Assembly: GCA_019695095.1 (NCBI GenBank)
Contig: JAIBAQ010000052.1
Location: 1-34,480 of the forward strand
Reading direction: 5' to 3'
Source: Candidatus Hydrogenedentota bacterium
Lineage (GTDB): Bacteria; Hydrogenedentota; Hydrogenedentia; Hydrogenedentales; SLHB01
Length of the DNA stretch: 34,480 nucleotides
The position numbers and the translations under genes were made by a program. Within the stretch, counting starts at the first letter, position 1. Each line of letters begins with the position of its first letter. Below are positions 1 to 34,480 of this stretch, in pieces. Below the pieces are notes generated by a model that was not told the DNA's origin, ran no database searches, and saw only the letters and a program-made list of their open reading frames with translations.

Positions 1-2478
1 CTCGACGTGTGTGACCAGAACCGCGCGTTGCCAAAGGATCAGCGGTTTGTGTGGACAATCCCCGGATGGCCGATGGCGAAGATCCTGGAAGAACCGCAGG
101 ATGCCACGCGGCGCGCGCGCGTGCTTGAAGCAATCAAGGAAGGGAGCTTCGTGACGCACGCGCTCCCGTTTACCACGCACACCGAGTCGCTTGAGTTGGA
201 GGACCTTGTGCGCGGATTGGAGTTTTCTTCGCAGGTATCGCGACTGGCCGGGTTGCCGTTGCCGCGCGACGCGAAGATGACCGATGTCCCCTCTCACTCC
301 TGGGTCATGCCGACGCTGCTTAAGCATGCGGGCATCGAGTTCATCCATATGGGCTGCAATTCCGCCAGTCGCGGGCCTGAGTTGCCGCCCGTGTTCTGGT
401 GGGAAGGGCCGGATGGTTCGCGCGTGCTCACCATGTATTCGGTCGACTACGGCACAGGACTCGTCCCTACGCAGAATTGGCCGTACCGCACGTGGCTTGC
501 GCTCATCCACACCGGCGACAACCAAGGGCCGCCAGCCTCGCAACAGATTACCGATATCATTAAGCAAGCGAGCGAGAAACTGCCCGGAGTGAAAGTTCAA
601 TTCGGGCGGTTGAGCGTTTTCGCCGACGCGTTGATAAAGGAAAAGGCCGACATTCCGGTCATTCGCGGCGACCTGCCCGATACGTGGATACACGGCGTCA
701 TGTCGATGCCCATCGAGAGCGGCATCGCGCGGCGCGTGCGGCCGCAACTTGCCGCCGTGGAGACGCTCGACACGCTGCTTGGATTGTGGGGCATCAATCA
801 AACGGACATCACCGGCGATCTCGCAAAGGCCTATGAACAAAGCCTCCTCTTCGGCGAACATACCTGGGGCTTCGACGCGAAACGCTTCCCGCGCCTCTAC
901 GGCGATGCGTGGAAGCTGAAGTATGCCGAGGGGGCCTACAAGGACCTTGAAGCGTCGTGGCAAGAGAAGGGCAACTACGTGTACACGATGTCGAACCTCG
1001 TGAAGCCAGCGCTTGCGCAGCGCATGGACGCGTTGGCCAAGGCGGTTAAGAACGACGCACCGCGCATCGTCGTGTTCAATCCGCTGACGTGGCCTCGCGA
1101 CGGCGAGGTCGGCGTCGAACTCGATGCGCCCCCGAGGGGACGCCTGATCGATGCCGCCACGAACGAAGAGGCCCCATACGATGCGACGGGGCGGAATATT
1201 CGCTTCGTGGCGCGGAACGTACCTTCAACGGGGTACCGCACGTATCTGTTCGATGATGCGGCGCCGGCCGCGTCGCCGGCGTTGTCCGTGGACGAATCCG
1301 CGCATTGCATGGAGAACGCTCACCTTCGAGTGACGCTCGATCTGAATCGAGGGTGCATAGCATCCATAGTCGACAAGGCGTCGGGCCGCGAACTGGTGGA
1401 CGCGTCGAACGCGTACGGTGTGGGGCAGTACCTCTACGAGCGTTTCAGTCAGAATGAGACGAGGGCGTATTTCGAGGCCTATTCCAAGAGTCAGGCGGAT
1501 TGGGCCGTGGGCGATTTCGACAAACCCGGCCTGTTGCCTCCGGACCAAGCGCCGTATCGCGCGTCAACGCCGCAGACATGGAGCGTTTCCTATCCGCGTG
1601 GTGAAACCTACGTCGTGGCCGTAATGGAAGCCAAGCCCTCCCCCGAGATACCGCATACGGTGAGGACTGTCGTGACCCTGCTCGCCGACTGCGCCTTTGT
1701 CGATGTCGCGTGTTCCATCGAGAACAAGCCCGCCGACCCCTGGCCCGAAGCGGGCTGGCTATGCTTCCCGATGAACGTATCGCAACCCCAGTTCCAACTC
1801 GGGCGCTTGGGCGGCATCGTGGACCCCGCGAACGATGTGGTCTACGGCTCCAACCATGATGTGTATTGCCTCAATACCGGCATGGCGGCCTTCGACGCGA
1901 CCGGCGCGGGCGTCGCGTTGTGTCCGCTGGATTCGCCGCTCGTCAGTCTCGAGCGCCCGGGGCTGTGGCGTTACTCGAAGGACTTCCAGCCCAAAACCGC
2001 CACGGCTTTCGTCAACGTCTACAACAATCAATGGAGCACGAATTTCCAGCAATGGGTCGGCGGCACGTGGGCATCGTGTGTGCGTATATGGCCCGTTAAT
2101 CCAAGCGACGCAAAAGGCGCATGGGTGTCGCGTTCGTGGGAAGCGCGCTTGCCGCTGCTTGCCGCGTGTGCTACAGGAACCGGTGGCGGCTTGCCGTTGT
2201 CGCAGCAAGGCGTGCACGTGTCGCGTGAGGGTGTTCTCATGACCGCATTCGGGCGCAATCCGGATGGTAAAGGTCTCGTGATGAGGTTCTGGGAGCAGGC
2301 CGGGCAAGGCGGACCGCTCACCGTCACGTTGCCGGAAGCGTGCGCGAAGTTCACGCGTATCCGCCCCATTGATCTGCGTGGAACGCCCGCGAAGGAACAT
2401 CCTCGGACTTCGGATCATCGGTTGAGCATTGACTTGCCGCCTTATGCGCCGGCAAGCTTCGTTCTTGCAGACAGATAA
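1..2478 (+). CDS. Glycoside hydrolase family 38 / alpha-mannosidase-like protein (5' truncated by window edge)
   Basis: The reading frame is open from base 1 (codons CTC GAC precede the GTG at 7), so the gene most likely begins before the window and the N-terminus with the first metal-binding His/Asp is missing. The visible start (DQNRALPKDQRFVWTIPGWP) looks like the early GH38 catalytic barrel. It is followed by an Asp-containing MTDVPSHSW segment where the GH38 nucleophile would be expected, then HMGCNSASRGPELPPVFWWEG. The last roughly 450 residues have the beta-sandwich character of GH38 C-terminal domains. Large family-38-like proteins of this sort (also filed as DUF5054) cleave alpha-mannosides or remain uncharacterised. 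A sialidase-like gene follows after 37 bp on the same strand, so both probably belong to a glycan-degradation operon. The GH38-like fold is fairly secure; substrate and activity are not. Confidence 0.75.
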   Translation, partial: LDVCDQNRALPKDQRFVWTIPGWPMAKILEEPQDATRRARVLEAIKEGSFVTHALPFTTHTESLELEDLVRGLEFSSQVSRLAGLPLPRDAKMTDVPSHSWVMPTLLKHAGIEFIHMGCNSASRGPELPPVFWWEGPDGSRVLTMYSVDYGTGLVPTQNWPYRTWLALIHTGDNQGPPASQQITDIIKQASEKLPGVKVQFGRLSVFADALIKEKADIPVIRGDLPDTWIHGVMSMPIESGIARRVRPQLAAVETLDTLLGLWGINQTDITGDLAKAYEQSLLFGEHTWGFDAKRFPRLYGDAWKLKYAEGAYKDLEASWQEKGNYVYTMSNLVKPALAQRMDALAKAVKNDAPRIVVFNPLTWPRDGEVGVELDAPPRGRLIDAATNEEAPYDATGRNIRFVARNVPSTGYRTYLFDDAAPAASPALSVDESAHCMENAHLRVTLDLNRGCIASIVDKASGRELVDASNAYGVGQYLYERFSQNETRAYFEAYSKSQADWAVGDFDKPGLLPPDQAPYRASTPQTWSVSYPRGETYVVAVMEAKPSPEIPHTVRTVVTLLADCAFVDVACSIENKPADPWPEAGWLCFPMNVSQPQFQLGRLGGIVDPANDVVYGSNHDVYCLNTGMAAFDATGAGVALCPLDSPLVSLERPGLWRYSKDFQPKTATAFVNVYNNQWSTNFQQWVGGTWASCVRIWPVNPSDAKGAWVSRSWEARLPLLAACATGTGGGLPLSQQGVHVSREGVLMTAFGRNPDGKGLVMRFWEQAGQGGPLTVTLPEACAKFTRIRPIDLRGTPAKEHPRTSDHRLSIDLPPYAPASFVLADR

Positions 2479-2515
2479 CACCTTGTGATCGCGCAACACA
2501 CCGGAAGGAAATGCG

Positions 2516-3709
2516 ATGTTACGAAGAAGCGTATCAAACGCAACGCAGTATGCTATCAGGAGGTTCTTGGTCGTGCGTGCATTTGAACGATGGCTTATCC
2601 GAAGCGCGTTCGCCTGTGCTCTATTGACCCTGCACGCCTTTGCTCAAGGCCCCGGTTTCCACGTGGATGTGTTTCCCGATAGCGAGACATACCCGCGCAA
2701 CAGCGAAGGCTCGATCATTGAGTTAACCGATGGGCGGTTGTATCTCGTCGGCACGCGCTTCTACGGCGGCCTGGCTGACGAAGCGGCGGCGAACATCGTG
2801 TCGCGCATTTCGAGCGATGGAGGCAGCACGTGGTCGGAGCCGGTTGTTATTCAAGAGAATGTGGGCACGCAAAATGTGATGTCGGCCAGCCTCCAGCGAC
2901 TGACTGCCGAGCGCACGCCCGACGGCAAACGTGGTGCGGGACCCATCGGTCTCTTCTATCTCGTGACCAACAGCGAAGTGGATTTGAAGGTCTACCTGCG
3001 CACCAGCACCGATGAGGCCAAGACGTGGTCAGAACCGCTCTGCGTTACGAATCGCCCCGGTTACCACGTCATGAACAACGACCGCGTCGTGCGCCTTAGC
3101 ACGGGGCGTCTGCTTTGCCCTGTTGCCTGGACCTCTGACTCGGGCAAAGTGAATCACTACACGTCCCTGTGCTTCATCAGCGACGATCAGGGAAGAACGT
3201 GGACTGCGGGCACGGGTTCTGTCGATGCGCCCAAGCGCGGCGCAATGGAACCGGAAGTGATTGAGCGCAAGGATGGAAGCGTGTTGATGCTGATTCGCAC
3301 ACAGACCGGCCGCAACTATGCGGCAGTCTCGCAGGATGGAGGCGATTCGTGGGGTGGCGCCGAGCCGTTTGGTCCAGCCGCGCCGGAGGCCCCGTCCACG
3401 CTGCGGCGCATTCCGTCAACCGGCGACTGGCTTCTAATCTTCAATCCCGTCACGGATGCTAACGCGGACCACGGTGGTCAGCGGACCCCGCTTTCCTCGG
3501 CCATATCGAAAGACGAAGGCAAGACTTGGTCGACAACGCGGGACATCGAGACGCGCGCGGATCAGGCCTTTGCGTATACAAGCTTGATATTCGCGAACGA
3601 TCGCGCGTTGATGAGTTACTACGTCCATGACACGAATGCCAAGCGGATCGCGACGCGCTTTCGCTCGATTCCGGTCTCGTGGTTCTACGAGGAAGAACCG
3701 AATCCGTAG
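2516..3709 (+). CDS. Secreted BNR-repeat sialidase-like protein (exo-alpha-sialidase family)
   Basis: Predicted six-bladed beta-propeller of the sialidase superfamily, probably acting outside the cytoplasm on terminal sialic acids or related sugars. Five Asp-box motifs (S-x-D-x-G-x-T/S-W type) are visible: SSDGGSTW (about residue 99), STDEAKTW (164), SDDQGRTW (222), SQDGGDSW (272) and SKDEGKTW (331). An RNSEGS segment near residue 61 and LIRTQTGRNYA near 260 could supply arginines of the active-site triad. Two starts are possible. ATG 2516 has GGAAGGA 6 bp upstream. GTG 2573 has a perfect AGGAGG at 2558-2563 and would put a clean signal peptide (RAFERWLIRSAFACALLTLH, then AFAQ) at the very N-terminus, so I think 2573 may be the real start. 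It follows the GH38-like gene by 37 bp and converges on typA with only 5 bp between stop codons. Confidence 0.82.
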   Translation: MLRRSVSNATQYAIRRFLVVRAFERWLIRSAFACALLTLHAFAQGPGFHVDVFPDSETYPRNSEGSIIELTDGRLYLVGTRFYGGLADEAAANIVSRISSDGGSTWSEPVVIQENVGTQNVMSASLQRLTAERTPDGKRGAGPIGLFYLVTNSEVDLKVYLRTSTDEAKTWSEPLCVTNRPGYHVMNNDRVVRLSTGRLLCPVAWTSDSGKVNHYTSLCFISDDQGRTWTAGTGSVDAPKRGAMEPEVIERKDGSVLMLIRTQTGRNYAAVSQDGGDSWGGAEPFGPAAPEAPSTLRRIPSTGDWLLIFNPVTDANADHGGQRTPLSSAISKDEGKTWSTTRDIETRADQAFAYTSLIFANDRALMSYYVHDTNAKRIATRFRSIPVSWFYEEEPNP

Positions 3710-3714
3710 AATCG

Positions 3715-5592
3715 CTACCCGGCCAATGCCGCGGTGCGCTTCTCGATGCGCTTGCGCTCTTCGTGATCAAGCACGGCCTTGCGCACGCGAATGGACTGCG
3801 GCGTCACTTCCACCAACTCGTCCGGCGCAATCCATTCCAGCGCCGTATCCAGCGTCAGCGTGCGCGGCACGTCAAGCTGCGCAACGTGGTCCTTGCCCGC
3901 GGCGCGGTGGTTGGTGAGCGCTTTCCGTTTCGTGGGATTGCACGGCAGGTCGCCGGGGCGCGAATTCTCGCCGATGATCATGCCGGTATAGACTCGCTCC
4001 ATCGGCTTGACGAACAGCGTGCCGCGCTCCTGTAAATTGTCCAGGCTGTAACTTGTGATCTCGCCCGTGTCCATGCTGATCATCGACCCGCGCTGGCGCG
4101 CGACGACTTCGCCGCACCACGGCTCGTAGCCGGTGAAACGCGACGACATAATGCCAAGTCCGCGCGTGTCGGTGAGGAATTCGTTGCGATAGCCGATCAG
4201 ACCGCGCGTCGGGATCTTGAATTCAAGCCGCAGCAGGCCCGTGCCCGCGTTGTGCATGTTGAACAACTCGCCCTTCCGCTTGGAGATCTTCTCGATCACC
4301 ACGCCCTGGTAGTCGCCGGGAACATCGATGATCAGCTCTTCCATCGGTTCGAGCAACTGGCCGTTATCGTCGGTGTGCGTGATGATCTCCGGAGCGGAAA
4401 CGCACAGCTCGAGTCCTTCGCGCCGCATCTCTTCGATGAGAATGGCGAGGTGAAGCTCGCCGCGTCCGCTCACTTTCACGCCATCGGCGCGCCCGAGATC
4501 TTCCACGCGCAACGCAACGTTGGTGCGCAACTCGCGGTCAAGCCGCTCCTTGATCTGGCGCAACGTGACGGCCTTGCCTTCCTGTCCGGCAAAAGGACCC
4601 GTGTTCACGCAGAACAGCATGGACACGGTGGGCTCCTCGATCTCAAGCGGCGGCAACGCCGGGTTCTCCAATTCGGGCGCGGAGAACGTGTCGCCGATAT
4701 GGATGTCTTTGGGTCCCGCGATGGATACGATGTCGCCCGCGCACACTTCGTCGGTATCGATGGATTCCAGGCCGCGCGTTACCCATAGGTGTGTGGCGCG
4801 TTCTTCCTGAACGTTAACGATCTCCCAACCATGCGCATCGTCGTAGCCTTTCCAGCGTGTTGTCGTGCGAATGAAGTTAGGTCCTTTGCGCAACCGGCCC
4901 TGCAAAACGCGTCCGCATCCGACACGGCCGATGTGGTCTTTCCAGGTGATCGTGCAGACCTGCATCAGAAATGGCGCGTCGAGATTCACGTTGGGCGCAG
5001 GGACCTTTTCGACGATAGTCTCGAACAAGGCATCCATGCCCGAGCGGTCATCGGTTACCAGATTGCGCACAAACCAGCCGTGCAGGCCTGAGCCGTACAA
5101 GACCGGGAAATCCGCCTGCTCGTCGGAAGCGCCCAACTCGAGAAACAGATCGAACGTTTTATTGAGCGCGCTGACGCTGTCCGCGTTGGGTCGATCGGCC
5201 TTGTTCACGATGACAATCGGCTTCAGGCCAAGCTTAAGCGCGCGCATCAGCACGTAGCGCGTCTGCGGCATGGGTCCTTCGTTTGCATCGACCAGCAGCA
5301 ACACGGAATTGACCATCGACAGCACACGCTCGACCTCGCCCGAGAAATCAGCGTGACCGGGCGTGTCGATGATGTTGATAAGGTATCCGCCCCACTCAAC
5401 CGTGCAATGCTTCGAGCGAATGGTAATACCGCGCTCCCGCTCGATTTCGTTGTTGTCCATCACACGCTCGGCAACGCGCGCGTTCTCGCGAAACGTGTGC
5501 GCGGCGCGGAAGATCGAATCGATCAGCGTCGTCTTGCCGTGGTCGATGTGGGCAACAATAGCCAAATTACGAATCTTGTCTGGGGAAGTCAT
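3715..5592 (-). CDS. typA: GTP-binding protein TypA/BipA
   Basis: Ribosome-associated translational GTPase of the EF-G superfamily, involved in 50S subunit assembly and stress or cold adaptation. All G motifs are present: AHIDHGKTT (P-loop), RGITI (switch I), DTPGHADF (switch II), NKAD, and GSGLHG as the base-recognition loop. Domains II, III and V and the family-specific C-terminal domain ([20 protein letters not shown], then [17 protein letters not shown]) follow. At 625 aa it is close to the usual 600-615 aa. ATG at 5592 fits the N-terminus of homologues ([19 protein letters not shown]). A well-spaced promoter lies about 70 bp upstream. The gene appears monocistronic and converges on the sialidase gene, with no room for a hairpin terminator between them. 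Confidence 0.97.
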
Positions 5593-5658
5593 GGGGGCGA
5601 TTTAATCCTTCGTGTACAGGCGGTGACAAATGCAGGCAGCCGTTCCTGAAGACGAAAT

Positions 5659-5687
5659 AGTATACTTGGGTTCTGTTTCCGCTTCAA
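5659..5687 (-). promoter_or_regulatory. Predicted sigma70-type promoter of typA
   Basis: On the minus strand TTGAAG (5682-5687) and TATACT (5659-5664) are separated by exactly 17 bp. The predicted start would be near 5652, giving a leader of about 60 nt. Pattern match only. Confidence 0.6.
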
Positions 5688-5737
5688 TAGCGGAGTGTAT
5701 GATTGTTGTTGTTGAGTCGAATCGGAGGCCTATCGCA

Positions 5738-5787
5738 CTTTGCGCAGATTGCGCAAAGGCTTGCCGGGGCGCGTGTTGCAACGCGCC
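5738..5787. repeat. Two adjacent short palindromes between typA and the thioesterase gene
   Basis: CTTTGCGCA (5738-5746) and TGCGCAAAG (5750-5758) form a perfect 9-bp inverted repeat with a 3-nt spacer. GGCGCGT (5768-5774) and ACGCGCC (5781-5787) form a 7-bp repeat with a 6-nt spacer. They lie 75-124 bp upstream of the thioesterase start. They could be regulator binding sites or RNA hairpins in a leader. No U-tract follows, so terminator function is unlikely. Confidence 0.45.
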
Positions 5788-5861
5788 ATTGACGCGACCC
5801 CTCCAAAACCGTAAAGATCCCGCGATTCAAAAGGAAACGCGGCGAACCATCAAGGAAGAGC

Positions 5862-6725
5862 ATGAAGGTCGAATTCGAGCGAACGTTTCGCGTGCGCCAC
5901 TACGAGTGCGACGCATACGAAGACGCTTTCTATACCAGCTATTTGCGCTACACCCAGGAAACGGCGATGGACGCGTCGGCCTCCTTGGGCTTCGACGGCC
6001 CGTGGTACGCCGAGCGCGGTACCGTTTGGCTCGTGCGCGACACCGAGATCGAGTATCTCCGCCCGGTGCGCTACGGCGATTCCGTCGTTGTAAAGACATG
6101 GGTCGAGAACGTGCGCAAGGTGATGTCAAAACGCGCCTACGAACTGCGGAACTCGAACTCCAACGAGGTTGTGGCGCGGGCCGCAACGGATTGGGCCTAC
6201 CTCGATGTCAAAACCGGCAAACCGGCGCGAATCCCCGACGAATTCACCGAAATGTTTCTTGCGTCGGGCGGCGGCAGCGCCAACAACAACCGCGAACGTT
6301 TTCCCGATCCGCCTGCCCCCGCGGGGCGTGTGTTCAAGCAACACCGGCGCGTTGGCTGGCGTGATGTAGACCCCGCGCAGCACGTAAACAACACGGTCTA
6401 CCTCGCGTACGCGGAGGATTGCGCCGTCGAGGCCGCGGTAAGCGCAGGCTGGACACCGGAGCGCATGCGCGCGGAGGGCGTATGGTTGATTGCGAGGAAG
6501 CACCGCATCGAGTACCGGCAACCCGCCGTGCTGGCGGACGACCTGGAGGTGGCCACCTGGGTTTCCGACGCAGGAGAGGACCGCTTCGTGCGTCATTACG
6601 CGATCACGCGTATCGGCGACGGTGTCGTGCTGGCGCGTGCGCGCGCGGAACTGGCATGTATCGAGCCGGAGAAACGAGAAGCTATGCCTATGCCTGAATC
6701 GCTACGCAATGCACTAATCGACTGA
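5862..6725 (+). CDS. Tandem hot-dog acyl-thioesterase family protein
   Basis: The 287-aa protein contains two hot-dog domains (about residues 5-130 and 155-280), the arrangement of acyl-ACP/acyl-CoA thioesterases of the 4HBT/FatA superfamily. The second half has the classical catalytic-region motif D-P-A-Q-H-V-N-N-T-V-Y-L-A-Y (near residue 167), with the Asp and the HVNN segment expected of 4HBT enzymes. The first half keeps the Asp and the YLRYTQE helix, but the HVN segment reads DAF, so it may serve structure or substrate binding. The ATG at 5862 has AAGGAAG just upstream. The following serine-hydrolase/NamZ gene begins 11 bp after the stop, so the two are probably co-transcribed. Substrate (acyl-ACP, acyl-CoA or aromatic-CoA) cannot be told from sequence. 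Confidence 0.8.
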   Translation: MKVEFERTFRVRHYECDAYEDAFYTSYLRYTQETAMDASASLGFDGPWYAERGTVWLVRDTEIEYLRPVRYGDSVVVKTWVENVRKVMSKRAYELRNSNSNEVVARAATDWAYLDVKTGKPARIPDEFTEMFLASGGGSANNNRERFPDPPAPAGRVFKQHRRVGWRDVDPAQHVNNTVYLAYAEDCAVEAAVSAGWTPERMRAEGVWLIARKHRIEYRQPAVLADDLEVATWVSDAGEDRFVRHYAITRIGDGVVLARARAELACIEPEKREAMPMPESLRNALID

Positions 6726-6736
6726 AAGAGAACCTG

Positions 6737-8962
6737 ATGACCGAACTCCAAATCGAATCTGTACGGTCCGCGGCGGTGAAGGCTGTTGAGGACTCCAAAA
6801 GTCCGGGCGCTGTCGTCTATGTAGGAGACTCCGAAAAGACGTACGTGTTTGAGGCGATTGGCAATCGCGCCGTGAAGCCGCGCGAAGAACCTGCCACGAA
6901 AGATACGATCTACGATCTCGCGTCGCTCACCAAAGTAATTGCGACAACAACGTCGATCATGTTGCTGCATGAAGAGGGCAAGATCGATCTCGATGCGCCC
7001 GCGTCGCACTACGTGCCCATTCCCGCGTTTGGCGCGTTTACCATCCGCCACTGCCTGACGCACACGTCGGGACTGGTCGCGCTGATGCCTTTCTACAAAG
7101 AGTGCGACTCCGTGGATGAAATGCTTCAGAAATATGCGGGCGAGCCGCTGAAGTGGCCGCCGGGCACGCGCTGGAAGTACTCGGACGCGGGATTCCTGCT
7201 GCTTGGACGCACCGTCGAACTGACGGCGCGCGATTCGCTGGCGTCGTTCACGCGCAAACGCATCTTCGAGCCATTGGGGATGCGCGACACCATGTACAAG
7301 CCGCCAAAGGAACTGGCGGCGCGTTGCGCGCCGACGGAGCAGTGCGCGTGGCGAAAACGGATCCTGCGCGGCGCAGTGCACGACGAGAACGCGTTTGCCA
7401 TCGGAGGAATCGCCGGACACGCGGGCCTCTTCAGCACGGCGGATGACATCGCGAAGTTCGTGCGTGCCTTGCTTGCAGGAAAGATACTCAAACCAGAGAC
7501 GCTTGAGACCATGTTGCGCCTGGATCAGACTCCCGTCTGGCCTTGGCAGGGCATAGGCTGGCAACTGGACCCCTGGACTTCGAAGAACTGGGGCTTCCTG
7601 ACCTCGCGCACGGCGTTTGGGCACACGGGGTGGACCGGCACAAGCCTTTGGACTGACGCCAAGACGGGTCTTTTCGCCATTCAACTCGCCAACACCTGCC
7701 ACCCATCGAGAACAACCCGCGACAACGAAACGTTGCGCAACGTGTTCTCCATCGGCGTGTCACGCGCGGCCTACCCCAACACAACCAACGCGCACTCGGG
7801 GCTGGACCGTCTCGTCCGCGAAGACTTCGATCCGTTTCGAGGCAAGCGCATCGCGCTATTGACGCACCATGCTGCGGTGGACCAATTGGGGCGGCACATA
7901 CTCGACGTGTTCAAGCTCGCTCCAGACGTGACGCTCCAAGTCTTGTATAGCCCGGAGCACGGCCTGCGGGGAACCGCCGAGGCCGGAGAAAAAGTGGGAT
8001 CCGAAAAGGGCGCCGTTCCGCTGATCAGCTTGTACGGCAATCGGACTGCGCCCACTCCCGAAGAACTGAAAGGGGTCGATTACTTCCTGGTCGATCTGCA
8101 GGACGTTGGTTCAAGGTACTACACCTACGCGGCGACGATGAAAGCGTGCATGGAAGCCTGTGCCGCCGCAGGCGTGACGGTGATCGTGCTGGACCGCCCC
8201 AATCCCGTCGGCGGAAACGTACTGGAAGGTCCCGTCGCGACAAGTGCTACCAGTCCGGTGTGTTGGGGGAAGGTTCCCATCCGGCACGGGATGACGCTGG
8301 GAGAAGTCGCGGCCTACTTCCAGAAGTACGAGCTCAGCGGCAAAGTCTCGCTCGACATCAAGACGCTCGACGCATGGGAACCGGTTCGCTACTTCGACGA
8401 GTGTGCGCTGCCGTGGATTCCCCCTTCGCCCAATATCCCGAATCCCAACACGGCGCTGCTTTACGTTGGAATGTGTCTGTTTGAAGGCACGAATCTCAAC
8501 GAAGGCCGTGGCACGGATACGCCGTTTGAAGTCGTTGGCGCGCCGTGGCTCGACGCGAAACAGGTCATCCATTCGTTGTCCGAGTCCGACGTGCCCGGTT
8601 GCAGTCTTGAGCCGATCGAATACACCCCGCGCAGTCTTCCGGGCAAGGCGTCAAGTCCGCGGTTCATGGATGAGTCGTGCAGGGGCATTCGTGTTCGCAT
8701 CACGGATCGCGCGACGGCACGCCCGTTCACGGCAGCCGTCGCGCTGATTTCGGCCATCCATCGAAAACACGGACGGCGCCTCAAATGGAGCGAACACTTC
8801 GATGTGCTCACGGGTTCGGGCGATCTCCGGAAACGCATTGAGCAAGGCGCTTCAGCAAGCGACATCGTGAATTCGTATGCCGAGCCGCTGAAAGCCTTCG
8901 ATGAGTTGCGTCCAAAGTCCTATTTGCCTGTGGAGGAGAAATCTGTCCCCGTGACGAAGTAG
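6737..8962 (+). CDS. Fusion protein: class C beta-lactamase-fold serine hydrolase + DUF1343 (NamZ-type exo-beta-N-acetylmuramidase, GH171)
   Basis: Residues 1 to about 345 are a serine hydrolase of the beta-lactamase/esterase fold with its three active-site motifs: S63-L-T-K66 (SxxK), Y148-S-D (YxN-like) and H296-T-G. Residues about 355-735 are a complete DUF1343 domain: SPEHGLRG near 405, DLQDVGSRYYTY near 453, DRPNPVGG near 486, and FEGTNLNEGRGTDTPFE near 582. DUF1343 includes Bacillus subtilis NamZ, which removes terminal MurNAc from peptidoglycan. In B. subtilis a separate beta-lactamase-fold enzyme, AmiE, which cuts the MurNAc-peptide bond, is encoded in the same muropeptide-rescue cluster. 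Both activities may therefore sit on one chain here. No signal peptide or lipobox is visible at the ATG (weak AAGAGA ribosome site), so the protein appears cytoplasmic unless the start is wrong. Domain identities are secure; peptidoglycan as substrate is inferred from family and context. Confidence 0.88.
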   Translation: MTELQIESVRSAAVKAVEDSKSPGAVVYVGDSEKTYVFEAIGNRAVKPREEPATKDTIYDLASLTKVIATTTSIMLLHEEGKIDLDAPASHYVPIPAFGAFTIRHCLTHTSGLVALMPFYKECDSVDEMLQKYAGEPLKWPPGTRWKYSDAGFLLLGRTVELTARDSLASFTRKRIFEPLGMRDTMYKPPKELAARCAPTEQCAWRKRILRGAVHDENAFAIGGIAGHAGLFSTADDIAKFVRALLAGKILKPETLETMLRLDQTPVWPWQGIGWQLDPWTSKNWGFLTSRTAFGHTGWTGTSLWTDAKTGLFAIQLANTCHPSRTTRDNETLRNVFSIGVSRAAYPNTTNAHSGLDRLVREDFDPFRGKRIALLTHHAAVDQLGRHILDVFKLAPDVTLQVLYSPEHGLRGTAEAGEKVGSEKGAVPLISLYGNRTAPTPEELKGVDYFLVDLQDVGSRYYTYAATMKACMEACAAAGVTVIVLDRPNPVGGNVLEGPVATSATSPVCWGKVPIRHGMTLGEVAAYFQKYELSGKVSLDIKTLDAWEPVRYFDECALPWIPPSPNIPNPNTALLYVGMCLFEGTNLNEGRGTDTPFEVVGAPWLDAKQVIHSLSESDVPGCSLEPIEYTPRSLPGKASSPRFMDESCRGIRVRITDRATARPFTAAVALISAIHRKHGRRLKWSEHFDVLTGSGDLRKRIEQGASASDIVNSYAEPLKAFDELRPKSYLPVEEKSVPVTK

Positions 8963-9040
8963 CGCGGCCGATTCATATCTCCAGCTTTGAAGCATAGAGG
9001 TGTGTGGACGTAGTCGTGGGAATCTCCGCTCGGCGCGGAA

Positions 9041-9238
9041 TTACGCGATAGGCTGATCGGCCTTGTACATCACCGTAAACAGGAGATCGCCAGACCCCGC
9101 CCGGCCACCGTGTTCGTGGCTGAGCACGGTTTGAAGCCCAACAACCTCGACCTTGTTCCTGAGAATCCAGGTGTTGACGGCGTTGTCGATTTCGGCAGGC
9201 TTGTCCTCGTATCCTTTAAAGGTCTTGACGAAGATCAT
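9041..9238 (-). CDS. Small conserved-looking hypothetical protein (65 aa)
   Basis: I do not recognise a named family. It looks real: ATG at 9238 is preceded by AAGGAG at 6 bp, the 65-aa product is well balanced (MIFVKTFKGYEDKPAEIDNA, then a GSGDLLFTVMYK strand near the C-terminus), and it does not overlap another gene. Alternating charged and hydrophobic stretches suggest a compact alpha/beta domain, something like one beta-alpha-beta unit with an HEHGGR loop. It is transcribed away from the L,D-transpeptidase gene across a 53-bp gap. No membrane segment, cysteine pair or DNA-binding motif is seen. Function unknown. Confidence 0.65.
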   Translation of the reverse strand: MIFVKTFKGYEDKPAEIDNAVNTWILRNKVEVVGLQTVLSHEHGGRAGSGDLLFTVMYKADQPIA

Positions 9239-9291
9239 GTATTGCTCCTTGACGTTTCGGTGATTGACTCGAAGTGTAGCAAGATTGGGGC

Positions 9292-10047
9292 ATGTTTTTC
9301 ATGGGGCCGGGCACATTGCGACCGAAGTTTCTCGGGGGCCTTCTATTACTTCTGACCGTTGGCGCGATGGTCTCCGTATTCGGGCGTTCGTACTGGGTTC
9401 CGCTGTATTATCGGCTCATGGGATCGCGAAACATTGCAGACGTCATTGCGGAGTTGGAGCCGAGAGCGGGCGCCGTTTGGCGCGACCACTGCGCGCAGCA
9501 GGGCGTGGCTTTTCCACCCAAGTCCGTCACGCTGGTTTGCATAAAGGAAGACAAAATGATCGAAGTCTGGGCGGACGGCGCGCCTGCTCACAAACTTGCG
9601 ACGCTTGCGCTCACCGCATACAGCGGCAAGCCCGGCCCGAAGCTCCGAGAAGGCGACCTGCAGATACCGGAAGGCATCTATCCGCTGACGGTTCTAAATC
9701 CCAACAGTTCGTTTCATCTTTCCATTCGCGTCGGCTATCCCAATGCTTTTGACAAATCATGGGCAAGGGAAGAAGGACGCACGAATCTTGGCGGCGACAT
9801 CTATATTCACGGCAAAAGTGCGTCCGTGGGATGCATGGCGATTGGCGATGCGGCCATTGAAGAACTCTTCTATTTGGCGCATGCCGTTGGCTTGGCGAAT
9901 ACACGAATAATGGTCATTCCGAACGACTTCCGAAAGACCGGCGTCCCCGATGCTCAGTCTATGCCTGCCAAGGTGCATGAACTGTACGGAACGATCGAAG
10001 CGGAGCTGAACGCATACCGTGAGACGGTTGTTAAGGAGGGAACATGA
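9292..10047 (+). CDS. YkuD-fold L,D-transpeptidase, YafK/DpaA-like, membrane-anchored
   Basis: Peptidoglycan-acting enzyme of the L,D-transpeptidase catalytic (YkuD) family. Residues about 13-31 form an N-terminal membrane or signal segment, so the catalytic part would lie in the periplasm. The catalytic motif IHGKSASVGC (H173 and nucleophile C181) matches HG-x(n)-S-x-GC, and the preceding SSFHLSIRVGYPN with the following AIGDAAIEELF is typical of the YafK subgroup. In E. coli YafK (DpaA) releases Braun lipoprotein from peptidoglycan rather than cross-linking it, so either cutting or joining of D-centre bonds is possible. ATG 9292 lacks a strong ribosome site and Met4 is an alternative. The stop overlaps the next start (ATGA), implying translational coupling to the GNAT gene. 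Confidence 0.85.
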   Translation: MFFMGPGTLRPKFLGGLLLLLTVGAMVSVFGRSYWVPLYYRLMGSRNIADVIAELEPRAGAVWRDHCAQQGVAFPPKSVTLVCIKEDKMIEVWADGAPAHKLATLALTAYSGKPGPKLREGDLQIPEGIYPLTVLNPNSSFHLSIRVGYPNAFDKSWAREEGRTNLGGDIYIHGKSASVGCMAIGDAAIEELFYLAHAVGLANTRIMVIPNDFRKTGVPDAQSMPAKVHELYGTIEAELNAYRETVVKEGT

Positions 10048-11150
10048 CTGGTCCACGGCCTGTTCGAGTCGAAGAGCTTCCGTCGCTCCGAGCATTGGTG
10101 AACAGCGTATTTCTTCCGGATTCGGCCAACGACATGTTCCAATTCTTCCCGCAACTGTTCAACGAACAGAACTGCGGCAATCTGTTGGTATTTGAGGAAG
10201 CGGGCCGCGTGATTTCCCACGTTGGCAGAACGCAACGTTGGGCATCGCTCGCGGGAAGTCTCGTTCAAGTGGCGTGCATCGGCGCGGTGTCGACGTACCC
10301 CGAGTATCGCAATCAACACCTCGCGTCCACGTTACTGCAATCTGCTTGTGACCAAGCGATTGCGGCCGGTGTGGACTTCATGATGATATCCGGCGGACTC
10401 GGCATGTATCGCCGGGTCGGCGCGGCGGATGTTGGCCGGGACCATCGTGTCTCGTTGCGTTTGGACGACGCGCGAAGATTGCCGCGCGAAGACCTGTCCA
10501 TCGCTCCCTTCTCGGAATCGGATATCGAATTCTGCGAACGCGCCTACGCGCGCAAATCGGCGCGGTTCGTACGCACACGCGACGACTGGGAATGGTTCCT
10601 TCGCTCTCGTTCCTGCATGACGCACATCGCTGACCTCTGGGTGGTTCGTGTTGACGACGTGCCGTGCGCTTACATCGCCTCCTACAAACCCGCCGATGAC
10701 TCGGAGGTCTTTGTCGTGGAACACGCGGGCGACGAGACCGCAGTCGCGGGCGCCTTGTGGAACGTTGCGGTGCAGTCCGGCGCGGATTCCATCGGCATCC
10801 ACGTTCAAGCAGAAGAGCCGTACCTGCGCCAACGGCTGGTGGACGCCGGCGGCCGTCCAGAGACCAATCACTCGATGGGCACACTGCTCTTGCTCAACAT
10901 ACCGCAGCTAATCGAGCGGATGCGTCCCTGGTTCGAGACGCGTATCGGCATGAAGGCCGCGCACGATCTTCGTGTCACGCAAGATGGCGAAGCCGTCACG
11001 TTTTCCGTGTGCGGGGAATCCTGCACCGTATCGGGAAAAGCGGCGGCGGCAGAGTTCATCTTCGGGAATCATGATCGCGCCATGCCGGATGGACTGCTCG
11101 GCAGGGTATTTCCCATACCTGGCCTTTGGTACGGGCTCAACTACGTGTGA
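10044..11150 (+). CDS. GNAT-family N-acetyltransferase (two-domain, Eis-like architecture possible)
   Basis: The N-terminal GNAT domain shows the acetyl-CoA pyrophosphate-loop region VSTYPEYRNQHLASTLLQSA (about residues 77-96; consensus V-x-P-x-Y-R-x-x-G/H-x-A), followed by FMMISGGLGMYRRVGA, a common GNAT ending. The rest of the 368 aa contains a second, more divergent GNAT-like half and a C-terminal beta-rich domain (VTFSVCGESCTVSGKAAA), reminiscent of the enhanced-intracellular-survival (Eis) layout. The start is firm: GGAGGG lies 3-4 nt before the ATG, which overlaps the upstream stop by 4 bp. Coupling to an L,D-transpeptidase suggests a cell-wall amine or peptide as acceptor, but this is inference. 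It converges on the GH3-LysM gene with 9 bp between stops. Confidence 0.78.
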   Translation: MTGPRPVRVEELPSLRALVNSVFLPDSANDMFQFFPQLFNEQNCGNLLVFEEAGRVISHVGRTQRWASLAGSLVQVACIGAVSTYPEYRNQHLASTLLQSACDQAIAAGVDFMMISGGLGMYRRVGAADVGRDHRVSLRLDDARRLPREDLSIAPFSESDIEFCERAYARKSARFVRTRDDWEWFLRSRSCMTHIADLWVVRVDDVPCAYIASYKPADDSEVFVVEHAGDETAVAGALWNVAVQSGADSIGIHVQAEEPYLRQRLVDAGGRPETNHSMGTLLLLNIPQLIERMRPWFETRIGMKAAHDLRVTQDGEAVTFSVCGESCTVSGKAAAAEFIFGNHDRAMPDGLLGRVFPIPGLWYGLNYV

Positions 11151-11159
11151 CTGATAGCG

Positions 11160-13490
11160 CTACGGCGTGGCCGGTGCTTTCACCCGCAGTTTGTCGCCAA
11201 CCTGCAGACTGTCGCTCTCCAACGCGTTCCACTTCCTCAAGTCGTCCGCGGTGACTCCAAACTTGTCCGCGATCTTCGAAAGGTTGTCACCACGCTCGAC
11301 GGAGTAAGTATCGGCATCGGCAGGAGGCGCAGGCGCAGGTGCTGCCGCTTCGGCGGGAGGCGTTTCTGCTGGAGCCGGTTGGGTTTCTTCCGCATCCGAT
11401 TCCTCGGGGGGCGTAAAGTTCTGCGGCACGTTTACGATAAGCAACTGATCCACCTGCAGACTCGTATCAGGCAGGCCGTTCCATTCCATTAGGTCTTGGT
11501 AGGTGACATTGTACTTCTTCGCAATGTTCGCCAGATTCTCCCCGCGCCTGACCTTGTGCGTCAGAGCCTTGGTACCTTGCGGGGCGGGAGCTGTCGCCTC
11601 GTGAGGCGGCTCCTCGTCCGGCGGCTGCGCCGTCGGCGGCACACTCGGATCCGGCGCAGTCTCAGGAGCAGGTGCGGCAGGCGCGGGCTCGGGCGCTGCA
11701 ACGGGCTCCGCAGGCGCTGGCGCAGGGGCTTCGGGAGCCGGCGCCGGAGGCTCGGGAGCTGGAGTCGGAGTTTCGGGAGCCGGCGCCGCAGGCTCGGGAG
11801 TTGGAGTCGGAGTTTCGGGAGCCGGTGCCGGAGTCTCGGGAGCCGGTGCGGATTCTGTGGGTTCTCCGGCAGGGTAAATTTTCAGCTTCTGTCCGACGCG
11901 GACACTCGTCTTCTTCAGATCGTTCCACTTCACGATCTGCTTCGTCGTTACGCCATATTTGGACGCGATCTTCGACAGCATGTCGCCCTTTTCAACGACG
12001 TGAACAATCTCGGTGCCAGGCGCGGCACTACCTTCCGGCGCCGTTGCATCCGCATCGGTCTTCGCGTCGTCCTTCTTCGGAAGCTGACGCAAGGTTCCTT
12101 CAAGGCGAGGAGGCGCCTTCAGCCATTGCTGCCAGCCATCCAACCGCTTCTTGCTCTTGGACAACGTTGCGCGCGACAGCGTGGGGTTTTCCTCATAGAT
12201 CTTGCCGGGCTCAGGCTGCGTCACAGCATCGGCCGGCGCAGCGTCACCGGCGGTCACGGCGGCTTCAATTGCCGCGCACACGCCGTGCAGCGCTTCCGGA
12301 GAGACGTTCTGCACAATCGCGGCATCGCAACCGGCTTTCAACGCCGCGATGACTGCCTTGTCGAGCGGGACGGTCTTCGCGATCGCGCCAAGCGACATGT
12401 CATCCGCGATGACCACGCCGCGATAGTCCCACATCTCTTCGCGCACGTTGCGGCCCACGATCACCGGAGAAATCGACGCGGGGCGATCGGGATTCTTGTC
12501 GTCGAGCGCGGGAACGAGAATGTGCGAAACCAGGATCCCCGGAATCTTGACGCTCGCCGCCTGCTGGAACGGAAACACGACTTCCGCCAATTCGGAAGTG
12601 GACTTCTTGTTCAGCGCCGGTTTGTCGTTCAGATCCTCCGGGCAACCGCCAATGCCGGGATAGTGCTTCACAACAGGGATAACGCCCGCGGACGTTAATC
12701 CGTCGGCAAACGCCAAGCCTATTGCGGTAACCATACCGGAATCAGAACCGAACGTGAGCGATTTCATCGCGTCGCCCGCAGTCGGCTCGTAAATGTCCAG
12801 GGAAGGTCCCAACAAGACGCCAATACCGGCGCTCGCACACACGGATCCGACAGTGCGCCCGGCCATTCGGGCATACTCGAGATCGCCTTTCTTCTGACAC
12901 TCTTTGGCGACTTCAGGCGGGCTCAGGTTCTTCTTCAAACCAAGCTTCTTCAGCACTTCGCTTTCATCGTCGGCAGCGATGATCGGCAGACTGGCGATAT
13001 CCGTTCCGAGACCCACCGCCTCTTTGATCGCGGTGACCAGCGCGGCGGTCTGCTCTTTCGATTCGATATTGGCCGAAGTCAACAAGACGCCGCCGGGTTT
13101 CAGATCGGCAAGCAACGTCTTCGTTGCATCGTCGAGCTTCGTGCCTTGCACTGTCACGATGAGATGGCGGGCAGGCCACAAGTCTTCAAGGGCATCCATT
13201 TCGCTGGGCGGCGTCTGCGGCTCGGCAGGTTCACCGGAAATAGACGCAGGCGGATTGGAAGGCCCGGCCGACTCCGAAGGCGTCGCCTCCGGCGCTGTTG
13301 TCTCGGGTCCCGGGCTGGTGTTCTCGCTTACGTCTATCGGGGCAGGTGTCTGAGACCTTCCATAAAGCCCGTAACACAAGGCGAAACCGGCCAGGAAAGC
13401 CAGCACCGGGATGAGTATCAGCCGGAAGGACAAATAGGGTTTGCGTTTGCGAACGTAGACTTCCACGATCCCTCTCCGCTTGACCGTCAC
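11160..13490 (-). CDS. Membrane-anchored GH3 (NagZ-like) protein with three C-terminal LysM domains; catalytic His replaced
   Basis: Residues 21-43 are a single transmembrane anchor, followed by a Pro/Ser/Thr-rich spacer to about 98. Residues about 105-410 form a GH3 N-terminal barrel of the NagZ type: KHYPGIGG (275-282) and VVIADDMSLGAI (359-370), the latter holding the Asp nucleophile position. In NagZ the first motif continues to D-S/T-H, whose His is the acid/base. Here the aligned residues are D286-L-N288, so that His is Asn. LysM domains lie at about 495-540, 643-688 and 728-772, joined by Pro/Ala/Glu-rich linkers, and should hold the protein on peptidoglycan. GTG 13490 lacks a well-placed ribosome site. 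GTG 13466 (MEVYVRKRKPYLSF) has GGAG 7 nt upstream and may be the true start. The protein is either a divergent N-acetylglucosaminidase or a non-catalytic wall-binding GH3 protein. Confidence 0.87.
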   Translation of the reverse strand: MTVKRRGIVEVYVRKRKPYLSFRLILIPVLAFLAGFALCYGLYGRSQTPAPIDVSENTSPGPETTAPEATPSESAGPSNPPASISGEPAEPQTPPSEMDALEDLWPARHLIVTVQGTKLDDATKTLLADLKPGGVLLTSANIESKEQTAALVTAIKEAVGLGTDIASLPIIAADDESEVLKKLGLKKNLSPPEVAKECQKKGDLEYARMAGRTVGSVCASAGIGVLLGPSLDIYEPTAGDAMKSLTFGSDSGMVTAIGLAFADGLTSAGVIPVVKHYPGIGGCPEDLNDKPALNKKSTSELAEVVFPFQQAASVKIPGILVSHILVPALDDKNPDRPASISPVIVGRNVREEMWDYRGVVIADDMSLGAIAKTVPLDKAVIAALKAGCDAAIVQNVSPEALHGVCAAIEAAVTAGDAAPADAVTQPEPGKIYEENPTLSRATLSKSKKRLDGWQQWLKAPPRLEGTLRQLPKKDDAKTDADATAPEGSAAPGTEIVHVVEKGDMLSKIASKYGVTTKQIVKWNDLKKTSVRVGQKLKIYPAGEPTESAPAPETPAPAPETPTPTPEPAAPAPETPTPAPEPPAPAPEAPAPAPAEPVAAPEPAPAAPAPETAPDPSVPPTAQPPDEEPPHEATAPAPQGTKALTHKVRRGENLANIAKKYNVTYQDLMEWNGLPDTSLQVDQLLIVNVPQNFTPPEESDAEETQPAPAETPPAEAAAPAPAPPADADTYSVERGDNLSKIADKFGVTADDLRKWNALESDSLQVGDKLRVKAPATP
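11577..11849 (-). repeat. Imperfect tandem repeats coding for Pro/Ala/Glu-rich linker between LysM 1 and LysM 2
   Basis: The coding strand reiterates units for PAPETP/PAPEAPAPAP-like peptides, seen on the plus strand as repeated blocks of GGCTCGGGAGC and TCGGGAGCCGG. The repeats encode a stiff, extended linker of about 90 residues. Such repeats are prone to length change between strains. Confidence 0.75.
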
Positions 13491-13607
13491 GCGATGTCGA
13501 CGGTATCACCGCCCCCACGAATGGGAATGGCTGGATGTAGCCTCCGGCCCTTGTGCTTGCGCTGCACAAAAGCCGCCGCCAGTTTGATGAGCCATAAACC
13601 GTAACAC

Positions 13608-13637
13608 ATTATGCAGGAATGGGTCCATCGGACCCAA
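13608..13637 (-). promoter_or_regulatory. Possible promoter of the GH3-LysM gene with an internal palindrome
   Basis: On the minus strand TTGGGT (13632-13637) and CATAAT (13608-13613) are 18 bp apart. A perfect 7-bp inverted repeat, TGGGTCC (13620-13626) with GGACCCA (13630-13636), occupies the spacer and -35 region, where a repressor site would sit. The same hairpin could instead be a weak transcription stop for the upstream SDR gene. Low certainty. Confidence 0.35.
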
Positions 13638-13672
13638 ATTTATCCAGCCCCCGGCCTGCCCGCCGTGAAGTC

Positions 13673-14488
13673 CTACTGCCCGGACTGGGCGAACAGATGC
13701 GCGAAGATCCCCGACCCCGGAAGGTTCTGCCCTCCGTCGGCCACGATCAGCGTTCCTGTTATATAGTCGGCCAACGGCGTAGAAAGGAAGACAGCCAACT
13801 GACCGATGTCTTCCACCCTGCCGAATCGGCGCAACGGAATCGCTTCCCGAAAGGAATCGCGCATCCCCTCGGGGAGAAGCCGCTCAAACCCCTCGGTTTC
13901 CTCGATGGGACCGGGTGCAATACTGTTGCACCGGATGCCGTAAGGCCCCCATTCCAGCGCCAGGTTCTGCATGAGGTTGTCGATCCCCGCTTTGGCGGCC
14001 CCCACGTGGCACTGCGCCATATAGGGCAAAAACGCCTGACCCGCAGATATAAAGATCACATTTCCACGGGTCTTCTGCAGTTGGGGCAAGGCGGCGCGGC
14101 ACGCATTGAACGACCCGAGCAAGTCGATATCCACAACCGCCTTGAACCCATTAGGGCTCAAGGCCTCGGCTGGACACGGGAAGTTCCCTGCCGCTCCGCA
14201 AACCAGAGTCTGCATCGGGCCAAGCGCCTCCTCGGATTGCCTCAAGGAGGCTTCAAGCGCGGCGTAGTCGCGCACATCCGCCGCTACGGCCGATACGTTC
14301 GCGCCGAGGGCGCGCAACTCGTCCGCGGCACGATCCAGTTTATCCTGATTCCGGCCGCAAATACCGATGGACGCTCCAAGAGCGGCAAAACACTTGGCAA
14401 TACCCAGATTGATGCCGCTTCCGCCCCCGGTTACAAACACAGTCTTCCCGCGAAAGAGATCCTTCGAGAAATACGATGTGACCTTCAT
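13673..14488 (-). CDS. SDR-family oxidoreductase, 2,4-dienoyl-CoA reductase-like
   Basis: Short-chain dehydrogenase/reductase of about 271 aa. The nucleotide-binding motif is TGGGSGINLGIAKCFA, followed by the GICGRNQDKL turn usual in NADP(H) enzymes, then CGAAGNFPCPAEALSPNGFK, APGPI and VADGG near the end. CGAAGNF, and AAKAG in place of the common YxxxK site, resemble peroxisomal/mitochondrial-type 2,4-dienoyl-CoA reductases, which reduce unsaturated acyl-CoAs during beta-oxidation. The frame could extend to a TTG at 14524, but ATG 14488 has GAGGTG 7 nt upstream and gives the normal SDR N-terminus (MKVTSYFSKDLFRGKTVFVT). A promoter predicted at 14532-14560 would place the TTG at the transcription start, which also favours the ATG. 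Family certain, substrate tentative. Confidence 0.85.
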   Translation of the reverse strand: MKVTSYFSKDLFRGKTVFVTGGGSGINLGIAKCFAALGASIGICGRNQDKLDRAADELRALGANVSAVAADVRDYAALEASLRQSEEALGPMQTLVCGAAGNFPCPAEALSPNGFKAVVDIDLLGSFNACRAALPQLQKTRGNVIFISAGQAFLPYMAQCHVGAAKAGIDNLMQNLALEWGPYGIRCNSIAPGPIEETEGFERLLPEGMRDSFREAIPLRRFGRVEDIGQLAVFLSTPLADYITGTLIVADGGQNLPGSGIFAHLFAQSGQ

Positions 14489-14531
14489 GAGAAAACACCT
14501 CGGTTTTGATACAGCCGCCAGCAAGAAGCGG

Positions 14532-14560
14532 AGTATAGCACACGCAGCGGAGAGATGTAA
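14532..14560 (-). promoter_or_regulatory. Predicted sigma70-type promoter of the SDR gene
   Basis: Minus-strand TTACAT (14555-14560) and TATACT (14532-14537) are 17 bp apart. Predicted transcription start is near 14525, giving a leader of about 37 nt before ATG 14488. Confidence 0.55.
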
Positions 14561-14698
14561 GGCGCTAGCAGACTATCCGAGGCACTCTGTCAATGGTTTG
14601 TTCGGTATCGACTCCTCCTTAAACTCCAGGATGCGGGCATTTCCGGAGCATAGGATTGAATTTTTTGCTAGTTCACGGGCACCTATCTAAATAAATAC

Positions 14699-14727
14699 TT
14701 GCGAAACTAAGAAAGCCGCGCTAAACT
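14699..14727 (+). promoter_or_regulatory. Possible promoter of the porin gene
   Basis: TTGCGA (14699-14704) and TAAACT (14722-14727) are 17 bp apart, giving a leader of roughly 105 nt before ATG 14840. The 351-bp region between the SDR and porin starts holds this, the SDR promoter and one leader hairpin. I see no further gene in it. Confidence 0.4.
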
Positions 14728-14747
14728 TGCTTCTCGCAGGGAATACC

Positions 14748-14782
14748 CGGCGACATGGCAAGCCGTGGGAGGAATGTCGCCG
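14748..14782 (+). promoter_or_regulatory. 9-bp stem-loop in the predicted leader of the porin mRNA
   Basis: CGGCGACAT (14748-14756) pairs perfectly with ATGTCGCCG (14774-14782) around a 17-nt purine-rich loop. It ends 58 bp before the porin ATG and is followed by an AAGGGCCTT-TGTTTT stretch. It may be an mRNA-stability or regulatory element. It matches no riboswitch consensus I can recognise. Confidence 0.4.
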
Positions 14783-14839
14783 ACTTAAGGGCCTTTGTTT
14801 TAATTACTTACGTTTAGGGAATGCGCGGAAGGAGGGACC

Positions 14840-16555
14840 ATGAAGGGGAGCACTGTAGGTTCACGAAGAAGCATAGTGGGGATGCTTCTCACGGGAATGG
14901 CGCTGGGAGCCATTCTGCATTTTGGCCTATGCGCCGTAGGCTCGTTGACGCCGGTCGGGCAAATGGCGTCGTTCGCTGGGGTGGTTGACGCTCAGGCAGA
15001 GCTACAGAACGTCACCGTTGGCGGAGAAATCCGGTTGCGGGCGCGCTACTGGCACAACGTGTACGACGACACGCTGCCGGGCGGCTTGTCCTTGGATCGG
15101 GTACCGACATTCTTCCTGCCCAGGAGGCCGATCGGTCTGGGCGGAACCCGAAGCCGGTACATCTTCGACGAGCGCGTCACCGACCGCGAAATCGTCGAAC
15201 AGAAGACACTTCTGAACGTTAACGCCGATTTCACCAATCACGTCAATGCAACGATAGTTGTCGAATCCTTCGACCTGTGGGGCGACGATTTCCGGTCCGA
15301 TTACATTACGGGCGCGGACTTCCGGGCCAACACGGGAACGGACGTCGAGATTACGCAGTCCTTCATCGACGTGGAGAACCTGTTCGACACGCCTCTGACG
15401 TTGCGTATCGGCCGTCAACCACTCGCGATTGACAAGCGGTGGCTGGTCAGCGACTACATTTCCGGTACGCTGGCAATCACGTTCGACGGCGTCCGTCTGA
15501 TGTACCACGGCGACCTGTGGGAAATCGACGCGTGGGCAACCAAGCTCGCGGAAGGCGGCGTAGGCGAGCAGGACGGCGATGTCGATTTCTACGGCGCGCA
15601 CGCGACCTTCAAGCCCTTCGATTGGCTGAACGCGACCGCCTACTATTTCCTGGTCCGCGATGGCCGTAGCCTGAACGACACCAACGCTTCCGCTCCCGTC
15701 GAATGGTTCGAGGACTTCTTCGGCCGCGACAACTACGATCCGACGTACCTCCACACCATAGGCACGCGCCTACGGGGCGAAGCGATGGGCTGGGACTACG
15801 ACATCGAAGCGGCCTATCAGTTTGGCGAGATGGACGCGGTCGGCTCGCGGTTCGTTCCGAATGGATTCGCCTACGGCGACGACAGCGCGCGCATGGACGC
15901 GTGGGGCGTCGACGTGGAAGTCGGTCACACGTTTGAGAACATCTTCATGAAGCCGCGCGTCAAGGTAGGCGGCGCTTGGATGTCCGGCGAAGACAACCGC
16001 GAAGTGGATTTCCTCGATTGGATCAATCCGATCGATCGCCCCGATTCGAGCATGTCGTTCAACCGCCTGTTCTCCGGAACGGTCTATAGCTGGACGCTCG
16101 ATGTCGGTCAGGACATGTCGAACTTCAAGCACATCCGCGTTGGCGCGGAGACGCAGTTGACGGAGTCTGTCACGGCATCCATCACCGCCACGAAGTGGTG
16201 GGTCGATGAACCGTTCGAGATGCCGGCCATGTGGAAGGTCGGGCGCTTCCGCGTTCCGCTTGCGCCCGCGCTCAGCTTCCTCTCCGAGGAAGGCTCCGAC
16301 GATATCGGCACCACGGTGCTGTTGTGGCTGCGCTACAACTACTCCGAAGACTTCTACATCGCGCTGGGCGTCGAGCACCTGTTCACCGGCGATGCGCTTG
16401 AAGACGGGTCCTTCCTGCACCGGAACGGCCTTGAATTCACCGGCGGCCTCAACGGCGACGACGGCACATATTTCGTGATCGACAGTGGTATCAAGTTTGG
16501 CGGTCCAGGCCGCGCGGTCGACCTGCACCAGATCGAATACCGCACGAAGAAATAA
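14840..16555 (+). CDS. Outer-membrane beta-barrel, alginate-export-family porin
   Basis: The N-terminus is basic, followed by a hydrophobic segment (about residues 12-35) serving as signal peptide. The rest alternates short amphipathic beta strands with Asp/Gly-rich loops, as in outer-membrane barrels. Features such as VGGEIRLRARYWHN near the start, LRIGRQPLAIDKRWLVSDY mid-protein, DGVRLMYHG, and IGTRLRG are characteristic of the alginate-export (AlgE-like) family, members of which form channels for acidic polysaccharides or other substrates. At 571 aa it suits a barrel of about 16-18 strands. The ATG is preceded by a strong AAGGAGGG. A clear terminator follows, so the gene is monocistronic. 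Acidic glycans would suit the sialidase/GH38 block nearby, but substrate is not shown by the sequence. Confidence 0.82.
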   Translation: MKGSTVGSRRSIVGMLLTGMALGAILHFGLCAVGSLTPVGQMASFAGVVDAQAELQNVTVGGEIRLRARYWHNVYDDTLPGGLSLDRVPTFFLPRRPIGLGGTRSRYIFDERVTDREIVEQKTLLNVNADFTNHVNATIVVESFDLWGDDFRSDYITGADFRANTGTDVEITQSFIDVENLFDTPLTLRIGRQPLAIDKRWLVSDYISGTLAITFDGVRLMYHGDLWEIDAWATKLAEGGVGEQDGDVDFYGAHATFKPFDWLNATAYYFLVRDGRSLNDTNASAPVEWFEDFFGRDNYDPTYLHTIGTRLRGEAMGWDYDIEAAYQFGEMDAVGSRFVPNGFAYGDDSARMDAWGVDVEVGHTFENIFMKPRVKVGGAWMSGEDNREVDFLDWINPIDRPDSSMSFNRLFSGTVYSWTLDVGQDMSNFKHIRVGAETQLTESVTASITATKWWVDEPFEMPAMWKVGRFRVPLAPALSFLSEEGSDDIGTTVLLWLRYNYSEDFYIALGVEHLFTGDALEDGSFLHRNGLEFTGGLNGDDGTYFVIDSGIKFGGPGRAVDLHQIEYRTKK

Positions 16556-16585
16556 GCCGCTTCAGCGAGACCTAGCAGTATCCAC

Positions 16586-16621
16586 ACCGGCGAGGGTGCC
16601 CCCCTCGCCGGTCTTGTTTTT
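16586..16621 (+). terminator. Rho-independent terminator of the porin gene
   Basis: ACCGGCGAGGG (16586-16596) pairs with CCCTCGCCGGT (16602-16612), an 11-bp GC-rich stem with a 5-nt loop, followed by CTTGTTTTT. It lies 30 bp after the porin stop. There is no T-run on the other strand, so it should not serve aspA. Confidence 0.92.
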
Positions 16622-16690
16622 GGTGAGGACAAAATGCGTGGTGGGCAATGTGTCAGAACCGGCGTGCGGTCGAGGACATCGGAACGCGCG

Positions 16691-18112
16691 TTAACGCTTC
16701 AGGTCGGGCGTTCCCAATCGGCAAACGGCCTCGGGGGTGATGAGATCGTTGAACTGTTCGGAGGTTAGGAGTCCGTCACGCAGCACGATCTCGCGGATGG
16801 TCTTGCCCTTGTCTTTCGCCTGCGTCACGACCTTACACATGCGGTCGTAGCCCAATGCGGGCAGCAGCGCCGTGGCGATGGCGGTTGAGCTTTCGACGTG
16901 CGCGCGGCACCGAGCTTCATCGGCTTCGATTCCTTCCACGCAGTGCTTGCGCAGAATGTCGCACGAATTGGCGAGCAAGTCGCAACTCTCAAGCAGACAA
17001 TTCGCCACCAGCGGGAGGAAGGCATTGAGTTCGAGGTCGCCGCGGGAACATGCGTGGGCAATGACGGCATCGTGGCCCATCACCAGCATGGCGGCTTGGC
17101 TGACCGCTTCCGGAATCACCGGATTCACTTTTCCCGGCATGATGGACGAACCGGCTTGCCGCGCGGGAATCCGTATTTCGCCAAGCCCAGCCTCGGGCCC
17201 GGAAGACAACAGCCGCAGGTCGCTGCTCACCTTCAGCAACGACACGGCGCACGCCTTGAGTATGCCGGAGACCTCGACAAATACGTCGGCGTTCTGCGTG
17301 GCTTCGACCAGGTTCTCCGCGCGCGCGAAACCGATGCCGGTCTGTTCGCGCAACGTGTCGACTACGCGGAAAATGTATTGGCGCGGCGCGGCAAGGCCGG
17401 TGCCGATGGCCGTGCCGCCGAGGTTCACCACGCGAAGCCGCTCTTCGCACTTGAAGATGCGCCAACGGTCGCGATTGAACGCTTCGGCATACGCGCCCAT
17501 TTCGCGGCCCAACGTCGTAAGCACGGCATCCTGCATCTCCGTGCGTCCCACCTTGACGATGTGCGCGAACTCCTTCTCTTTCGCTTGAAAGGCTTCCTGC
17601 AACGCGACAACACGTTCCTCAAGACGCTTGATCAGGCGAATTGCCGCCAGCTTCAACGCCGTGGGGTAGGTGTCGTTGGTGGATTGATGCAGGTTGATGT
17701 CGTCGAGCGGCGACACGCGGTCGTAGGCGCCGCGCGGCAGCCCCAGCAGTTCGAGGGCGCGATTCGCGATCGATTCGTTCGCGTTCATGTTCGTGCTCGT
17801 GCCCGCGCCACCCTGCAGCGCGTCGACCACGATGTGTTCGACCAGCGAACCGTCTGCCAACTCGCGGCACGCTCGGAGAATGGCGTCGGCCTTGGACGGG
17901 TCCGCGGCCCACGCGCCGAGCGCGTGATTGGTCAACGCGCATGCCAGTTTGACCACGCCGAACGCGCGCGCCAACTCTGGATGCACGGAACGGCCCGCCA
18001 GGGGGAAATTCTCCAGCGCCCGCGCCGTGTGCACGCCATAAAGAGCGTCGGCGGGCACGGAAACGCCGCCTAACAGGTCATGTTCCGCGCGATGTGAATG
18101 TGTCGTGTCCAT
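16691..18112 (-). CDS. aspA: Aspartate ammonia-lyase (aspartase)
   Basis: Fumarase/aspartase superfamily enzyme converting L-aspartate to fumarate and ammonia in the cytoplasm. The signature loop GSSIMPGKVNPVIPE (near residue 320) carries the catalytic Ser, and the VIPE continuation with GDLELNAFLPLVANCLLES distinguishes aspartases from class II fumarases (VNPTQ). GGAGTSTNMNANE, LHQSTNDTYPTALK and VGRTEMQDAV are the other conserved blocks. Length 473 aa is normal. It is the last gene of the hydrogenase operon, 80 bp after the TM1266-family gene. Aspartase genes are known neighbours of hydE/hydF/hydG in other anaerobes such as Desulfovibrio. Whether it supplies ammonium for H-cluster ligand assembly or simply fumarate as an electron sink is open. 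Confidence 0.93.
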   Translation of the reverse strand: MDTTHSHRAEHDLLGGVSVPADALYGVHTARALENFPLAGRSVHPELARAFGVVKLACALTNHALGAWAADPSKADAILRACRELADGSLVEHIVVDALQGGAGTSTNMNANESIANRALELLGLPRGAYDRVSPLDDINLHQSTNDTYPTALKLAAIRLIKRLEERVVALQEAFQAKEKEFAHIVKVGRTEMQDAVLTTLGREMGAYAEAFNRDRWRIFKCEERLRVVNLGGTAIGTGLAAPRQYIFRVVDTLREQTGIGFARAENLVEATQNADVFVEVSGILKACAVSLLKVSSDLRLLSSGPEAGLGEIRIPARQAGSSIMPGKVNPVIPEAVSQAAMLVMGHDAVIAHACSRGDLELNAFLPLVANCLLESCDLLANSCDILRKHCVEGIEADEARCRAHVESSTAIATALLPALGYDRMCKVVTQAKDKGKTIREIVLRDGLLTSEQFNDLITPEAVCRLGTPDLKR

Positions 18113-18192
18113 TGTGGATTATGAAATTGGCGATAGACTCCGGACCGCCGCGGATTCCCGGAGGCCGATCCGTGGGCTGCTGAAAGCCATCC

Positions 18193-18456
18193 CTATTTCG
18201 GATGGTCGAAGATCATCTCCTGCACTTGCACACCCTCGACGGCCTTCAACTTGTCGCGCATCTCTTGAATCAGACTCACCTCGCCGAACATCTCGAGAAT
18301 GACGAGTCCATTGGGCGAGCAAAAGCTTTTGTCGACTTCATGCAGGCCGAGGCGCGTCTTGATGTTGCAGCCGTACTGAGAAAACAAATCTTGAATCACG
18401 CGCGCGTTCTTGACGCGGTTCGTGATATGCACCCCGAGAATATAATGGTTATCCAT
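18193..18456 (-). CDS. TM1266-family iron-only hydrogenase system regulator
   Basis: The 87-aa protein (MDNHYILGVHITNRVKNARV, then QYGCNIKTRLGLHE near residue 27) matches the small TM1266 family, nearly always found with [FeFe]-hydrogenase maturation genes. It has an ACT/ferredoxin-like beta-alpha-beta pattern with no helix-turn-helix. Its precise job is not established despite the name regulator. The open frame runs back to 18684, but that part is only the antisense shadow of hydG. ATG 18456 gives the family N-terminus, with AAGGGGGA upstream. It lies 44 bp after hydG and before aspA on the same strand. Confidence 0.9.
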   Translation of the reverse strand: MDNHYILGVHITNRVKNARVIQDLFSQYGCNIKTRLGLHEVDKSFCSPNGLVILEMFGEVSLIQEMRDKLKAVEGVQVQEMIFDHPK

Positions 18457-18500
18457 GGAATTCGATTCCCCCTTCACGTTGCACGGTATTTCCGATCCTG

Positions 18501-19892
18501 CTACACGTACACATCGCGCTCGCCATTCTTCACGCGTTCCATCATGCCCTCGGAGACGTTCCGCCGAGACGGGGTAAACCGCTGAAGCGTCTGCTTGATG
18601 CACGCTTCGCCGATCGCTTTCGTCTCGGGCGTCCCGTAGTCTTCGAGATACTCCAGGAATGTGCTGAGCGCGTTGACGTCGCAATGATCCTTAATTTTGC
18701 CCGGCTTCGCAAGATCCATGAAATCGGCCCCCGTGCGCCCCAGGCGGTAACAGGCCGTGCAGAACGAAGGAATGTACCCCAGTTCGGCGATATCTCGAAT
18801 GACTTCATCGAGAGAGCGGTGGTCGCCGAGCGAGAATTGGCTGCCGTCGTACTCTTCTTCGGCGTAGCCGCCGGGATTCGTGCGGCTGCCTGCGGAGATC
18901 TGCGACACACCCACCGCGAACGTCTCACGGCGAATGTTGGGTGTCTCGCGAGTCGACATGATGATGCCAGTGTAGGGCACCGCCAAACGAAGGATCGCGA
19001 CGAGCTTCCGGAAGTCAACGTCGGAAACAGGGTGCGGCGGATGCGAGGCCATGTTCGAGCCGACGGCGGGTTCGAGCCGCGGAACACTGATGGTGTGCGG
19101 CCCGACGCCAAACTTCTTTTCCAGATGTTCGATATGCTGCATCAAGGCCAATACCTCAAAGCGCCAATCGAACAGCCCGAACAGAATGCCCACGCCCACA
19201 TCGTCGATCCCGGATTCCATGGCGCGATCCATTGCAGAGACGCGCCAGTCGAAATCCGCCTTCTTGCCGGACGTGTGCACTCTCGCGTAGGTCTGGCGGT
19301 GATACGTTTCCTGGAACAACTGATACGTGCCGATGCCGGACGCCTTCAGCTCTTCGAATTCTTCCAGGGTCAGGGGCGCAACGTTCGCGTTGATGCGCCG
19401 GATCTCGCCGCGCCCGCTCTTGACAGAGTAGATGGTCTCGATAGACTTGAGGATATACGGGAACCCCTCATCGGGATACGATTCGCCTGCCACGAGCAGA
19501 ATGCGTTTGTGCCCCTGATCGATGATGATCTTCGTTTCGTTGGCAATCTCTTCCTGCGTGAGCGCGCGCCGCTTCACGTCGGTATTTGTCTTCCGAAACG
19601 CGCAATACAGGCACTCGTTGTTGCAGAGATTGGAGACATAGAGGGGCGCGAAGAGAACGAGGCGCCGCCCGTAGATCTCTTCTTTGACGCGACGCGCCGT
19701 GTCGAAGAGTTCGGACAGCAACTGCGGGTCGCTCACGGCCATCAACGTGGCCACGTCGTCCGCGTTCAGTCCTTTAAGCTCGAACGCTTTTGCCAAGACT
19801 TCACGCACACACGCCGCGTCTTTTCTTGCGCCGTGTTGCAGGGTCGCCTCAATTCGTTCTTCGTCGATAGGAACCGTATCTGTCGTATTCAT
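18501..19892 (-). CDS. hydG: [FeFe]-hydrogenase H-cluster radical SAM maturase HydG (tyrosine lyase)
   Basis: HydG cleaves tyrosine to p-cresol and dehydroglycine and makes the CO and CN ligands of the H-cluster as an Fe(CO)2(CN)-cysteine synthon. The radical-SAM cluster motif C90-x3-C94-x2-C97 (in APLYVSNLCNNECLYCAFRK) is intact. The C-terminal auxiliary cluster motif C378-x2-C381-x22-C404 (in SFCTACYRLGRTGADFMDLA and onward) matches the HydG-specific CX2CX22C, separating it from ThiH and HydE. QETYHRQTYARVHTSGKKADF and SVPRLEPAVGSN are further HydG blocks. Length 463 aa is normal. ATG 19892 has GGTGA 7 nt upstream. It lies 164 bp downstream of hydA; that gap contains nested inverted repeats that may adjust expression relative to the structural genes. 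Confidence 0.96.
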   Translation of the reverse strand: MNTTDTVPIDEERIEATLQHGARKDAACVREVLAKAFELKGLNADDVATLMAVSDPQLLSELFDTARRVKEEIYGRRLVLFAPLYVSNLCNNECLYCAFRKTNTDVKRRALTQEEIANETKIIIDQGHKRILLVAGESYPDEGFPYILKSIETIYSVKSGRGEIRRINANVAPLTLEEFEELKASGIGTYQLFQETYHRQTYARVHTSGKKADFDWRVSAMDRAMESGIDDVGVGILFGLFDWRFEVLALMQHIEHLEKKFGVGPHTISVPRLEPAVGSNMASHPPHPVSDVDFRKLVAILRLAVPYTGIIMSTRETPNIRRETFAVGVSQISAGSRTNPGGYAEEEYDGSQFSLGDHRSLDEVIRDIAELGYIPSFCTACYRLGRTGADFMDLAKPGKIKDHCDVNALSTFLEYLEDYGTPETKAIGEACIKQTLQRFTPSRRNVSEGMMERVKNGERDVYV

Positions 19893-19938
19893 CAGAAATC
19901 ACCGTACCTTTTCTATTTCTATGGAGCCTGCCACACAC

Positions 19939-20014
19939 GGCCTCATCCCGAAATAAAGTTCCAACAGGCCCAGCGAAAGCCTTCCGTTTCCGCTGGGCCT
20001 GTCCCGATGAGGCC
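19939..20014 (-). repeat. Nested inverted repeats in the hydA-hydG intergenic region
   Basis: Outer arms GGCCTCATC (19939-19947) and GATGAGGCC (20006-20014) enclose inner arms ACAGGCCCAGCG (19964-19975) and CGCTGGGCCTGT (19991-20002), a perfect 12-bp stem with a 15-nt loop. In the transcribed (minus) direction the inner stem is followed by TTGGAACTTTATTTC, only weakly U-rich. It could be a partial terminator, an mRNA-processing or 3'-end-protecting hairpin within the operon, or a REP-like element. Confidence 0.7.
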
Positions 20015-20056
20015 TATGCGACACAATAAACAGCCGGACTGCAGCTGTCCCTTCGG

Positions 20057-21988
20057 TTACTCTATGTACTTGCCTCGGGCCGTATAGTGGGTGTGCAACA
20101 GCTTGTGACTGATGTGCCCACAGGGACCGTCTGTCAAGTACTCATTATACACCTTCGTGACGGCAGGGTTTTCGTGCGACTTGCGCACCGAGTACGCCCG
20201 GTCTTCACTGTAGATTGCTTCAGCGCGCGCCGCGCGGATAGCCGGACTGGTCGGAATCGGCTGGCCGCCGCCGCCCAGGCAGCCGCCCGGACACGCCATC
20301 ACTTCGATAAAGTGGCATTCACTGAACTTGCCGCCCGCCTTCACGTCGTCCATAACCTTCTTGGCGTATGCGGTTCCGTGAGCCACGGCCACCTTCAGGG
20401 TCGCGCCCTTGAGCCACTTCCAATCCTTGAACAACCCTTTCAGAATGTCGGGCACGGGTCCTACTTCCTTAATCGGAAGTTCCGCGTACTTGATGCCTTC
20501 GAAACCGCGCACGGGGACGATCTCCGCGTGGTCGAAGAAGTTCTCGACCTTGTTCCCCGTGACCAGTTCGACCACCGTGCGCAGCGCCGCTTCCATGACG
20601 CCGCCCGTCGCTCCGAAGATCACGCCGGAACCCGTAGCGGTGCCGAACGGATCGTCAAAGTCAGACTTCTCCAACTCCGGCAGGTAGATACCCGCTTCGC
20701 TGATCATCTTCCCCAGTTCGCGGGTCGTCAGGCCGTAGTCCACGTCCTTGTAACCGCTGTCGCACATCTCGGGGCGGTTGCACTCAAATTTCTTGGCCGA
20801 GCACGGCATGAGCGCAACCGATACGATGTCCTTCGGATCGATCTTGTTCAGCTTGGCGTAATACGTTTTGATCAACGCGCCAAACATCTGTTGCGGACTC
20901 TTCGCGGACGACAGATTGTCGATCATGTCGGGATAGAAGTGCTCCAGGTACTTCACCCATCCCGGCGAACAACTCGTTAGCTGCGGCAGCGCGACCGGCT
21001 GTTTGTCCACCAGCGCCTTCTTCAAGCGCAGCAGGAGTTCTGTGCCTTCTTCGATGATCGTGAGGTCCGCCGTGAAGTTCGTGTCGAACACCTTGTCGAA
21101 CCCGCACAGGCGCAGCGCCGTGTTCATCTCGAAGGTCAGGGCGCGTCCGGGCGGGAGCCCGAAGCATTCCCCGATGCCCGCGCGCGGGCTGGGCGCCGTC
21201 TGCATGATCACGTGCTTGGTTGGATCGTCGATGGCCGCCCACACGTCATCCGTGGGATCGTTGGCGCGCAACGCGCCGGTGGGACACCGGTTGATGCACT
21301 GTCCGCAATTGATGCACACCACCTCACCCAGCGGCTTGTCCATGAACGTAACGACGCGCGTTTCCGCGCCGCGATTCTCCACTTCCAACACGCCGACTTC
21401 CTGGAAGTCGATACACGTGCGGATGCAGCGGCGGCACAGAATGCACTTGTTCATGTCGCGGACCACGGAATGGCTGGAGCAATCGATCTCGTACTTCGGT
21501 TCCGTCGGGTGCCCGAAGCGGAAGAAGTCCACGCCGTATTCCTTGGCAAGGCTCTGCAATTCGCAGTTGTTGTTGCGGGCGCACGCATAGCATTCGCCGT
21601 AGTGATCGGACAGCAGCAGGTCAAGGATGTGCCGGCGAGCCTGACGCACTTTGCGCGTGTGCGTTTTGATCTTGATCGGCGACGTGATGGGAAACGCGCA
21701 TGACGCCTGGAGTGCGCGCTGCGTGTCAACCTCGACGACGCATATACGACACACGCCCGCCACGCACAGATCCTCGTGGTGGCACAAGGTGGGGATCTTT
21801 ATCCCTAACTGCTTGCATGCCTCGAGGATGGTCGTGCCCACAGGCACTTTGACAGTCCTTCCGTCGATATCGACCGTCACTTTCGCGCCGATTGCTTGCG
21901 AGTCGGCGCCCTTTAAATCAATCGTCTGCCCGCGCTGGCTAACGGGCGCGCGAGAAACGTCTTTTCCGAATGTAGTGGAATCGGACAT
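20057..21988 (-). CDS. hydA: [FeFe]-hydrogenase catalytic subunit HydA (NAD-linked trimeric type)
   Basis: Catalytic subunit for reversible H2 formation. Domains in order: N-terminal [2Fe-2S] ferredoxin domain (C69, C80, C83, C97); His-Cys3 [4Fe-4S] site (H129, C133, C136, C142); two [4Fe-4S] clusters (C182-x2-C185-x2-C188-x3-C192 and C225-x2-C228-x2-C231-x3-C235); then the H-cluster domain with TSCSPGW (338-344), MPCSAKKFE (394-402) and EVMACPGGCLGGGGQP (562-577). A small-subunit-like tail (SEDRAYSVRKSHENPAV) follows. The first H-domain motif reads Cys-Ser where many monomeric enzymes have Cys-Cys. The start is 3 bp after the hydB stop, with AAGGAG overlapping that stop, so translation is coupled. 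With NuoE- and NuoF-like partners it should exchange electrons between NAD(H), possibly ferredoxin, and protons. Confidence 0.96.
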   Translation of the reverse strand: MSDSTTFGKDVSRAPVSQRGQTIDLKGADSQAIGAKVTVDIDGRTVKVPVGTTILEACKQLGIKIPTLCHHEDLCVAGVCRICVVEVDTQRALQASCAFPITSPIKIKTHTRKVRQARRHILDLLLSDHYGECYACARNNNCELQSLAKEYGVDFFRFGHPTEPKYEIDCSSHSVVRDMNKCILCRRCIRTCIDFQEVGVLEVENRGAETRVVTFMDKPLGEVVCINCGQCINRCPTGALRANDPTDDVWAAIDDPTKHVIMQTAPSPRAGIGECFGLPPGRALTFEMNTALRLCGFDKVFDTNFTADLTIIEEGTELLLRLKKALVDKQPVALPQLTSCSPGWVKYLEHFYPDMIDNLSSAKSPQQMFGALIKTYYAKLNKIDPKDIVSVALMPCSAKKFECNRPEMCDSGYKDVDYGLTTRELGKMISEAGIYLPELEKSDFDDPFGTATGSGVIFGATGGVMEAALRTVVELVTGNKVENFFDHAEIVPVRGFEGIKYAELPIKEVGPVPDILKGLFKDWKWLKGATLKVAVAHGTAYAKKVMDDVKAGGKFSECHFIEVMACPGGCLGGGGQPIPTSPAIRAARAEAIYSEDRAYSVRKSHENPAVTKVYNEYLTDGPCGHISHKLLHTHYTARGKYIE

Positions 21989-21991
21989 GGT

Positions 21992-23224
21992 TTACTCCTT
22001 CTCACCGGGAGCCGCGGCAATCCGGCCCATGAGTTCGTCTTTGAAGTGCGCAACGATGGAAAGAAACGCGTTGGGCGCGGACTGGCCCAAGCCGCATTTG
22101 GAGGCGAGTTGCATGGTCTCGCCGAGGCCGCGAAGTTCCCGCAGATACTGCATGGAACACGCGCCCTTCGAGAGCTTCTCCACACCCTCCAACAGCTTCG
22201 CCGAGCCCACCCTGCACGGGGTGCACTGGCCGCACGATTCTTCCACGAAGAACTCCAAGAAGTTGCGCGAGACGTCTACCATATCCCGATCGGGTCCAAA
22301 CACAATGATGGAACCGCCCGTGGGGATGTCCTCATAGGCGATGGTGCGCGCGAATTCCGAAGCCGGTACGCAATGGCCGGACGCGCCGCCAATCTGTACC
22401 GCCTTCGCATCTTCTCCGCCGACTTCTTTCAGCAAGTCGGCCACGCTGATGCCCATCGGAAACTCGTACACACCGGGGTGTTCGCAGTCGCCGGATACGC
22501 TGAACAGCTTCAACCCCGTGGACTTGTCCGTTCCAATGCTCTTGAACCAGTGCGCGCCTTTCGCAAGGATGCACGCGACCCACGCGAGCGTTTCGACGTT
22601 GTTCACCACGGTGGGATGTCCGAGATAACCCGTGTCTACGGGGTATGGAGGACGATTGCGAGGTTCGCCGCGGTGACCTTCCAGCGACTCGATGAGCGCG
22701 GTTTCTTCACCGCACACATAGGCGCCGGAGCCCATGCGAATCTCGATGTCGAACGTGAACCCTTCGCGAGAGAGGATGTTTTCGCCCAAAAGCCCCTCGT
22801 TGCGCCTGCGCTGCAAGATGGCTTCCAGAAGAGGACGAAGATACGAGTATTCGCCGCGCAAGTAGATGATGCCGTGCTTTGCGCCGATTGCGAGCGCGGC
22901 AATGGACATGCCTTCGAACACGAGATCCGCGTACTCGGTGAGAATGACGCGGTCTTTGAAGGTGCCCGGCTCGCCTTCGTCGGCGTTGCAGACTACGTAC
23001 TTGTGTTCGTCTTTTGCGGCCGCCGCCAAATTCCATTTGACGCCCGTGGGGAAGCCCGCGCCGCCGCGTCCCTTCATGCCCGACGCGCTGATTTCGGCGA
23101 TGATTTCGCTCCGGTGTTTCTTAACGGCGTGTTGCAGGCCCGCGTTGATTCTTGCGCTGCCGAAGGTCAGCGGACCCGTCTTGGTATTGTGCATGCCGGC
23201 AGCCCGATCCAGCGTTACGTTCAT
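21992..23224 (-). CDS. hydB: NAD(H)-binding NuoF-like hydrogenase subunit HydB (short form)
   Basis: Flavoprotein subunit carrying FMN and NAD(H) for the trimeric hydrogenase. FMN/NADH-site motifs are GRGGAGFPTGVKW (52-64), VVCNADEGEPGTFKDR (77-92) and GAYVCGEETALIESLEG. The [4Fe-4S] site is ESCGQCTPCR plus a later Cys in SKCGLG. The frame runs upstream to 23383, but the first 53 residues are antisense-like filler. ATG 23224 has AGGAG 8 nt upstream and overlaps the hydC stop by 4 bp. The resulting 410-aa protein is the NuoF core only. The N-terminal [2Fe-2S] domain and C-terminal double [4Fe-4S] domain of longer HydB proteins (about 600 aa, Thermotoga/Acetobacterium type) are absent, which bears on whether the complex can bifurcate electrons. 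Confidence 0.94.
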   Translation of the reverse strand: MNVTLDRAAGMHNTKTGPLTFGSARINAGLQHAVKKHRSEIIAEISASGMKGRGGAGFPTGVKWNLAAAAKDEHKYVVCNADEGEPGTFKDRVILTEYADLVFEGMSIAALAIGAKHGIIYLRGEYSYLRPLLEAILQRRRNEGLLGENILSREGFTFDIEIRMGSGAYVCGEETALIESLEGHRGEPRNRPPYPVDTGYLGHPTVVNNVETLAWVACILAKGAHWFKSIGTDKSTGLKLFSVSGDCEHPGVYEFPMGISVADLLKEVGGEDAKAVQIGGASGHCVPASEFARTIAYEDIPTGGSIIVFGPDRDMVDVSRNFLEFFVEESCGQCTPCRVGSAKLLEGVEKLSKGACSMQYLRELRGLGETMQLASKCGLGQSAPNAFLSIVAHFKDELMGRIAAAPGEKE

Positions 23225-23742
23225 ACGAGGTACTCCTGCCGTTTCTCCGTGGCGAACACCCCAAAGGCCCGCCTGCACCCATCGAGTATGTCGTGGACCT
23301 TGTCCGGCGTCACGCGCGTGAACACGTGATCGTTCACGAGCATCGCGGGCCCCTGGTCGCACATGCCGATGCAGTTCGCCCACTCGAGCGTGAACCGGCC
23401 GTCCGGCGTCGTTTCGCCAAACGAAATGCCCAGGTCGTTCTCAAGCTGACGCGCGACCCGGTCTTTGTTCTGCATCGCGCAGGAAAGGGTGCGGCACAGC
23501 CGGATGATGAACTTCCCCTTGGGGCGATGGTCGAGAAAACTGTAGAAGGAGACCACGCCGTATACCTCGACCGGATGAATGTCGAGCATGTTCGCGACCA
23601 CTTGCATGGCGTGTTCGGAGACGTGGAAATACTTCGCCTGTATCTCCTGCAGAATGGGGATCAGCGCGCTGCGCGTACGCCCGAACTCGTCTCCCCATCT
23701 CTGGATGTCCTGGTTGAGCTTGTCTTGTTGGGTCTGAAACAT
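23221..23742 (-). CDS. hydC: NuoE-like [2Fe-2S] hydrogenase subunit HydC
   Basis: Thioredoxin-fold [2Fe-2S] protein of the NuoE/HndA family that passes electrons between the flavin subunit and HydA. The cluster cysteines are CRTLSC (C-x4-C) and NCIGMC (C-x3-C), preceded by VYGVVSFYSFLDHRPKGK, a typical NuoE block. The 173-aa length is normal. A TTG at 23745 is possible, but ATG 23742 fits better, with GGAGG about 8 nt upstream inside the end of the response-regulator gene and only 3 bp after its stop. The tight spacing upstream and the 4-bp overlap downstream show one transcript with hydB and hydA. Confidence 0.95.
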   Translation of the reverse strand: MFQTQQDKLNQDIQRWGDEFGRTRSALIPILQEIQAKYFHVSEHAMQVVANMLDIHPVEVYGVVSFYSFLDHRPKGKFIIRLCRTLSCAMQNKDRVARQLENDLGISFGETTPDGRFTLEWANCIGMCDQGPAMLVNDHVFTRVTPDKVHDILDGCRRAFGVFATEKRQEYLV

Positions 23743-23745
23743 CAA

Positions 23746-24129
23746 CTACCCCTCCTTCTTCTTTTCGAGAAGGCGCTTCACCTTCGCGATGAGCGTGGCG
23801 GGCTCGACGGGCTTCTCCTGGAATTCCTCCACAGGCACAAGGTCGTCGTCACTGCCGTACTGCAAGCCCGTCACCATGCCGATGCTGGTCAGCATGAGAA
23901 TGGGTGACTTGAAGTCTTTGCGGCGAAGTTCTTGTGCCATCGTCATTCCGTCGTCCGGTTGTTCCATCATCACGTCCAAGATGATGAGATCCGGCTTGAA
24001 TGACTCTACGGCTGCCATCCCGGAAGCTTTGTCGTGCGCACTGGCGACTTCATAGCCCTCCTTCTCGAGAAAGAGAGACGCGGCTTCCGTGATGTCGGGA
24101 TCATCGTCGACGATCAGGATCTTTGCCAT
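23746..24129 (-). CDS. Single-domain response regulator, first gene of the hydrogenase operon
   Basis: CheY-like receiver of 127 aa with no output domain. Acidic pocket DDD at residues 8-10, phospho-acceptor D52 (LIILDVMME), T81 (MLTS) and K106 (FQEKPVEP) are all in place. Start ATG 24129 follows AAGGAG at 8 nt. It leads the hydC-hydB-hydA-hydG-TM1266-aspA transcript with 3 bp to hydC. The hybrid histidine kinase gene starts about 600 bp away on the other strand and is the natural partner candidate. Because the receiver has no DNA-binding domain, it must act through protein contacts (kinase relay, another regulator, or the hydrogenase itself). This last point is inference. Confidence 0.94.
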   Translation of the reverse strand: MAKILIVDDDPDITEAASLFLEKEGYEVASAHDKASGMAAVESFKPDLIILDVMMEQPDDGMTMAQELRRKDFKSPILMLTSIGMVTGLQYGSDDDLVPVEEFQEKPVEPATLIAKVKRLLEKKKEG

Positions 24130-24231
24130 ACCCCCAACTCCTTATTTGGCATATAGTTGCCTACACAAACCTGGAAACGGAACCCCCTTTAAGACGCCCG
24201 GACGGACCGAGGAACTACCAACCGCCCGAAA

Positions 24232-24255
24232 AAATCGTGATTTTTTTCACGATTT
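24232..24255 (-). promoter_or_regulatory. Perfect palindrome at the predicted start of the hydrogenase operon transcript
   Basis: AAATCGTGA (24232-24240) and TCACGATTT (24247-24255) flank six T residues. The core CGTGA-N6-TCACG has the geometry of CRP/FNR-superfamily sites (TGTGA-N6-TCACA in CRP). It lies directly downstream of the predicted -10, at about +2 to +25, a position suited to repression. In RNA the same bases make a 9-bp hairpin followed by a short U-run, so a weak attenuator is an alternative reading. Confidence 0.6.
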
Positions 24256-24263
24256 CTATACCC

Positions 24264-24292
24264 GTTATACAATAACTCTCGGCAAATTTCAA
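24264..24292 (-). promoter_or_regulatory. Predicted sigma70-type promoter of the hydrogenase operon
   Basis: Minus-strand TTGAAA (24287-24292) and TATAAC (24264-24269) are exactly 17 bp apart. Transcription would start near 24257 and leave a leader of about 127 nt before the response-regulator ATG. The adjacent palindrome sits just past the start point. Confidence 0.65.
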
Positions 24293-24511
24293 GCCCCTTG
24301 TTCTTCACTGCCGTTTTTCGCACTTTCATCTTGCAAGAAACCTCCGGCGCAGGCCGCCTTTTTGAGCCTTTCTGCACTGCGCCGATTGCTCGCTCCCCTA
24401 GCCGGGGGCAGCCAGTGAGTCAGGCTACCTAGGAGAAGTAACTATTTCGCTTCTCCAGGGATAAATAGACTGGCCGGGTAGATTGGTGAAGGATTTGCTA
24501 GAATACCGGAA

Positions 24512-24549
24512 TTTGCGGACTACCCTATTCGCGGATAATCTGTTATAAT
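24512..24549 (+). promoter_or_regulatory. Possible promoter region of the hybrid histidine kinase gene
   Basis: Two -10-like hexamers, GATAAT (24534-24539) and TATAAT (24544-24549), occur in an AT-richer stretch, with TTTGCG about 16 bp before the first. The 35 hexamers are weak. The rest of the 598-bp divergent region (24130-24727) contains the hydrogenase promoter and palindrome. I see no further gene or RNA in it. Confidence 0.35.
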
Positions 24550-24727
24550 CCGGTCTACGGCGGAGAGAATGCTGTGCGAACTCCCCGTCGGCTGTGCTCG
24601 TTCCGTCCCTGTCCGGGATCGGGCTCCCCCGACCGCGTAAGTGTCGCGAGACGCCACGCGTACCACGAGTGAGGAAGGGACTCGTTGGTTGCTCGGTAGA
24701 AGTACATGAGGCGAGAGGGTTCCTCGT

Positions 24728-26953
24728 TTGACAGAATTCAAGAGACTTCCGTGCCCCGCGCGAGTCGGAAGCGTGTCCATAAACCGAACCGAATTAGAAG
24801 CTGTCCTTGCCGAGTTTGTCGGCGCCGGAATCGAGCGATCGGGCCGCTGTGTCCTGGTTACAGATGGCGTTCCCACCGAATCTCTACTTGAAGGCCTTTC
24901 GCGCTGCGGACTGGACGCCGAGGCCGCCATGTTGTCGGGCACGCTGATCATCGCGGATCGCGCCAATACGGTCGACTCGTCGGGGACGCCCTTGTCCCGT
25001 CTTACCGCAGGCTCCCCGGGCCGGGAAACCTGGGTGGTCGTGGTCAACCCCACGTTGCCGGACGCGCAGGAAACGTTTCTGCAAATGGCGCAGGACAGGG
25101 TGTTGAGTGTCCGCGAAGTCTGTGAAACAAATAAACTCGTTCTATTAGAAGCCCTGGAAACAGAGCAGTATCCGGGCTACGATCCCATCGATCTGCTTCG
25201 CATGTATCCTGCCGTGTATTCGCGCGGCGCAGTCTGCCGCAATCGCTACTACATTCAAACCGGTGAATTCCTGGAATCCCTGGACCCCGAATCCAGACTG
25301 GATACCGTGCTTAACGACATCCGTGCCGTGGAGCAATCGGAAAGCGCCCTGCACGAGACCCAGGAGCGTCTGCGCAACCAGGTCGACTCCGATAAGCGCC
25401 TGAAGACAGAGCGCGTGTTGCGCGAGACGTACGCCATGTTGCGTGCCGTAGTGCAAGCCTCTCCCGCGGCGATTGTGGTGTTCGACCCAAGCCTGCGCGT
25501 ATCGACGTGGAACCCCGCGGCAGAGTTCCTTCTGGGGTGCCCACGCAGGGACGTGCTTGGCGTTCGCTTAAGCACCTATACGACTGACGGCTCTCCAATC
25601 GAAGACCTCGCGCGAAACTGTTTCGAGGGAAATCGAGTGGCGGGGCAGGAACTCACGATCCAGCGAAAAGACGGCTCTGAAATCACGCTCGCATTCTGGA
25701 CGGCTCCTATCATCGAGACCGATGGAAGCGTGACCGGCGTCATGGTTCTGATGATCGACGTGACAAAGGCAAAAGAGCTTGAGAGTCAGTTGATTCAAGC
25801 GCAGAAGATGGAAGCTATCGGCCGACTCGCTGGAGGGATTGCGCACGACTTCAACAACCTGCTTCTGGCAATTCTGGGCACGACGGAATTGATGCTCTCG
25901 CGCGAAGACCTTTCCGAAGACACGCGGTTCGACGTCGCGGATATTCGCCGCGCGGCGGATCGCGCGAGCGCCTTGACGCGGCAATTGCTGGCCTTCAGCA
26001 GGAAGCAAATACTTCAACCGCGCGCGCTCGACCTGAATGCCGTCATTGCCGACATGCACAAAATGATGTCGCGCCTGCTGAAAGAAGATATTGAGCTGGA
26101 GATGAAATTGCACCCCGATCTGGATCATGTCAAGGCAGATCCGGGCCAGGTCGAGCAGATCATTCTGAATCTTGTCATGAACGCGCGCGACGCGATGACT
26201 GACGGAGGCAGTATCTCGCTGTCTACCGCGAGCACAACCATTACCGCTTCGTACGATCCTGAAACGACCGGCCTGCCGCCCGGAGGATACGTCGTCTTGG
26301 AAGTGCGGGATTCCGGGTGCGGGATGAGCGAGGAAGTACTCGCGCACATCTTCGAGCCCTTCTACACGACGAAGCCGGCAGATAAAGGGACTGGCCTGGG
26401 TCTTTCGACGGTTTATGGAATTGTAAAGCAAAGTGGCGGTGGCATCGTCGTCGAGAGCGAACCCGGAAAGGGCTCGGCATTTCGCGTGTACCTTCCCTCC
26501 ACGCAAGAGGAAGTCCCCGCGGGTGAAGTCGGCACGGTTACACGAAGCCTACGCATCGGCACAGAGACGGTCCTCGTAGTGGAAGACGAAGACATGGTTC
26601 GCGGACCGGTGGTCAAGGTGCTTCAGATGGACGGATACGAAACGCTCGAGGCCGGCAGCGGCGAAGAAGCGCTGAAGATTATCGAATCGTTCGAAGGCAC
26701 GATTCATCTGATGGTAACAGACGTTGTGATGCCGGGCATGAACGGTCGCGAACTCGCGGAGCACGTTGTGAAACTCCGGCCGGGCACTAAAGTTCTGTTC
26801 ATGTCAGGACACATGGAGGAACTCATTATCGGCCAAGGTGTGCTGGCGCCGGGTGTTCCATTCCTTCAGAAGCCATTCCAGATGACGGTATTCGCCGATA
26901 AAGTCCGCGAAATGCTTGACCTCCCCAAGAAGAACCGCCGCCGCGCCTGCTAA
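24728..26953 (+). CDS. Hybrid sensor histidine kinase: MEDS-like sensor - PAS - HisKA - HATPase - receiver
   Basis: Soluble 741-aa sensor kinase, no membrane segments. Residues about 20-190 resemble the MEDS (DcmR-type) sensory domain, clearest at its end (DLLRMYPAVYSRGAVCRNRY, near 155-173). A coiled linker (about 198-235) is followed by a PAS domain (about 236-345: VVQASPAAIVVFDPSLRVST, with FWTAPIIETDGSVTGVM), then HisKA with phospho-accepting H373 in GGIAHDFNNLL, HATPase with NLVMNARDA, DSGCGM and KGTGLGLSTVYGIVKQ, and a C-terminal receiver with D665 (MVTDVVMPG) and K715. The predicted TTG start has GAGAGGG 8 nt upstream; GTG 24773 is a weaker alternative. It is divergent from the hydrogenase operon, whose first gene is a lone receiver, so it probably senses a redox- or C1-type signal controlling hydrogen metabolism. 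That role is inferred. Confidence 0.9.
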   Translation: MTEFKRLPCPARVGSVSINRTELEAVLAEFVGAGIERSGRCVLVTDGVPTESLLEGLSRCGLDAEAAMLSGTLIIADRANTVDSSGTPLSRLTAGSPGRETWVVVVNPTLPDAQETFLQMAQDRVLSVREVCETNKLVLLEALETEQYPGYDPIDLLRMYPAVYSRGAVCRNRYYIQTGEFLESLDPESRLDTVLNDIRAVEQSESALHETQERLRNQVDSDKRLKTERVLRETYAMLRAVVQASPAAIVVFDPSLRVSTWNPAAEFLLGCPRRDVLGVRLSTYTTDGSPIEDLARNCFEGNRVAGQELTIQRKDGSEITLAFWTAPIIETDGSVTGVMVLMIDVTKAKELESQLIQAQKMEAIGRLAGGIAHDFNNLLLAILGTTELMLSREDLSEDTRFDVADIRRAADRASALTRQLLAFSRKQILQPRALDLNAVIADMHKMMSRLLKEDIELEMKLHPDLDHVKADPGQVEQIILNLVMNARDAMTDGGSISLSTASTTITASYDPETTGLPPGGYVVLEVRDSGCGMSEEVLAHIFEPFYTTKPADKGTGLGLSTVYGIVKQSGGGIVVESEPGKGSAFRVYLPSTQEEVPAGEVGTVTRSLRIGTETVLVVEDEDMVRGPVVKVLQMDGYETLEAGSGEEALKIIESFEGTIHLMVTDVVMPGMNGRELAEHVVKLRPGTKVLFMSGHMEELIIGQGVLAPGVPFLQKPFQMTVFADKVREMLDLPKKNRRRAC

Positions 26954-27039
26954 TACACTTCTCCCTGCCGGCGCCCATCCGTCAAAGGCAAGTTGCATGC
27001 CGCACAAGAAGCAGTCACTGCTAAAGCGTGTTGAGTAGC

Positions 27040-27060
27040 GCCGGTCTCGATGAGACCGGC
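27040..27060 (+). terminator. Hairpin downstream of the histidine kinase gene, possibly a stop signal
   Basis: GCCGGTCTC (27040-27048) pairs with GAGACCGGC (27052-27060) around a 3-nt loop, 87 bp after the kinase stop. No U-tract follows, so intrinsic termination is unproven. The rest of 26954-27218 holds only this hairpin and the glmS terminator. Confidence 0.4.
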
Positions 27061-27152
27061 GGCGCGGAGGTGATGGGCATGGTATCCACTCGATGCCGCT
27101 GCCTCTCGCAGTCAACGGTCTACTTTGCGCAAACTCAATCCACTTCAACGAA

Positions 27153-27180
27153 ACAGGGGGCGTCCGAAGACGCCCCCTGT
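27153..27180 (-). terminator. Terminator of the surE-dedA-glmS operon (UUCG tetraloop)
   Basis: On the minus strand ACAGGGGGCGTC (27169-27180), loop TTCG and GACGCCCCCTGT (27153-27164) make a 12-bp stem closed by the very stable C(UUCG)G tetraloop, followed by TTTCGTT. It is 38 bp after the glmS stop. The stem may also stop the opposing kinase transcript. Confidence 0.85.
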
Positions 27181-27218
27181 GATTTCAAGGCGAGCAATCG
27201 CGCTTTGAGCGTTCGGCC

Positions 27219-29054
<1,836 letters not shown>

Positions 29055-29172
29055 ACCGTTCGTCTCCTCTTACGGTTACTCGCGTCCGTTTTTGCCGCCT
29101 TATTTCGTTGCCCGGGATGGGTCGTCCGACCTGGCGGCGCCACGCGCGGATACTCTCTTCACTCTTCTATCG

Positions 29173-29772
29173 TCAATGCCCCACATAGCGGAGCAACATG
29201 AACCCGCCAATCAACAGGATCGTGAACGCGATCGTCAACAGATTGAAACGCTTCTCGATGAACGCGTGTATCGGTTCTCCAAACTTGTACAGCAGCGCCG
29301 CCACAATATAGAAGCGCGCTGCCCGGCCAATCAGCGACGCCACCACGAACATCGGGAAATTGATGTTGAACACACCCGCCGTGATCGTGATGACCTTGTA
29401 GGGGATTGGCGTAAACGCCGCCACGAAGACTACCCAGAAGTCGTACTGTTCGTACAACCCCTGCACCTTGGCAAACTGAGCCTCCGTGAACCCTGGGATG
29501 TACGTGAAGAAGAACTGGTCCACCACGCTCCAGAGTCCCATCCCAATGATGTAACCGAAGATACCGCCCAACAATGAGCCCACGGTACAGATCAGCCCGA
29601 ACTTGAACCAGGACTTCCGATGCCCGAGGCACAATGCGATCAAGAGAACGTCCGGTGGAATCGGGAAAACACTCGACTCTACGAACGCGAGAACGAAAAG
29701 GGCATATCCGCCGTAGGGAGTTTCCGCCCAACTAAGGACCCAGTCGTACTGGCGTTTGATCAGCGCCATCAT
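29173..29772 (-). CDS. DedA/YqaA-type (VTT domain) integral membrane protein
   Basis: 199-aa polytopic membrane protein of the DedA/VTT (SNARE-associated Golgi) superfamily. Bacterial members act in undecaprenyl-phosphate or phospholipid translocation and membrane homeostasis. Hydrophobic segments are seen at about residues 22-48, 56-80, 110-135, 136-160 and 175-197. The family loop reads FVESSVFPIPPDVLLIALCL near the start and AAFTPIPYKVITITAGVFNI in the second half, with the PIPYK variant typical of the YqaA subgroup. ATG 29772 or 29769 is the start, AGGA being a fair ribosome site. It begins 13 bp after surE and is followed by glmS, so these are probably co-transcribed. Substrate is not deducible. 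Confidence 0.88.
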   Translation of the reverse strand: MMALIKRQYDWVLSWAETPYGGYALFVLAFVESSVFPIPPDVLLIALCLGHRKSWFKFGLICTVGSLLGGIFGYIIGMGLWSVVDQFFFTYIPGFTEAQFAKVQGLYEQYDFWVVFVAAFTPIPYKVITITAGVFNINFPMFVVASLIGRAARFYIVAALLYKFGEPIHAFIEKRFNLLTIAFTILLIGGFMLLRYVGH

Positions 29773-29785
29773 CGGACAGCGTTCC

Positions 29786-30538
29786 TCATGGCTTGAATCC
29801 CCACGTTTCCAACGTCTTCAACATTGCATGATTGGTCATGTCCCGGTGCAAGGGCGTGACGCTCACTTCGCCATTCTCGATGGCGTCAAAGTCCGTGCCC
29901 GGCTCCGTGATGTGGCTCGGCTCCGCGCCGCCAATCCAGTAGTACGTCCCGCCGCGCGGGTCCTGACGATGAATGATCTCGTCCTGATACGTGCGCCGTC
30001 CCATCTTGGTCACGCGGACACCCTGCAGATCCTCGTACGGCACATCGGGGACGTTTACGTTTAACATGGTATCGGCAGGCAGGTTATGCGACAGAAGAGT
30101 CTTGGCGACAGACTGCGCCACTTGCCCCGCCGTCTCCATATGCTGCGGCGAATACGACACATTCGATATCGCAAACGAGCAGATGCCTAGCATCATCCCC
30201 TCGAAGGCGCCGGCAACCGTTCCGGAATAGGTGACATCGTCCCCGAGGTTAGCTCCCGTGTTGATTCCGGAGACGACAAGGTCGGGCCGGGTCTTCAGGA
30301 GGTCGCGCACGGCCAGCATTACGCAGTCCGTGGGAGTCCCGTCCACCATAAACCATTTATCCTGAAAGGGATAAACGCGCAACGGACGGTGCAACGAAAC
30401 GCCGTGCCCCACGGCGCTCTGCTGGCGGTCGGGTGCAAACACCGAGACCTCGCCCAGCGGCTCAAGCCACTGGACGAGCGCCGCCAGGCCGGGTGCGCGG
30501 ATACCGTCGTCGTTTGTTACAAGGATTTGGGGTTTCAC
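29786..30538 (-). CDS. surE: 5'/3'-nucleotidase SurE
   Basis: Metal-dependent survival protein hydrolysing nucleoside 5'- or 3'-monophosphates (and sometimes short polyphosphate), important in stress and stationary phase. Active-site motifs: ILVTNDDGI (N9, D10, D11), S41 in PDRQQSAVGH, and SGINTGANLGDDVTYSGTVAGA, which holds the metal-binding Asn. Length 250 aa is normal. It starts with GTG (30538), placing NDDG at the expected distance from the N-terminus; the ribosome site is weak. It heads the surE-dedA-glmS operon and diverges from an orphan response regulator across 180 bp. Confidence 0.97.
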   Translation of the reverse strand: MKPQILVTNDDGIRAPGLAALVQWLEPLGEVSVFAPDRQQSAVGHGVSLHRPLRVYPFQDKWFMVDGTPTDCVMLAVRDLLKTRPDLVVSGINTGANLGDDVTYSGTVAGAFEGMMLGICSFAISNVSYSPQHMETAGQVAQSVAKTLLSHNLPADTMLNVNVPDVPYEDLQGVRVTKMGRRTYQDEIIHRQDPRGGTYYWIGGAEPSHITEPGTDFDAIENGEVSVTPLHRDMTNHAMLKTLETWGFKP

Positions 30539-30615
30539 AGCGATTCCAAATCGGGGCCGGTGGAGAACTCAGAGAGCATTGGGGAAATCCGTGCGTCGGC
30601 ACAGACTTCCTCGAA

Positions 30616-30645
30616 GATATAGCAAATTTCGGGAATGCAATTCAA
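30616..30645 (-). promoter_or_regulatory. Possible promoter of surE-dedA-glmS
   Basis: Minus-strand TTGAAT (30640-30645) and TATATC (30616-30621) are 18 bp apart, about 78 bp before the surE GTG. Confidence 0.5.
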
Positions 30646-30666
30646 ACTGTGCCGGATGTACGGGTC

Positions 30667-30696
30667 TTGATGAGAACACCATTTTCCTCGTATACT
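30667..30696 (+). promoter_or_regulatory. Predicted promoter of the orphan response regulator
   Basis: TTGATG (30667-30672) and TATACT (30691-30696) are 18 bp apart. The ATG at 30719 lies only about 17 nt past the expected start point, leaving a very short leader that still contains GGGAAGGA. Confidence 0.55.
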
Positions 30697-30718
30697 CCGT
30701 ACGGGAAGGACATCAGCA

Positions 30719-31084
30719 ATGAAACGACCACGCCTCCTCGTCGTTGACGACGAGGAGTATATCCGTCTTGCGCTACGCAAGTGGTTCGAAGGCTGCGGAT
30801 TTGAAGTAGACGTTGCCGACGATGGCGACGTTGCGGTCGACCTGTGCCGCTCGAAATCCTACGACGCCATCACGATGGACCTTGTCATGCCGCGCATGAA
30901 CGGATCGGTCGCCATCGAGGCTATCCGCAACCTCGACCCCAAGGTCCCCATCGTCGTCCTGACTGGCTACCAGGAGCGCCTTTCCGATCTTGGCAGCCTC
31001 GGCGTATCGAAAATCCTCGCCAAACCCCTCGCCCTCCACGACCTCGAACAGGAAATCCGGGCGCTGCTGCCCTCGATGGCGTAG
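30719..31084 (+). CDS. Single-domain response regulator (orphan)
   Basis: CheY-like receiver of 121 aa ending right after helix 5, with no output domain. DDEE at 10-13 provides the acidic pocket, D54 (AITMDLVMPRMNG) is the phospho-acceptor, T82 (VVLTGYQE) the switch residue and K102 (ILAKPLALHDL) the conserved Lys. GGGAAGGA lies 8 nt before the ATG. No kinase gene adjoins it; its neighbour is the divergent surE operon, and the downstream 826 bp are gene-free, so it is probably monocistronic. It could interact with a hybrid kinase encoded elsewhere, including the one at 24728-26953. No target can be inferred. Confidence 0.92.
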   Translation: MKRPRLLVVDDEEYIRLALRKWFEGCGFEVDVADDGDVAVDLCRSKSYDAITMDLVMPRMNGSVAIEAIRNLDPKVPIVVLTGYQERLSDLGSLGVSKILAKPLALHDLEQEIRALLPSMA

Positions 31085-31251
31085 GCTCGGATCGTCTCTC
31101 GAACTCGGTCTTGGACCGTCCTCCTGTATTGGGCGCATCACAGTCACGAGAGGCATTTACCGACTGAAACTCTCAATACAACGCTGAACACGTTATGCTT
31201 GCCGAAATAGAAGCACGGCTAGAAGAGAACCATGCTATTTGGAAGCCAAAC

Positions 31252-31290
31252 TGTCATCCCGAGTCCGCCTGCGGCGGACGCAGCATGACA
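31252..31290. repeat. REP-like nested hairpin
   Basis: TGTCAT (31252-31257) and ATGACA (31285-31290) enclose GTCCGCC (31263-31269) and GGCGGAC (31273-31279). The TGTCATCCCGAG opening is a phrase seen in dispersed palindromic repeats of many bacterial genomes; that is general knowledge, not checked here. Confidence 0.6.
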
Positions 31291-31410
31291 CGCCAAAATA
31301 AGCTCTAGTTTCTAACTTGATGGAGTTGTCTCTTGTAGCTACTCATCTTGTCAAGATGAACAAAGCCAGCGGTCCTCTCGTGAATCGTGACGACAAGACG
31401 AATCCTGGGC

Positions 31411-31478
31411 ATCCTGTGCATCCTTGTAGAAACTCTTTATTGAACAAGGATGCACAGGATACACAGGATACGCAGGAT
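31411..31478. repeat. 17-bp inverted repeat built of 9-bp tandem units
   Basis: ATCCTGTGCATCCTTGT (31411-31427) pairs perfectly with ACAAGGATGCACAGGAT (31444-31460) around a 16-nt AT-rich loop. Both arms continue outward as 9-nt repeats of the AGGATACAC type (AGGATGCAC, AGGATACAC, AGGATACGC on the right; ATCCTGGGC on the left). It looks like a non-autonomous repeat element. Confidence 0.75.
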
Positions 31479-31680
31479 AAAAGCACTGGACTCCCGTGAA
31501 TGACTCCTATGATTAGTGTCAGTTCGTTGCACTGTCAGAAAGTGGCAATCACTCGTTTGCGGGGTCGCGGATGCGAAACGAGGGACTTGCGGGACGTGAA
31601 ATCTCTACATCCTATCGTTGAGAAGACAGGAGGGAAGCTTAGCCCAAACGGGGTGACACGTGGGTCGGTTCCCGAGTAGC

Positions 31681-31812
31681 GCAGCGCTCGCCGAGCGCGG
31701 CGTAGTGTAGACCTGTCGACTATCGCTTATGTGGTGCCGAGCCCATCGAGGCATATGCCACCGAGCGCTGCTCTACGTAGGTGTCTATCAAACGGCAGGC
31801 AAGATGCCTGCC
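31681..31812. repeat. Cluster of inverted repeats
   Basis: GCAGCGCTCG (31681-31690) is matched in inverse by CGAGCGCTGC (31762-31771), with further partial pairing between GTGGTGCC and GGCATATGCCAC inside. A second hairpin, GGCAGGC (31794-31800) with GCCTGCC (31806-31812), follows. The sequence GCCTGCCACACAC at 31806-31818 recurs exactly at 19926-19938 in the hydA-hydG gap. Confidence 0.55.
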
Positions 31813-31910
31813 ACACACTGAATTCAGCTTTCCTGTTCGGCAGCGCCGCCCTGCCAGAATTGCCTGTCTGCTGACTCGGGATTACAGATGATGATGGGCT
31901 CCAAGTGCTG

Positions 31911-32612
31911 TCAAGAGGAGATTGATTCTCGCGTGGGGTAGCCGTTCCGTCGGCACGCCTCTATCAGAAACCACCCTGCCACGGGCAGCGAAATCCCCAG
32001 CCACAGCAACCCCCACAAGATGCTTGGAATCCCGGTGATTTCCGCGAGGATGTGCGCGTCGCTTGGCAGGCCGGGGCGGGCGAGGATGTCGCTAAAGACA
32101 TCCGCGGGGGCGTAGAGGCAACTGGTGAGGCCGATGAGTTTGAGCAGGAAGTCGTTGGCGGGATCGGGCAAGTAAAGCCCAATTGCGATGAAGGCAAGGG
32201 AAGCAATCGTGCCGAACAGCATGCCAAATGTTAGCAGGGGCCGCATTGCATAGAGTGTCACCGCAAACAGGATCAGTCCAAGAATCACGGTGAGTATGCG
32301 GTCGCGTTTGACGCGGGCGGCGGCGATCAGTATTGCGCCTCCCCAGAGCAGGCTGCCGAGGTATCCCGCCGAGGCAATGAGGAAAGGCATGCCGCCGGTA
32401 GTCACGCAGAGTCCGCCTTCGGCGGGGACAATCTGGATGCCGACGATGCTGCCGCCGGTGACAATCGCCGCAAGGCCGTGGCTAAGCTCGTGGAAGAAGA
32501 CGGTCAGTAAACGCAACGGGTACACAATTGGGGTGCGCCACAGAAGCAGCAACAGAATCCCGAGAACGGAAAGCGTGGCGACGGAGCGCCAGTCGATGGT
32601 ACGGCTAAACAT
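31911..32612 (-). CDS. M50-type integral membrane zinc metalloprotease homologue
   Basis: 233-aa polytopic membrane protein resembling the peptidase M50B-like group. The zinc-binding motif HELSH is in the first third (TVFFHELSHGLAAIVTGG, residues about 37-54), partly membrane-embedded as in site-2-protease-like enzymes. About six hydrophobic segments are seen, at residues 11-28, 33-50, 74-98, 104-125, 127-150 and 196-222. The second M50 metal ligand motif (NxxPxxxxDG) is not evident, as is usual in this subgroup, so proteolytic activity is uncertain. The ATG at 32612 has no strong ribosome site. It lies downstream of the FKBP gene, separated by a hairpin, and may have its own promoter. Confidence 0.75.
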   Translation of the reverse strand: MFSRTIDWRSVATLSVLGILLLLLWRTPIVYPLRLLTVFFHELSHGLAAIVTGGSIVGIQIVPAEGGLCVTTGGMPFLIASAGYLGSLLWGGAILIAAARVKRDRILTVILGLILFAVTLYAMRPLLTFGMLFGTIASLAFIAIGLYLPDPANDFLLKLIGLTSCLYAPADVFSDILARPGLPSDAHILAEITGIPSILWGLLWLGISLPVAGWFLIEACRRNGYPTRESISS

Positions 32613-32674
32613 ACGTGCATGGTAGCAGATAGGGCGGCGTCGCGGTCATCGAACGCGGCATCACCAAAATGCGC

Positions 32675-32710
32675 GCGGGACGGGGACCGTTGTGTGGCCG
32701 CCCGTCCCGC
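32675..32710 (-). terminator. Probable terminator of the FKBP gene
   Basis: GCGGGACGGG (32675-32684) pairs with CCCGTCCCGC (32701-32710), a 10-bp GC stem with a 16-nt loop. In the minus-strand direction it is followed by GCGCATTTTGG, a short T-run. It lies 24 bp after the FKBP stop. Confidence 0.65.
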
Positions 32711-32734
32711 GAAGAGTCGCTTATTGGCTCGTCT

Positions 32735-33496
32735 CTATTGCTGGGGCTTAATCGCCGGTTGTTCGGTCGGTACGGAAATCGCCTCGGGCTGCTTCACGAT
32801 GTCGAGCAGCTCTATGTCGAAAATCAGCGTCGCGTTGGGCGGAATGTCGCCACCGGCGCCCTGTTCACCGTAAGCAAGTGCGGACGGCACAAACACCTTG
32901 TACGTGGAACCGACCTTCATCTTCTGGAGGATTTCGGTCCAACCGGGGATAACGCGGTTGACGGGGAACTCCGCGGGCTCGCCGCGGTCGTACGAGCTAT
33001 CGAACTGTTCGCCATTGATCAACGTGCCGCGATAGTTCGTCTTCACGGTGTCCGTTGCCTTTGGCATTTCCCCGGTTCCTTCTTTCACGACGATGTACTG
33101 GAGTCCGCTCTCGGTGGTCTTCACATCGGGCTTCTTGGCGTTCTCGGCGAGGAAGGCTTCGCCCTCGGCCTTGTTCGTATCGCTCTCCTTCTTATGGATT
33201 TCCTGCTGCTTGGCCATCAGCTTCTGTTCGAACTCCTTGAGGGTCTTCTGAATCTCTTCCTGGGAGAGCGCCATCTTCTTACCATCGATAGCATCCTGAA
33301 TGCCTTGCATCAATGCCTTCATGTCGGGCTCGATCGCCTGCTTCTTGATGCTCTTTCCGAACTGGTTTCCGATGAAGTAGGAGACTTTCTGAATCTCCGA
33401 TTCCAGACCTGCCGGCGCTGCGGCATCCTGGGCGAAGCAGGGCAATACGAAAACGCATGCCGCGAGAAGTAACGTGGCGAGGTGACGAGTGTTCAC
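32735..33496 (-). CDS. Periplasmic FKBP-type peptidyl-prolyl cis-trans isomerase (Mip/FkpA-like)
   Basis: Folding helper catalysing prolyl isomerisation outside the cytoplasm. Starting at GTG 33496 (AAGGAG 7 nt upstream) the protein has a signal peptide NTRHLATLLLAACVFVLPCF ending AQ-DAAAPAG. The open frame upstream of this GTG looks non-coding. A helical, charged dimerisation region follows (KVSYFIGNQFGKSIKKQ and a long KEFEQKLMAKQQEIHKKES helix), as in Mip and FkpA. The C-terminal FKBP domain contains TVKTNYRGTLINGEQFDSSY, VIPGWTEILQKMKVGSTYKV, PSALAYGEQGAGGDIPPNAT and LIFDIELLDI, with the Tyr, Asp, Trp and Ile residues of the active pocket. Length of 253 aa is typical. Confidence 0.94.
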   Translation of the reverse strand: MNTRHLATLLLAACVFVLPCFAQDAAAPAGLESEIQKVSYFIGNQFGKSIKKQAIEPDMKALMQGIQDAIDGKKMALSQEEIQKTLKEFEQKLMAKQQEIHKKESDTNKAEGEAFLAENAKKPDVKTTESGLQYIVVKEGTGEMPKATDTVKTNYRGTLINGEQFDSSYDRGEPAEFPVNRVIPGWTEILQKMKVGSTYKVFVPSALAYGEQGAGGDIPPNATLIFDIELLDIVKQPEAISVPTEQPAIKPQQ

Positions 33497-33652
33497 GAAC
33501 GGACTCCTTTGAAGTTGGAAATGGGCGCGCCGCCGCGGCACTGGCCACCGGGGCGCAAGGGGGCGCATTGTACATGGAAAGGCCCGCAAGACGCACATTT
33601 TCCGAGGATGACGCCAAGTGTGGGCGATTTATCCGCGTTCGCGCAACGGACA

Positions 33653-34378
33653 TCAGTCGCGCGGGGATGGGCGAGCGAATGTCATGTACAGGCTCATCGC
33701 GTAGTAATAGGCAACGAAGACCAGCGACCCCCAAAGCAGCGGTCGCGCCTCTCCAGGGTATCGGGCGAGCACAGCGATGAGAAGGGCGGACCATATCAGG
33801 GTGAGCACGATGGTCAATCCGCGAAATCTCTGCGCGCGCGAGGGGTACAGGTATTTCACGGGGACAAACACGGACACCGCGAGCGCGACAATCACCGCCA
33901 GATTGGTCCAGGAAGGAAGCTGCATGAAGAAGAGATAGAAGGCCACGACGTTCCAGTAGGAAGGGAAACCTTTGAAGTAGTGATCATCGGTTTTAGCGTC
34001 GGCTTGGCAGAACTGGTAGGCAGATGCCAGCACGATGAGCGCGACAGCGGCCAGGGAAAACTGCGCGGGCAGCAGCCCCGCTTCGTGTATCAGGAAGGCA
34101 GGAACCAGAACATACGTGAAGTAGTCGACGATGTTGTCCAGCAGTGCGCCGTCGAAGTGCGGCAAGACGTCGTGAACCCGAGCCCTTCGTGCGAGGAAAC
34201 CGTCGCACGAATCGATTGCGGTAGCCACAACGAGCCACACAAAACTCGCGACCCATTCGTGGCGGTATACCGCCGCCACGGCAAGAAAGCCCACCAGTGC
34301 ACCGCTGGCCGTGAGCGCGTGAACCGACCACGCGAAAAGCGTTTGGGCCGGTGAAGGCGGTCGAGCATTATTCGACAC
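33653..34378 (-). CDS. pcs: Phosphatidylcholine synthase (CDP-alcohol phosphatidyltransferase family)
   Basis: Membrane enzyme condensing choline with CDP-diacylglycerol to phosphatidylcholine. The CDP-alcohol signature is present as D-S-C-D-G-F-L-A-R, a 12-residue spacer, then G-A-L-L-D-N-I-V-D; this long-spacer form, the following YFTYVLVPAFLI, and FKGFPSYWNVVAFYLFF are marks of bacterial Pcs rather than PgsA or PssA. About eight hydrophobic segments span the 241 aa. It starts with GTG 34378, preceded by GGAG at 8 nt. Presence of Pcs implies that the organism takes up choline. It stands alone, 156 bp before the FKBP gene on the same strand. Confidence 0.92.
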   Translation of the reverse strand: MSNNARPPSPAQTLFAWSVHALTASGALVGFLAVAAVYRHEWVASFVWLVVATAIDSCDGFLARRARVHDVLPHFDGALLDNIVDYFTYVLVPAFLIHEAGLLPAQFSLAAVALIVLASAYQFCQADAKTDDHYFKGFPSYWNVVAFYLFFMQLPSWTNLAVIVALAVSVFVPVKYLYPSRAQRFRGLTIVLTLIWSALLIAVLARYPGEARPLLWGSLVFVAYYYAMSLYMTFARPSPRD

Positions 34379-34403
34379 GGGATCGTCTCCGGTTAGAGGT
34401 TCG

Positions 34404-34468
34404 CGAAATCTGGGACAGACACGTCTTCGCTCCCTGCGGTCGCTCCGCTTGCGTCAGTCCCGATTTCG
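34404..34468. repeat. Long imperfect inverted repeat at the window end
   Basis: CGAAATCTGGGACAGAC (34404-34420) is mirrored by GTCAGTCCCGATTTCG (34453-34468), with one bulge and one mismatch. The GC-rich interior contains GTCTTCGCTCCCTGCGGTCG. It lies upstream of pcs and is another REP-like element. A further copy may continue past the window. Confidence 0.6.
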
Positions 34469-34480
34469 GCTTTGGGCTTC

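Follow-up and report, generated by a model that had tools for sequence, protein, structure and literature searches.

The exo-muramidase of the Bacillus muropeptide-rescue set is NamZ, as Mueller et al. reportedly established in 2021 (J Biol Chem; cited in PMC10936207), and in Bacillus both NamZ and AmiE act outside the cell. In B. subtilis, the genes amiE, nagZ and ybbC, the last now named namZ, are located downstream of murQRP, and AmiE and NagZ degrade muropeptides sequentially (PMC5061867). In Tannerella forsythia, the MurK/MurQ pair converts cytoplasmic MurNAc to GlcNAc-6-P (PMC10465942), and the same paper, on the MurT-MurQ-MurK pathway, cites the two exo-muramidases NamZ1 and NamZ2 of this organism. 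A preprint on mycobacterial recycling does not mention NamZ, while a survey of serine proteases published in 2008 lists a DDPept-DUF1343 architecture represented by YP_439122.1 (PMC2605481).

The DNA described here, called the window, is a stretch of 34,480 nucleotides from a Candidatus Hydrogenedentota genome, in which an ORF on the forward strand, from an ATG at 6737 to a stop codon at 8962, encodes a 741-aa fusion of an AmiE-like S12 hydrolase and NamZ (GH171/DUF1343) that is devoid of a signal peptide. The S12/beta-lactamase-fold domain (6776-7726, +; aa 14-330; PF00144, E 1.3e-64), assigned to the AmiE subfamily by signature and tree, is followed by the Rossmann-like NamZ_N domain (7850-8446, +; aa 372-570; PF07075, E 6.4e-64) and by the NamZ_C domain (8456-8923, +; aa 574-729; PF20732, E 9.5e-44), which includes the EGRGT motif (589-593); all three Pfam domains are far above cut-off, each with E < 1e-42. 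The Pfam domains and the single ORF thus bear out the preliminary description of an AmiE-like hydrolase and NamZ on one 741-aa chain, and this is the sole NamZ domain in its genome (6.77 Mb, 405 contigs). The AF2 model of the fusion (mean pLDDT 87.4, pTM 0.88) has both folds matched in the PDB, to the DUF1343 structures 4k05 and 4jja (TM 0.88 and 0.86, respectively, normalised by target) and to several S12 structures; residues 204-227, inside the S12 half and with the VHDEN signature among them, are modelled with low confidence. Enzyme families, subfamily signatures and gene linkage are the same as those of B. subtilis AmiE (YbbE) and NamZ (YbbC), encoded in the cluster murQ-murR-murP-amiE-nagZ-namZ. 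However, in Bacillus (L078) the two proteins are separate and signal-bearing, whereas in Hydrogenedentota they form one signal-less chain; moreover, murQ and nagZ stand alongside in the Bacillus cluster, whereas here MurQ is encoded on another contig (C17) and no canonical nagZ adjoins the fusion.

Since PF00144 by itself spans beta-lactamases, esterases and peptidases, the subfamily of the S12 half was tested on an alignment of the window protein with S12 proteins adjoining or fused to NamZ in other lineages, some of which were picked by HMM score near NamZ genes, and with 15 other Hydrogenedentota S12 proteins; the Bacillus S12 protein taken as "AmiE" is encoded in the amiE-nagZ-namZ locus of Bacillus sp. 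SKDU12 (L078) and was assigned by gene context. The nucleophile motif SxxK is present as SLTK (6923-6934, +), with S63 and K66 unchanged throughout 26 fusions, and the same invariance holds for the second motif, Y148-S149-D150 (7178-7186, +), a YSD also found in Bacillus L078, and for H296-x-G298 of the third, HTGWTG (7622-7639, +), which also contains the signature residues T300/G301. The AmiE-subfamily signature, defined against the paralogues, consists of TE (200-201) and VHDEN (214-218) at 7334-7390 (+); T200, E201, H215 and D216 occur in 13/13 AmiE-context S12 proteins of other lineages and are rare in the 15 paralogues. More generally, the AmiE-context set conserves fifteen positions that paralogues rarely share (D60, P189, T200, E201, G212, H215, D216, G224, V225, A229, F232, T300, G301, N319, H322); the window protein agrees at 14 and differs at 225, where it has I. 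In the S12 tree, rooted on the paralogues, 31 AmiE-context or NamZ-linked rows split from the 15 paralogues of the same phylum with an SH-aLRT of 94. The S12 half is therefore AmiE-like, as had been proposed, in that signature residues and tree placement link it to the S12 protein of the Bacillales amiE-nagZ-namZ cluster and not to generic paralogues.

An ordinary class C beta-lactamase was rejected, the bla_class_C model giving 58.7 bits against a cut-off of 415. It is rather improbable that only the NamZ half works as envisaged, as an exo-muramidase, and that the S12 half acts on the same fragments as an esterase, D-aminopeptidase or DD-carboxypeptidase instead of a MurNAc-L-Ala amidase: S12 folds include esterases, DD-peptidases and beta-lactamases, the top NCBIfam match is PBP4B, well under its cut-off, and identity to the Bacillus AmiE-context protein (L078) is just 31%, but the 14 subfamily positions are common to NamZ-adjoining S12 proteins, the Bacillus member included, and mostly missing in paralogues, and the linkage of such S12 proteins to NamZ, fused or adjacent, recurs in several phyla.

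The assignment of the C-terminal half to the NamZ-type exo-muramidases, also made in the preliminary description, stands, since this half is full length and retains every near-invariant residue: PF07075 is covered from 1 to 202 of 203 positions and PF20732 from 1 to 150 of 152, and the window protein agrees with all 51 columns that are at least 95% conserved across 82 other NamZ sequences. In particular, the SPEHG motif (7949-7963, +; aa 405-409) contains P406, H408 and G409, conserved in at least 99% of 83 NamZ sequences, and in the same alignment of 83 sequences the NamZ_C stretch E589-T593 is conserved; near-invariant positions of Bacillus NamZ are likewise common to the Hydrogenedentota fusion. 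On the alignments, all the visible catalytic motifs are intact, as first noted. Among the other sequences of the family, near-identical NamZ proteins come from MAGs assigned to Akkermansia muciniphila and to Verrucomicrobiales (L113 and L117); a single lineage may have been given two names, or there may have been a mistake in binning or labelling. Within 6 kb of a NamZ homologue of Bacillus subtilis strain DE0224 (L115:5956-7134, +), neither an S12 nor a GH3 gene was detected, and this homologue branches separately from the NamZ proteins of amiE-nagZ-namZ clusters.

The AmiE–NamZ fusion is a core gene of Hydrogenedentota. By tabular count, 55 of the 68 phylum genomes sampled carry it full length or nearly so, at 41-63% identity, and five further genomes have contig-edge pieces spanning both domains; in the remaining ones there are fragments, or the fusion is missing in incomplete assemblies. 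A sequencing or assembly artefact is ruled out because 55/68 genomes have this junction within a single open frame, with the five edge pieces in addition. The Hydrogenedentota fusions form a single clade in both the S12 tree (SH-aLRT 99) and the NamZ tree (SH-aLRT 98), in line with a fusion already present in the ancestor of the phylum.

The preliminary description overstated the rarity of this arrangement. Joining these two domains is in itself no novelty, given that the S12–DUF1343 pair was catalogued in 2008: the survey entry has the same domain pair in one protein, with the function of DUF1343 then unknown, and the accessible part of that survey concerns one protein and gives neither localisation nor phylum-wide conservation (PMC2605481). 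Fused homologues, with S12 preceding NamZ in one chain as here, also occur outside the phylum in Planctomycetaceae/Pirellula (L049, L051), Thermoanaerobaculia (L047) and the Firmicute Epulonipiscium (L052); they fall in separate places of the NamZ tree and suggest more than one fusion event. Unlike the window protein, these fusions have a signal peptide or an N-terminal TM segment, and the one from Thermoanaerobaculia adds a NagZ domain. S12 and NamZ neighbours of Poribacteria (L050, L101) share the gene order, the AmiE-type S12 and the lack of a visible export signal, but they are two separate adjacent genes and not one chain. In the open-access literature, where a failed search is a weak negative, no description was found of the signal-less core-gene status, of the pairing with a kinase–MurQ protein or of the Thermoanaerobaculia GH3-S12-NamZ architecture. 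The latter is a stop-to-stop ORF of 1521 aa in a MAG (L047:1218-5780, +) with a signal peptide, a GH3 domain (NagZ, KHFPGHGDTSSDSH intact), an AmiE-type S12 domain and NamZ, and it unites all three Bacillus rescue enzymes. In Neomarinimicrobiota, GH3-S12 (NagZ-AmiE) fusions occur (L069:10306-12996, -; L102:8542-11547, -) with NamZ separate and nearby, and in the two planctomycetes a second NamZ gene, belonging to a distant clade of the NamZ tree, directly follows the S12-NamZ fusion (L049:8087-9481; L051:6969-8186).

Leaders were searched by hydropathy and by eye, reading each locus upstream to a stop codon. In 39 of 40 phylum loci no hydrophobic or twin-arginine leader is reachable from a start codon, the exception being G030 (L024/L044/L133) with the Tat-like leader MQRLTRRQFARQSAAAGLTLLAMSKQVACA; in the window, the frame from the upstream in-frame stop to the ATG at 6737 contains no further start codon. 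The preliminary description was therefore right about the missing export signal, both in the window protein and in 39 of the 40 relatives examined. A missed upstream start with a signal peptide was discarded on the same grounds, the ATG being the only start in frame and the 39 relatives likewise leaderless. Homologues were the proposed check on the N-terminus, and they answer it in two ways: within the phylum a signal occurs only in the G030 protein, in line with the original view, but signals are present in the fused homologues of planctomycetes, Thermoanaerobaculia and Epulonipiscium, so that localisation appears lineage-specific. Signal-less NamZ is common elsewhere, since 34 of 71 other NamZ ORFs, as judged by crude hydropathy, have no hydrophobic stretch upstream of the domain, notably in Nitrospirota.

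These N-termini also bear on the idea that the fusion acts in the periplasm or outside the cell, reached by a non-classical signal or an unrecognised route, and there carries out both reactions of the secreted Bacillus enzymes. The signals or TM segments of the fused homologues L049, L051, L047 and L052, those carried by the Bacillales S12 (AmiE), GH3 (NagZ) and NamZ proteins and the one Tat-like leader within Hydrogenedentota speak for it, but it is improbable, somewhat more so than a non-amidase S12 half, in view of the leaderless phylum members, the single in-frame start of the window gene and the cytoplasmic MurNAc-processing genes of the same genome. In fact, a BadF/NagK-like kinase–MurQ etherase fusion of 671 aa is encoded on contig C17 (G000; L040:7133-9148, +), in a row with a SpoIID/LytB protein and AnmK and with an MFS gene close by on the opposite strand; by tabular count, this kinase–MurQ protein spans both halves in 42/68 phylum genomes. 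An Mpl ligase is above cut-off in this genome, whereas TIGR00901 detected no AmpG-family importer, PF17676 found no LdcA/S66 LD-carboxypeptidase and no family-specific cut-off was reached by the MFS gene next to AnmK. As in the MurT-MurQ-MurK pathway of T. forsythia, MurNAc would be handled by a cytoplasmic kinase and MurQ; in T. forsythia, a MurNAc auxotroph, the enzymes are separate, whereas in Hydrogenedentota kinase and MurQ are fused. Cytoplasmic processing, regarded as conceivable from the window alone, gains support from the BadF-kinase–MurQ fusion, AnmK and the Mpl-like ligase, and the cytoplasm is the most likely site of the fusion protein because of these enzymes and the absent signal.

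The surroundings of the fusion are not conserved among the 40 relatives. A double-hotdog thioesterase gene (5862-6725, +) ends 11 nt upstream and its co-transcription with the fusion is possible; it stands beside the fusion in only 2 of the 40. Downstream are a YkuD/DpaA-like protein with an N-terminal TM segment (9292-10047, +), whose gene overlaps the following GNAT gene by 4 bases, and, 2.2 kb from the fusion, a NagZ-like GH3 with an N-terminal TM segment and LysM repeats (11160-13490, -), whose DxH dyad has another residue in place of the catalytic His (KHYPGIGGCPEDLND); GlmS is encoded within the same window. The closeness of GH3-LysM and the presence of GlmS could evoke a dedicated peptidoglycan-rescue operon formed with YkuD and comparable to the Bacillus cluster, but this is very improbable: GH3-LysM is beside the fusion in one of the 40 relatives and YkuD and GlmS in none, the GH3 has lost its catalytic His, and strands and spacing do not suggest a single operon. 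A conserved rescue operon around the fusion was thus rejected, as neighbours differ among relatives, and the GH3 as active NagZ partner is disfavoured by the replaced His. Relatives of this GH3 are mixed, some keeping DSH and others having lost it, as though the motif had decayed in steps or the function had changed. The curated NagZ cut-off is passed by no phylum genome, under a strict model that only 3 of 14 control genomes pass. Elsewhere in the window (20057-23383, -), a [FeFe]-hydrogenase large subunit and a NuoF-like subunit adjoin, consistent with the electron-bifurcating hydrogenases described in this phylum (PMC11406978).

Taken together, a cytoplasmic bifunctional muropeptide-processing enzyme, its activities predicted from sequence, is the best explanation of the fusion and a reasonably probable one. 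NamZ requires a terminal MurNAc, from which AmiE takes off the peptide, so that in the joined protein a single chain would take off first the peptide and then the sugar. The AmiE-type serine hydrolase at the N-terminus would remove the stem peptide from the non-reducing-end MurNAc of an imported peptidoglycan fragment, and the C-terminal NamZ would then cut the unsubstituted MurNAc from the following GlcNAc. The MurK-like BadF kinase would phosphorylate the freed MurNAc and MurQ, fused to it in this genome, would turn the product into GlcNAc-6-P, and religation of the released peptide would fall to the Mpl-like ligase. We infer both activities, their order of action, the cytoplasmic location and the uptake step through an importer. 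Weighing against this reading are the failure to find an AmpG-family importer, LdcA or a NagZ above its strict cut-off, the altered GH3 nearby, the variable gene neighbourhood, the Tat-like leader of G030 and the 31% identity to the Bacillus AmiE-context protein. A wider scenario is tentative and rather doubtful: a phylum-wide, AmpG-independent, cytoplasmic MurNAc-first recycling by the fused AmiE-NamZ and MurK-MurQ proteins, with Mpl taking the peptide; in some members of the phylum, the NagZ-like GH3 would have degenerated into a protein of the envelope.

That these enzymes act in sequence is strongly hinted at by their repeated fusion (NagZ-AmiE-NamZ, GH3-AmiE, AmiE-NamZ and BadF kinase-MurQ), and the fused proteins are compact constructs for tests of substrate hand-over. 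As a signal-less fused core gene of a Gram-negative phylum, AmiE–NamZ suggests that exo-muramidase-based recycling can run in the cytoplasm; fragments would then have to enter through an importer that is not AmpG.
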